Source of the DNA: a virus
Virus record (IMG/VR): IMGVR_UViG_3300018481_000039
Coordinates: 1 to 40,178 of that record
Strand: one strand, 5' to 3'
Length of the DNA stretch: 40,178 nt
In this document: positions 1 through 40,178 of the stretch, piece by piece
Numbering within the stretch: the first letter of the stretch is position 1
Layout: the number at the start of each line of letters is the position of its first letter
Notes under the pieces: model-generated
Database searches by the model: none
What the model saw: the letters and a program-made list of their open reading frames with translations, nothing else
Told to the model about the DNA's origin: nothing
Made by a program: the position numbers and the translations under genes

Positions 1-327
1 GAAATAAGGAAAGACACTATCAATCGCGTTGGCGCTGGACTGCTACCGGAGAAGCTTAATGGATTACAACCGAGCAGCGGTGGGTTGGGTCACCTTGAGG
101 TGCTTGACAATATGAGACGAGAGGGGCAGGCCCATGTTCTTGTCCGTGGTGACGGGTGGCACTTCGGTTGGTTCATCCTAGAGACGCTACAACGCGCACA
201 TTCATTGATTGCGCCGGATGGTGTCGGACAGATGATAGAGTTCGATGCTTCGTTCCAGCGTGTACCAACGCCAAATGACCCAGCAGCAACCTTTGGCTAT
301 CTGTGGAAGGCAGCGCAGAACACATGA
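1..327 (+). CDS. P2 gpU-like tail protein (5' truncated)
   Basis: The frame is open from base 1 to a TGA at 325-327, so the start lies outside the window. The visible part contains VRGDGWHFGWFILETL followed by PDGVGQMIEFDASFQR. This is the typical core of the P2 GpU family: a GWxxGWWVI segment, then 'PDG...kIEF...L.R'. GpU proteins act at the head-proximal tip of contractile tails as tail completion/terminator proteins. The TGA overlaps the ATG of the next gene (gpX-like) in an ATGA, and a gpD-like gene follows, reproducing the P2-type U-X-D order. Family assignment is from recognised motifs. The missing N-terminus cannot be assessed. Confidence 0.8.
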   Translation, partial: EIRKDTINRVGAGLLPEKLNGLQPSSGGLGHLEVLDNMRREGQAHVLVRGDGWHFGWFILETLQRAHSLIAPDGVGQMIEFDASFQRVPTPNDPAATFGYLWKAAQNT

Positions 328-656
328 CCGTAACATCCTATGACCTCGTCACTGTTGGTGCGGACCGTATCTCGGTTGATCTGATTGTGTGGCAACGATA
401 TCGTAATCGTGCACCGGGGATGGTTGAGCGAATGCTTGACGACAATCCGCATCTTGCAAAGTTTCATCGCTACAGTCCGTTCCTTCCAGTCGGCACACAA
501 GTGCGTGTCCCGATTGACATGGACATCCTGCGTGGCGTTCCAAAGGTAAAGGCCACGGTCGTGCTGTGGGGATCGACTGCGGAAGGCACAATGACGCAGT
601 TGTCTCCAACGCAAGCAGATAACGCCATACCTATCAACGAACCTATCAACAACTGA
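324..656 (+). CDS. P2 gpX-like tail protein (LysM-like)
   Basis: This 110-residue protein reads YDLVTVGADRISVDLIVWQR, then ERMLDDNPHLAK and PVGTQVRVP. That is the LysM-like fold of phage tail protein X ('...D.l...G....vE..l..NP.La......p.G..i.lP'). In P2 the homologue is a small tail protein needed for tail assembly. The start is the ATG at 324, which overlaps the TGA of the gpU-like gene, an arrangement typical of translational coupling. An upstream in-frame start at 303 would put seven residues inside the preceding gene and is less likely. The genes for a 62-residue protein and gpD follow. Family call is firm; exact role is inferred. Confidence 0.8.
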   Translation: MTVTSYDLVTVGADRISVDLIVWQRYRNRAPGMVERMLDDNPHLAKFHRYSPFLPVGTQVRVPIDMDILRGVPKVKATVVLWGSTAEGTMTQLSPTQADNAIPINEPINN

Positions 657-676
657 AAAGAGAGGAGAGATGGAAT

Positions 677-865
677 ATGTCTGCCGATATTAGCATGATC
701 GATGATGATCGCAAATATGAGATCGCACTGGAATACAAAACAATGCTGGAGGATGGTCACTCCAGCGATGGTGCTGCGATGATAATTCAAGAACGCTATG
801 GCCTTCTCCCTGATCAACTGGAAGCGATCATTGAGGAGGTTGACGAGAACGGCGGCGGGGAATAA
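677..865 (+). CDS. small acidic hypothetical protein between gpX and gpD
   Basis: A 62-residue acidic protein with no recognised family. It is rich in Asp/Glu, with a helical central part (YEIALEYKTMLEDG) and a C-terminus ending in DENGGGE. A GAGGAGAGATGG Shine-Dalgarno lies just upstream of the ATG at 677. It sits in the tail operon with a 3-bp gap to the gpD-like gene, so it is probably co-translated and may be a tail accessory or chaperone-like protein. That role is inferred from position only. Confidence 0.65.
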   Translation: MSADISMIDDDRKYEIALEYKTMLEDGHSSDGAAMIIQERYGLLPDQLEAIIEEVDENGGGE

Positions 866-868
866 GCG

Positions 869-2239
869 ATGGCCGAGCATCAAGGTCCGAATAGACGCGC
901 GGCATGCTCTGTTGTTGTTGGCGGACAAAACGTCACGGACCGTCTAAAGCCCTATCTGATCTCTGTCAAGGTCATCAATCAGACCGAGGGTGGCGTGAGC
1001 GAATGTCATCTTGAGCTTGACGACCGCAATGCCGAACTAGCAATTCCGCCCGACGGTGAAAACATTGCAGTTGCGTTGGGATGGTCTGGAGAAGGGCCGC
1101 GCATCCCGGGCGAACGCGCACCATCGTCGCCACAAGAACGCGCAATGGAATTGGATTGGGGCGGCCCTGGAATGCGAGTTGTGTTCCATGGTGTTGTATC
1201 AAAAGCCGAGTCTGGATTCTCGCGACGTGGTGGCGGGCGTCGATTGTGGATTGATGGTACGTCTGCTGATCTAAAAAACAAGGGCAAAGAAATACAACAA
1301 GGGTCACATGGTGAAGGACAAAGGGATGATAGTCAAGCAACGCAGACCTCTGCTGGAGGCGGCGGTGGAGGCGCTGGTGGAGGTGGCGCTGGTGGGGGCG
1401 GTGGCGGCGCTGGTGGTGGTGCTGGTGGTCAGATTCCTCTCATGACTGTCATGCAAGACATGGCCGGCAGGGCAGGACTAACTGCGAAGTTGTCACCTGC
1501 GATGATGAAGATCACCCGTGACTTTTGGCACTTCAATGAGAGCGCACACCATTTTGGCCAACGCATGGCGCGTGAGCTTGGTGGACGCTTCTCGGTTAAT
1601 GGCGGGGTCATGAGCCTCGTTGGGTCTAACGAAGGCGTCAATGCTGACGGTGTGGCGCTCGGTTCTATTGATGCGGTATGGGGAGTGAATCTGATTGGCT
1701 GGCGTATCCATCCGTTCTCGGCACGCGCGCAGTACGGTCAGGCCCAGGCGAAATTTTTCGATTTGCACAAAGCGAATTGGCAAGTTATAGGACAGGCCAT
1801 TGGAGGCAGCACGCCATTTGGCGCGTCCAGTGCTATCGCTAACATCCTCAATCCGGTTGCTAACCAAACAAACGGGCAGCAAGGCAATCAGGGAACGACT
1901 GCTGACTCCGAAGGCAATCGCGGCAACGGTTGGGTGATCATCAATGGTGATCCACGGGCCCAGGCCGGCACTCGAATTACAATCAAGGGTGCGCGTCCTG
2001 GAGTTGATGGCTCATATATGATGACTGAGGTTGAGCACAACTATCAACGTGGTGTTGGCTTCACGACGCGCGCAAATCTCTCGCATCCCATTTTGAATGC
2101 GGCTCATTTCCCTGGTTGGATACAACGTGGGACGCCAGAGAAGCCAAAGAAGGACCCGGTTGAAGGATTGTTCCCACCTGAGCCTTCTTCTGTCGAACAA
2201 CCGCCTGTTAAAGAGCCGCCTGAGGAAGGCGCTGCCTGA
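869..2239 (+). CDS. P2 gpD-like tail/baseplate hub protein with polyglycine insert
   Basis: A 456-residue protein of the phage late-control gene D (GPD) family. These proteins are structurally related to T4 gp27/VgrG and form the hub at the tail tip that links tube and spike. The N-terminus (VVVGGQNVTDRLKPYLISV... then ECHLELDDRN) and the central part (RMARELGGRFSVNGG) match the family. At about residues 163-188 there is an almost pure Gly/Ala stretch encoded by GGYGGYGGY-type codons (about 1357-1432). It splits the protein into two halves like a flexible linker and is unusual for the family. The C-terminus is Pro/Glu-rich (EPSSVEQPPVKEPPEE). In P2 itself gpD is a tail protein; the 'late control' name is historical. 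Confidence 0.82.
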   Translation: MAEHQGPNRRAACSVVVGGQNVTDRLKPYLISVKVINQTEGGVSECHLELDDRNAELAIPPDGENIAVALGWSGEGPRIPGERAPSSPQERAMELDWGGPGMRVVFHGVVSKAESGFSRRGGGRRLWIDGTSADLKNKGKEIQQGSHGEGQRDDSQATQTSAGGGGGGAGGGGAGGGGGGAGGGAGGQIPLMTVMQDMAGRAGLTAKLSPAMMKITRDFWHFNESAHHFGQRMARELGGRFSVNGGVMSLVGSNEGVNADGVALGSIDAVWGVNLIGWRIHPFSARAQYGQAQAKFFDLHKANWQVIGQAIGGSTPFGASSAIANILNPVANQTNGQQGNQGTTADSEGNRGNGWVIINGDPRAQAGTRITIKGARPGVDGSYMMTEVEHNYQRGVGFTTRANLSHPILNAAHFPGWIQRGTPEKPKKDPVEGLFPPEPSSVEQPPVKEPPEEGAA

Positions 2240-2354
2240 CGATGTTCCTCCTGTGACTTGGACCGTTCGGCATTTGCCGTGTGTGTTGGACTGCCCTCCA
2301 TAACTCACACGTCATCGAACGGTTCATTTTTCAACCAATGTGAGGATAAACAAC

Positions 2355-3446
2355 ATGCATCTACGCGGGAAGGTATCATGGTTTGGCGGTCCTGAGGATA
2401 CGGGCGTTAGTCCATCTGAGGGACTTGCATTCATCTATGAAGTTGATATGGCGCCGCATTTGTTCTTGCCATCGCAGCCTCCCAATACGACAGGGCTGGC
2501 GCGGCGTCTCGATCCTGCTGAGTTCTTTATTGCGACCCGTTGGGACTACAATATCTATCCAAAGCCATCTCTGCTTGAGCATATGGCGATGGTGCGTGCT
2601 CCAAAGACAGGCAAGGAGTTTCTAGCCTACCCTGCCGATTGGGGACCAAACGAGAACACTGACCGTGTTGCGGACATTAGCAAGGGATTGATGACGGCCC
2701 TTGGCATTACAACCGATGACGAGGTTGAAGTTATCTATCCATATTCTGAACAACCACAGGAGCCCGCTATGCACTACAATAGCATCGTGATCTCTTCCGG
2801 TCACGGCAAATACGTTCGCGGCGCGTCAGGTATCCTTGATGAGGTTGATGAGGCGCGCAATGTCGTGGAGCTACTGGCCAAGGAATTAGAGGCGCGCGGC
2901 GTCACAGTCAAGAAATTCCACGATGATACTTCGCACTCTCAAAACGAGAACCTCAACACCATCGTAAACTATCACAACAAACAAACCCGCGACCTTGACA
3001 TCTCGGTTCACTTCAATGCCTATGAGCAAGTGAGCAAGCCAATGGGTACTGAGGTGCTCTATGTCACGCAGTCCGCGCTCGCGGCCGAGGTATCAGCGGC
3101 CATCGCATCGTGCGGCTTCATCAACCGTGGTGCGAAGAAAAGAAGCGACTTGTTCTTTTTGAATAACACCGACGAGCCATCGATCTTGCTCGAAGTTTGC
3201 TTTGTCGATAGTGAGGCTGATGCTGATCTCTATCTTGATCAGTTCTCCGCCATCTGCAAAAAGATTGCCGATGTGCTGGGTGGCGAAGCTTTGACACAAC
3301 CGCCAGTGCGTCCAGATCGACCGACACGCCCACCTGTACCGCCAATTACTGAACCACCACCGGAATCGATCCCGCAAATTCATATTGAGGTCGAAGGCGA
3401 GGTGATGGTGTTCATAAACGGAGAACAGGTCGGCACGAAGGGATGA
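2355..3446 (+). CDS. N-acetylmuramoyl-L-alanine amidase (endolysin) with N-terminal DPBB-like domain
   Basis: The C-terminal half carries an Amidase_3-type catalytic domain. It has SSGHGKYVRGASG (Zn-binding His), a Glu in DEVDEARNVV, SVHFNAYEQ (second His region) and ILLEVCFVDSEADA (catalytic Glu). Such zinc amidases cleave the amide bond between MurNAc and the stem peptide. The N-terminal ~130 residues (KVSWFGGPEDTGVSPSEGLAF, DNPB-type ARRLDP, CRWDY-like TRWDYN, FLAYPADWG) resemble the double-psi beta-barrel domain found in other phage lysins. The tail is Pro-rich, with RPDRPTRPPVPP, and ends in a short beta segment. I chose the ATG at 2355 because GAGG lies 9 nt upstream; a GTG at 2340 is in frame but unsupported. 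The gene leads directly into two membrane proteins, forming a lysis cassette. Confidence 0.85.
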   Translation: MHLRGKVSWFGGPEDTGVSPSEGLAFIYEVDMAPHLFLPSQPPNTTGLARRLDPAEFFIATRWDYNIYPKPSLLEHMAMVRAPKTGKEFLAYPADWGPNENTDRVADISKGLMTALGITTDDEVEVIYPYSEQPQEPAMHYNSIVISSGHGKYVRGASGILDEVDEARNVVELLAKELEARGVTVKKFHDDTSHSQNENLNTIVNYHNKQTRDLDISVHFNAYEQVSKPMGTEVLYVTQSALAAEVSAAIASCGFINRGAKKRSDLFFLNNTDEPSILLEVCFVDSEADADLYLDQFSAICKKIADVLGGEALTQPPVRPDRPTRPPVPPITEPPPESIPQIHIEVEGEVMVFINGEQVGTKG

Positions 3447-3541
3447 TTGAGTGCGGCGGTGCATTCTTATTTGGTATGATGTTCTCTTATGTACCGGCCG
3501 TGCTTTGTTTAGCGTATATGCTATGGAGAAGCAAAAGATGA
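3443..3541 (+). CDS. 32-residue single-TM microprotein in lysis cassette
   Basis: An ATG at 3443 overlaps the amidase stop (ATGA) and opens a 33-codon frame. The product begins MIECGGAFLFGMMFSYVPAV and ends YMLWRSKR. It has one clear hydrophobic transmembrane stretch of about 20 residues and a basic cytoplasmic-type tail. Its TGA overlaps a GATGAGGAG segment that serves as the Shine-Dalgarno of the next membrane gene. Tight coupling on both sides and the membrane topology suggest a lysis accessory such as a holin partner. No family is recognised and the role is inferred from context. Confidence 0.6.
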   Translation: MIECGGAFLFGMMFSYVPAVLCLAYMLWRSKR

Positions 3542-3551
3542 GGAGACGGCC

Positions 3552-3800
3552 ATGTCACTACTCATTAGTGTACTATACCTGCTACTGAACATCGGTATCT
3601 TGCTACTGTGCGTCGCGATCATTTGGTGGGCGCTGAAGTGGTTCGGCATACCAATCGATCCGATGGTATTCAAGATCGCTCAGTTCATCATTGTGCTATT
3701 GATCTTGATTATGGTAGTGAGTTGGTTTGCTGGCGTACTGCCGCCACGCGGCATCTTCAGCGGAACATACCCGCTGGGAAAACTTCTGGCGGTGGTATAA
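3552..3800 (+). CDS. two-TM membrane protein, candidate holin (Thivi_2564-like)
   Basis: An 82-residue protein with two long hydrophobic helices, roughly residues 3-30 and 40-62, separated by a short WFGIPIDP turn. It ends in a soluble GTYPLGKLLAVV tail. The first helix plus KWFGIP resembles small alphaproteobacterial membrane proteins annotated as the Thivi_2564 family, which also occur beside phage endolysins. A GAGGAG Shine-Dalgarno lies 7 nt before the ATG. Position after the amidase and before the operon terminator makes a holin function likely: permeabilising the inner membrane to time lysis. This is inference; size and topology fit a class II-type holin. Confidence 0.7.
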   Translation: MSLLISVLYLLLNIGILLLCVAIIWWALKWFGIPIDPMVFKIAQFIIVLLILIMVVSWFAGVLPPRGIFSGTYPLGKLLAVV

Positions 3801-3874
3801 GTCCTGTCCCATCATTAGGACCGGCGCCACCGCCAATATGCAATCCTTGCTAATTCTTTGCCTGATGCCCACCT

Positions 3875-3909
3875 AGGGCCGCTCATGATCGAGCGGCCCT
3901 ATTTTTTTT
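3875..3909 (+). terminator. strong intrinsic terminator at end of late operon
   Basis: A perfect 10-bp stem, AGGGCCGCTC (3875-3884) pairing with GAGCGGCCCT (3891-3900), has a 6-nt loop and is followed by A plus eight Ts (3902-3909). It ends plus-strand transcription of the tail/lysis operon just before the repeat array. It lacks a U-tract in the opposite direction. Confidence 0.92.
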
Positions 3910-3916
3910 GCCCATC

Positions 3917-4616
3917 GGACGCGCTGGTGGTGTTGGTACTCTCGTCTATGGCTCGCTCTTGCAGTATGGTGCGCTCATGAAGGATGGCTCGCTCTTGTAA
4001 CATGGTGTTCTCAAGTTGATTGGCTCGCTCATAGATTTTGGTGCACTCATGAAGGGTGGCTCGCTCATAGATTGTGGTTCTCTCGCAGACGATGGCTCGC
4101 TCTCTCGAAGTGGTTCTCTCACCTTTAATGGCTCGCTCCTGAATGTTGGTCCTCTCACTCACAATGGCTCGCTCTCTCCGCTGGGTTCTCTCGCGTAATG
4201 TGGCTCGCTCTCAAAGTCTGGTTCTCTCATATGAGATGGCTCGCTCAATGGCTTTGGTTCTCTCTTTTGAGATGGCTCGCTCAATGGCTTTGGTTCTCTC
4301 TTTCAAAATGGCTCGCTCCTGCTTGCTTGGTGCTCTCAAACTAAATGGCTCGCTCCGGCACTCTGGTCCACTCACTCATGATAGGCTCGCTCGCTTAATT
4401 TGGATCTTTCGTTTTTCATGGCTCGCTCTTCAATTTTGGTACTCTCAACTACATTGGCTCGCTCGACCAATTTGGTTCTCTCGACCATAATGGCTCGCTC
4501 TGGTTTGTTGGTACTCTCACCGGAATGGCTCGCTCGTTATTCATGATTCTCATGGCCCGCTCTGAACCAATGATACTATCACAGCTGTTGGCTCGATCTG
4601 ACACTCTTGTTTACTC
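3917..4616 (-). repeat. TIGR-like tandem interspaced guide array, distal block (about 19 units)
   Basis: On the plus strand the block alternates GGCTCGCTC and GGTTCTCTC (variants GGTACTCTC, GGTCCTCTC, GGTGCTCTC) every 18 bp, separated by 9-nt variable spacers. The true period is therefore 36 bp. Repeats of the first type start at 3950, 3986, 4022, 4058, 4094 and so on. A few 8- or 10-nt spacers shift the phase by one (for example at 4319-4328 and 4519-4526). Both edges are degenerate: GGACGCGCT at 3917, and GGCTCGATC then TGTTTACTC at 4590-4616. Spacers nearly always end in T. On the minus strand, which is the direction of the neighbouring Tas-like gene, the repeats read GAGCGAGCC and GAGAGAACC. 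The strand is inferred from that gene. One spacer pair is nearly duplicated in units 4238 and 4274. Confidence 0.9.
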
Positions 4617-4646
4617 ATTCTTGTTTACTCACTCTTTTGTTAAGTT

Positions 4647-4668
4647 GGGAGGCAGTTTCCCGCCTCCC
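4647..4668 (-). terminator. stem-loop downstream of PEP-CTERM gene
   Basis: GGGAGGC (4647-4653) pairs with GCCTCCC (4662-4668) around an 8-nt loop, 12 bp beyond the stop of the minus-strand PEP-CTERM gene. No U-tract follows on the minus strand, so it may be a weak or Rho-assisted terminator or a 3'-end stabiliser. Confidence 0.5.
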
Positions 4669-4679
4669 ATCATTATTTG

Positions 4680-5417
4680 TTAGGCGATCATCTTGCGGCG
4701 ACGGCGGGCAAGCATAATAAGTCCACCCATCGCAGCAATCAGACCGGGAAGGCCAGCACCCAGCAACGGACCGGGTACTGCAACAGGCACCAAGAAGAAG
4801 CTCTCAGGACCATCGTTCGCACCAGACCAACGTGCGAAGAAGATGACCTGATCGCCCAGCCTGATATCACCACGATTGATATCAAAGCCACTCAGCGTGT
4901 AGTCTGGATAGCCTGTGCCGTTGTTCGGCGCAAGTACCGGAACGCCGCCCGGTTCCGGCGAGAATGACGCCAGCACCGTGCGCTGCGTGAGGTTCAGAAA
5001 GTAGAACGACTCCAAGGTCTGCGCCTTGTTAGTATCGTTCACGTCAATGCCAACAGCAAAGCTGGTATTACCGGCAAGTGCTGCGAGGAAGGCACCATCG
5101 GCAAGTGAGTAGCCTGTGCCGAGTTGGTCTTGGCCGAGAGAGCCACCGACAGTCGCCGTCGAGAACATCAGATAGTCGTTGACGTTGCCGGTGGCGTCGA
5201 AGTTGTTGTAGCCGAACCCTGTCGGTTGTGCGGGTTGATTGGTGCCGCAGATCAGGCAGGGGTGGTTGCGAGGTTGGTTACCACCGGGTACGACCGATGA
5301 TAGCGTCAAGGTGCTGGTCGAGGGTGTGACCGCGAACAGGTCGATAGTTGCGGCATTGGCTGGAACTGACACCGCCGCCGACAAAAGCAGTGCCGCTGTT
5401 AGAAGAAGCTTCTTCAT
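4680..5417 (-). CDS. PEP-CTERM/VPLPA-type exported surface protein inside the array
   Basis: A 245-residue protein that starts with a classical signal peptide (MKKLLLTAALLLSAAVSVPA, cut near ANA). It has a beta-rich middle (FFARWSGANDGPESFFLVPV) and a C-terminal sorting signal: VPGPLLGAGLPGL, a hydrophobic helix, then LARRRRK. This tripartite Pro-TM-Arg tail is the PEP-CTERM/VPxxA-CTERM exosortase signal, common in alphaproteobacteria. The product would be exported, processed by a host exosortase-type enzyme and surface-displayed. I chose the ATG at 5415-5417 because it opens the signal peptide and has AAAGGA about 11 nt upstream. A longer frame to 5516 only reads through array repeats. It is flanked on both sides by repeat-array sequence and looks like host-derived cargo (a moron). 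Ligand or function is unknown. Confidence 0.85.
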   Translation of the reverse strand: MKKLLLTAALLLSAAVSVPANAATIDLFAVTPSTSTLTLSSVVPGGNQPRNHPCLICGTNQPAQPTGFGYNNFDATGNVNDYLMFSTATVGGSLGQDQLGTGYSLADGAFLAALAGNTSFAVGIDVNDTNKAQTLESFYFLNLTQRTVLASFSPEPGGVPVLAPNNGTGYPDYTLSGFDINRGDIRLGDQVIFFARWSGANDGPESFFLVPVAVPGPLLGAGLPGLIAAMGGLIMLARRRRKMIA

Positions 5418-5453
5418 TGTAGGTTTAGTCCTTTCAGAATGCTCCATGATATA

Positions 5454-5484
5454 CCGCCAGAGTTTGGAGCAAGAAGTCTGGCGG
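5454..5484. repeat. inverted repeat in PEP-CTERM leader
   Basis: CCGCCAGA (5454-5461) and TCTGGCGG (5477-5484) form a perfect 8-bp inverted repeat with a 15-nt spacer, between the array edge and the PEP-CTERM start. It could be an operator or a leader hairpin. Confidence 0.5.
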
Positions 5485-5489
5485 CAAAT

Positions 5490-6867
5490 GTTTCGCTCGT
5501 AGCATCTGGTGCTCACTTGATCTTTGGCTCGTTCTTATTTTATGGTGCGCTCTATTATAATGACTCGCTCTTCTTTTAGCGACCTATCATTTTGTATTGA
5601 CTCGCTCGCATTTCATGGTTCACTCGCAGCTCATGGCTCGCTCTCTCTATGTGGTACTCTCTTGCGTTTTGGCTCGCTCCACTCCAATGGTTCTCTCTGA
5701 GGTCTTGACTCGCTCTTCTTATGGTACTCGCATCTGGTATGGCTCGCTCACGTTGAATGGTACTCTCTGAGGTTATGACTCGCTCTCGGCTGATGGTAAT
5801 CTCAATCGTCGTTGGCTCACATCGTATGGTTCTCTCCTCATTGTTGGCTCGCTCCCACTAATGGTTCTCTCGCATTAATTGGCTCGCTCTTGTGGAATGG
5901 TCCTCTCTACATCATTGGCTCGCTCTCTCTATGTGGTGCTCTCAAGTCCTGGTGGCTCGCTCGCTTACATTGGTAACTCTCAAGGGAGATGGCTCGCTTT
6001 GGCTATTTGGTTCTCTCCGTTCATTTGGCTCGCTCGCATCGAATGGTACTCTCGCGATTAGTGGCTCGCTCATGTGACATGTTTCTATTCTGCCATCATG
6101 GCTCGCTCAAGGAAGATGGTTCACTCTGAGGAAATGGCTCACTCTGATCTTATGGTCCTCTCTGACACAATGGTTCGCTCACGTCAATTGGTACTCTCGT
6201 GTTTGATGGCTCGCTCATGTGGATTGGTACTCTCAGTCGTAATGGCTCGCTCACCCTGCGTGGTCCTCTCATACGACACGGCTCGCTCCTTGAACATGGT
6301 ACTCTCCTGGTTGTTGGCTCGCTCACACGCAATGGTTCGCTCTCTTCCGTTCGGCTCGCTCTGTCCTACTGGTTCTCTCGCTTGACATGGCTCGCTCATC
6401 AATCCTGGTTCTCTCCTCAGGTATGGCTCGCTCATGTGAAATGATCCTATCGGACATCATGGCTCGCTCTTGTCATTTGGTTCTCTCAAGGATGATGGCT
6501 CGCTCAGGTGCATTGGTCCTCTCTGACGTCATGACTCGCTCTGACCTTATGGTTCTCTCTGTCGCCAATGACTCGCTCATTATCAATGGACCTCTCATAG
6601 GTCATGGCTCGCTCTTCCCAAATGGTTCTCTCAATCCGCTTTGGCTCGCTCCTCTTAAATGGTTCTCTCCAGCACGCTGGCTCGCTCACAGAAAATGGTT
6701 CACTCTGACATTATGGCTCGTTCAGACTGAGTGGTTCTCTCGAAGGCAATGACTCGCTCTTACATCATGGTGCTCTCATGATAGGTGGCTCGCTCCAACG
6801 CTCTGGTTCTCTCAACAATGATGGCTCGCTCATGGACCGTGGTACTCTCGTAAACGATGGCTTATAT
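5490..6867 (-). repeat. TIGR-like tandem interspaced guide array, proximal block (about 38 units)
   Basis: The same organisation as the distal block: GGCTCGCTC-N9-GGTTCTCTC-N9 with a 36-bp period, strictly held over about 1.4 kb. First-type repeats start at 5526, 5562, 5599, 5635, 5671 and so on to 6787 and 6823. The last, degenerate repeat (GGCTTATAT, 6859-6867) touches the stop codon of the Tas-like gene. The repeats themselves vary little, mostly GACTCGCTC or GGCTCACTC, and GGTACTCTC or GGTCCTCTC. The 9-nt spacers are almost all different; TCTCTATGT occurs twice (5644, 5926). The edge near 5490-5590 is more degenerate than the Tas-proximal edge. The 36-bp unit with two 9-nt spacers equals the published tigRNA layout. 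Because 18 is a multiple of 3, several frames stay open but do not encode protein. Confidence 0.93.
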
Positions 6868-7652
6868 TATTTCAGATGCACATGACCGAGATGTGCAATC
6901 GGATACGGCAGCGGCGGCTCAGAACCTAAAATCTTTCTGTGCATCTCGCCATGAAGATGCGACAAGAAGAGCTTGACCGCATAGCGTTTTGCTCGCGCGT
7001 GGATATGAGCTGGGGGCAACTTGCCGATGATATAGCTTTTGTAAGCGTCAGTCGTTTGACCGATTTTGAATCGCTCCAACTTGGCCTTTGCCTGATCGGC
7101 AAATTCTCCAAGCTCATTGCGCTTCTCTTCTTGTGCCTTGCGCTCCTTCCAGATATGGCCATAGTAGCACTTCTCATTCCCAGAGAACTTTACAAAACTC
7201 TCACCGGCATGAAAGCAAATCACTTTCAGCGCCGCATTCCATGGCCGCTTCTTCTTTGCCTCCCAGCGCACAGTAGGATCAAGACCGGCAAAGCGCCAGA
7301 TGTGACCTACAGTTGGTGCCTTATGGATATCGATATGCGCGAGCAGACCGGCACTGATCACCGGTCCGATACCAAAGACGCCGCGCATCCATTCACCAAC
7401 CGGATGACCTTCAGTGTATTTATCTAGGGCGCGTTTGATCTGCGCCTCCAGCGTCGCACTCTGTTCCTCGTACCAAGACAATACCAAGTGAGGCTCTTCC
7501 TTGATCGAGCGGATTTGCCCGGCTGCGCGAATACGATTTTCTTGCATGGTGTAGTAGCTATCAACGAGGAACCTTGCCTCCGCATCACTCAGGGTTATGG
7601 CGGCCGTGGCAAGGTCACGCGTCAGACGTTGGATCGGATTCATATCAGACAT
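6867..7652 (-). CDS. tasA: Tas-like Nop/IS110-C-terminal domain protein (TasA type, no nuclease domain)
   Basis: A 261-residue protein. Residues about 40-85 form a charged coiled coil (ENRIRAAGQIRSIKEE... ATLEAQIKRALDKY). Residues 94-109 are GIGPVISAGLLAHIDI and 117-126 HIWRFAGLDP, followed by a basic segment, KKKRPWNAALKVICFHAG. Coiled coil, GIGP helix-hairpin and FAGLDP are shared by the C-terminal domain of IS110 transposases and the Nop domain of box C/D RNP proteins, which is the RNA-binding core of TIGR-associated (Tas) proteins. No DEDD/RuvC, HNH or serine-catalytic segment is visible, so it fits the nuclease-less TasA group rather than an IS110 transposase. An AGGAGG Shine-Dalgarno lies 7 nt before the ATG at 7652. 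Its stop touches the last repeat of the guide array, supporting one locus. Expected role: bind 36-nt tigRNAs and, guided by their two spacers, bind DNA. The call is structural inference from visible motifs. Confidence 0.85.
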   Translation of the reverse strand: MSDMNPIQRLTRDLATAAITLSDAEARFLVDSYYTMQENRIRAAGQIRSIKEEPHLVLSWYEEQSATLEAQIKRALDKYTEGHPVGEWMRGVFGIGPVISAGLLAHIDIHKAPTVGHIWRFAGLDPTVRWEAKKKRPWNAALKVICFHAGESFVKFSGNEKCYYGHIWKERKAQEEKRNELGEFADQAKAKLERFKIGQTTDAYKSYIIGKLPPAHIHARAKRYAVKLFLSHLHGEMHRKILGSEPPLPYPIAHLGHVHLK

Positions 7653-7679
7653 ATCAATTCCTCCTATGTGTGTGAGATT

Positions 7680-7916
7680 TTACTTTGAGTGGCCGGTCTG
7701 CCGGCCCATTGGATCGTAGAATGTAGTGCCGTTGTTATTAGTAACTGCACGACCTGTAGTCTGGCCTAGTGGATTGTAGAACGTTGTATTGCCGCGCGTG
7801 TCAGTCACTGTGCGGCCGACCACTTGGCCATTCGGGTTACGGACCGTTTGCTGCTTGGTTTGCGCCAAGGCAACACTCGGTAGCGTCAGCAGTAGCAAAG
7901 CGATAATGATCTTCAT
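7680..7916 (-). CDS. secreted 78-residue protein with tandem FYxPxGxxxGR repeats
   Basis: It starts with a signal peptide (MKIIIALLLLTLPSVALAQT). Three imperfect ~22-residue repeats follow: VRNPNGQVVGRTVTDTRG, FYNPLGQTTGRAVTNNNG and FYDPMGRQTGHSK. Such NPxGxxxGR repeats occur in small periplasmic proteins of alphaproteobacteria. It lies directly upstream (in transcription) of the Tas-like gene, 27 bp away, with its start overlapping the preceding gene's stop. Its function is unknown; it may be an envelope-located accessory protein. The product is probably host-derived. Confidence 0.7.
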   Translation of the reverse strand: MKIIIALLLLTLPSVALAQTKQQTVRNPNGQVVGRTVTDTRGNTTFYNPLGQTTGRAVTNNNGTTFYDPMGRQTGHSK

Positions 7917-8182
7917 AGTCCACCTTCTCCATTGCTAGCTTCAAACTCCTCGAAGCGTTCGATCTGTGTCTTGAACAATTTAATGATGTCCTTGCGATCA
8001 GCGCCATTAGAGATATAGTTGCACAGACCGCTCTTGTCATTGAACGGAAAGACAAGCAAGACAAATCCATTCTCGCGTTTGCCTTTGCCGCTCATAGTAG
8101 CGCCATTGAGGATTTTATCTAAGGCTATAGCCATAGCGTTCATAGCTTCTCTAATTGACATTTCAACTGGTTCATCTTTCAT
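7913..8182 (-). CDS. conserved small phage protein, unknown function
   Basis: An 89-residue protein with a helical N-terminus (MSIREAMNAMAIALDKIL) and a core FVLLVFPFNDKSGLCNYISN followed by GADRKDIIKLFKTQIERFEE. The pattern 'vFPF...CNYISN..R.D.i.lfk..i.rfe' is one I associate with small hypothetical proteins of many phages. No catalytic motif is evident. It overlaps the next gene by 4 bp and forms an operon with its neighbours. Confidence 0.7.
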   Translation of the reverse strand: MKDEPVEMSIREAMNAMAIALDKILNGATMSGKGKRENGFVLLVFPFNDKSGLCNYISNGADRKDIIKLFKTQIERFEEFEASNGEGGL

Positions 8183-8452
8183 TTATGGCTCCTCATGTTC
8201 TTGATCTGGTTCCGGATGATTCCAAGGCGGTGGCGTCACACGTTTGCATATCAAGATATTAGATACTGAGTCTTGCGTGACGGTGAACCACTTGGCCTTG
8301 TGGTATGAATAAGCAACGATGTACTCTTTAAAATCCTCCATCGTGCATTGCTTGTCGCAAGCGATTGTACCGGCATCTCCCATCTTCAATGTTCGCAAGA
8401 CGCCATGTGCACGCTGAGCGATTGTTTTAAGTTTTTGCTTTTCTGGATCCAT
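8183..8452 (-). CDS. hypothetical protein
   Basis: An 89-residue protein with a helical first third (KQKLKTIAQRAHGVLRTLKM), a middle CDKQCTMEDFKEYIVAY segment and a Pro/Glu-rich end (PPPWNHPEPDQEHEEP). No family is recognised. It is placed in the minus-strand operon; its start region overlaps the upstream gene by 26 bp, which is common here. Confidence 0.6.
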   Translation of the reverse strand: MDPEKQKLKTIAQRAHGVLRTLKMGDAGTIACDKQCTMEDFKEYIVAYSYHKAKWFTVTQDSVSNILICKRVTPPPWNHPEPDQEHEEP

Positions 8453-8624
8453 GTTTCTTCTTCTCCATCTTATGACTAGTGATGATTGTAACAGAGATGC
8501 TGATCCGATTGTCCACCACTACGCTATAGGGCGATGAAGCTTCAGTAACGATCCCTGATCCACCGGGCCATGTCACTGCTGTGCCTGGCGGGTATGGATA
8601 GGTCTTGTTGTAATCATAGGCCAT
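8427..8624 (-). CDS. hypothetical protein
   Basis: A 65-residue protein beginning MAYDYNKTYPYPPGTAVTWP, with a likely small beta-barrel (GSGIVTEASSPYSVVVDNR) and a Lys/Arg-rich tail (KMEKKKHGSRKAKT). Its ATG overlaps the stop of the upstream gene (TAATG). The beta-strand pattern followed by a basic tail could suit nucleic-acid binding, but no family is recognised. Confidence 0.6.
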   Translation of the reverse strand: MAYDYNKTYPYPPGTAVTWPGGSGIVTEASSPYSVVVDNRISISVTIITSHKMEKKKHGSRKAKT

Positions 8625-8854
8625 TAGCTGCTGCTCCGCTTGTGTGTTGGTAATTTCCTAACATCGATCAACAAGCACTCGTTAATCTGCGTAGCCAACT
8701 CAGCGATAGCCTTGGCTTCCTTAATAGCAAAATCATTCACCTTTCGCTCAGCTGCTATATCTAAGCCGGCCAGCACTGCCTTCATCAAGTGACGAGGTCC
8801 ATACGCCATTACGTGAATTGCGACGATGTCCTCAGTAGCATATTTTTTATTCAT
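8624..8854 (-). CDS. hypothetical protein
   Basis: A 76-residue, mostly helical protein: MNKKYATEDIVAIHVMAYGP, then LMKAVLAGLDIAAERKVNDF, ending in KLPTHKRSSS. The start chosen is the ATG at 8854, which has CACACAAGGAG six nt upstream, the recurrent leader of this region; a longer in-frame version lacks a ribosome site. Function unknown. Confidence 0.65.
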   Translation of the reverse strand: MNKKYATEDIVAIHVMAYGPRHLMKAVLAGLDIAAERKVNDFAIKEAKAIAELATQINECLLIDVRKLPTHKRSSS

Positions 8855-8909
8855 CTTACTCTCCTTGTGTGTGAGGGAGCTGGCCGTTGCCGACCAGCCC
8901 CATTGAGAT

Positions 8910-9263
8910 TTACTTTCCTGTGATGCCAACTTTTAATTTGAACCCGTCCGCTGCCGCTCGAATATCTTGCGACAGAATATTGGCCTCTTCAATTTGGAGA
9001 TAGACCAGCTTGCCTTTCTCGCGAATGGCAGCCGCTGCTTCAGATAGCAACTTCATATCCGCATCAGTCTCGCGCAACGCACCTTCCAATTTGGATATGC
9101 GCTCCTTGACGGCTGTGCCCATCTCCTCGACCGCAGCCGCAGCCTTCTCATATTGAGCTTGCACAGCCTCAGCAGATAACCGGCCAAGGTCCTCGGCAGC
9201 TACTGGCTTTGGCATATTATGCTCGTGTTCGCTCATATGCACATTGTTCGGATCACGTACCAT
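8910..9263 (-). CDS. coiled-coil hypothetical protein
   Basis: A 117-residue protein dominated by a long Ala/Glu/Lys-rich coiled coil (about residues 30-100: YEKAAAAVEEMGTAVKERI, LRETDADMKLLSEAAAAI). The C-terminal end is beta-like (GFKLKVGITGK). The start at 9263 is supported by CACACACAGGAG. No family name can be given; a structural or oligomeric scaffold is plausible. It lies between the SNF2 helicase and the small accessory genes. Confidence 0.65.
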   Translation of the reverse strand: MVRDPNNVHMSEHEHNMPKPVAAEDLGRLSAEAVQAQYEKAAAAVEEMGTAVKERISKLEGALRETDADMKLLSEAAAAIREKGKLVYLQIEEANILSQDIRAAADGFKLKVGITGK

Positions 9264-9283
9264 ATTTTATTCTCCTGTGTGTG

Positions 9284-10867
9284 TTAGATTAGCCATTGAC
9301 GCCACTCATCACCGCTGATTGTAGCGGCCATATCGATCTTGTTCCTCAGAGCCTCAATGATCTTCTCATCGACGGTCCCGCGAACAATCAAGTCAATGTA
9401 TGCGACTGACTTGATCTTATCGATACCTTGTGCACGCTCTTCTGATTGAGAGCGGTATTCTAGATTGTTTGTATTGGAAAAATATATAACAGTATCAGCA
9501 ACAACCCACAGACGGCCGCGACCGCCAGCAGATGGAGTACCAACCATAAAGCGGCACTCAGGATTATTTCTGAATTGCTCTTCTTCCGCTTCACGGGTCT
9601 TGATATTGCCGCCCCAAAACCGGGCAACGCTGTCTTGTCCATAAGCCTTGGAGATCGCATTGCTGATCTTCCTTACGTTGTAATCGTAGGAACACCAAAT
9701 GATCGCTTTGCCTTCCACCTCATCCAATACCTCCATGAGCTGTTTGGTACGCTTCTCATCGACTTCATGTAGCTCGTTGTTCTCATCACGGGTGTGCCCG
9801 CAGAGAACTTGATGAAGCCGGATCATTCGCGAGATGACGTTGAGTGCGGTAACATGGCCCGTTGTCTTTTGCTCTTCCATCAACTCTGCGGTCGCATTCT
9901 CCTTGAGCGATTTATAAATACGCTTTTGGTCCGTAGTCATTTCAACGTCGCGAAAGCTATACAGCTTGGGCGGTAGGTCATAGCAATCCGCGAGCGATAC
10001 CCGGAATGAATGCGCGGCGATTTTGTCGCGCAACTCTTCCTCATTCTTGTAGCCTGTGATCGCAGGAAAGTTATCATACCATATCCGCCTCTTGTCGAGT
10101 TCAAGAAGCACAGTCTTGCGATCTAGGTCAGCAACCGAACAAATCCATCCATCGATTGTCACGCGTCCATCGCCCGTGGCCCTTAGCAACTTGCTCTGGA
10201 GTATCCCAGTCGGCAAGGTACAAATCTTTTCCTCAACGGCATAGCGTGCCTTGAATGTCGTGAATGTCTGGTGACCCAAACATCCAGGCTTCAAGAATTG
10301 GAATTGATAGAACACGTCCAGAGGCGAACGCGGGGAGATCAAGCCGGTCAAGATACGCCGCACCGTCGCGAGCGGTGCGAGCTTCAAAGCCTTTTTGGTC
10401 CTGATGCTATCGTTCTTGATCGTTGTGCTCTCATCCATAGCGAAGTAAACGCTGCGCTGCTCTAAGAAGGTCTTGGCCGTTTTGAACGCTTCATCGACGC
10501 TCGACAACGCCTCGATATTCATTATGAGCATGCGCGGTCGTTTATGCTCGGCTAAGAACTGCGCGCGTATTTTTGCGCGGTGAGCGTTCTTGCCTGACTC
10601 CCATATATTGATCCGCAAGCGTTTGTAGAGCGCTGGCGCAAGATGCTCCTTGGCCGCTGTCTCCCAAGTCTTGTAGACGCCAGCTGGAGCGATGACGAGC
10701 AAGTCATTGACCTTTCCTTCAGCTTCCAACCGGCCAAAGTCATCGAGCGCCACTTTGGTCTTGCCGGTCCTCATCGCCATTTGGTATGCGAAAAATTCCC
10801 GGCCTTCTGATAGCTTGAGTGCGGTCCTCTGATGAGCCCAAGGTTCGAATGGTGACTGATACTTCAT
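9284..10867 (-). CDS. SNF2/superfamily 2 helicase
   Basis: A 527-residue SF2 ATPase. Motif I is AMRTGKTKVALD (about residues 31-42), motif Ia LLVIAPAGVYKTWE, and motif II the variant AMDESTTIKN (about 144-152). Motif III is RILTGLISPRSPLDVFYQFQ, a SNF2-type signature. The C-terminal RecA-like domain has IIWCSYDYNVRKI, FMVGTPSAGGRG and the arginine-finger motif RSQSEERAQGIDK. Phage SNF2-like helicases of this length act in replication, recombination or DNA remodelling. It overlaps the downstream-encoded partner by 4 bp (start at 10867), so the two are co-translated. Exact substrate unknown. Confidence 0.88.
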   Translation of the reverse strand: MKYQSPFEPWAHQRTALKLSEGREFFAYQMAMRTGKTKVALDDFGRLEAEGKVNDLLVIAPAGVYKTWETAAKEHLAPALYKRLRINIWESGKNAHRAKIRAQFLAEHKRPRMLIMNIEALSSVDEAFKTAKTFLEQRSVYFAMDESTTIKNDSIRTKKALKLAPLATVRRILTGLISPRSPLDVFYQFQFLKPGCLGHQTFTTFKARYAVEEKICTLPTGILQSKLLRATGDGRVTIDGWICSVADLDRKTVLLELDKRRIWYDNFPAITGYKNEEELRDKIAAHSFRVSLADCYDLPPKLYSFRDVEMTTDQKRIYKSLKENATAELMEEQKTTGHVTALNVISRMIRLHQVLCGHTRDENNELHEVDEKRTKQLMEVLDEVEGKAIIWCSYDYNVRKISNAISKAYGQDSVARFWGGNIKTREAEEEQFRNNPECRFMVGTPSAGGRGRLWVVADTVIYFSNTNNLEYRSQSEERAQGIDKIKSVAYIDLIVRGTVDEKIIEALRNKIDMAATISGDEWRQWLI

Positions 10868-11205
10868 GCGGCCTCAATCCTCTTCTTGACATTCTTTAGG
10901 CGGTTACGCACCATGGCCGCCTGCTGATACTTATTCAATTTGCGAGGCACCAGCGTCCATTCGATAGGGATTGGGCCACGACGTTTTGTCTTAGCAACCT
11001 TACAATTCTCGCCATTGATCTTTAGCTTATCATCCAGAGATTTAAGATATGATACAACCGCTTGGCGCGCGTGGTGTGGTTTGTTTCTCCCTTTGTAGAA
11101 GGCATTGGTCAATATCGTCGTGTTCTTTGGGTTAGGCCCTAGCAACACAAACAAACGCAACTCTGAATTGGAATACTGAACGGGCGGATCGTCTTTCAGT
11201 TTCAT
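10864..11205 (-). CDS. probable winged-helix-like DNA-binding protein upstream of helicase
   Basis: A 113-residue basic protein. ELRLFVLLGPNPKNTTILTN and HHARQAVVSYLKSLDDKLK resemble a helix-turn-helix arrangement, followed by a beta wing (KRRGPIPIEWTLVPRKLN) and a Lys/Arg-rich C-terminal helix (VRNRLKNVKKRIEAA). No named family is recognised. Its stop overlaps the helicase start (ATGA), suggesting joint expression and possibly joint function on DNA. Confidence 0.55.
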   Translation of the reverse strand: MKLKDDPPVQYSNSELRLFVLLGPNPKNTTILTNAFYKGRNKPHHARQAVVSYLKSLDDKLKINGENCKVAKTKRRGPIPIEWTLVPRKLNKYQQAAMVRNRLKNVKKRIEAA

Positions 11206-11232
11206 GGCTCTTACTCCTTGCTGTGGGATCTC

Positions 11233-11544
11233 TTAGTCCATCCTCGACACTTCAAAACTTCCATCCAATTGGATGATAGCAACCCAACCAAATTGATATG
11301 TTATGATCATCTCATCTCTCATCTTCATTACTGCGAGTGCCGGATGAGCTGGGTCGCCCGGGTATTTGAGTGATAGATCGTCGCGCAGCTCGAACCCTTT
11401 GAAGGGCCGCCATCCTCCACCATGTACATAATTAGTGTGGAGTTGATCGCGTGCGGGCCTAGGATCATTTTCATCGAGCCATCCAGGGATATATCCGACA
11501 TGGTTTGGATCGCACATTTCGTGAATTATCAAGACTGGTACCAT
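11233..11544 (-). CDS. hypothetical protein
   Basis: A 103-residue protein beginning MVPVLIIHEMCDPNHVGYIP, with PRPARDQLHTNYVHGGGWRP in the middle and a C-terminal MIITYQFGWVAIIQLDGSF. The ATG at 11544 is chosen for its AGGAGG Shine-Dalgarno; an 11-residue upstream extension has none. The pattern looks like a small alpha/beta fold but I cannot assign a family. Confidence 0.65.
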   Translation of the reverse strand: MVPVLIIHEMCDPNHVGYIPGWLDENDPRPARDQLHTNYVHGGGWRPFKGFELRDDLSLKYPGDPAHPALAVMKMRDEMIITYQFGWVAIIQLDGSFEVSRMD

Positions 11545-11581
11545 TTTAACCTCCTGTTGAATGAGAAGAAAGGCCACCTAA

Positions 11582-11626
11582 TTTGGTTTCACGCGGAGCA
11601 ATACGAACGCGCTCACGCGAACCAAA
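11582..11626 (-). promoter_or_regulatory. long leader hairpin
   Basis: TTTGGTT (11582-11588), CGCG (11592-11595) and GAGC (11596-11599) pair with GCTC (11611-11614), CGCG (11616-11619) and AACCAAA (11620-11626). The result is a 15-bp interrupted stem with an 11-nt loop. It lies in the ~150-bp leader between the 11697 stop and the 11544 start, so it is either a terminator without a U-tract or a regulatory 5'UTR structure. Confidence 0.6.
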
Positions 11627-11696
11627 CCTTGTTGGAAGGGAGATGAATAAACCTTCCGCACGCGCTGATGGCCGCGCCTGTGCTGGGGTGTCGCAA

Positions 11697-11945
11697 CTAG
11701 TTATGTACGTTTGTAGGGAACGTGACGCCCTTACCGCGCTTCCATTCAAAGACAGTGAAGTCTCCACCGTCCGTAATGATCACGCGATCAACGACGCCCA
11801 TCTTGACGGCGACATTGTTAGTGTAGTGATGCGCCACGGTCACGGCTTCTTTCGCAGTCACCCAGCGACGAACATACTCATAGGTGCCGTCGATGAAGAA
11901 CTGGCATACTGAGAACTCGCACTCGCCCTCTTCTCCGAATTTCAT
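11697..11945 (-). CDS. hypothetical protein
   Basis: An 82-residue protein beginning MKFGEEGECEFSVCQFFIDG, with YEYVRRWVTAKEAVTVAHHY and a beta C-terminus (VDRVIITDGGDFTVFEWKRG). Proteins with this 'eeceFsVcqFf.dg.yEyvrr.V...eAv' pattern are frequent unnamed phage products. The start abuts the upstream gene's stop. Function unknown. Confidence 0.68.
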   Translation of the reverse strand: MKFGEEGECEFSVCQFFIDGTYEYVRRWVTAKEAVTVAHHYTNNVAVKMGVVDRVIITDGGDFTVFEWKRGKGVTFPTNVHN

Positions 11946-12196
11946 TACATCTTACTCCTCATACATTTGACGACGGCCTCGATGCCCTCAGGGCCGATAG
12001 CGCGAGCGACGGCCGCAATGGTAGCAAACTGCGGACGCTTTGTCGGTCCATAGAACCAATTGTAAAGCGTCGTCGATGATACGCCACTATCTTGCGATAG
12101 CTGCCCATATCCCTTCCCGTTGACCGTACCGCGCAACGCGTCAATCACTGGGTCCTTGGTGCGAAAACTATATGTCTTGTAAAGTTTGGTTCTCAC
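11945..12196 (-). CDS. Cro/XRE-like helix-turn-helix protein
   Basis: An 83-residue protein. The segment GYGQLSQDSGVSSTTLYNWF followed by PQFATIAAVARAIG is a typical lambda-repressor-like HTH ('l...sGvs..tl..w..G....P...tl..ia.alg'). The start is a GTG at 12196 that overlaps the previous stop (GTGA), with GGAGG 6 nt upstream. It is likely a phage transcriptional regulator or DNA-binding protein. No operator site has been identified. Confidence 0.72.
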   Translation of the reverse strand: MRTKLYKTYSFRTKDPVIDALRGTVNGKGYGQLSQDSGVSSTTLYNWFYGPTKRPQFATIAAVARAIGPEGIEAVVKCMRSKM

Positions 12197-12516
12197 TTGG
12201 AGCCTCCTGCCTTAATGTAACCCTTGGCGGTCTTTTTCATCAGACCATTCTTTACGGCTGTAGCAAGCGCAGTGCTAACTCCATCGATCGAATAACCATT
12301 CTCTGAGAGCGCGGTCTTGAACTCCTTCGCTTGCTTTGGAGCATCTGTCGCGAAAGCCGCAACCGCTCTCCATGCTTGGATACCTCCTTTCTTTCCTCCC
12401 GCACCCTTCACGATGAGCGGTCGCAAGTCCAGATCGTCTATCTTGAAGCGGTGGATCGCAGCGAGGATTTCTCCCAACTGTTTATCACCGACTGAAAACG
12501 AAACGATGAATGCCAT
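12193..12516 (-). CDS. hypothetical protein with winged-helix-like C-terminus
   Basis: A 107-residue protein. It begins with a beta segment (MAFIVSFSVGDKQLGEILAA). The C-terminus (ALSENGYSIDGVSTALATAV, GLMKKTAKGYIKAG) resembles a winged-helix with a basic wing. The start at 12516 is chosen for its CACACAGGAG leader; a 21-codon upstream extension would run through the hairpin at 12542-12569. It overlaps the HTH gene by 4 bp. Possible DNA-binding protein, family not recognised. Confidence 0.65.
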   Translation of the reverse strand: MAFIVSFSVGDKQLGEILAAIHRFKIDDLDLRPLIVKGAGGKKGGIQAWRAVAAFATDAPKQAKEFKTALSENGYSIDGVSTALATAVKNGLMKKTAKGYIKAGGSK

Positions 12517-12541
12517 TGTAGTTTCTCCTGTGTGGGTATTG

Positions 12542-12569
12542 CCCGGCCAGAGATCATTCTCTGACCGGG
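12542..12569 (-). promoter_or_regulatory. 12-bp leader hairpin
   Basis: CCCGGCCAGAGA (12542-12553) pairs with TCTCTGACCGGG (12558-12569) with one mismatch and a 4-nt loop. It lies between the zinc-ribbon gene and the 12516 start. No U-tract; processing or pausing element possible. Confidence 0.6.
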
Positions 12570-12575
12570 TAGCGT

Positions 12576-12755
12576 TCATTGGTTGTATCTTTCTCCATTG
12601 TCGTAATCGGGTTCAATCACTAGCATGTAGCAACTATCACAGATCCAATTCAATCTCGGGTCTGCGTTCTCTTTCAATTCAACCATGACAATCTCACAAT
12701 GAGCGCACAGTTTGAATTTTTTCTTCATTGGATTTTTTCGCAAGAGCATCTCCAT
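12576..12755 (-). CDS. small zinc-ribbon protein
   Basis: The product has two CxxC pairs: KLCAHCEIVMVEL and NWICDSCYMLVIEP. It ends GERYNQ. Such ~50-residue double-CxxC proteins are common in phage accessory regions and probably bind one Zn ion. The start is uncertain: ATGs at 12755, 12749 and 12728 are all in frame and none has a strong Shine-Dalgarno. The shortest version has 50 residues, starting MKKKFKLC. The gene begins right at the edge of the first GC-rich island. Confidence 0.65.
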   Translation of the reverse strand: MEMLLRKNPMKKKFKLCAHCEIVMVELKENADPRLNWICDSCYMLVIEPDYDNGERYNQ

Positions 12756-12760
12756 TGGTT

Positions 12761-13039
12761 CGCGGTGGAAATCCCTTCCCCGGTCCCCGGGAGAAGGGTA
12801 GATAGGTACTAAATTACCTCCTTGTTTTACGGTGCCTAGGACGGCCCTAGGCTCGATTTAGGGGTGGGCCCTAGGGTAGTAGCGGCCCTGGCCCTAATCC
12901 CGGCCTAGTCCCGGTTTCCCGGGCGGCATCCTAGGGCCGTTCCCGGGGATTATCTCCCCGGACGGCCCTTCCCCGGGGGAACTTCCCCCGGGCCGGTTCC
13001 CCCGGTCCCCGGGCGGTCCGGTCCCCGGGAGAACAGGGA
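12761..13039. repeat. GC-rich palindromic intergenic island, copy 1
   Basis: About 280 bp without a gene, extremely GC-rich and full of CCCGGG, CCTAGG and CCGGG palindromes. Bases 12761 to about 12950 share roughly 190 bp with 16319 to about 16505 at near-identity: CGCGGTGGAAATCCCTTCCC, GTTTTACGGTGCCTAGG, GGCTCGATTTAGGGG and GGTAGTAGCGGCCCTGG are common. It starts (minus strand) immediately after the stop of the 13040-13219 gene. A perfect AAGGAGGT on the minus strand near 12817-12824 has no start codon behind it. Possible origin, REP-like element or structured RNA. Confidence 0.8.
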
Positions 13040-13219
13040 TCAGTCCTCATCAATCGGCTCATCGCAATCGTATCGCTCCATGATGTCTGAGCGATACCTG
13101 CTTAACTTTTCTTTCTCGCATTTGTAGCAGGCGAATGTGAGATAGATCCCATGGCCATCATAGAGTTTGTGTGGGACATCGCCACTCCCACAAGGACACG
13201 GCTCAGTGAAGAGCGACAT
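13040..13219 (-). CDS. small zinc-binding phage protein (CPCGSG...CYKCE)
   Basis: A 59-residue protein. PCPCGSGDVPHKLYDGHGIY followed by FACYKCEKEKLSRYRSDIM and an acidic end (YDCDEPIDED) gives four Cys for one zinc site. I recognise the 'CGSG..s....D..Gi.l...C..Cr..Kl.ry' pattern as a frequent small phage protein of unknown role. The ATG at 13219 is preceded by AAGGAAGGAAAATAAC; the longer frame upstream has no ribosome site. Confidence 0.75.
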   Translation of the reverse strand: MSLFTEPCPCGSGDVPHKLYDGHGIYLTFACYKCEKEKLSRYRSDIMERYDCDEPIDED

Positions 13220-13220
13220 G

Positions 13221-13433
13221 TTATTTTCCTTCCTTGGCTTTTGGTTCGACAAAATCGAGCGTCTGGAGATCATCGATATCTTCATCGGTGATCCAACTCC
13301 AATCGTCCCATTTAACGCGGACCGTTCGCTTGTTGAACACGGCTTGAACTACGCCAACGTGGCGCTCGCTGTGAACTAAGTAGACGCGCTGGCCGCAACG
13401 AACAGTTGTCGGTCGTCCTCGGAACCAACTCAT
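13221..13433 (-). CDS. hypothetical small SH3/Tudor-like protein
   Basis: A 70-residue protein: CGQRVYLVHSERHVGVVQAV followed by KRTVRVKWDDWSWITDEDID. The strand pattern 'G..V.lv.s...GvV.av....v.VkWDd...' suggests a small SH3/KOW-like barrel. The ATG overlaps the lipoprotein gene's stop in an ATGA. Function unknown. Confidence 0.62.
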   Translation of the reverse strand: MSWFRGRPTTVRCGQRVYLVHSERHVGVVQAVFNKRTVRVKWDDWSWITDEDIDDLQTLDFVEPKAKEGK

Positions 13434-13801
13434 TTTTTACATCTCCATTTGTAGCGACTGACAAAAACTTTTCGCAGGTTGTGACGACTGCACACATCAC
13501 CGCCACTCGCCTTCGCCTCTTTGGCCTTGGGCCTGCGAGGCGCTACAACTTTGGGCGGCGGCGCATCCGGAGTTGGGGGCGTCACCAATGGAGGCTCCGG
13601 CAGTACCCTCTCAGTGATGACTTTCTTTCGCCCCATAACTTCAGACAGAGCGGACACACCAGCCTCGTATAACGCATCGATGTCCTCAATCTCAGCCGTC
13701 TGTTGTTGCGGCTGAGGTACGCGCGGCGGCATCTTAGTCGGCTGATTGTCATTACACGCTACAAGAAGGAAGCAGGAAAGCGCGCAGATGACATTCTTCA
13801 T
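13430..13801 (-). CDS. predicted lipoprotein with Pro-rich linker
   Basis: A 123-residue protein with a lipobox signal, MKNVICALSCFLLVACN, acylated Cys at position 16. A Pro/Gln-rich segment, a helical part (IEDIDALYEAGVSALSEVM) and a Pro-rich linker (EPPLVTPPTPDAPPPK) follow. The C-terminus is a Cys-containing domain, DVCSRHNLRKVFVSRYKWRC. The CSRH...W.C end recurs in alphaproteobacterial phage lipoproteins. It could be an outer-membrane superinfection or spanin-like protein, but it is not next to the lysis genes; the role is open. The start overlaps the neighbour's stop. Confidence 0.72.
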   Translation of the reverse strand: MKNVICALSCFLLVACNDNQPTKMPPRVPQPQQQTAEIEDIDALYEAGVSALSEVMGRKKVITERVLPEPPLVTPPTPDAPPPKVVAPRRPKAKEAKASGGDVCSRHNLRKVFVSRYKWRCKK

Positions 13802-14373
13802 TTCGCTTTCCTCTTCCCATCATCGGTTGGAATACCCTCGAGATAATTATTCGGAATGCACAACTCTTTGCCGTTGTGCTTGAACCGAACAAGCGACTGC
13901 TCAGGTCCTTGCGCGATGACGTACGCCATCTCCTCTTTTTCATCCTTGATGTACGTGACCTTGGTGAGCTTGTACTTGGAGCTCATCGTGATCGGTCCTT
14001 CAACCTTTTCCTTCTTGACCTTGGGAGTTGGATTGGCCGCCTTGCGCCGGTCCCGCTCCATCTGCGCCCTGATCCGTCGCTGCGCCTTCTCAATGACGGA
14101 CTCAGTCGCCTTGTCCAATTTGCCTTTGGACTTTCCTTCCTTCTCTTCCTTGACTTTCTTCTCACGCTTGGGCCGCTCAGTTGGCGTGTAGCCTTTTGGA
14201 AGTTTGAACTCCGGCTTTGGCTTGCCTGCTCGCTTCTCCCAAATTGAGATCGCCAACTTGGCGGTCGTCAACGCACAGCCAATCTTAAGCCCATGCTCGA
14301 ACGCCGCTTGGACGCCCTTCTTCTCATAGACTGCGAGCATCTCAGCCTTGTAGCTTCCCGGTCTATACGCCAT
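13798..14373 (-). CDS. basic hypothetical protein
   Basis: A 191-residue protein. The N-terminus (MAYRPGSYKAEMLAVYEKKG, then AAFEHGLKIGCALTTAKLAI) looks like a small helical domain. The centre (about residues 75-145) is a highly Lys/Glu/Arg-rich linker. The C-terminus (VTYIKDEKEEMAYVIAQGPE, LVRFKHNGKELCIPNNYLEG) looks like a small beta-barrel. The start at 14373 has GGAGAG five nt upstream; a start five codons further up lacks one. Likely nucleic-acid-associated from charge, no family recognised. Confidence 0.62.
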   Translation of the reverse strand: MAYRPGSYKAEMLAVYEKKGVQAAFEHGLKIGCALTTAKLAISIWEKRAGKPKPEFKLPKGYTPTERPKREKKVKEEKEGKSKGKLDKATESVIEKAQRRIRAQMERDRRKAANPTPKVKKEKVEGPITMSSKYKLTKVTYIKDEKEEMAYVIAQGPEQSLVRFKHNGKELCIPNNYLEGIPTDDGKRKAK

Positions 14374-14935
14374 CGCTCTCTCCATCATTCGGATTGGGTT
14401 CAGGTTTAGTTGTGGTAGGTTCAGGTTTAATTATCGTCAGAGTGATCTTGTGACCGGATTGGTTCTCTTTAACGATGGTGATGTTGATACTGTCCGTGCT
14501 ATCCTCAAGATGTTCGAGTAGACCCTCCATCTCATCGGCCAGACGCTTGAACCCTGCTATGGTTTTCTTAGTCGCGCTGGTATGGGCAACAATCGTATTT
14601 TTGTCGCTCATTTGATTCTCTCCATCGGGCCAGAAGGCTTCTTTGACGTGGGGCCAATTCTTCAAGATGGCCTCACGCGTGCTGTACTTCCTACCAAAAT
14701 ATCTCCGTGAGGCCCACATGCGGGCCTCGCCAAGGAACATTTGATATTGTTCGTCCGTCTCTAGGAACTGTTGACTTAGACTGAGCACGGCACTGGGCAA
14801 CGTCACTGAGCTATAACCGTATCCATCTCCATTGATCAATCTCTTGATCTCTTTCCGAGTTGCTCTGCCCAGTCCCATATTGCTACGCGCAAAATAAGCC
14901 GCAAGGACGAGACGTTCAGTCTCAGTTATTTTCAT
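14363..14935 (-). CDS. hypothetical two-part protein
   Basis: A 190-residue protein. The first ~105 residues (TERLVLAAYFARSNMGLGRA, KEIKRLINGDGYGY) form one helical module. A second module begins at an internal MSDKNTIVAHTSATKKTIAG, preceded by GGAGAGAATCAA, a good ribosome site. A separate shorter product from about 14610 is therefore possible. The C-terminus is Pro/Thr-rich (KPEPTTTKPEPNPNDGES). Its ATG overlaps the zinc-finger gene's stop. Function unknown. Confidence 0.6.
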   Translation of the reverse strand: MKITETERLVLAAYFARSNMGLGRATRKEIKRLINGDGYGYSSVTLPSAVLSLSQQFLETDEQYQMFLGEARMWASRRYFGRKYSTREAILKNWPHVKEAFWPDGENQMSDKNTIVAHTSATKKTIAGFKRLADEMEGLLEHLEDSTDSINITIVKENQSGHKITLTIIKPEPTTTKPEPNPNDGESDGV

Positions 14936-15099
14936 CGCGACTTCCCCATCATTAAGCGGATGCGCTTCGCGATCACGATTGAGTTACAATCACCACAACA
15001 TCGGCCATCGTTGATCGGCCACGCGTTGTTTCCAAATCCTTCGACCTGGTCGCCGCAGATCGAACACGCGAACTGATTTTGCTTCTTGCTCTTATCCAT
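14932..15099 (-). CDS. small zinc-finger protein
   Basis: A 55-residue protein with FACSICGDQVEGFGNNAWP and NDGRCCGDCNSIVIAKRIRL, i.e. CxxC...CCxxC zinc coordination. Proteins of this type ('CsiCg....GyGNNA.PvndGrCCd.CN..Vi..R') are widespread in phages of alphaproteobacteria. The ATG at 15099 is chosen because GGAG sits 7 nt upstream within the CACACACAGGAG leader; an ATG at 15105 is too close to it. The stop overlaps the next start (ATGA). Confidence 0.75.
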   Translation of the reverse strand: MDKSKKQNQFACSICGDQVEGFGNNAWPINDGRCCGDCNSIVIAKRIRLMMGKSR

Positions 15100-15118
15100 C
15101 TTCATTCTCCTGTGTGTG

Positions 15119-15152
15119 AAAATAAAAGAGGCCAGACGATTGCCTGGCCTCT
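15119..15152 (-). terminator. intrinsic terminator after first histone-like gene
   Basis: On the minus strand AGAGGCCAG pairs with CTGGCCTCT (15127-15135 with 15144-15152) around an 8-nt loop and runs into TTTTATTTT (to 15119). It follows the gene at 15173-15616 and overlaps the leader of the zinc-finger gene. Confidence 0.85.
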
Positions 15153-15172
15153 CTCGGTAGCCCCAGTCGGAA

Positions 15173-15616
15173 TTAAGCGGTGACCTTCACATCGCCCTGC
15201 TTGCTCCACATTTGGAACGTCGCAGCGGCTCTGCCTTCCTTAGCTTCGTATTTCGCCATCTTCTTTTTGGCCTCACCAACAGTCTTACAACCAGAGAGCG
15301 CGGCCCACATCTGGCCCTTGATTGACCCGTCGCGATATTCCTTTTTTGATACGACCTTAAACGTCGCATCGTCAGCAACACGCGGACCGCGCTTTGTGCC
15401 TTCCTTCTTGCCCTTAGCCTTCGCAACTTTCTTCTTGCCTTTAACCTTCACAGCCTTCTTTGGCGCTGCAGTTTTCTTCTTTTCCTTTTCCTCAACAGCC
15501 TCCTTGGGAGCTGCGACTTTCACTTTCGCTTTCCTTGGCGCTCTCTTCTTTGGCGTCGTTGCGCCGTTGGCGAGAGGTACCGCCGTCTCAGCTTGAACTT
15601 CCACATCACTCATCAT
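15173..15616 (-). CDS. histone-H1-like Lys/Ala-rich DNA-binding protein, paralog 1
   Basis: A 147-residue protein. Residues about 20-80 are a Lys/Ala/Pro-rich tail (APRKAKVKVAAPKEAVEE, KKAVKVKGKKKVAKAKGKK) like bacterial H1-type proteins. The C-terminal ~65 residues form a compact domain: CKTVGEAKKKMAKYEAKEG ... FQMWSKQGDVKVTA. The same domain makes up the product of 18820-19098 (SKTVGEARKATARLERGEM ... RFWTKRGELKVGA). It has an AGGAGG ribosome site, a double-hairpin leader upstream and an intrinsic terminator downstream, so it is a separately regulated single-gene unit. It probably binds DNA non-specifically for genome compaction or host chromatin interference (inference). Confidence 0.75.
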   Translation of the reverse strand: MMSDVEVQAETAVPLANGATTPKKRAPRKAKVKVAAPKEAVEEKEKKKTAAPKKAVKVKGKKKVAKAKGKKEGTKRGPRVADDATFKVVSKKEYRDGSIKGQMWAALSGCKTVGEAKKKMAKYEAKEGRAAATFQMWSKQGDVKVTA

Positions 15617-15619
15617 TTG

Positions 15620-15696
15620 GTAGTCCTCCTGGTTGGAGCTTCAGCGCTCCGTGCTGCGCTCCTCATTGATTGGGAGCGCAGTGTCGGAAAGCTAAA
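15620..15696 (-). promoter_or_regulatory. double-hairpin leader element, copy 1
   Basis: Stem A pairs GGAGC (15635-15639) with GCTCC (15646-15650). Stem B pairs CTGCGCTCC (15654-15662) with GGAGCGCAG (15673-15681). GGAAAGCTAA follows at 15686. The same arrangement recurs at 19149-19204 and 19635-19690. It lies in the 5' leader of the first histone-like gene. Confidence 0.7.
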
Positions 15697-15725
15697 CCCA
15701 TTCCATCTCAAAAGGAAGGTTTATA

Positions 15726-15896
15726 TCACGCTCGATTCGTACAAGCCCAAACCAGCGCAGCAATCCAACCAAGGCCGGACCAGCCCGTAAAAAGATTGAG
15801 CACGCAGATCGCGTTCTGGTTATGGTGACCACGCACCGCTGCGATGATCGCTGGGAAGAAGTACACTGCTAGAAAGAATATCACGATCGGTTCCAT
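15726..15896 (-). CDS. superinfection immunity-like small membrane protein
   Basis: A 56-residue protein with two TM helices: MEPIVIFFLAVYFFPAIIAA and WSGLGWIAALVWACTNRA. They are joined by RGHHNQNAICVLNLFTG. This matches the Imm_superinfect family ('yfiPtiiA..R.h.n...I...NlflGWt.iGWvvALvWA'), small membrane proteins named for T4 Imm, which blocks DNA entry by related phages. The ATG at 15896 has the CACACACAGGAG leader. Stand-alone family members also occur in bacteria, so immunity is a family-based expectation only. Confidence 0.8.
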   Translation of the reverse strand: MEPIVIFFLAVYFFPAIIAAVRGHHNQNAICVLNLFTGWSGLGWIAALVWACTNRA

Positions 15897-15925
15897 TTTA
15901 GTTCTCCTGTGTGTGTTGTTTCCTT

Positions 15926-16120
15926 TTATCGATCACCGGCGATGTAGCGATTGAAGTGATCGAGCGTACCTTCATCATCTCCATCGTCGCCTTCAATGAG
16001 CTCAAAGATCACGTGAGAGATTTCGTCCGTGATCCCCATCTCATCCGAGTCAATAGCAATCTCCGGAAATTCCTTTCGTAAAAATTTCCGGACCTTTACC
16101 TTCACTGATTCCAAATCCAT
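15926..16120 (-). CDS. acidic hypothetical protein
   Basis: A 64-residue strongly acidic protein (DSDEMGITDEISHVIFELIE, GDDGDDEGTLDHF) with a basic N-terminal helix (VKVKVRKFLRKEF). Its start codon directly follows the stop of the upstream gene, which contributes the ribosome site AAGGAGG. Acidic proteins this small in phages are sometimes inhibitors or DNA mimics, but nothing here proves it. Confidence 0.62.
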   Translation of the reverse strand: MDLESVKVKVRKFLRKEFPEIAIDSDEMGITDEISHVIFELIEGDDGDDEGTLDHFNRYIAGDR

Positions 16121-16288
16121 CTATCCCTCCTTTGCGGCTTCCTCAGCCCGTTGCTTAGTTTGATAAGGCCCAAGCGCCTCGCTATCAGGCAGACACCCAG
16201 CTTGACATGTCCACCAATACCATCCAGCCTCATCCACCTCGAATAAGAATTTTTCTTCATCCGAGATATAGAACACCTCATAGGCCAT
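16121..16288 (-). CDS. small conserved phage protein (MAYEVFYISDEEKF...)
   Basis: A 55-residue protein: MAYEVFYISDEEKFLFEVDE, WYWWTCQAGCLPDSEALGPY and a helical QTKQRAEEAAKEG tail. I know similar small unnamed proteins ('...DEAGWYWw.C.pGClPdSea.GPf.te..Ai.aA') from many phages. The second of two close ATGs (16288) is used; the first gives an immediate stop. GGAG lies about 9 nt upstream. Function unknown. Confidence 0.7.
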   Translation of the reverse strand: MAYEVFYISDEEKFLFEVDEAGWYWWTCQAGCLPDSEALGPYQTKQRAEEAAKEG

Positions 16289-16318
16289 TTTTCATTCTCC
16301 AGTTTGGGGGCGAAAGGA

Positions 16319-16584
16319 CGCGGTGGAAATCCCTTCCCCGGTCCCGGGGAAGGGTAGATAGGTGCTTAATTACCGCCCTTGTTTTACGGTGCCTAGGGCG
16401 GCCCTAGGCTCGATTTAGGGGATGGCGGCTAGGGTAGTAGCGGCCCTGGCCCTAATCCCGGCCTAGCCTAGGTCCCCCGGGCGGCGTTCTAGGGCCGGGA
16501 CCGGAGCCCGGACGGTCCCCGGGCGTCCCGGTCCCGGTTCTCCCGTCCCGGTCCCCGGGCGGTCCCCGGTCCCGGGAGACAGGA
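16319..16584. repeat. GC-rich palindromic intergenic island, copy 2
   Basis: About 265 bp without a gene. The left ~190 bp repeats island 1 with small indels (CGCGGTGGAAATCCCTTCC, GTAGTAGCGGCCCTGGCCC). The right part is a separate run of GGTCCCCGGGCGGTCCC-type palindromes. Like copy 1 it begins, on the minus strand, at the end of a gene finishing in GAC-TGATCC, with a CCCGGGAGA..CAGG.ATCAG junction shared by both. Confidence 0.8.
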
Positions 16585-16773
16585 TCAGTCTCCATCGATT
16601 TTGGCGTTGAGAGAGACAACGATCACATCCCAGTTAAAATCCGAGCAGAGACCATTGACCTCTGCTCGAGTGAGCGCATCGCCCGGATTAAAGGCGATGC
16701 TATTTTTCACGGTCAGAATTTTATATTTATCATTGGCCCGATCATGGGCAACTTTTATCTGACGGCGTATCAT
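16585..16773 (-). CDS. hypothetical protein coupled to the CobT/VWA-like gene
   Basis: A 62-residue protein, MIRRQIKVAHDRANDKYKIL ... GLCSDFNWDVIVVSLNAKID. The alternating strand/helix pattern suggests a small alpha/beta fold. Its ATG overlaps the stop of the gene at 16770-17591, so the two are coupled. No family recognised. Confidence 0.6.
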   Translation of the reverse strand: MIRRQIKVAHDRANDKYKILTVKNSIAFNPGDALTRAEVNGLCSDFNWDVIVVSLNAKIDGD

Positions 16774-17591
16774 TCTGCTTCCTCCTTGTTGACGTACTCA
16801 GCCATCACTCTCTTGAGCCAATCGACTGGCCGTGTGACTAGTTCATCGGTCAGATAGATTGGCGGGATATAGAGCACATCGTTGAACCCAACAGCCATCA
16901 GACGTTGCTTGGCGGTCTTGATATGTCTATCGTAGCTTCTGAATGGCCAGTTAACTCCGCCACGCAATCGGTGTTGAGCGGTCTTATAGCCAAACAGTCG
17001 AGCGATGGCCGTCGAGCTAATATGGTAGGAAGCGCGAGCAAGATCCAGCGGCGCGGTATCGACCTTCCACGCCACCGTCGCACTTCCACCGTCGCTACTA
17101 TCGATAGAAGTGCCAACCCAAAGCTCAACCGGGCGATGCTCTACTAACATTCGCGTTAGTGCGAGCAGGACGATGCCCCGTTTCCTAACGTCCTTGGAAT
17201 TAACGGCCGCAGAGGTCGTCAGGTCCATATAGATCGCAATCGGCGCAGTCGTCTTTGCGCGCCGTTCGCGTCGCCTCATATGCTGAGGGTGACCGGCGAG
17301 GAACGCTGGGACGTTTGGAACCGCCCCAACAACATCATCGATATTCCGCCAACCACGGCTCACTGGTATTTGGTCCTCGATCTTTTTCAAGAATTCCTCG
17401 GACTCATTCACCAGCGCCTCATCGCCAGACACAACGCGCTTTCTGAACTGCGCGTTAGTCTCTCCATACCAACCACCACCCTCGCGATAGTGGGTGGGGT
17501 TAGCGTCTACAAGTCCAGCGATCTCTGAGGCATCAAGAAAGATAAAGCTGTCGCTGACGCCCCAAGAGGTCTTCAGTTTTTCCGTTCTCAT
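16770..17591 (-). CDS. VWA/CobT-like partner of AAA+ ATPase (DUF7192-like)
   Basis: A 273-residue protein. The N-terminal half contains RGWRNIDDVVGAVPNVPAFLAGHPQHMRRR. The second half has AIYMDLTTSAAVNSKDVRKR and VLLALTRMLVEHRPVELWVG, a Rossmann-like arrangement similar to a von Willebrand A domain with a weak MIDAS-like DLTTS. The sequence resembles the phage protein group called DUF7192. It is encoded 12 bp downstream of a CobS/MoxR-type AAA+ ATPase, and MoxR-type ATPases usually pair with VWA proteins as a metal-dependent chaperone or chelatase. The phage role of this pair is not established. It also occurs in other phage genomes (from memory). Confidence 0.65.
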   Translation of the reverse strand: MRTEKLKTSWGVSDSFIFLDASEIAGLVDANPTHYREGGGWYGETNAQFRKRVVSGDEALVNESEEFLKKIEDQIPVSRGWRNIDDVVGAVPNVPAFLAGHPQHMRRRERRAKTTAPIAIYMDLTTSAAVNSKDVRKRGIVLLALTRMLVEHRPVELWVGTSIDSSDGGSATVAWKVDTAPLDLARASYHISSTAIARLFGYKTAQHRLRGGVNWPFRSYDRHIKTAKQRLMAVGFNDVLYIPPIYLTDELVTRPVDWLKRVMAEYVNKEEAE

Positions 17592-17603
17592 TTTCTACTC
17601 CTC

Positions 17604-18752
17604 TCAAGCGGCCAGCTGCGAGCGCTGGTCGGGTTTCAGGTTGGCGAGATAGGTCATCAACGCCGCCTCGTCCATCGAGTAGCCAGCCTCAATCAACGCA
17701 CAACCGGCCTGCGCCGCCCGGGTATCGATCAAGACTTTCAGTCCGACAGCCCGCGCACGATCACGAGCGCGACGGACCTTCTTCAACCATTCCGTATTCG
17801 GAACGATTGCCGTTTCCAACTCAGGGTCGATGTCCCAATTAATCCGGATAGAGAAGCGGGACAGAAACGCCGCGTCCAACTTGGTCGCGCCGCTGTAGTT
17901 ACTATCGGCGCCAAGGCCCCACGTGTTAGCCGTCGCGATTATGATACAGTCCTTGTGACGTTTGATCTGCTTATCAGGGAACGTCGCAACGCCATTCGCG
18001 AGGTGAGGGTTCACGGCGAGCAAGGCGACCGGGTCTGACCGATCCACCTCGTCAAACGTATAGACGCCACCGTGTTCGTAGGCTTCACGGAACGGGGTGC
18101 GGTGATATTTACCGGCACCGTCGATGAAGCCAAGCATCTCGTGAGGGAACGAAATGGCGCCGTTGAAGTGCCACTTCAGTCCCATCACTTCGGCTAGCTG
18201 CTTAGCGCCAGTCGTCTTACCGCTGGACGCTTCGCCTTGGAGGAATATCCCGGGCGGATAACCGCCCGGCAACCTCACGTTGGCCGCTTTGAAGAGATGC
18301 ATGAACTGCTTATGCGTCGGTCCCTTGACCTTGGAACCTTTATCGCTGACGCTCTGCTTGACGATCAGCTCGACCTTCCGTGGAGCGCGTTCCTCCATCG
18401 CTTGGAGGACCTGCTCAACGATTACCTTTTGGTCCACCGCCAGATTGCCAACCTTCTCCAAAGTCTTTTCCAAGACTTGGTCAACGAGACGATTGGTATC
18501 GACGTTGGGCGCCGTTTCGATTTTCAGCGTCGTGTTACGGTGGCCTTTCTTAGCGCGGTAGATAAGCTTGTCGACGAATGCGACCTGCTTATCCGAGTAG
18601 AGGCCACGTCGCTTCCACCAGGCAACTAGATCGACTGCCTTAGCGTAGCAAGGCGGGATCAATCCGCTTGATTCCTTTTCCTTAAGGACTGGAAGCAACG
18701 TCTCAAGCTCAACAACTTTAGTCTTCACCACTTCGATATCGTATGCCATCAT
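17604..18752 (-). CDS. MoxR/CobS-like AAA+ ATPase
   Basis: A 382-residue AAA+ protein. Walker A is GEASSGKTTG (about residues 173-182) and Walker B VYTFDEVDRSD (about 230-240). The sensor-1 region is CIIIATANTWGLGADSNYSGA, followed by DAAFLSRFSIRINWDIDPE, the arginine-finger helix region seen in CobS and MoxR proteins. The N-terminal ~150 residues are helical with a possible coiled coil. CobS is the ATPase of cobaltochelatase; MoxR ATPases remodel partner complexes with VWA proteins. Here the partner is probably the next gene. The ribosome site is AGGA, 6 nt before the ATG. An intrinsic terminator separates it from the histone-like gene upstream. Confidence 0.82.
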   Translation of the reverse strand: MMAYDIEVVKTKVVELETLLPVLKEKESSGLIPPCYAKAVDLVAWWKRRGLYSDKQVAFVDKLIYRAKKGHRNTTLKIETAPNVDTNRLVDQVLEKTLEKVGNLAVDQKVIVEQVLQAMEERAPRKVELIVKQSVSDKGSKVKGPTHKQFMHLFKAANVRLPGGYPPGIFLQGEASSGKTTGAKQLAEVMGLKWHFNGAISFPHEMLGFIDGAGKYHRTPFREAYEHGGVYTFDEVDRSDPVALLAVNPHLANGVATFPDKQIKRHKDCIIIATANTWGLGADSNYSGATKLDAAFLSRFSIRINWDIDPELETAIVPNTEWLKKVRRARDRARAVGLKVLIDTRAAQAGCALIEAGYSMDEAALMTYLANLKPDQRSQLAA

Positions 18753-18774
18753 TCGGCGTCCTACATTTCAGGGT

Positions 18775-18804
18775 TAAAAGAAATGGCGGCCATTTGCGGC
18801 CGCC
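18775..18804 (-). terminator. intrinsic terminator after second histone-like gene
   Basis: On the minus strand GGCGGCC (18804-18798) pairs with GGCCGCC (18791-18785) around 6 nt and is followed by ATTTCTTTT. It ends transcription of the 18820-19098 gene just ahead of the AAA+ ATPase gene. Confidence 0.78.
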
Positions 18805-18819
18805 AATTAGGGAGAAGAG

Positions 18820-19098
18820 TTACGCGCCAACCTTCAACTCACCACGCTTCGTCCAGAAGCGCAGGTAGGGGATCAGCATCTCACCACGCTCTAATCGGGC
18901 GGTGGCCTTGCGAGCCTCACCAACCGTCTTAGATCGCTTCACCGCCGCGAACAACTTGGACGCGGCACTTCCTTCACGGGTCTTGAACTCTTTCACGACC
19001 TTCAATTTGACCGCGTCGTCCCAGCTGCGTCGCGTCGCCTTCTTCGCAACGACCTTTTTCGCAGTGGACTTCTTCGCAACCTTCTTCGAGATAGCCAT
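18820..19098 (-). CDS. histone-H1-like DNA-binding protein, paralog 2
   Basis: A 92-residue protein with a short Lys/Ala tail (MAISKKVAKKSTAKKVVAKK) and the same C-terminal domain as the 15173-15616 product: TREGSAASKLFAAVKRSKTV, then LIPYLRFWTKRGELKVGA. The tail is much shorter than in paralog 1, so the two differ mainly in the unstructured basic part. It has a CACACAGGAG leader, a double hairpin upstream and a terminator downstream, i.e. the same stand-alone layout as paralog 1. DNA-binding is inferred from composition. Confidence 0.75.
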   Translation of the reverse strand: MAISKKVAKKSTAKKVVAKKATRRSWDDAVKLKVVKEFKTREGSAASKLFAAVKRSKTVGEARKATARLERGEMLIPYLRFWTKRGELKVGA

Positions 19099-19144
19099 AA
19101 CAAACTCCTGTGTGGGGAGGGTTACAGACGCACACTCGGTGTCG

Positions 19145-19204
19145 TCTGGGAGTTAGCACTCCATTGTGCGCTCCCCGAAGGGAGCGCACCGTTGGAAGGC
19201 TACT
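19145..19204 (-). promoter_or_regulatory. double-hairpin leader element, copy 2
   Basis: Stem A pairs GGAGT (19149-19153) with ACTCC (19158-19162). Stem B pairs GTGCGCTCCC (19166-19175) with GGGAGCGCAC (19180-19189). On the minus strand stem B is closed by a UUCG tetraloop. GGAAGGCTA follows at about 19194. It lies in the leader of the second histone-like gene and touches the 3' end of the next. Confidence 0.75.
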
Positions 19205-19406
19205 TCACTTTCTCTTCTTCAACGAACCAATCCGCATAGGCGTCTATCGCCTTAGCGAAATCCTTCGCTGCGGCCCTGAAGGTCTTAAACGGACCGGCGG
19301 GCATATCGCAACCTTCAGGCGAGCGTTCCGTGTAGGCGCTATGGAACCATTCGCCTTTGAACTTACAAACGTACATGTTCAAGCTCAGCTCGTTTTTCTT
19401 CTTCAT
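19200..19406 (-). CDS. hypothetical protein
   Basis: A 68-residue protein: MKKKNELSLNMYVCKFKGEW, a middle SPEGCDMPAGPFKTFRAAAK and a helical acidic end (DAYADWFVEEEKVK). No family recognised. It sits immediately downstream of the 19408-19608 gene, apparently in one transcript. Confidence 0.6.
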   Translation of the reverse strand: MKKKNELSLNMYVCKFKGEWFHSAYTERSPEGCDMPAGPFKTFRAAAKDFAKAIDAYADWFVEEEKVK

Positions 19407-19407
19407 C

Positions 19408-19608
19408 TTAGACTTCCTTCACAGTCATCTGGAAGTAGCGTCCAGAGTGGTACAGCTTGTCGCCCTTTTTATCGAGCAACTCAACTACCACCGTGTTTTT
19501 ACTGACCGACTCCAGGCGCCAGTCCGGTCCGTAGATCGACTTGATCAACTTTCCGAGCGTCTTAGCGACGGCGGCGGTGGCGTTGGTCTTAGTGGTTCGC
19601 TTGGCCAT
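19408..19608 (-). CDS. hypothetical basic protein
   Basis: A 66-residue protein with a Thr/Ala/Lys-rich start (MAKRTTKTNATAAVAKTLGK) and a beta-rich end (NTVVVELLDKKGDKLYHSGR, YFQMTVKEV). The ATG at 19608 has GGAAAG just upstream; an N-terminal extension to 19725 would cross the double-hairpin element. No family is recognised; a small nucleic-acid-binding fold is possible. Confidence 0.6.
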   Translation of the reverse strand: MAKRTTKTNATAAVAKTLGKLIKSIYGPDWRLESVSKNTVVVELLDKKGDKLYHSGRYFQMTVKEV

Positions 19609-19629
19609 ATCTTTCCATCTCTCAGTTTT

Positions 19630-19690
19630 CGTTTGGAGCGGTATTGCTCCCCGATACTCTGGGCTCTGACTCCAGAGTACTGGGAACAAT
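19630..19690 (-). promoter_or_regulatory. double-hairpin leader element, copy 3
   Basis: Stem A pairs GGAGC (19635-19639) with GCTCC (19646-19650), loop 6 nt, exactly as in copy 1. Stem B pairs TACTCTGG (19655-19662) with CCAGAGTA (19672-19679). GGGAA follows. Stem B has a different sequence but the same place, so the fold rather than the bases is kept. Confidence 0.68.
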
Positions 19691-19725
19691 CCTAATGAAA
19701 GAATTATCCCTTCCCGTTTCTCCAC

Positions 19726-20090
19726 TTAGGCTTAGGACGGGAAATTACATATGAACTGGAAACTTTACTAAGCGACCGTCAATCGACTTACTCAACAAAG
19801 CAATTACGCACAGGCGCTTTCGCGACGGCAAGCTGTAGGATGCGATGACGACAGCGCGCCCTTCGGCGCGCAATCCGCGTTTCGAGTAGCCAGCGATTTC
19901 AAAGAGCCCAGCTTCAGAATTTCGGGAAGCCGCAGCGCATCAGAGCGACTAGGCTTCTTCCCAACTCCGGCGAAGCGAAACTACCGGAGATAAGCGACTA
20001 AGAATAAATTCCGTATACCGTCCTAGTCGCCTAGGACTGAATATAGCCTTTCCCTTTATCGAAAGAAAGAGCCCTCTAACACCCTTCCCC
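19726..20090. other. gene-free region with several stable hairpins
   Basis: About 365 bp with no convincing gene. It contains GCGCGC-CCTTCG-GCGCGC (19855-19872), GTCCTAG-TCGC-CTAGGAC (20020-20037) and several copies of GCGACT/TAGTCGC (around 19775, 19945, 19994, 20024). A 64-codon open stretch on the minus strand (ending ...GRLVKFPVHM) has no usable start. The recurring AGTCGC plus tight hairpins suggest a structured non-coding RNA or a replication-related region. No known RNA family is recognised. Confidence 0.5.
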
Positions 20091-20201
20091 CGGGCGCTTA
20101 GGGGTGCCTAGGGCGCTAGGACGCGGCGCTAGGGCGCTCCCCGGTCCCTTCCCCCGGGCGCTAGGGCGCTAGGGCGCTAGCCTTCTCCCCGGGCGGTCAA
20201 C
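20091..20201. repeat. GC-rich palindromic island, copy 3 (short, GGGCGCTA tandem repeats)
   Basis: A shorter relative of the islands at 12761 and 16319: CCCGGGCGCT, GGGGTGCCTAGGGCGCTAGG and three consecutive GGGCGCTA units near 20157-20181. As with the other two, it ends exactly at the 3' end of a minus-strand gene (20202). Confidence 0.7.
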
Positions 20202-20630
20202 TCAACGTTCCAGCGTTGGCTTCGCTAGCTGTTTATTGCACAACGCCTTATCAATTTCAAGCCAGTCCCAATGCTTAGGGCCGCCTTCAAATTTCAAAAT
20301 AGGCTTCTCAAACTTCAACATGCTCTTGTCGGCGTCTGCGCCGCGAAAGATCATGAGCGCATCGCCATCTCTCTTACTCTCTCGCCGGACGATTATGAAG
20401 CTGCGTCCTCCATAGCGAGCGTACTTCCGATGCCACGCGATCTGCTCTGGGCGAAAACTAATCACGTTGCCCTTTGAAACTTTATATTCGTTCCATCCGC
20501 TGATCCCCCGTGCGCACCAGTGGTGATCTGGAACGCCACCACCGCTGATTGGATTCTCGACAGCGATGAAAAAGTAATGGGGCAACTTTGCCTTGAACAT
20601 TGGCCGCAGTCCGCCATCCCGCTTCTTCAT
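20202..20630 (-). CDS. PD-(D/E)XK nuclease-like protein (VRR-NUC/Hjc type)
   Basis: A 142-residue protein. The core AVENPISGGGVPDHHWCARG followed by SGWNEYKVSKG carries the PD...E-x-K pattern (PD near residue 35, EYK near 49). QIAWHRKYARYGGRSFIIVR is the conserved Q...W...GG helix/strand seen in phage VRR-NUC/Hjc-like nucleases. Such proteins cut branched DNA or act as recombination nucleases. The start at 20630 has AAGGA upstream. It overlaps the gcrA-like gene's stop region by 4 bp. The nuclease call rests on the motif order; activity is inferred. Confidence 0.7.
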   Translation of the reverse strand: MKKRDGGLRPMFKAKLPHYFFIAVENPISGGGVPDHHWCARGISGWNEYKVSKGNVISFRPEQIAWHRKYARYGGRSFIIVRRESKRDGDALMIFRGADADKSMLKFEKPILKFEGGPKHWDWLEIDKALCNKQLAKPTLER

Positions 20631-21070
20631 TTCCAATCCTTCTTCGGCTTGATGTGCATAATATTGCCGTGGGCTTCGCAGTACATGGTATGGTTGACGG
20701 TCTTGTCGCCGCAGTATTTGAACGGTGGGCTTTGGCCGATTGGATAGTGGCACACGCCGCTATGAAGTTGCTGGATCGATACCTGTACATATTTATTAAT
20801 CGCGACTGGAGTGATTGGAGGAAGCGCAACAACCTTTCGCACTTTTCGTTTTCGTTTTTTAATTGGAGCGACCTTCTTGTTGATGATCGGTCTAAAGCGA
20901 AGTCCAAGGCGATGAGTCTTGCCTATCACAGCATTGCGCGACACAATGACTTGGAATTCTTCACAAAGCATCTTTGAGATTTGAGTAGCAGAAAATAGCG
21001 AATCTGATATAAGCGATTTGAGACGCTCGACCATACCAGGTGTGATGTCCCATAATGATGGTTGCTTCAC
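20627..21070 (-). CDS. gcrA: GcrA-family cell-cycle regulator
   Basis: A 147-residue protein. The N-terminus has VERLKSLISDSLFSATQISK and VSRNAVIGKTHRLGLRFR, the GcrA signature (W..e.v..Lk.l...G.SasqIA..lg...SRNAViGk.hRlgl). A Lys/Arg-rich linker follows (KKRKRKVRKV). The C-terminus has CHYPIGQSPPFKYCG and YCEAHG, the family's Cys/His element. GcrA is an alphaproteobacterial transcription factor that binds CcrM-methylated GANTC sites and sigma-70. A phage copy could redirect host cell-cycle or phage promoters. It is tightly packed between the nuclease and glycosyltransferase genes. Confidence 0.88.
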   Translation of the reverse strand: MKQPSLWDITPGMVERLKSLISDSLFSATQISKMLCEEFQVIVSRNAVIGKTHRLGLRFRPIINKKVAPIKKRKRKVRKVVALPPITPVAINKYVQVSIQQLHSGVCHYPIGQSPPFKYCGDKTVNHTMYCEAHGNIMHIKPKKDWK

Positions 21071-21921
21071 GCTAACACCTCAATGCCTTTGGCGGTTGCC
21101 GCTTTGCGATAGGTTGCGAGAATTTCCTTGGAGAATTTTTTACCATGTCGGTACTCTCCAAACAGTTCGCTGATCTTGGCGTGAACTCCTTTCTTGATTA
21201 GGTATTCATGGTTGTAGCTCGGATCATCGGTCAGGTTCACCTTGGACTTTCCGTTTGCGACGAATAGCTTCTTGGTATGGTCCTTGTTGATTGGCGTGTT
21301 GAAGGTCTTTGCGATGTAGTATCCATTGGCCACCGCGGTCATCATCACCGCTGGATCTGATCCGCCACCAATGACCTTGAGCCGTGGATCAATCAGGTCT
21401 TTGTACCCGCGCTTGCGGCCACGCAGCACAAGGCCAAGCGCAGTCTCCATGAAGCCTCCAAAGATCGGAATGACCTTGCGACCGAATTGCGAGCCTCCAA
21501 GATGGCCGGTCATTTGTACGATGCCGCACGCTGGGTTCGCTTCCAGATAGTCGATTGCGTCTTGGTAGCGTTGCCCAGCAGTCAGGCCAAGCTTCGTGCT
21601 TGCGCCATCAGTAAAACGGAAATCATCATCGCACCAAATTATATAGTCCGACATTCCGTTGACGAGCGACAGTGAATGGATACGCGCCTCAACGAAATTG
21701 AACAGCGGACCCTTTGGAACCTTCCGTGGCTCTGTCATAAAGCCGATGTTGGCCTGAGGGAGCATCGCCCTTATCTCACGCAGGTCCTTGTTCGTGTACG
21801 GGTCTTGATACGAAACGCAAATGTGATAGCGGTGGCCCTTGTGCATTGCGTGCTTGAACGTTGATACAAATTCCTTCATCTTGTTCGGTCGATTTGATAT
21901 CAAAGCAAATGTTATGTTCAC
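21067..21921 (-). CDS. GT-A type glycosyltransferase, possibly DNA- or phage-directed
   Basis: A 284-residue protein. The strand-helix start MNITFALISNRPNKMKEFVS and the metal-binding DxD-like motif IIWCDDDFRFTDG (about residues 94-106) fit a GT-A fold. GGGSDPAVMMTAVANGYYIA and NHEYLIKKGV are later conserved-looking blocks. The gene overlaps the DNA polymerase gene by 4 bp, so it is co-expressed with replication rather than structural genes. That makes DNA-base glycosylation (phage hypermodification) a reasonable guess, with surface-polysaccharide modification as the alternative. The acceptor cannot be told from sequence. Confidence 0.65.
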   Translation of the reverse strand: MNITFALISNRPNKMKEFVSTFKHAMHKGHRYHICVSYQDPYTNKDLREIRAMLPQANIGFMTEPRKVPKGPLFNFVEARIHSLSLVNGMSDYIIWCDDDFRFTDGASTKLGLTAGQRYQDAIDYLEANPACGIVQMTGHLGGSQFGRKVIPIFGGFMETALGLVLRGRKRGYKDLIDPRLKVIGGGSDPAVMMTAVANGYYIAKTFNTPINKDHTKKLFVANGKSKVNLTDDPSYNHEYLIKKGVHAKISELFGEYRHGKKFSKEILATYRKAATAKGIEVLA

Positions 21922-24761
21922 GCTCCATCCTCCATATCGCCAATGTACTTGATCCTATCGACACTGATCATGCGGAAGCCATTCGGCACCGTGCCCTTGA
22001 TCGCATAGATACTTTTCCCGGGACGCCCACGCTCAATAATCGGGATCGCAAGCTCATTGAACTTGAAGCGGTCAATCTTAACAAAGATCTCATCAGTGTC
22101 GTCGCGGAAAAACATATTGAGGTATTTGGTCTGGCCCTTCTTCACAACGCCATTGCGCTTGCGAATGTTGACCTCCTCATTCTCATCGCGCGGATCGATC
22201 TTAACCGCGACTGCGATCGCAACGACACTCTCTTCAATTCCACATTGTAGTTCTTTGAGGTTGTATGTTTTGCTTACGATGCCGGCTGATATTGGATTTG
22301 GAAGCAACCGATGGATTGCGGCCTTGATCGGATACAGCGTACCAAGGTCCGTTTTCGCTTCACGCAGACGCTCGGCAACTCTAGCCCGCAACATCGTGCC
22401 GCTCTTGCGACTCTCAAGTATCTCAGTTACTGTCGCAGGGCCAAAGCCCTTGATAGCCGTCAGAGGTCCAATGAGCTTGTTGTTTGCTATCGACCAACGA
22501 TCAGTCGAATGATCAGGATCAACGTCCACATAGTCGATGCCTTCGTTCTTCATCTCGCGCAGTAACTGGATCTGACGCGCAGTGTCGTGCTCGGCATCGA
22601 GCGTTGCGGCTGCGAACTCAAGCGGATGATACGCTTTGAGGTAGCAACAGTAGTACGATACCAATCCATACGCTACAGCGTGAGCCTTGTTGAAGGCCCA
22701 AGATCCCATCGAGCATAGATCGTCCCACATCTTGTCTGCTATGTCCTTGGGCATCCCACGCTTCATTGCGCCCGCTTTCCAAGGATCACCGAACTGATTG
22801 AAGTACTCAACGCCAAGAGACTTCGACATCGCCTTGCGAAGCGCAGTGACTTGCGCCCAAGAAAGGTCACCAATCTCACGACCTATCGTCAAGACTTGTT
22901 CTTGATAGATGACGATGCCGAGCGTCTCCTTGAGGAACGGTTCAACGAGCGGATGGTTGTACTCAATTCTCTCACGGCCCAATCGGCGCTTACACCAAAG
23001 GTTGGCACCGCCAGTCGCCATCGGTCCCGGTCGAGCAAGCGCAGTGATCGCAATAATGTCCTCGATGTGATTGACGTTCTTGATTTGCTTGACGAGCGAT
23101 TGTAGGGCCAATCCCATGAACTGAAAGATGCCGCTGAAACGAAACTCATTTAGGATCGCAAACGCCTTGGGATCATCGAGCGGCAATTTCTCAAGCCAGC
23201 CGTTGACAGGCTTCTCACCTATCAATTCGAGCGTCCGCTCAAAGACCGACAACTGAGTCAATCCCAATGCGTCAATCTTGAGGAGGTTGAGAGACTCAGC
23301 GTCATACTTATCACATTGAGCTGCGCCGTTGCGACCGTTGATCGCCACATGCTCGATGATCGGACTATCGGTCAATAGCAAACCGGCTGCGTGTTGTGAG
23401 CTATTGTTCGGGTGGCCTTCCATACGCTCAGCAATCTTCATCTCGGGGAATTCCTTCATCATCTTCTGACCTACGTCAGTGGTTGTGAAAGTATCCTCGA
23501 TGGTTTGCCAAGCACGCGCGTCACCTAGCGACCGATCAATAATAGCATCACTCACCTTCGTCACCATCCACTTTGGAACCTTGAGGGACGCTCCCGCTTG
23601 GTTCAGCGCGCTGGTTGGCTTGAAGAGCGACACAGTACCAAGACGCGCAACGTGGTCCTTACCATATTTCTTTTCTGCGTACTCAAACACTAGATGTCTA
23701 TGAGCATCACTAAAATCAATATCAATATCAGGAAGATCAGCACGAGTAGTATCAATGAAGCGTTCAAAGATGAGCCCAAATGGTATAGGGTCCACAGCAG
23801 TGATGTTGAGGAGATAACAAGCAAGACTGCCACAAGAAGAGCCGCGCGCAGGTCCGACAATCATCCTCTCCTTTGCCCAGCTGACCATATCAGCTATGAT
23901 GTAGAAGTAATCTTCAAACTGCTTCTCCGCTATCATTGCTAGCTCGCGGTCCAACCGCGCTTTGTAGATTGGATCCTTGAGATTGATTCCCAAACGCTTC
24001 GCACCGTCCTCACACAATTGGCGTAATGTCTTTTTGATCTTTGGCTTGAGCATCTTCGCTTGGTTGAGGGTCGCCTTACATTTCGCAAATGCCTTCTTGC
24101 GATTGGCTAGCGCCTGCTTCTTGACGTCAGCATCAGCGATCCATACTGCCTTGTCCCATTCCTTATCGCTGAGAATGTGCATCGGATAACTTTGCGTGTT
24201 GCTGCGCTTGCCGAGAGCGATGCGATACAATTCCTGCTCGCTAGCAACCGGATAATAATTCTCAGAGCACGCGATGAATTTGAACTTGAGCTTCAATGCC
24301 TGAGTGTACAATCCCTTCGACGTTGCCGGGCTCAACGCGATGTATAGGTCCGGGTCCTTAGCATTGAGCAGATCGAGCTGCGCCCGCTCACCAGCGATCT
24401 TTATGAGGCCCTTTGCGGCGTTGACCTCCTTGTAAAGCAACTGCGGGTATCTGGCCGGTGATGAGGTTGCTAGATGAAAGATCTTATTGAGCGGTGTGAG
24501 ACTGTCCGTTGCCAGAAATGTCATATAGTCAATCGCAGGCTTCTTCTCTCCAACGCTAGCAACGACCGCAAGCTCAACGCCATATACTGGAGCGATGCCG
24601 GCTTCTTTACACTCTTTGGTCCAACGCGTGAAGCCGAATGTACTCTCACGATCAGTCATTGGCGCGACTGGTAGACCAATTTCCTTTATGCGAGCGAGCA
24701 CATCCTCATTGTGGCCCCATGCACATTTAAATGAATACCCGGTTCTTATTCTAGCTGACAT
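21918..24761 (-). CDS. dnaE: DNA polymerase III alpha-subunit (DnaE-type) replicative polymerase
   Basis: A 947-residue C-family polymerase, shorter than the ~1160-residue bacterial DnaE. The palm motif GPARGSSCGSLACYLLNIT (about 303-321) and PDIDIDFSDAHRH (about 344-356, two catalytic Asp) are intact. Further conserved blocks are LTQLSVFERTLELIGE, ARPGPMATGGANLW, IVIYQEQVLTIG and FNKAHAVAYGLVSYYCCYLK. The N-terminal PHP-like part (YSFKCAWGHNEDVLARIKEI, MTDRESTFGF) has lost the usual metal-binding His residues, so PHP exonuclease activity is unlikely. Proofreading would come from the DnaQ-like gene nearby. The C-terminus resembles an OB region (VVAIAVAVKIDPRDENEE). Confidence 0.93.
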   Translation of the reverse strand: MSARIRTGYSFKCAWGHNEDVLARIKEIGLPVAPMTDRESTFGFTRWTKECKEAGIAPVYGVELAVVASVGEKKPAIDYMTFLATDSLTPLNKIFHLATSSPARYPQLLYKEVNAAKGLIKIAGERAQLDLLNAKDPDLYIALSPATSKGLYTQALKLKFKFIACSENYYPVASEQELYRIALGKRSNTQSYPMHILSDKEWDKAVWIADADVKKQALANRKKAFAKCKATLNQAKMLKPKIKKTLRQLCEDGAKRLGINLKDPIYKARLDRELAMIAEKQFEDYFYIIADMVSWAKERMIVGPARGSSCGSLACYLLNITAVDPIPFGLIFERFIDTTRADLPDIDIDFSDAHRHLVFEYAEKKYGKDHVARLGTVSLFKPTSALNQAGASLKVPKWMVTKVSDAIIDRSLGDARAWQTIEDTFTTTDVGQKMMKEFPEMKIAERMEGHPNNSSQHAAGLLLTDSPIIEHVAINGRNGAAQCDKYDAESLNLLKIDALGLTQLSVFERTLELIGEKPVNGWLEKLPLDDPKAFAILNEFRFSGIFQFMGLALQSLVKQIKNVNHIEDIIAITALARPGPMATGGANLWCKRRLGRERIEYNHPLVEPFLKETLGIVIYQEQVLTIGREIGDLSWAQVTALRKAMSKSLGVEYFNQFGDPWKAGAMKRGMPKDIADKMWDDLCSMGSWAFNKAHAVAYGLVSYYCCYLKAYHPLEFAAATLDAEHDTARQIQLLREMKNEGIDYVDVDPDHSTDRWSIANNKLIGPLTAIKGFGPATVTEILESRKSGTMLRARVAERLREAKTDLGTLYPIKAAIHRLLPNPISAGIVSKTYNLKELQCGIEESVVAIAVAVKIDPRDENEEVNIRKRNGVVKKGQTKYLNMFFRDDTDEIFVKIDRFKFNELAIPIIERGRPGKSIYAIKGTVPNGFRMISVDRIKYIGDMEDGA

Positions 24762-25272
24762 GTTCGCTCCTATTTTTCCAAAATGTTGCTAGACGCTTCG
24801 CTGTGACTTCTGGTGGAACTTTTACACCTAATCTGTAATGCGTCTGCTTCATTCTTTCTGAGTTTTGCTTTCTAATTTTTTTTCCAGCTTTAGTTTGAAA
24901 ATATTTCTTGATCTTGATTGATGCTTGCGTCATAGACTCAATTGAATGCTTTCTCCCAGCAAATGATTTAGCTGATACCATTCTACCTCTATCATAGGCA
25001 TCTTGAAAGTTCTGTGATTGAGTACCAAGATATAAATGCTTTGGATTGATACACCAAACCTGATCGCAGGTATGCAATACTAATCCTCGCTTTCTATCTT
25101 TTGGTTGGCGTGGAATTTTTCTCACATTGAGGTGATATGATAGACGACTGCTCCACCATTTCTTTCTTTGATGCTCGATTTGATTGCTGCGATACTCTAT
25201 CCATTTGGACTCATCAGCGGTCATGAAGCCGATACATTTTCCAACTTTGATAGTCTTTCGTGGAAACAACAT
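24751..25272 (-). CDS. HNH homing endonuclease (NUMOD-like C-terminus)
   Basis: A 173-residue protein with VLHTCDQVWCINPKHLYLGT and NFQDAYDRGR, the HNH_3-type pattern 'H.Cdn..CiNP.HL..Gt..dN..D...RGR'. The region AGRKHSIESMTQASIKIKKY is NUMOD3-like, a DNA-binding module of homing endonucleases. It lies between the polymerase and exonuclease genes and overlaps the dnaE start by 11 bp, typical of a free-standing homing endonuclease that invaded between replication genes. Its base composition is more AT-rich than its neighbours. The target would be the intact dnaE-exonuclease junction of related phages (inference). Confidence 0.85.
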   Translation of the reverse strand: MLFPRKTIKVGKCIGFMTADESKWIEYRSNQIEHQRKKWWSSRLSYHLNVRKIPRQPKDRKRGLVLHTCDQVWCINPKHLYLGTQSQNFQDAYDRGRMVSAKSFAGRKHSIESMTQASIKIKKYFQTKAGKKIRKQNSERMKQTHYRLGVKVPPEVTAKRLATFWKNRSEHVS

Positions 25273-25826
25273 TAGATCATCTCCCGACGATAAAGTTCAC
25301 AACAACATCGTATCAAAGCCTCAACGTCAGACTTGGCGCGATGCGCGTCGAATGTTTTCCCAAACAGATACTCATGTAGCTTCGTCAACGTCATTCGACT
25401 GCCCTTGATGTGAGCGGTCGCCTCAACAGTACAGATTGCCCGTGGCCATTTGATCTTTCGCTTCAGTCTTTCGAATTCTATATCAATTACTTCTTTGTCA
25501 AAACTGACATTGTGAGCGATCACATAGTCCGCCGATGTTAGAATCTTTGCGATCTCATCCGCATGATCCTTGAAGGGCTTCATCTTTGCTAGCATCTCAT
25601 TCGTGATGCCTGTGATCTGCGTTGTCGTTTTCTTATCACCCAACGCAGGCTTGTCGCTCAATGATCTTGATGGCTTGATTAGCATATCCAATTCTTTCAG
25701 CACCTTGCCCTTCTTAAGATCGACCTTGGCCGCGTAGAACTCAATCACTTCCGGCAAAGCATCGATCTTGACCGAGTGGTTTGGAATGAGACTTGTAGTC
25801 TCGGTATCGAATACCACAGCGATCAT
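25272..25826 (-). CDS. DnaQ-like 3'-5' exonuclease (proofreading)
   Basis: A 184-residue DEDD exonuclease. ExoI motif is VVFDTETTSL (about residues 4-13), ExoII is YVIAHNVSFDKEVI (about 100-113), ExoIII is HRAKSDVEALIRCC (about 160-173) with the His of the DEDDh type. ITGITNEMLAKMKPF is also typical. It supplies 3'-5' proofreading for the phage DnaE polymerase, like the bacterial epsilon subunit. It lacks an obvious clamp-binding tail. It sits directly beside the HNH gene (1-bp overlap). Confidence 0.9.
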   Translation of the reverse strand: MIAVVFDTETTSLIPNHSVKIDALPEVIEFYAAKVDLKKGKVLKELDMLIKPSRSLSDKPALGDKKTTTQITGITNEMLAKMKPFKDHADEIAKILTSADYVIAHNVSFDKEVIDIEFERLKRKIKWPRAICTVEATAHIKGSRMTLTKLHEYLFGKTFDAHRAKSDVEALIRCCCELYRREMI

Positions 25827-26131
25827 TTTTTGTCTCTCATTTCTTGGTCATACTCAGATAGCATCTGGCTGTAGACGCTATTGTCGTCAAGCGAGTCAAC
25901 ATGGCCGCCTTTTTGAAATGAAGCGGCATATCGAGCCAGCTTGTCAGCGCAATGAAAGAATAGCGCCATGCGATTCCATTCCTCCTCAGTCGTCAACGTA
26001 ACAGATCCTGGAAAGAAACCTTTCATGACCTTCCCAAACGTCTTGTACGTATCACCATACACAGCGTTGCGCTCCCGGTATATATCCCCAAGGGCAGTAA
26101 GGCGATCTGGGACTGATTTATTTTGCGACAT
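25823..26131 (-). CDS. small phage protein of DUF6378 type
   Basis: A 102-residue protein: TALGDIYRERNAVYGDTYKT and then WNRMALFFHCADKLARYAAS, GGHVDSLDDNSVYSQMLSEY. The conserved 'Y...Hp.F...a.lw......k.aRya....hvDsl.Di.gYa.l' pattern is that of the DUF6378 group, found in many phages; some relate it to MazG-like nucleotide metabolism. The ATG at 26131 is used (GGAAGG upstream). It overlaps the HAD gene by 14 bp and the exonuclease gene by 4 bp. Confidence 0.68.
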   Translation of the reverse strand: MSQNKSVPDRLTALGDIYRERNAVYGDTYKTFGKVMKGFFPGSVTLTTEEEWNRMALFFHCADKLARYAASFQKGGHVDSLDDNSVYSQMLSEYDQEMRDKK

Positions 26132-26591
26132 ATGGCGGCCTTCCAACGATGCTGTTAGCTCCAGCGTGAACCTGAAGTGAGACGCAGTTGATACCTGAAG
26201 TCTGCATAGCACTGATGACGTCATCACGATCATCAAAGACAAGGACGAGCGGATTGCGTAGCTTCTCACAACGCTTCAAGACCGCTCCTTGTTTGAAGAT
26301 CGCGGCACCGTCATAGACCTCGTTTGGTCGCATGATGAGTTCATCGAGCATGACGCATCGTTTGAAGAGCCAAGCCTCTGTTATTTGCCTAAATTTTTCC
26401 GGACGCCCTGTCAGACCAACCGTGGCCCATTGATCGCAATAGAGAGCATCGACCAGAGCGACCATTGCGCTAATCGATTCATCATCGATGCTCTTCGCAT
26501 GATACTCATCCCAGTTTCCCATTAGATTGTCGCGCCATGCCGCATCAGCGATGCTGTGGTCGATATCGAAGAATGCGATCTTGCTAGACAT
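26118..26591 (-). CDS. HAD-superfamily phosphatase (PNK-phosphatase-like)
   Basis: A 157-residue protein. Motif I is AFFDIDHSIAD (Asp nucleophile and Asp+2, about residues 5-15), motif II the TGRPEK loop (GLTGRPEKFR), motif IV LVLVFDDRDDVISAM. This is the compact HAD fold used by phage polynucleotide-kinase phosphatase domains and nucleotidases. The DxD is intact. The start at 26591 places the ATG at the first conserved strand. Its substrate (3'-phosphate ends, nucleotide or other) cannot be told. Confidence 0.8.
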   Translation of the reverse strand: MSSKIAFFDIDHSIADAAWRDNLMGNWDEYHAKSIDDESISAMVALVDALYCDQWATVGLTGRPEKFRQITEAWLFKRCVMLDELIMRPNEVYDGAAIFKQGAVLKRCEKLRNPLVLVFDDRDDVISAMQTSGINCVSLQVHAGANSIVGRPPYVAK

Positions 26592-26805
26592 AATATGATT
26601 TTTTCCTTTTGTTTTTGTATTCAACTTTGACTCGATAGCAAAACGGACAAGTGGCTGTTTCACTTTCATTGTGTACCTTCCATCCTGCCCGCTTTGCTAT
26701 CCGTGCGACGGTCTTTGGACTACGGCCTATAAAGTCTATCGTGTGTCGCTCATTGCGATCGCACCATAGCTTCATGATGAAGTTGATTTTATATTTCTTA
26801 GGCAT
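26584..26805 (-). CDS. hypothetical protein with CPFC motif
   Basis: A 73-residue protein with a Lys-rich helix start (MPKKYKINFIMKLWCDRNER), RSPKTVARIAKRAGWKVHNE and TCPFCYRVKVEYKNKRKKSY. It has one CxxC pair only, so it may use Cys plus His to bind zinc, or bind as a dimer. The ATG overlaps the thyX stop (TGATG). No family recognised; probable nucleic-acid binder by charge. Confidence 0.6.
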   Translation of the reverse strand: MPKKYKINFIMKLWCDRNERHTIDFIGRSPKTVARIAKRAGWKVHNESETATCPFCYRVKVEYKNKRKKSYYV

Positions 26806-27554
26806 CAACCCCAAGTTCCTTTCAAGAGATCAACTTCCTTGAGTGCCTTGCCAACTTCAGGACGCTCGTTGACGGTCCTATCACCCAATGCTTCCTTCAG
26901 CATCTTGTCGAGCGTCGGCGTCTTTGTCCGTTCAGGATACAAAAACATTTCTGTCCACGGATGGACACATATTACCTGATGCGCCATCTCTGCTACCACG
27001 TCACTGTACTCGCCTTGGGCACGAAGGTTCTGACGCTTGCCTACCAGATCAGCCAACGAACGTAGATTGTACTCTGCCGTCAATGGCGAATGTGTGGCCA
27101 TCGGGAGAATAGACCGCGCATCCTGCGTGCTGATGCCGTTTTCAATTAGTAACGCATAGAACGCGGACGTTCGGGTCATGTGATCGTGATACAACACTTC
27201 AAGTTCTTTGCGTTCGCTAATCGCTCCCGGGACTACATATTTAAAATCTTTGAGGTCTGTCACACGCTGGGTCATCACAGCGAACGCAACGCCAACACGT
27301 GTCCTCGTCATTTGGTCGCAGGTCGCCCGGGAGATATCGTTGACCGTGAACGTATATGAAACGAACTCCCATGATGAGCGTATCGTCATAGCGATAGCTT
27401 CTAACTCTTTCACTATATCATAACCATTCATTTCACTCACCCGCTCCACAAACGAAGAAGGCATGCGAGTGTTCTTGGCGCGGATTAGCTTGCGAGCTGC
27501 GTACCAAACATCAGAATGTCCAATGCCGGTGTAGTCAATGAGTTGTACTTTCAT
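26805..27554 (-). CDS. thyX: FAD-dependent thymidylate synthase, ThyX type
   Basis: A 249-residue protein. The C-terminal half, ARSILPMATHSPLTAEYNLR followed by LADLVGKRQNLRAQGEYSDV and EMAHQV, is ThyX-like (R..LP.....t.....nlr.l......R...AQ.Ei). The central motif is CDQMTRTRVGVAFAVMTQRV. ThyX enzymes usually show RHR/RTR-x7-S; here the Ser position is Met, followed by Thr. ThyX makes dTMP from dUMP using CH2-THF, FAD and NAD(P)H. The leader is CACACACAGGAG. The substitution may lower or alter activity, or reflect a modified-pyrimidine role. Confidence 0.85.
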   Translation of the reverse strand: MKVQLIDYTGIGHSDVWYAARKLIRAKNTRMPSSFVERVSEMNGYDIVKELEAIAMTIRSSWEFVSYTFTVNDISRATCDQMTRTRVGVAFAVMTQRVTDLKDFKYVVPGAISERKELEVLYHDHMTRTSAFYALLIENGISTQDARSILPMATHSPLTAEYNLRSLADLVGKRQNLRAQGEYSDVVAEMAHQVICVHPWTEMFLYPERTKTPTLDKMLKEALGDRTVNERPEVGKALKEVDLLKGTWG

Positions 27555-27580
27555 TTTAGTTCTCCTGTGTGTGAGATTGT

Positions 27581-27772
27581 TTAGAACTTGTCTTCTTCCT
27601 TCGGAGTAAACGGGTAGCGTTCCATAAGCTCATCGATGCTGAGCTTTGCTTCCTCCTTTGTTAAGACACATTGATAGAGGATGTTGTGTCGCGCGTTATG
27701 AAGATTTATATCGCGGACGATCTGGACTTGTAGTCCGAACATATCCTTGTGATATGTGAGGTATGCTGCCAT
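27581..27772 (-). CDS. hypothetical protein
   Basis: A 63-residue protein: MAAYLTYHKDMFGLQVQIVR, with helical RHNILYQCVLTKEEAKLSID and a C-terminal ELMERYPFTPKEEDKF. Its start touches the stop of the FAD gene (TAAATG). No family recognised. It may be co-translated with the FAD-binding protein. Confidence 0.6.
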   Translation of the reverse strand: MAAYLTYHKDMFGLQVQIVRDINLHNARHNILYQCVLTKEEAKLSIDELMERYPFTPKEEDKF

Positions 27773-28690
27773 TTAAGAACTCCTGTATTTGCGCATCGCA
27801 TAATCGTCGGGCTTGTTGACCCACCCTTCGATCTTGCGAACGTCGTTGACGAGGTCATCGAGTAGCAAGTTTGGCCGCCAAGTCGCATAGCGTCCTAGCG
27901 AATAGATATTGTATTTGTCGGTCGCCCAAGCAATGAAGCGTTTGCGCTGATCGTCATCGATTGGAATGATCTTCTCATAGGTCTGTTTGTGTGCGCTGAT
28001 GTCGCTGACTTTCTTGCTATCAATACCAAGTAGGATATCGACCGCGTATGAAGCCAGTACCTCAGGGATGATATCACCCGTGACCTTTGAGACTTCAATG
28101 ATGAGTTCATTACCTGTGATACTGACGCGCGATATCGGTACAATTGGATCTGGTATGAGAAGCGATACGAACGCATCGCAGTCCTCGATCTTGGCCTTGA
28201 TGTTAAGTCCCTCTGTGTAGGTGAACTTTGGAATGTCATCCGTGTAGCCAAGTATCTCCATGAGCTTCGGCATCGGCAACGTGCTAATAATCGGACCCTC
28301 TTTGCTCTTGACTGAGAGGCGATGAAACGTAACGCCATACTGAATGTTGAGACCATCAGCCATACGCTCGATAAGGTTGATTGGTGCTATGTAGCGCGTC
28401 TCGGTAACGAGGCCCATTGTGATTGATCGGTCACTGCGATATTGGCTTGAGCATTTGAAACTGTATGCGAGCGAATCAGAGACGGGATTGCGCCACGGCA
28501 CGGGGCACTTGATCATTTGGACTTTGCGAAATGGAATACCAAGCACATCACCGACAACACTTGACCGAAAGCGCAAAACTGCCGAGTGGTTATTCGGCAG
28601 TTCATTTTGCGCCTCGATGATAGTCGGCTTATGGCGCACCAACATGTTTGCCGCTAACAATCCGCTCATTCCTGCCCCAACGATCTTCAT
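27773..28690 (-). CDS. FAD/NAD(P)-binding oxidoreductase-like protein
   Basis: A 305-residue protein opening with a Rossmann GxGxxG, KIVGAGMSGLLAANMLV (about residues 2-18), and PTIIEAQNELPNN, a typical FAD-binding start. Later strands include ITMGLVTETRYIAPINLIER and TYTEGLNIKAK. The C-terminus has NIYSLGRYATWRPNLLLDD, similar to the flavoprotein motif near the FAD isoalloxazine. Relatives occur in phages next to nucleotide-metabolism genes. In some phages flavoproteins take part in thymidine hypermodification, but there is no direct evidence here. Length is on the short side for FAD oxidoreductases. Confidence 0.72.
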   Translation of the reverse strand: MKIVGAGMSGLLAANMLVRHKPTIIEAQNELPNNHSAVLRFRSSVVGDVLGIPFRKVQMIKCPVPWRNPVSDSLAYSFKCSSQYRSDRSITMGLVTETRYIAPINLIERMADGLNIQYGVTFHRLSVKSKEGPIISTLPMPKLMEILGYTDDIPKFTYTEGLNIKAKIEDCDAFVSLLIPDPIVPISRVSITGNELIIEVSKVTGDIIPEVLASYAVDILLGIDSKKVSDISAHKQTYEKIIPIDDDQRKRFIAWATDKYNIYSLGRYATWRPNLLLDDLVNDVRKIEGWVNKPDDYAMRKYRSS

Positions 28691-28925
28691 CAGAAGTTCT
28701 CCAAGTTGAGAAGTGATAGTGGCTCCACTCTTGAGTTACCCCAGACACAACCCTAACCGCGTGGTATGCTTCAGCAGCGGAAGAAGGCGAACGCTGCTTA
28801 TCGCCTAGGCAATCCACTTCAAAGTCAGCATCACTGCTGACCCCACACAGGAGGGAATTACCATCATAGGCGACAATGGAGATGAGTGACTCCATCGCAT
28901 AGCCGTGTCCAGACCACATACTCAC
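28629..28925 (-). CDS. hypothetical protein, start uncertain
   Basis: This frame of about 98 codons (GTG at 28925, or ATG at 28919) fills an otherwise gene-free 236-bp gap and runs 62 bp into the FAD gene. It is Trp-rich (MWSGHGYAME, VTQEWSHYHFSTWRTSDEDR) and has SISIVAYDGNSLLCGVSS-like strands. It directly follows the previous gene's stop (TAAGTGAGTATG). No family is recognised and the overlap is long, so it may be partly real only. Confidence 0.45.
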   Translation of the reverse strand: MSMWSGHGYAMESLISIVAYDGNSLLCGVSSDADFEVDCLGDKQRSPSSAAEAYHAVRVVSGVTQEWSHYHFSTWRTSDEDRWGRNERIVSGKHVGAP

Positions 28926-29777
28926 TTACATATCACCGTCGTCGTCGGCCGATTGGTCAACGTGGACTTCTGCCTCGCCGCGCTTCTCACCAGAGGCGAA
29001 CGCAGCCTCCAGTGCACGGCCCATCATATACAGCTCTTTGTCGGCTGCTGTGAGACGAGCTTCATCCGAAACGTCCAACACGAACCATTCACCCTCCTTG
29101 TTCTTGCGGTGCTTGGTTGTGAGACGGTATTTGTGAGAGTAAGACGCAAGCGGCTTGCCCTCAGCAGACAGTTTCTGGTTCATCATGAACATCCACGCAC
29201 GGCTCACAGTGAGTCCCGTTGACTTGAGTGGGATCATATAGGGCAATGCGCGTCCTTCATCGGTGATGACGAAGCCAGCGTGGTTGCACGTTAGAACGAG
29301 ATCGTTACCGTTCGCAGTCTTGTTGACGACGCGATTGGGACGCTTCTCATCATGCTCAACGATTGCGTCCTCTGGAAGCGTAGGATGGCGACCGACCATT
29401 CCCCCACCATCATCGCGCGGGATCCACTCCACATAGTCCTTGAAGAAGTAGCAAGGAAGGAAAACAATTCCCTCATCACCCTTGATGATCGGATCGGCAG
29501 CGTGACGAAGCCAGATATCGCCAGCCTCAGCACCCTCGATGTAAGCGTCACTGCGCTTATTGACTTGAGGCGAATTGGACTGGAGGATGTACACGAGAGG
29601 TACAAGGTTGTCCTCAGTCTTTGACGATGTGCCTTTGTTCTTGCCGGCGTCATCCGACAACAACTTCTCAAACTCTTCATCTGTAGCCGGAACCGCGACC
29701 GCAGACTGACGCTTCACGACATTGGTAGCCTTCGCTGGCGCTTGAGGTTGCGCCTTTGCCTTTGTTGCCTTAGCCAT
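28926..29777 (-). CDS. conserved phage protein, possible ssDNA-binding replication factor
   Basis: A 283-residue protein with a Lys/Ala/Pro-rich start (MAKATKAKAQPQAPAKATNV), a beta-rich core (LVPLVYILQSNSPQVN, GIVFLPCYFFKDYVEWIPRD, LPYMIPLKSTGLTVSRAWMF) and an acidic end (DQSADDDGDM). A basic start, beta core and acidic tail, together with a position in the replication block, would suit an ssDNA-binding or related protein. I recognise relatives as unnamed phage proteins. The ATG at 29777 has AGGAG upstream. Function is inferred only. Confidence 0.65.
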   Translation of the reverse strand: MAKATKAKAQPQAPAKATNVVKRQSAVAVPATDEEFEKLLSDDAGKNKGTSSKTEDNLVPLVYILQSNSPQVNKRSDAYIEGAEAGDIWLRHAADPIIKGDEGIVFLPCYFFKDYVEWIPRDDGGGMVGRHPTLPEDAIVEHDEKRPNRVVNKTANGNDLVLTCNHAGFVITDEGRALPYMIPLKSTGLTVSRAWMFMMNQKLSAEGKPLASYSHKYRLTTKHRKNKEGEWFVLDVSDEARLTAADKELYMMGRALEAAFASGEKRGEAEVHVDQSADDDGDM

Positions 29778-30225
29778 TGAATGTTCTCCTGTTTGAACGT
29801 GGATCTTTCCATATACGATGGTGACGCTTGATTGCCTTGATGAAGCGTTGTTGCCCATCACTCAGTTCTGAGAGACGGCGATCAAGGCAGTCGCCTTCCT
29901 CAGAGCACATTTCCCGCGCGCCTTCGGGATCGTATAGAGAACTGAAGTCCCATCCGCTGTTCAAGATCTCAGTGAGTGACTCGCGCAATGTTGGCTCGAC
30001 TTTGGCTTCAGTTTTAGCCTCTGCGATATTCGTAACACTCGCAGGCTTCTTTGGCGTATCGTCAAAGTCGCTTTCCATAACGACGCCCTCAATGTAGTTG
30101 AGCATATTAGTCTCGGGATCAAATCCCGCTTTGCGACACTCCATCGACAGTTCGTCGATGAACATTTGGCGCTTGGCACGATAAGTGATCGCACTGAGTA
30201 GAAAGTTCAAGCGGTCTTTGGTCAT
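29770..30225 (-). CDS. hypothetical protein
   Basis: A 151-residue protein with a helical start (MTKDRLNFLLSAITYRAKRQ), a variable Lys/Glu/Ala middle (SVTNIAEAKTEAKVEP) and a C-terminal CSEEGDCLDRRLSELSDGQQ, FIKAIKRHHRIWKDPRSNRR. The C-terminus is strongly basic. It overlaps its neighbour's start by 8 bp. No family recognised. Confidence 0.62.
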   Translation of the reverse strand: MTKDRLNFLLSAITYRAKRQMFIDELSMECRKAGFDPETNMLNYIEGVVMESDFDDTPKKPASVTNIAEAKTEAKVEPTLRESLTEILNSGWDFSSLYDPEGAREMCSEEGDCLDRRLSELSDGQQRFIKAIKRHHRIWKDPRSNRRTFNG

Positions 30226-30476
30226 TTTGTATCCTCCTTGTATGCGATGTCCATCATCGCAGCTATCACTGGAGCGAATGGCGCTAGTCTATTTCTATTT
30301 ATGTCTCTAGCATCCACACAGTCGCAGTTGTCCTCATCAGCATTCCGCAAGACTATTCCAAGAAGAGCACATAGATCACGGATTGCGTTATCAGCATACA
30401 TAAGAGATTTGCTTCCATCATACTCGGCATCTTTGGATTTGGTAACGGTCTTGTCTTTGGTAGTTTTGTCTTTCAT
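30222..30476 (-). CDS. hypothetical protein
   Basis: An 84-residue protein: Lys/Thr/Asp-rich start (MKDKTTKDKTVTKSKDAEYD), a helical MYADNAIRDLCALLGIVLRN and NCDCVDARDINRNRLAPFAP, ending DIAYKEDTK. A Cys-x-Cys pair is present. No family recognised. It overlaps the next gene by 4 bp. Confidence 0.6.
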   Translation of the reverse strand: MKDKTTKDKTVTKSKDAEYDGSKSLMYADNAIRDLCALLGIVLRNADEDNCDCVDARDINRNRLAPFAPVIAAMMDIAYKEDTK

Positions 30477-30739
30477 TTAGATGCTCCTGTCACTCCTGTG
30501 TGCTTCAAACCATTCTTCCCATCCGGCATTCTGTAGGCTCTTGGTACTACAACTCCATGTTCTCTTTCTAACAATTTGTAATATTCATGCTCGATGAGTT
30601 TTGTATCGTATTTACCTTTAATCATCGCAGCAAGAACTGGAGACGACAGAAACTTATCCACGTCCTCTTTTTTAACATGCTTCTTTATGATCTTCATCAG
30701 ATCGATAAGTGCCCACTCAGCGATTTCAAAGTGATCCAT
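30473..30739 (-). CDS. hypothetical protein
   Basis: An 88-residue mostly helical protein: MDHFEIAEWALIDLMKIIKK, VDKFLSSPVLAAMIKGKYDT and EREHGVVVPRAYRMPDGKNG. It has the CACACATGGAGG leader. Lys-rich and helical, possibly a small replication accessory protein; no family recognised. Confidence 0.6.
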   Translation of the reverse strand: MDHFEIAEWALIDLMKIIKKHVKKEDVDKFLSSPVLAAMIKGKYDTKLIEHEYYKLLEREHGVVVPRAYRMPDGKNGLKHTGVTGASK

Positions 30740-30760
30740 TTCATATCCTCCATGTGTGTT

Positions 30761-30964
30761 TCATTTCCGTCTCCGCATCCACTTCATTTTGTCTGAAGGG
30801 TCCTTTGGCTCCTTTCCGTTAAAGCGATCAACCGCCAAGCGATAGCGGCGAATTGTTACAGCTGAAAGTTTGTAGCGACGGGCGAGTGTGGTATCTGTTA
30901 GCGAAGTGTTACTGATGTCCCATATCAATTTGAGTAGTGGCGTCCGTGTGCTGGGCGCCTTCAC
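30761..30964 (-). CDS. helix-turn-helix protein
   Basis: A 67-residue protein: MKAPSTRTPLLKLIWDISNT, then SLTDTTLARRYKLSAVTIRR, a clear HTH ('t...LA..y.ls..TirRyr'), and a basic end (DPSDKMKWMRRRK). The start is a GTG at 30964 overlapping the upstream TGA (GTGA). A longer version to 31060 would lie inside the upstream gene. It is probably a DNA-binding regulator of the early region. Confidence 0.68.
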   Translation of the reverse strand: MKAPSTRTPLLKLIWDISNTSLTDTTLARRYKLSAVTIRRYRLAVDRFNGKEPKDPSDKMKWMRRRK

Positions 30965-31551
30965 CGTTTTGTCGTTAGCTTGACGATGGGACCGATGTAG
31001 CCACCAATGGTAGCGATACCCTTGGGGACCTTCTTGTTCATGAACCGTTCGCGCAGCCAAGATGATAGAACTTGATGATGGACCTTCATATCAAGTTCAA
31101 CCTCAAGGCCCTGCTCTTCAAGCTCATCACGGACTTCCTCGGCCTTCTTGATCTCATTGCGGGCGAATGTGATTGTGACAGTTGCCTTGATGAGATCCTC
31201 AGCGCCATTGGCCGCCAGCCAATCAAACGCTTTTTCTTTTTCGTCGGGCGACCATCCAGCAGCGATGTTGGCGGTGATCTCAGTCTCAAGCTTCACAACG
31301 TATGGTGGAACGTTGCCTGTGCCTTCTAGCGTGATGGATGTTAGCCCAGCGTCTTGAAAAAGGTCAGGGAGCGTTTCGCGAGTGTGCCTATTGATTGTGA
31401 TATTAGTCTGAGTGAGCTGGTCCTTGAGATCATTCTTGAGTAGCTCAAGGTCCCTGAGTTCAGAAACAGCTTGCCTTAGTGCCTTTAACTTATCAGGCGT
31501 GGCGGCACGCTCTTCAATGAACTCGGGAATTGAGTTTGTTTGCTTTGCCAT
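30961..31551 (-). CDS. conserved phage protein of unknown function, first gene of the leftward block
   Basis: A 196-residue protein: helical start (SIPEFIEERAATPDKLKALR), an N-terminal coiled coil (LRDLELLKNDLKDQLTQTN), then FQDAGLTSITLEGTGNVPPY, AFDWLAANGAEDLIKATVTI and a C-terminal SSWLRERFMNKKVPKGIATI. I know similar unnamed phage proteins ('lf.eaGi.si.l.g.gn.pp' ... 'aldWL...g..dLik') found near primase genes. It is the promoter-proximal gene of the long leftward transcript. Function unknown. Confidence 0.65.
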   Translation of the reverse strand: MAKQTNSIPEFIEERAATPDKLKALRQAVSELRDLELLKNDLKDQLTQTNITINRHTRETLPDLFQDAGLTSITLEGTGNVPPYVVKLETEITANIAAGWSPDEKEKAFDWLAANGAEDLIKATVTITFARNEIKKAEEVRDELEEQGLEVELDMKVHHQVLSSWLRERFMNKKVPKGIATIGGYIGPIVKLTTKR

Positions 31552-31604
31552 TTGTAAGCTCTCACGCGGTTAGAAGAAAAAGAAGGACCGCCGAGCTTCC
31601 GCCC

Positions 31605-31665
31605 GCGCAAAAATAAAGTAAAGAGGCGCGCAAAAAATATTTTCTCCTTATTAGTGCGCAAAAAT
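31605..31665. promoter_or_regulatory. GCGCAAAAA repeats in divergent control region
   Basis: GCGCAAAAAT (31605-31614), GCGCAAAAAAT (31628-31638) and GCGCAAAAAT (31656-31665) recur at 23- and 28-bp spacing between the leftward and rightward genes. They are AT-rich, resembling operators or origin iterons. A hairpin TAGCC...TCGC-GAAT-GCGA-GGCTA (31671-31694) lies beside them. On the minus strand the motif reads TTTTTGCGC. The 31552-31812 stretch otherwise holds no gene. Confidence 0.55.
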
Positions 31666-31812
31666 TTTCCTAGCCTTTCGCGAATGCGAGGCTAAGGTAC
31701 TAACCCCCGACCCACTTTGCGATTCGCGCGTCCAGTTCCAAAGTTTGAAATTAAAAATGGAGTGGAGCGACCAATCACGTTCGCGTCGATGAATGAAAAG
31801 GGACGCCAAGCC

Positions 31813-33813
31813 ATGAACAAACTTCTTGATGCTGCCTTGGCCTATGCTGCTGCTGAGTATCCAATATTCCCTTGCGCACCTGATAAGTCTCCATACACTA
31901 AGCACGGCTTCAAGGACGCCACGACTGATCCAGAGCAGATCAAGAAGTGGTGGACAGAATTTCCTCACGCAATGATCGGTATGCCGACTGGAGAAGAAAG
32001 CGGCGTTGCGGTTCTTGATCTTGACGTGAAGAAAGGCAAGGATGGCTTCAAGGCTGTGCCTGATTGGGAGACGCGCAGTCCTGTGATCGCCCGCACAATG
32101 TCTGGCGGTGCTCACTTGTACTTTAAGTATGACGAGCACATTGTTAGCAGCACAGATAGAATTGCCAAGGGCGTTGATACGCAAGGTAAAGGCAAATATG
32201 TTATCGTACCGCCAAGCGAGGGATATCGCTGGCATGGTAGCAATGACTTGAATCATCTTCCTAATTGGCCTGATGATATGCGGCTGCCTGAACGCAATCG
32301 TGATAATGGTATCGCAAATGAAGAAATTTTAGCCCGAAACCAAAATGAATGTTTTATGGCTTGTGCATTTGTTCCCAACGATGAACCTGGATGGATCGAA
32401 TGGACTAACAATATTGCTATTCCGATTTATGCCGCCTTCGATGGTAGCGATCAAGGTCTGGAGGCTTTTCATCACGTCTCAAAAAAATCTGAAAAATATA
32501 CTCAACATGGAACGAATAAGAAATGGAGAGAATTGAGTAACAGCAAGCCAGATAAAAAGGGCGCTGGTAGTCTCTATCATATGGCCAATGAAGCTTGCCC
32601 CAATTGGCGCGATATCGTTGATGAGTGGCTAGCCGAAAAAAGTGGTGAGAGTCTCTATGATTATTATGATAGGGTCCATGTTGATGAATCATATGAGAAG
32701 CAAAATGAAAAGCAAAACGGTAAAGATCACGCAGCACCACCGCCAAAGAGCGACGCGCCCCCGCCCAAGAAGAAAAGCGCGCTGCTTGTCAGCAGCGCGG
32801 ACTTTGTTGATAGCTTCGTGCCGCCTGACTATCTCATTGAGGGGCTCATCCAGCGTAGGTTTTTGTATTCGTTGACCGCACAGACCAACACCGGTAAGAC
32901 GACCGTGGCTTTGCTACTCGCTGCGTTGGTCGCAGAGGGCAAGCCGCTCGGCAAGCGTGAGATTGAAAGCGGCAAGGTATTATTCTTTGCTGGGGAAAAC
33001 CCGGACGATGTACGGATGCGTTGGATCAGGTTGTGTGAGGAACGTAACATTGATGCCCGTACTAAGAACATGGTATGGATACCGGGAAGCTTCAGTCTCA
33101 AGAAGCTGGCGAGTAAGTTGGCTACAGAGACCAAGGACCACGGTCCTTTTGCCTTGATTGTTATCGATACGAGCGCCGTGTACTTTGAAGGCGACGATGA
33201 GAATAGCAATACGCAGTTGGGCGACTATGCGCGCAAGACGTTGCGGCCTTTAGTGAACCTTCACGGCGGTCCTACGATCTTGGTGCTTTGTCATCCGATC
33301 AAGAACGCATCGAACGAATATCTAGTGCCGCGTGGCGGTGGCGCATTCGTGAATGAGGTTGACGGCAATCTAGTGCTTATGGTGAAGAGCGAAGCGCCAA
33401 AGGTCGTTGAGCTACATTGGCACGGCAAATTCCGCGGTGCTGACTTTGCGCCTATTCCCTTCAGGATTGTAGCCGGTGCGTGTAAGGATTTGCGTGATAG
33501 TAAGGGACGTGAGTTGTGGACCGTGACTGCTAGGACGATGACTGATAAGGAAAGTGAAGAGAGTGATGAGATTAGCATCAAGAATCAAGATGCGTTAATC
33601 GCGGCTATGAAGTCAGAAGATGGTCGGTCCTTTGCTGAACTGTGCAGGGCCCTTGGGTGGTATTATTCGAACGGCACTGATCCGAACAAGTCGCTCGTCA
33701 CCAAGACGATGCGTGATCTCGAATCACGGCGGCTCGTCAAGAAGGAAGGCAATCGGTGGTCGCTTACTCAAAAGGGCCGCCAGTACTCTCCCGGCCCAGA
33801 AGGTCAGTTCTAA
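31813..33813 (+). CDS. Prim-Pol primase fused to PriCT-2-like and RecA/AAA ATPase domains
   Basis: A 666-residue protein. Residues about 1-150 are a Prim-Pol domain with FPCAPDKSPYTKHGFKDATT, AVLDLDVKKGKDG (metal Asp pair) and SGGAHLYFKYD. Residues about 185-280 look like PriCT-2 (ECFMACAFVPNDEPGWIEWT ... DQGLEAFHHVSKK). The Walker A is LTAQTNTGKTTVALLL (about 354-369) with Walker B ALIVIDTSAVY (about 446-456) and LCHPIKNAS, a RepA/RecA-like ATPase. The C-terminal ~70 residues look like a winged helix. This makes and moves along primers, replacing separate primase and helicase. The start at 31813 has AAGGGA upstream; an earlier TTG at 31717 is unlikely. First gene of the rightward block. Confidence 0.88.
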   Translation: MNKLLDAALAYAAAEYPIFPCAPDKSPYTKHGFKDATTDPEQIKKWWTEFPHAMIGMPTGEESGVAVLDLDVKKGKDGFKAVPDWETRSPVIARTMSGGAHLYFKYDEHIVSSTDRIAKGVDTQGKGKYVIVPPSEGYRWHGSNDLNHLPNWPDDMRLPERNRDNGIANEEILARNQNECFMACAFVPNDEPGWIEWTNNIAIPIYAAFDGSDQGLEAFHHVSKKSEKYTQHGTNKKWRELSNSKPDKKGAGSLYHMANEACPNWRDIVDEWLAEKSGESLYDYYDRVHVDESYEKQNEKQNGKDHAAPPPKSDAPPPKKKSALLVSSADFVDSFVPPDYLIEGLIQRRFLYSLTAQTNTGKTTVALLLAALVAEGKPLGKREIESGKVLFFAGENPDDVRMRWIRLCEERNIDARTKNMVWIPGSFSLKKLASKLATETKDHGPFALIVIDTSAVYFEGDDENSNTQLGDYARKTLRPLVNLHGGPTILVLCHPIKNASNEYLVPRGGGAFVNEVDGNLVLMVKSEAPKVVELHWHGKFRGADFAPIPFRIVAGACKDLRDSKGRELWTVTARTMTDKESEESDEISIKNQDALIAAMKSEDGRSFAELCRALGWYYSNGTDPNKSLVTKTMRDLESRRLVKKEGNRWSLTQKGRQYSPGPEGQF

Positions 33814-33826
33814 AAACGGGGCCGGT

Positions 33827-34057
33827 CCGGAAATCGTTTTAGAAATCCCTTACTAAGGAAAGAGGCTAAAACGAAACGACCGGATAACGGAGGCTGACGC
33901 ACCTCCGTTTCCGGCGAACCGTTTTTAAGAAACGGCTTGGAAACCCCTGCAAATAAAGGATAAGTTGGAAATCGTTTTTGGAAATCGTTTTCGAAAACGA
34001 TTGGGCTTCCCATCACGAAAACACTGTAAAAACGACCCAATTCGTTTTAAAACGAAT
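33827..34057. promoter_or_regulatory. cluster of palindromes and GGAAATCGTTTT repeats upstream of NusG-like gene
   Basis: GGAAATCGTTTT occurs near 33829, 33968 and 33980. Bases 33983-34002 form a perfect 20-bp palindrome, AATCGTTTTCGAAAACGATT. Bases 34040-34057 form an 18-bp palindrome, ATTCGTTTTAAAACGAAT. CCGTTTttaagAAACGG lies near 33919-33935. Together they suggest operators or an antitermination/nut-like region. The 33814-34180 stretch has no convincing gene. Confidence 0.65.
33886..33910 (+). terminator. hairpin after the primase gene
   Basis: AACGGAGG (33886-33893) pairs with CCTCCGTT (33902-33909) around an 8-nt loop. Few T residues follow, so termination is probably weak or conditional, which fits the NusG-like factor encoded next. 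Confidence 0.55.
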
Positions 34058-34180
34058 ATGACCAGAAAACGCCCTAAAATGACCAAAGCCGGAAAATGCC
34101 AAAAGACCCTTTACGAGGCGGGCAAACTGAGAATAGGTTCGCTCCCCATCGGCCTATTCGGTCGCGAGGGAAGCGGACGG

Positions 34181-34666
34181 ATGTCGGGCTACTGGGCGCT
34201 TGCTACTACATTCTCCAATTGCGAGATCATCGCGGCGAGGAATCTTGAACGTCAGGGCATCGTCTCGTATGCCCCAAGGTATCGCAAGATACATTTCAGG
34301 AGAGGCAAACGCTTTGAACGTACATGCCAACTCTTCCCGGGTTATCTCTTCATTCGAGTCGCTGACGCGTGGCGTAGTGTATTGTTCACCCGTGGTATCT
34401 ATGGCGTGATTGGAGGCGACAATCCAAGTTGCGTCCCTGATGAAATTGTAGATGATCTTATGGCGAAAGAAAAAGAGAGCGAAGGCTTCATACCTCTACC
34501 ATGGGCGATTGGTCAGACACTACGCATAAAAGATGGTGCGTTGGCGGGGCAGCTGGTAATCTATGATGGAATGGGCAAGAATGCTCGTGAGAGGGTTTTG
34601 CTAAAAGCGATGGGTGGCTATCGTCCGATAAATGTATCGGGAAATAGTCTAGAGGCTGCGGCATAG
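34181..34666 (+). CDS. NusG/RfaH-like transcription elongation factor
   Basis: A 161-residue protein. NGN domain: YWALATTFSNCEIIAARNLE, then VSYAPRYRKIHFRRG, LFPGYLFIRVADAWRSVLFT and GVIGGDNPSCVPDEIVDDLM. The C-terminus, RIKDGALAGQLVIYDGMGKN followed by RVLLKAMGG, is the KOW/RfaH C-terminal type. RfaH/NusG-like factors bind RNA polymerase and allow read-through of terminators. Placed before the late genes, it likely enables late transcription. The start at 34181 (MSGYWAL, with GAGGGA upstream) is preferred over an in-frame start at 33965, which would cover the palindrome cluster. Confidence 0.82.
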   Translation: MSGYWALATTFSNCEIIAARNLERQGIVSYAPRYRKIHFRRGKRFERTCQLFPGYLFIRVADAWRSVLFTRGIYGVIGGDNPSCVPDEIVDDLMAKEKESEGFIPLPWAIGQTLRIKDGALAGQLVIYDGMGKNARERVLLKAMGGYRPINVSGNSLEAAA

Positions 34667-34689
34667 TCCCACGTCCTCTGTTTCATCGT

Positions 34690-34733
34690 TATTGTCCTAC
34701 GGCTGACACTTTAGCCTAGGCAATAGCGGTAGC
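34690..34733 (+). promoter_or_regulatory. long imperfect hairpin before terminase genes
   Basis: ATTGTCCTACGGCT pairs imperfectly with AGCCTAGGCAAT around a short loop, in the 84-bp gap between the NusG-like gene and the small terminase. It may be a terminator or leader. AT-rich sequence follows before the ATG. Confidence 0.45.
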
Positions 34734-34750
34734 TTGCCTTGTAATAAAAT

Positions 34751-35215
34751 ATGGTGAACATCGTGCCATCAAAGACCGAGAGGGTCATTAGAAGGCGTCT
34801 TGAGATGGACGAACGATATGCTGCCGCAAAACGGCGCACGCAAGAGATATTGCCTCCGCAGAATGATCAGCCATTTGTGTTTGGAGGTCGTCCGCCAGGA
34901 GTAGGGAACAAAATCCCACGCGTCCTAAAAGAACTCATTATGCTGGCTGCTGAGTTGGAAGGCAGCGATGGAGAAGGCAAAGACGGTGCGCTGGGATTGT
35001 TACGCAAGATCGCAAAAGAGGACCTCAAGACATTTGCTGGCCTGATGGCGCGTATCATTCCATTACAAGTCGAGCAGCGCGGTGATATGCATGCTGATGT
35101 TATATATCGCTCTGTTGATGAAGTACGCAAAGAGCTAGAGTCGCGCGGCATCTCTATGGAGGCGGTACAGATGGTGCTGCTTGGTAATGATGATGGCGAC
35201 GACGCTGAGTCTTGA
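34751..35215 (+). CDS. small terminase subunit-like protein
   Basis: A 154-residue protein: basic N-terminus (KTERVIRRRLEMDERYAAAK), FVFGGRPPGVGNKIPRVLKE, GALGLLRKIAKEDLKTFAGL and LMARIIPLQV, an arrangement I know from small terminase/DNA-binding packaging proteins of alphaproteobacterial phages ('GGRPpG..NKiPr.lKe.i..AAe..G'). It overlaps the large terminase gene by about 29 bp, the usual order. It recognises the packaging start on the genome. The acidic C-terminus (NDDGDDAES) is typical. Confidence 0.75.
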   Translation: MVNIVPSKTERVIRRRLEMDERYAAAKRRTQEILPPQNDQPFVFGGRPPGVGNKIPRVLKELIMLAAELEGSDGEGKDGALGLLRKIAKEDLKTFAGLMARIIPLQVEQRGDMHADVIYRSVDEVRKELESRGISMEAVQMVLLGNDDGDDAES

Positions 35216-36674
35216 CAAGCTCATAAAGATCAAGTCGCAGTGGTCATCGAAAGATCTTGCACTTCTAGAAGAGATGCAAGCTTCGCTCGCGCGTGAGGAC
35301 TTCTTTCATTATCGCAAGATGATACGACCGCGCTCTCTGGATGCGTGGTGGCAGCGCGATGTTGCTAAGCATCTCATGATATTCTGGGATGACTTCATTC
35401 ACAACCGCAAACCTGTTTTAGTTTTACAAGCACCACCACAACACGGCAAGACAGAGCAAATAACGGACTTCATTTCATGGTGTGCTGGCAAGAATCCAAA
35501 TCTCAAAACCATCTTTGGTTCATACAGCGACGACCTCGGCATTCGCGTCAACATGGCGCTACAAAGAACATTCGACAGTGATAACTACAAGAAGGTTTTT
35601 GCCAAAACCAAATTGAATGATAGTAACGTCGTAACGGTTGTCGGTCGTTGGTTACGCAATTCGTCATTCCTTGAATATGTAGGACATGAAGGCAGCTTCC
35701 GTAACACCACCGTGTTGGGACAGATCAACGGCCAAGGACTAGACCTCGGCTTCATTGATGATCCTATCAAGGGCCGTGCTGACGCTCAATCAAAGTCCAT
35801 ACGCGAAAAGACTTGGGGTTGGTTCACGGACGATTTCTTTGGACGCTTCAGTGAGGGTGCTGGCTTCATTATGATAATGACACGCTGGCACGTCGATGAT
35901 CCTGTAGGGCGTTGGCTTGAACATTTCCCCAACACAAAGATACTACGTTACCCAGCATTGGCCACTGAGGATGAAGAGCACAGGCTCAAGGGTGATCCGT
36001 TGTTCCCTGAACTTAAGTCCCTTGACTTCTTGATGAAGCGCAAGGCAGTACTTACATTGGCTGGATGGGAAAGCATCTATCAACAAAACCCAATTGTGGT
36101 TGGTGGTGAACTATTCCCTGTGGACCGCTTCGATGTCGTCACATCATTCGACCGCAGCAAGATCAAGCGCAGCATACGCTATGTTGATAAGGCAGGCACG
36201 GCCGGTGGTGGTGCCTATACTGCTGCTGCTCTCGTGCATGACATGTCCGACGGAACAACAGTTGTGGAAGATGTATTGCGAGGCCAATGGTCCGCCCTTG
36301 AACGCGAGCAACGATTGCTGCAAGCAGCTGCTACCGACAAACAGACATGCCCCAGATATCAGATATGGTTTGAACAAGAACCAGGATCAGGCGGCAAAGA
36401 GTCAGCAGAGAACAGCGTCAGACGATTCAAAGCGTATGATGTGCATACTGATCGTGTAACAGGAAGCAAGGAGGTCCGCGCTGAGCCGTATGCCGCTCAG
36501 GTCCAAGCAGGCAATGTGAAGTTGAAGGCTGCTAATTGGAATAGAGACTTCATGGAAGAGCACGAGCATTTTCCATTCGGTCAATACAAGGATCAAGTTG
36601 ACGCCACAGCAGGCGCATACAATAAACTCGCACAAACAGTCAGCGGTTACGACAGAACCCTAAGCTGGGTCTGA
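35187..36674 (+). CDS. terL: large terminase subunit
   Basis: About 495 residues. ATPase domain: APPQHGKTEQITDFISW (Walker A, about residues 82-98), then TIFGSYSDDLGIRVNMALQR and GQGLDLGFIDDPIKGRADAQ (Walker B, about 185-204). Nuclease domain: SIRYVDKAGTAGGGAYTAAA with the first RNase-H Asp, and IWFEQEPGSGGKESAENSVR. The C-terminus ends YDRTLSWV. It packages DNA into the prohead. Three ATGs (35187, 35190, 35193) follow each other; the first is shown, without a strong Shine-Dalgarno, so translation is probably coupled to the small subunit. Confidence 0.9.
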   Translation: MMMATTLSLDKLIKIKSQWSSKDLALLEEMQASLAREDFFHYRKMIRPRSLDAWWQRDVAKHLMIFWDDFIHNRKPVLVLQAPPQHGKTEQITDFISWCAGKNPNLKTIFGSYSDDLGIRVNMALQRTFDSDNYKKVFAKTKLNDSNVVTVVGRWLRNSSFLEYVGHEGSFRNTTVLGQINGQGLDLGFIDDPIKGRADAQSKSIREKTWGWFTDDFFGRFSEGAGFIMIMTRWHVDDPVGRWLEHFPNTKILRYPALATEDEEHRLKGDPLFPELKSLDFLMKRKAVLTLAGWESIYQQNPIVVGGELFPVDRFDVVTSFDRSKIKRSIRYVDKAGTAGGGAYTAAALVHDMSDGTTVVEDVLRGQWSALEREQRLLQAAATDKQTCPRYQIWFEQEPGSGGKESAENSVRRFKAYDVHTDRVTGSKEVRAEPYAAQVQAGNVKLKAANWNRDFMEEHEHFPFGQYKDQVDATAGAYNKLAQTVSGYDRTLSWV

Positions 36675-36703
36675 TAACATACACAATGAAGGAGGAAAGT
36701 TAA

Positions 36704-37234
36704 ATGGTGAAGAGCTTCATCGCATTGATCACTCCGATGAGTGGTGGACGTCCTGACCAATCGCTACCAGGTGGGCAAGGTGGTCGTCCGGATCAGTCGT
36801 TGCCTGGTGCGCAGCCTGGCATCGACAACACGTTGCCTGGTCAACTGCCGCGACCAGAGCATCCGATCTTTTACCCGCTGCCTCCGGGTGGCGTCATCGA
36901 CAACACGCTCCCTGGATCGCAGCCTCAGCCAGATCAAGGGTTGCCTGGTGAACAGCCAAAGCCAGACCAGGGACTACCAGGCGAACAGCCGAGTGCAGAA
37001 CATCCCATCGTGCTGCCGCCAGGCAGTGGCAACTGGGAGCCTGTGTACATCTGGGGCGGAGGCAACGTGCCGATGCCAACACCACCGATTGAGATCCCGC
37101 CTGAGGGTGAGACTGATGATGGTGAAAAGATCAAGTATGTTCCGATTTGGACCGCAACAACGGGCTGGGTCACCATCGGCATTGTGTTGCCGGAAGGTCC
37201 AGTAGTGACGCCATCGAAGGCGAAGCGCAAGTAG
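36704..37234 (+). CDS. Pro/Gly-rich repeat protein (PDQxLPG repeats)
   Basis: A 176-residue protein with about six short repeats: GRPDQSLPGGQG, GRPDQSLPGAQP, IDNTLPGQLPRP, IDNTLPGSQPQP, PDQGLPGEQPKP and PDQGLPGEQPSA. A C-terminal beta part follows (GNWEPVYIWGGGNV, KYVPIWTATTGWVTIGIVLP) with a basic end. GGAGGAAAG is the ribosome site. Located between terminase and portal, it may be a head decoration or fibre-like protein. The repeats could form an extended PPII-like rod. No family is recognised. Confidence 0.68.
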   Translation: MVKSFIALITPMSGGRPDQSLPGGQGGRPDQSLPGAQPGIDNTLPGQLPRPEHPIFYPLPPGGVIDNTLPGSQPQPDQGLPGEQPKPDQGLPGEQPSAEHPIVLPPGSGNWEPVYIWGGGNVPMPTPPIEIPPEGETDDGEKIKYVPIWTATTGWVTIGIVLPEGPVVTPSKAKRK

Positions 37235-37246
37235 AGAGAGGTAACT

Positions 37247-37283
37247 TGGCGGATGGAGAGAGGTCCATCCGCCATTCTTTTTT
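37247..37283 (+). terminator. intrinsic terminator
   Basis: A perfect 10-bp stem TGGCGGATGG (37247-37256) / CCATCCGCCA (37265-37274) with an 8-nt loop, followed by TTCTTTTTT to 37283. It lies after the repeat protein gene and before the next start, so the following genes need a promoter or read-through. Confidence 0.88.
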
Positions 37284-37299
37284 GTCGGAGAACGAAGTC

Positions 37300-37713
37300 A
37301 TGCTTCAAGTGCTCAACGGACCAACAATTGCTGAAGGTGAGTCACTGTCGGACGGCATTGACTGTAGTGCTGGGCAGCTTGTACGCATCACGATGCCGCC
37401 TGAGTGGACTGAATCAAAACTGACGTTTCAGTTCTCCTCTGATGGTGTGTTCTACAACGAGATGTACGGCCTCGATGGCTATGCCGTGACGGTTGATGTC
37501 GTCGTGCCTGGCTCTGGTGTAATCATTCCAGTCAACATGGGCCGTGCGATTGCGTTTATCAAATTCCGTTCTGGTACTGAAGGCAATCCCATACCGCAAG
37601 AAGCTCAACGCACATTCTCTGTGGCGCTCTTCACAGAGAGCACACCCACTGTGCCTGATGCGCCTGCTACTGCGCGTAAGAAGCCAACGCCAAGTAAGCG
37701 TAAGAAGAGATAA
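37300..37713 (+). CDS. small beta-type head-region protein
   Basis: A 137-residue protein: MLQVLNGPTIAEGESLSDGI, LVRITMPPEWTESKLTFQFS, GYAVTVDVVVPGSGVIIPVN and a Lys/Arg-rich tail (TARKKPTPSKRKKR). The strand pattern suggests a beta-sandwich, as in decoration or fibre proteins; no family is recognised. The ATG at 37300 has GGAG 9 nt upstream. A longer frame to 37147 would cross the terminator. Confidence 0.68.
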   Translation: MLQVLNGPTIAEGESLSDGIDCSAGQLVRITMPPEWTESKLTFQFSSDGVFYNEMYGLDGYAVTVDVVVPGSGVIIPVNMGRAIAFIKFRSGTEGNPIPQEAQRTFSVALFTESTPTVPDAPATARKKPTPSKRKKR

Positions 37714-37715
37714 CG

Positions 37716-39158
37716 ATGGCTTACAGATTCGCAGATACATTCACCAACTTCCTGTCTGGTCTTGGCGTCCCTGGCCGAGACAAGATGACAGGCCACATGT
37801 ATGTGAAGCCTCTCTGGGATCGCAACCAGCTAGAGGCAGCATACCAAGGTGACTGGATCGCACGCAAGGTAATCGAGATTCCAGCGCAAGACGCCACGCG
37901 CGAGTGGCGCGCCTGGCAAGCCACACAACAACAAATCGAATTGTTGGAGGCCACTGAGAAGCGTCTACAGATCCAACTCAAACTCCAACAAGCCTTAGTC
38001 CGTGCGCGATTGTATGGTGGTGCTTGTATCTTGATCGGCATTGAAGGAGATATGGCCACTGAGCTTGACCCATTGACCATCGGCAAGGATGCGTTGAAGT
38101 TCATTCATGTTCTGTCGCCACATCAGTTGGGCACAGAGCAATTGATCAATGACCTCGCGTCACCTTATTATGGGCACCCAGAATTCTACACGCTGACGGA
38201 CGGTACCAACATTAGCAATGCTGTCAATATTCATCCATCACGTATGGTGCGATTGACGGGGATGGACTCAGCAGACCAATTGTCCCAACAGGGCTGGGGC
38301 GATCCGGTTATGCAGATCATTAATGATAGCGTCAGCGCTGCTGGTACTGTGATGCAAAGTATCGCTGCGTTGATCCAAGAAGCCAAGGTTGATGTGATCA
38401 AGATACCTGGGTTGACGGAAATCTTTAGCACCAGCACAGGCACAGAGCGATTGATCAAACGATTCACAGAGGCCAATGTTGCGAAGTCCGTGGTCAATGC
38501 ACTTGTGTTGGACGCAGAAGAGACATGGGAGCGCATCGGAACAAATTTCGGAGGCATGCCTGAAATCTTACAAATGTATCTACAGATCGCTGCTGGTGCT
38601 GCCGACATTCCAGTGACGCGGTTCTTAGGGCAATCGCCCGCTGGCCTTAACTCTACAGGTGATAGTGATCTGCATAATTATTATGATCGCATCGCATCAG
38701 ACCAAGCATTGCGATTGTCACCCGCCATAGAACGACTTGACATTGCCATTACACGGTCCGCATTAGGCAATGCTGATCCCAACATTTACTACGAATGGAA
38801 CTCACTATGGCAAATGGACGAAGCTCAGAAGGCAGCGATTGATAAGCTCAAGGCAGAAGTGGCGAAGTTTGACGTTGACTCTGGCCTTGTGCCATTCGAA
38901 GCACTAGCAAAGGGCCGCTGTAACCAACTCATTGAGGATGGTACATATCCAGGTCTTGAAGCTGCGATTGAAGAAGCTTTGTTAAAGCAAGAGCTTGTGC
39001 CAGAGGAGGATGTTGATGCGGAAGAGGAAGAGGAAAATTTCGGAAGAGACAAAGACAAAGATCAAGACGAAGATCAAGACGAAGCTCAAGAGCAGAGTGA
39101 AGGCGACAAAGGACCGCCTTCGAAAAGCAATAAGAAAAAAGCTGAAGCAGAGGCTTGA
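37716..39158 (+). CDS. portal protein (DUF1073-like)
   Basis: A 480-residue protein: YQGDWIARKVIEIPAQDATR, then WQATQQQIELLEATEKRLQI, ARLYGGACILIGIEGD and RFLGQSPAGLNSTGDSDLHN. This is the DUF1073/phage_portal_3 pattern. The C-terminus has an acidic, repetitive segment (NFGRDKDKDQDEDQDEAQ) and a basic end. Portals form the dodecameric ring where DNA enters the head. The gene follows its neighbour by 2 bp, and its stop overlaps the next start. Confidence 0.88.
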   Translation: MAYRFADTFTNFLSGLGVPGRDKMTGHMYVKPLWDRNQLEAAYQGDWIARKVIEIPAQDATREWRAWQATQQQIELLEATEKRLQIQLKLQQALVRARLYGGACILIGIEGDMATELDPLTIGKDALKFIHVLSPHQLGTEQLINDLASPYYGHPEFYTLTDGTNISNAVNIHPSRMVRLTGMDSADQLSQQGWGDPVMQIINDSVSAAGTVMQSIAALIQEAKVDVIKIPGLTEIFSTSTGTERLIKRFTEANVAKSVVNALVLDAEETWERIGTNFGGMPEILQMYLQIAAGAADIPVTRFLGQSPAGLNSTGDSDLHNYYDRIASDQALRLSPAIERLDIAITRSALGNADPNIYYEWNSLWQMDEAQKAAIDKLKAEVAKFDVDSGLVPFEALAKGRCNQLIEDGTYPGLEAAIEEALLKQELVPEEDVDAEEEEENFGRDKDKDQDEDQDEAQEQSEGDKGPPSKSNKKKAEAEA

Positions 39159-40178
39159 TGCTGACAGCACTTCCTAATTTTGTTAATCCAGAGCAACAGC
39201 GCATACGCGCATTGCGCAGGGACCCAACACGCAGCGTCATTGTGCGGCGTGCGGGACGCTCTATCGTCAATCGTAAGGTATATGATCTCAACAAGCAATT
39301 GCGGAATGTGCTACAAGAGCGTGACTATGCTGGGTTGAAGGAAAGTGATTGGCCTGATACGTTCCAGAAATGGATGGAGCCAGTAGGCAGTAAGCTCGAA
39401 CGCAGCGAGGCGATGATCCGTTCTATTGTGGAGCATACACTCGCAACGCCACCAGATTGGTTGAAGGATCTAATAGCACAAGCAATCGACCGTGGTGTTG
39501 TGCAAGCGGGCAAGGATCTCAACACTGCCCTTGCTAAGATGAACCTTGATGAGACAAATCGCTTTCTCACAACGATAGCAGGGCAAGAGGTCCGCGGCAT
39601 TAGCAGCGAGACGCAACGGCGCATATTGCGTAACGTAGCGCGGGCGCTGGATCTTGAGCAGACACCAAACGCTCTGATGCGTGAGGTTCGCAAGACGCTA
39701 GAGAAGGTCACGCGCGCACGGCTCATTATGCTCGTCAATATGACGATTGTTGGTGCTGTGAATGCCGGCAAGCTATTCGCCTACAAAGCACAAGGCGTGA
39801 AGAAGGTTGGTGTTGACCCTGAGTGGCTACCAAAGATCAAAGTCCATGATCATTTGTTTCGTGACGAGGACTTTGTAAATGTTCTGACTGCGGGCGACGA
39901 TGCGGTATGTGATGAGTGTGAGGACATCGCTGCCGGTGGGCCATACGAGATAGACGAGGCCAGTAGCCTAATCCCAGCGCACCCCAATTGTCGTTGTAGC
40001 TTTGTACCAGCGGACGATGCGCGCTTTGCCGAGATTGAAGAGCAATCGGAAGAAGAGCGCGAAGAATGGTACAATGAGCGCGGCAACTTCTTTGTCTTGC
40101 GAACTGTCGATCAAACTGATGATCGTATTGATGTTGATGCGGAGATCAAAAAGTACAAAGACAATGTACTGATGCACA
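39158..40178 (+). CDS. head morphogenesis (SPP1 gp7/Mu gpF-like) protein, 3' truncated
   Basis: The frame opens with an ATG at 39158 that overlaps the portal stop (TGATG) and runs on past the window end; about 340 residues are seen. The segment VCDECEDIAAGGPYEIDEAS followed by LIPAHPNCRCSFVPADDARF is the conserved HP-x-C-R-C motif of minor head proteins of the SPP1 gp7/Mu F family. The N-terminal two thirds are helical (VVQAGKDLNTALAKMNLDET, TRARLIMLVNMTIVGAVNAG). Position after the portal is typical. Protein function: head assembly or DNA injection accessory. Confidence 0.82.
   Translation, partial: MLTALPNFVNPEQQRIRALRRDPTRSVIVRRAGRSIVNRKVYDLNKQLRNVLQERDYAGLKESDWPDTFQKWMEPVGSKLERSEAMIRSIVEHTLATPPDWLKDLIAQAIDRGVVQAGKDLNTALAKMNLDETNRFLTTIAGQEVRGISSETQRRILRNVARALDLEQTPNALMREVRKTLEKVTRARLIMLVNMTIVGAVNAGKLFAYKAQGVKKVGVDPEWLPKIKVHDHLFRDEDFVNVLTAGDDAVCDECEDIAAGGPYEIDEASSLIPAHPNCRCSFVPADDARFAEIEEQSEEEREEWYNERGNFFVLRTVDQTDDRIDVDAEIKKYKDNVLMH

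What the first reader, a model, noticed from the sequence alone, without database searches (positions are those of the whole stretch)
3917..7652. A TIGR-Tas-type RNA-guided locus: giant dual-spacer array next to a Nop/IS110-like protein
About 57 units of GGCTCGCTC-N9-GGTTCTCTC-N9 (period 36 bp, two 9-nt spacers, two alternating repeats) directly abut a 261-residue protein with a coiled coil plus GIGPVISAGLLAHIDI...HIWRFAGLDP, the core shared by IS110 C-terminal and Nop domains. The published TIGR-Tas family combines Nop-domain Tas proteins with arrays processed into 36-nt tigRNAs carrying two spacers; period, spacer number and partner protein all fit. The family is known, but this locus is unusually long and split. 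It is the most likely unrecognised system of the window: standard annotation would call the protein an IS110 transposase and leave the array as spurious ORFs.
Basis: partly seen in the sequence, partly recalled or inferred. Interest (0 to 1): 0.97.

Follow-up and report, generated by a model that had tools for sequence, protein, structure and literature searches.

The report
Phage TIGR-TasA locus, ~57 dual guides
A phage genome carries a long array of about 57 tiny paired RNA guides beside a nuclease-free RNA-guided DNA-binding protein; it is a real, apparently functional member of the recently described TIGR-Tas family, not a new kind of system.

Summary
The 261-aa protein passes NCBI's TIGR-Tas model (209 bits, cut-off 100) and fails the IS110 model (25.8, cut-off 140). 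It is closest to solved TasR and TasH, and its confident all-helical AlphaFold model has no nuclease domain, so it is TasA. The array, degenerate end repeats included, has about 57 units. Corrections: it reads on the minus strand, like tasA; repeats are 10 nt (edge GAGCGAGCCA, loop GAGAGAACCA) with mostly 8-nt spacers; the 'split' is two subarrays flanking a phage gene for a secreted protein that TIGR-free relatives keep in the same place. The repeats nearly match the experimentally validated Salicola phage TasH array. Across about 1,800 neighbouring edge-repeat pairs, the two strongest covariations of 100 tested are the two base pairs known from tigRNA; in this window 100 of 100 such pairs are standard, three compensatory, which suggests selection on a processed RNA. 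A repeat-only scan of viral contigs found at least 120 stretches, some with longer arrays, so length and splitting are not exceptional. No spacer targets were identified. New member of a known kind; role probably RNA-guided DNA binding without cutting.

The parts
6867..7652 (-). tasA: 261-aa solo Nop-domain protein, no nuclease domain
   Evidence: NCBIfam TIGR_Tas_endo 209 bits (cut-off 100), IS110 25.8 (cut-off 140); phmmer to TasR 9mty E 3.5e-14, TasH 1.5e-8; AF2 pLDDT 91.8, no strands; Foldseek: all 11 matches at E<=0.001 are TasR or TasH
6858..6867 (-). 5'-truncated edge repeat (ATATAAGCCA) opening the array at the tasA stop codon
   Evidence: the published rule is that arrays typically begin with a truncated edge repeat (PMC12045711)
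5489..6867 (-). TIGR subarray 2 (about 38 units): edge GAGCGAGCCA - 8 nt - loop GAGAGAACCA - 8 nt; degenerate at its distal end (about 5489-5620)
   Evidence: compensatory edge-edge pairs, e.g. edge at 6759 (T8) with edge at 6723 (A3), and edge at 6180 (A7) with edge at 6144 (T4)
4680..5417 (-). gene between the subarrays: 245-aa secreted protein with PEP-CTERM-like tail; a phage gene not specific to TIGR
   Evidence: relatives in 188 viral-contig stretches, none of the best 80 near a tas gene or an array of 6 or more repeats; same place in TIGR-free syntenic phages L131 and L172
3934..4634 (-). TIGR subarray 1 (about 20 units), same repeats; degenerate tasA-proximal end (about 4540-4634)
3874..3901 (.). 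strong GC hairpin between the convergent late genes and the array end; the U-tract is on the + strand only

Best explanation
This is a dual-repeat TIGR-TasA system of a tailed phage. Inferred pathway: tasA and the array are transcribed leftward. TasA with a host RNase processes the transcript into about 57 different ~36-nt tigRNAs (half edge - spacer A - loop - spacer B - half edge). A TasA dimer holds each guide through its box C (CCA) and box D motifs, and the guide is closed by two edge base pairs and one loop base pair. The complex unwinds and sharply bends DNA whose two strands pair with spacers A and B. Having no nuclease, TasA should occupy or remodel the target rather than cut it. Shown here: the gene, the array, the transcribed-strand signature, the base-pair covariation, the predicted fold, and the absence of a nuclease domain. 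Known for relatives only: 36-nt processing in TasA, TasR and TasH, and guided two-strand DNA targeting in TasR and TasH. Inferred: expression and binding here. Most likely role (roughly 40%): a phage weapon silencing DNA of competing mobile elements or chosen host genes.
For: Curated model: NF052498 209 bits vs 100; all 50 aligned members hit that model. Structure: Foldseek's best 11 hits are TasR or TasH, with IS621/ISCro4 lower. Repeats nearly identical to the validated SpTasH array, AAGCGAGCCA-N8-AAGACAACCA-N8 (PMC12045711). Blind repeat-only scan: of 124 loci then held (120 from the scan), 90 besides the window have a tas homologue, and arrays lie on the tas strand for 4265 vs 159 repeats. 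Covariation: edge 7/next-edge 4 and edge 8/next-edge 3 rank first and second of 100; loop 3/8 ranks first of 45. Window: 97 Watson-Crick + 3 G-U of 100 pairs, shuffle p = 0.0003; across loci G-U outnumber A-C 149 to 24, so RNA is read from the tas strand. Units inherited as A-loop-B pairs: 18 shared vs 4 B-edge-A.
Against: No transcript or small-RNA data. No spacer targets in the phage record itself, in flanks of other array phages or in 0.93 Mb of phages carrying the neighbouring gene. Some end repeats are degenerate. The 3' end lacks a clear U-tract terminator on the minus strand.
Confidence: 0.95

Rival explanations
1. A decayed IS110-family transposase remnant next to an unrelated tandem repeat.
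For: Pfam Transposase_20 just above cut-off, 22.6 vs 21.3 bits; PHROG name 'transposase'.
Against: IS110 model 25.8 vs cut-off 140 while the TIGR-Tas model scores 209; no DEDD domain; a coherent family of full-length relatives at about 50-66% identity found through their arrays; compensatory changes in the repeats.
Confidence: 0.02
2. A genuine TIGR-TasA locus that is no longer active (relic array).
For: Degenerate end repeats at both inner ends; split arrangement; no targets found.
Against: Intact tasA frame with conserved core residues; 100 of 100 standard edge pairs with three compensatory ones in this window.
Confidence: 0.08
3. TasA here serves the phage's own DNA (for example guided bending for integration, replication or partition) rather than targeting foreign DNA.
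For: TasA lacks a nuclease; the paper proposes DNA bending and notes ParB-linked TasA loci.
Against: No spacer pair matches the 40-kb record above scrambled controls in any geometry; no own-locus hits across 1847 units; no ParB or integrase among the larger window genes scanned. The record may be a fragment, so matches elsewhere in the genome are not excluded.
Confidence: 0.15

Closest known systems
TIGR-TasA (e.g. Flavonifractor plautii FpTasA), dual-repeat class; Faure et al. 2025, PMC12045711
   Same: Solo Nop protein plus alternating edge/loop repeats and paired spacers, truncated first edge
   Different: 8-nt rather than 9-nt spacers; about 57 units vs the usual 5-15; two subarrays flanking a resident phage gene
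Salicola phage CGphi29 TIGR-TasH (SpTIGR), L002
   Same: Almost identical repeats (AAGCGAGCCA/AAGACAACCA), 8-nt spacers, period 36, array downstream of the gene, phage-borne
   Different: TasH carries an N-terminal HNH nuclease; TasA here does not; protein identity about 20-26%
Thermoproteota TaTasR (PDB 9mty)
   Same: Nop core and C-terminal tail align, E 3.5e-14; same layout of two edge pairs and one loop pair
   Different: TasR has an active RuvC nuclease; its repeats begin with UG, here with GAG
IS110 family transposases (IS621, ISCro4)
   Same: Distant Nop-like domain
   Different: No DEDD domain here; array of small guides instead of a single bridge RNA

Membership tests
TIGR-Tas | Nop-domain Tas protein | tested here: met
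   NF052498 209 bits vs 100; Foldseek TasR/TasH top 11
TIGR-Tas | Adjacent array of two alternating 8-12-nt repeats with short spacers | tested here: met
   10-nt repeats, mostly 8-nt spacers
[quoted passage not shown]
   ATATAAGCCA at 6867-6858
TIGR-Tas | Array ends with a truncated edge repeat and a rho-independent terminator | tested here: inconclusive
   Strong hairpin at 3874-3901 but U-tract only on the + strand
TIGR-Tas | Box C/D pair in both repeats plus an extra pair in the edge, supported by covariation | tested here: met
   Top two of 100 position pairs between neighbouring edges; loop 3-8 pair
TIGR-Tas | Array processed into 36-nt tigRNAs | not testable with these tools
   Needs small-RNA sequencing
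TIGR-Tas | Tandem-spacer targeting of both DNA strands | not testable with these tools
   No targets found; needs an in vitro binding assay
TasA subtype | No HNH or RuvC nuclease domain | tested here: met
   All-helical 261-aa model, pLDDT 91.8, no strands; Pfam finds no nuclease
IS110 transposase | N-terminal DEDD/RuvC-like catalytic domain and family score | tested here: not met
   25.8 vs cut-off 140 bits; domain absent
CRISPR-Cas | 25-36-nt single repeats and Cas proteins | tested here: not met
   10-nt alternating repeats; no Cas protein among the larger window genes scanned

The most novel reading that the evidence does not exclude
TIGR-TasA arrays are fast-evolving phage guide banks that grow and recombine in whole units (A-loop-B pairs) inside the array and in several intergenic spaces, without an adaptation machinery, and TasA uses dozens of guides at once to silence competing mobile elements without cutting.
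Probability: 0.3. Interest if true: 0.7.

Novelty: new member of a known kind. Interest (0 to 1): 0.4.

Why it matters
The family is known, but its array growth and natural targets are stated open questions (PMC12045711). This locus and the ~120 array stretches pulled out by its repeats give material for both. They show covariation that supports the tigRNA closing pairs in TasA phages with 8-nt spacers, inheritance of spacers as A-loop-B pairs, an internal one-unit difference between sister arrays, and local near-duplicates. A solo TasA with ~57 guides is a compact candidate for PAM-free DNA binding.

Tried and rejected
Self-targeting: 8 spacer geometries/phases against the 40-kb record, no excess over scrambled pairs. 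Cross-targeting: 1847 units against flanks of other array phages and 1793 units against 80 phages carrying the neighbouring gene; no consistent excess (isolated high counts, up to 9 vs about 3 and 8 vs about 2, in geometries or phases other than the expected one, after many tests). A scan of viral contigs for the target of a unit shared by three phages gave 18 scattered matches, not distinguishable from chance. Single-protein relative search in viral contigs found nothing; the repeat pattern search succeeded instead. TIGR-specific cargo idea: rejected, since none of 80 loci with the neighbouring gene has a tas gene or an array of 6 or more repeats. Plus-strand reading of the array: rejected by same-strand statistics and G-U/A-C asymmetry. 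Long-array and split-array uniqueness: rejected.

Full report
Observation. The window is a 40,178-base virus record from IMG/VR. Its larger genes are those of a tailed phage: terminase, portal, Pol III alpha, primase-polymerase, ThyX, endolysin. Between 3934 and 6867 lies a period-36 array in two parts. Read on the minus strand it is edge GAGCGAGCCA - 8 nt - loop GAGAGAACCA - 8 nt, with occasional 7- or 9-nt spacers. Counting the degenerate end repeats there are about 40 + 77 repeats, i.e. about 57 units; the strict parser counts 107 repeats. The array opens with a truncated edge repeat right at the stop codon of the 261-aa protein gene (7652-6867, minus strand).

Protein. NCBIfam's TIGR-Tas model scores 209 bits against a cut-off of 100, the IS110 model 25.8 against 140. 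phmmer against PDB finds TasR (9mty, E 3.5e-14) and TasH (E 1.5e-8) far above IS621 (0.013), and the C-terminal tail aligns with TasR. An AlphaFold2 model from 48 aligned sequences has mean pLDDT 91.8, pTM 0.87 and only helices. Its 11 PDB matches at E<=0.001 are all TasR or TasH, followed by IS110 recombinases. With no nuclease domain it is a TasA. In the tree its sister is L076 (66% identity), inside a well-supported clade of phage Tas proteins, away from SpTasH.

Array class. The published, experimentally validated array of Salicola phage CGphi29 (SpTasH) reads AAGCGAGCCA-N8-AAGACAACCA-N8 in its record, almost the same repeats with the same 8-nt spacers. Of the 124 loci then held besides the window and its own copy, 90 encode a Tas homologue (four of these had been fetched earlier by protein similarity), and repeats lie on the tas strand 4265 to 159. 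Longer arrays exist (L024, 129 strict repeats), and subarrays separated by gene-sized stretches occur in many loci.

RNA-level selection. The TasR structure paper describes one box C/D pair in each repeat and one extra pair in the edge, formed between two successive edge repeats of one tigRNA (PMC12045711). Over 1,838 neighbouring edge pairs, with shuffling inside each locus, the two strongest compensated position pairs of 100 are edge position 7 with next-edge 4 and edge 8 with next-edge 3; in the loop the strongest is 3 with 8. In this window all 100 such edge pairs are standard: 97 Watson-Crick and 3 G-U, three of them double changes, shuffle p = 0.0003. Across loci G-U outnumbers A-C 149 to 24 on this strand, so the RNA is read from the tas strand. 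Limits: the shuffle does not correct for shared ancestry of neighbouring repeats; several neighbouring positions within one edge repeat also co-vary, as expected when degenerate repeats are included; but among the 100 pairs between successive edges only the two predicted ones stand out (z about 11, the next 2.5).

Array evolution, from related loci. Units shared between distinct phages are kept as A-loop-B pairs (18) rather than B-edge-A pairs (4). The near-identical arrays L031 and L121 differ by one internal unit next to a near-copy spacer. Exact spacer repeats within an array are about a hundred times commoner than between arrays at short distances. This fits growth by internal unit duplication and recombination rather than polar acquisition; it is an inference from few cases, and the largest group involved is not the window's own clade.

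Why the array is split. The gene between the subarrays (5417-4680) encodes a secreted protein with a PEP-CTERM-like tail. Relatives were found in 188 viral-contig stretches; none of the best 80 loci has a tas gene or an array of 6 or more repeats. In syntenic phages L131 and L172 the same gene stands between homologues of the same neighbours without any TIGR. So the gene is a phage resident and the TIGR module occupies both of its flanks here. A diverged TasA phage (L056) also has a homologue close to array segments, which may be coincidence.

Targets. No geometry or phase gave a convincing excess of spacer-pair matches in the phage record itself, in flanks of other array phages or in phages carrying the neighbouring gene. 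A scan for the target of one unit shared by three phages gave 18 scattered hits. Targets remain unknown, as in the literature.

Mechanism and verdict. Best explanation: transcription with tasA, TasA-dependent processing into ~36-nt tigRNAs, and dimeric TasA binding DNA by pairing spacer A with one strand and spacer B with the other, without cutting. Processing in TasA, TasR and TasH and DNA targeting in TasR and TasH are published (PMC12045711); for this locus they are inferred. The biological role (silencing competing elements or host genes) is a guess at about 40%. Filed as a new member of a known kind.

Noticed in passing
window 4680-5417 (-); L127-L206: A family of phage-encoded secreted PEP-CTERM-like proteins: 188 viral-contig stretches encode a relative, but a single-sequence scan found only one relative in the bacterial/archaeal genome collection (Comamonadaceae, 34%) and none in the phage or plasmid records searched. 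The function of a sorted surface protein in a phage is unexplained.
   Followed up: partly
L031 vs L121; L016, L034, L054, L066, L068, L093, L102: Related phages have mosaic TIGR arrays sharing whole units with point changes (e.g. GAAGGACA-TCCTTACA/TCCTTACG/TCTTTACG) and one internal single-unit difference.
   Followed up: partly
L056 1073-1762 and 1862-2602 (-); L058 24-698 (-): Other PEP-CTERM-like secreted proteins encoded near TIGR arrays in different phages.
   Followed up: partly
window 5454-5484 and 4646-4669: GC-rich hairpins between each subarray and the intervening gene; possible attenuators or processing signals.
   Followed up: no
L067 105-2306 (-): A 734-codon open frame containing a Tas domain; possibly a Tas fusion protein.
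   Followed up: no

Follow-up and report, generated by a model that had tools for sequence, protein, structure and literature searches.

The closest described relatives of the locus analysed here are the TIGR systems, in which dual-repeat arrays lie beside a tas gene; repeats are 8-12 nt and spacers ~9 nt long, most arrays comprise 5-15 units, and the array is positioned upstream of, downstream of or between genes (PMC12045711). The window, which is the entire 40,178-base record of a soil phage (IMGVR_UViG_3300018481_000039), carries such an array in two blocks, and tasA, array block 1, an exported-protein gene at 4680-5417 and array block 2 are all located on the minus strand. The reading that we regard as probable is that two separate accessory modules occupy a single variable slot, which separates the late gene cluster from the early cluster converging on it, the TIGR-TasA system having settled around a resident gene.

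On the minus strand, the array unit is GAGCGAGCCA-N8-GAGAGNACCA-N8 with a period of 36 nt, and 38 exact copies of GAGCGAGCCA, all on this strand within 3949-6831, were counted against 0.11 expected from shuffles. Block limits were taken from a PWM parse (10-nt repeats, spacers mostly 8 nt). Block 1 (5489..6849, minus strand; 73-76 repeats, ~38 units) is directly downstream of tasA and lies within 18 nt of it, and block 2 (3934..4634, minus strand; 38 repeats, ~19 units) is downstream of the 4680-5417 gene. Both the edge and the loop repeats end in CCA (box C) and begin with GA, not UG, and the D box is divergent. The earlier note had described an RNA-guide array of about 19 and 38 units, on the same strand, flanking a gene; the parse and the exact repeat copies confirmed this, and the array was further identified as a TIGR array with an adjoining Tas protein. 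Near-duplicate spacers were seen inside both blocks: block 1 has two copies of CATAGAGA, and block 2 has two of AAGCCATT. This hints that the array may grow by local unit duplication.

The tasA product (6867..7652, minus strand; 261 aa), a nuclease-less TIGR-associated Nop-domain protein with viral homologues, scored 209 bits against the TIGR-Tas model NF052498 (cut-off 100) and matched Pfam Transposase_20 weakly at 22.6 bits. A nuclease domain was not found in the product, and this, together with its length, qualifies it as a TasA as defined by Faure et al. (PMC12045711). When viral contigs were scanned with one array unit, at least 118 loci were returned, in more than 70 of which a tas homologue adjoins the array. 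Given this association and the match to the TIGR-Tas model, the locus is assigned to TIGR-TasA, its array being unusually long. A minus-strand transcript of the array would mature, with TasA, into 36-nt dual-spacer tigRNAs, and the nuclease-less TasA would then bind matching DNA and act without cutting it. Because the published cutting pattern implies, as derived here, that one target strand should read spacer A and then the reverse complement of spacer B, putative targets were sought in this geometry with a gap of -4 to +8 and 0-1 mismatch. When ~2000 guide pairs were compared with 1.86 Mb of phage loci, targets were no more frequent than for shuffled pairs, and the same was true of a self-target search of guide pairs against their own loci.

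The far end of block 2 adjoins the intrinsic terminator of the late plus-strand genes (3874..3901, plus strand). Synteny markers on the late side were the amidase endolysin gene of the late cluster (2340..3446, plus strand) and the small membrane protein gene tm82 (3552..3800, plus strand), and those on the other side were the small early-cluster genes o7677, o7913 and o8183 (7677..8452, minus strand). The interval between block 1 and the exported-protein gene contains a minus-strand stem-loop, CCGCCAGA/TCTGGCGG (5452..5486), that is weakly better than shuffles (fold z -1.7 for the region 5418-5500), and a strong stem-loop (4646..4669, minus strand; z -7.5), lacking a T run on the minus strand, follows the gene's stop ahead of block 2. 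An Rfam search gave no match. A long glycine-alanine-rich tract was observed at 1352-1432 in the tail protein (869-2239), and the tail protein of the related phage L009 (contig G008) has one too.

The gene between the blocks (4680..5417, minus strand) is intact, is preceded by GAAAGGA ahead of its ATG, and encodes a secreted beta-rich protein of 245 aa. Its N-terminus reads as a signal peptide, MKKLLLTAALLLSAAVSVPANA; the modelled body is beta-rich (pLDDT 78), with a C-terminal helix at residues 223-244 that is followed by a basic RRRRK, and the tail is VPGPLLGAGLPGLIAAMGGLIMLARRRRK. The PEPxxWA-CTERM model was matched by 6 of 14 aligned phage homologues (best E 3e-10), and the same place is taken in the window protein and other homologues by the form VPGPxxGAGLPG, which no curated sorting-signal model recognises. 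The single exported-protein gene with a PEP-CTERM-like tail that the earlier note placed between the blocks was thus borne out. No relative of the protein was present in Pfam, NCBIfam or PHROG, or was returned by a PDB sequence search, and the named phages and plasmids searched contained no homologue; the family is present in 59 other viral contigs. A search of 84,980 bacterial genomes yielded two distant relatives (34-35%), both with VPLP-type tails, both among ordinary chromosomal genes and both in genomes that encode an exosortase (PF09721). A strict DNA pattern for the VPGPxxGAGLPG tail found no match in 299 Pseudomonadota genomes.

Substitution rates were calculated against L002, the nearest relative of the protein (89-90% protein identity). 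The body gave dN 0.04 and dS 1.13 (dN/dS ~0.04), which indicates that it is under strong purifying selection, and dN was 0.52 for the signal peptide and 0.28 for the tail. From this conserved body and these variable ends, we infer that the body works for the phage and that the ends are suited to the machinery with which the host exports and sorts proteins. Foldseek returned no significant match for the model, and structural alignment gave Z 7.4 for an Akkermansia enzyme domain (residues 527-647) and Z ~5 for legume lectins as well as carbohydrate-binding modules. These scores fall inside the common beta-sandwich range, so that no function is claimed, and the likeness of the predicted fold to carbohydrate-binding modules and lectins is only that of a generic beta-sandwich. 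A surface role in the host is plausible: the host exosortase would process the exported protein and place it at the cell surface, where it would probably alter adsorption, superinfection or matrix. Directly upstream of the PEP-CTERM gene of L002 is a block of pentamer repeats, (GGCNN)n with variable NN (L002 3423-4290), which is split by recurring separators near ggaattcatttgttgatttgcgg; such blocks, which are not TIGR arrays, occur in several phages with the PEP-CTERM gene (also L166 ~7480-7880, L176 ~4210-4440 and L179).

One ground for the two-module reading is the position of this gene in relatives. Read in the window's orientation, L009 has the order tail gene, tm82, 4680-5417 homologue, o7913, o8183 and o8910; no array and no tas separates the homologue from its neighbours. 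The gene order of L006 agrees with that of L009 as far as genes were matched, and L010 and L005 also carry the homologue in this region, where the local gene order is shuffled or inverted. No matching tas and no dual-repeat array were found in the fetched flanks of the 59 viral homologues. The earlier note had considered that the gene might always sit in the array; among ~60 phages with the gene, it lies inside an array only in the window, and one distant homologue lies near array blocks. The gene would thus be an old resident of the phage, encoding a Sec-exported beta-rich protein with a C-terminal helix and basic tail of the exosortase-substrate type, and TIGR-TasA (tasA and ~57 units) would have settled and grown around it on the same strand. 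In the comparison with related phages that the earlier note proposed, syntenic relatives keep the gene without an adjacent array, and no close relative of the window phage was found; scans with the back-translated window tas and tail protein gave no close relative of either. The proposed order of arrival is therefore read from relatives of ~45-70% protein identity, a point that counts against the two-module reading.

A different possibility is that, in some phages, TIGR-TasA loci are regularly accompanied by surface proteins of the exosortase type and that selection keeps the two together; we consider this unlikely. It is favoured by contig G335, where tas, array and two PEP-CTERM genes lie on one strand with the first gene 219 nt from the array, and by G334, repeated in G319, where two PEP-CTERM genes lie between array blocks. 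The TIGR-positive contigs (2.13 Mb) contained five ORFs with PEP tails, every one of them within ~2 kb of an array; they belong to three viruses including the window, and 19% of the 2.13 Mb lies within this distance, so that the proximity without the window is 2 of 2 viruses (p ~0.04, by hand multiplication). PEP-CTERM genes near arrays in these two other viruses could mean a functional link, and they count against the two-module reading. Against the partnership, a second, independent set of 50 TIGR loci (464 kb) had no PEP-CTERM gene near an array, and searching 50 TIGR contigs whole gave a homologue of the 4680-5417 gene in one virus only, in two records. Moreover, the G335 proteins have little in common but the tail, and nearly all phages with the 4680-5417 gene are without a dual-repeat array. 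The link between PEP-CTERM genes and TIGR loci is accordingly treated as a lead, not a result, and the broader proposal that linked exosortase-sorted surface proteins are a recurrent component of TIGR-TasA loci in soil phages, as islands coupling RNA-guided DNA binding with envelope remodelling, seems unlikely. The positions noted for PEP-CTERM-tailed genes that adjoin or separate array blocks in two TIGR-positive viruses other than the window phage are L213 7510-11710 and L214 9462-14164, and a canonical PEP-CTERM protein (L338 7725-8654; TIGR02595 over cut-off) was found with a single matched TIGR unit ~2 kb off.

Some relatives carry TIGR arrays of another type. In L009, a divergent Tas-like protein, whose 59.8 bits to the TIGR model are below the cut-off of 100, is flanked by ~20 stem-loop units located ~8 kb from the PEP-CTERM gene of that phage. 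Each unit has the form arm-CA-spacer-TGAAACCC-spacer-arm', the arms change in step, and none were found in shuffles; similar units are present in L175. Stem-loop TIGR arrays elsewhere in the genomes of some relatives are also listed against the two-module reading; the occurrence of different TIGR types at different places in related phages, on the other hand, again favours independent modules. The positions noted for a stem-loop-type array around a divergent Tas-like protein are L135 14119-16693 (contig IMGVR_UViG_3300018481_000044) and L175 ~2013-4314, with the arms changing in step (CGGTCGC/GCGACCG, GAGCCCGGC/GCCGGGCTC, GCCCCCGGC/GCCGGGGGC and AGCCATGGC/GCCATGGCT), and both phages also carry the PEP-CTERM gene.

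The earlier note had suggested that cargo landed in the array, or that the array was duplicated around the gene. Under the former, the gene entered a once-continuous array, either as a moron cassette or through recombination, and thereby made two blocks; this is improbable. In favour of insertion, both blocks have the same repeats and lie on one strand, a stem-loop comes with the gene, and the facing repeats at 5489 and 4625 are separated by 864 nt, or 24 x 36, as if in phase, a spacing that has a chance of ~1 in 18 or 36 and that also counts against the two-module reading. Cargo insertion is opposed by the same slot holding the gene in syntenic relatives that have no adjacent array. Furthermore, the GC3 of the gene (0.638) is native to the window, whose genes range from 0.47 to 0.69, and neither target-site duplication nor terminal repeats beyond chance were detected at its borders (longest direct repeat 5 nt, longest inverted 6 nt). 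Degeneracy is highest in the repeats next to the gene, on either side of it (permutation p 0.0009), a pattern closer to that of array ends than to that of a middle split recently. Duplication, meaning that the gene came to be flanked by two copies of one array, is very improbable: repeats and orientation are the same on either side, but no spacer is common to blocks 1 and 2 at 0-1 mismatch, and each block has near-duplicates of its own. Unrelated small ORFs also interrupt arrays of this type (L018, L030, L053, L055, L081, L085 and L134), and this, together with the native GC3 and the lack of shared spacers and of target-site duplication, supports the reading of two separate modules. As insertion is set aside, the locus should not be taken to show how TIGR arrays acquire cargo. 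Similar small proteins (MSNMKxVxLI...) were observed between TIGR array blocks in two different contigs, at L018 1374-1694 and L134 1639-1881, and mark a candidate accessory gene. Finally, a coding or structural tandem repeat in place of guides, to which the 18-nt half-unit (divisible by three) and the partial ORFs that cross the repeats might point, was ruled out, since all six frames of each block contain several stops, two repeat types alternate with non-repeating 8-mers, and tas adjoins the same array type in the viral loci described above.

The TIGR systems described so far (PMC12045711) are extended here by a long TIGR-TasA array and by more than 100 viral loci that have the same repeat. 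The exported proteins form an undescribed phage family of PEP-CTERM-like proteins in which the body is strongly conserved and the signal peptide and tail are variable, as expected if each phage matches the sorting machinery of its own host. If true, phages dressing the host surface via the exosortase pathway would be new, and we find this exosortase-type family, with its possible, unproven link to TIGR loci, the most interesting aspect of the locus. The lysogenic-conversion-type role that the earlier note gave to the gene is unproven, as a tyrosine integrase was not found in the window record, possibly a fragment; one repressor-like HTH is encoded at 11945-12196.

Compared with known systems, the window resembles CRISPR arrays in being a repeat-spacer array in a mobile element, and differs from them in its two alternating 10-nt repeats, 8-nt spacers and a Tas protein for Cas. 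The stem-loop TIGR arrays (PMC12045711), as in the syntenic phage L009, belong to the same broad system, and differ from the window array in that their arms form stems, the Tas-like protein is a different one and the array is ~8 kb from the gene. The PEP-CTERM/exosortase substrates of Haft et al. (2006, PMC1569441) share with the window protein a signal peptide, a C-terminal hydrophobic helix and a basic tail, and the likeness extends to homologues with curated PEPxxWA-CTERM tails and to chromosomal relatives in exosortase-encoding genomes; the window family, in contrast, is phage-borne, has no Pfam, NCBIfam or PHROG model, and in the window protein has the VPGPxxGAGLPG tail outside the curated forms. 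TIGR-TasA with a dual-repeat array (Faure et al. 2025, PMC12045711) likewise has a nuclease-less Nop-domain protein adjoining the array, two alternating 10-nt repeats with short spacers, a 36-nt period and CCA (box C) ends; the window departs from it in having ~57 units instead of the usual 5-15, repeats that begin with GA and not UG, and an array split by an exported-protein gene.
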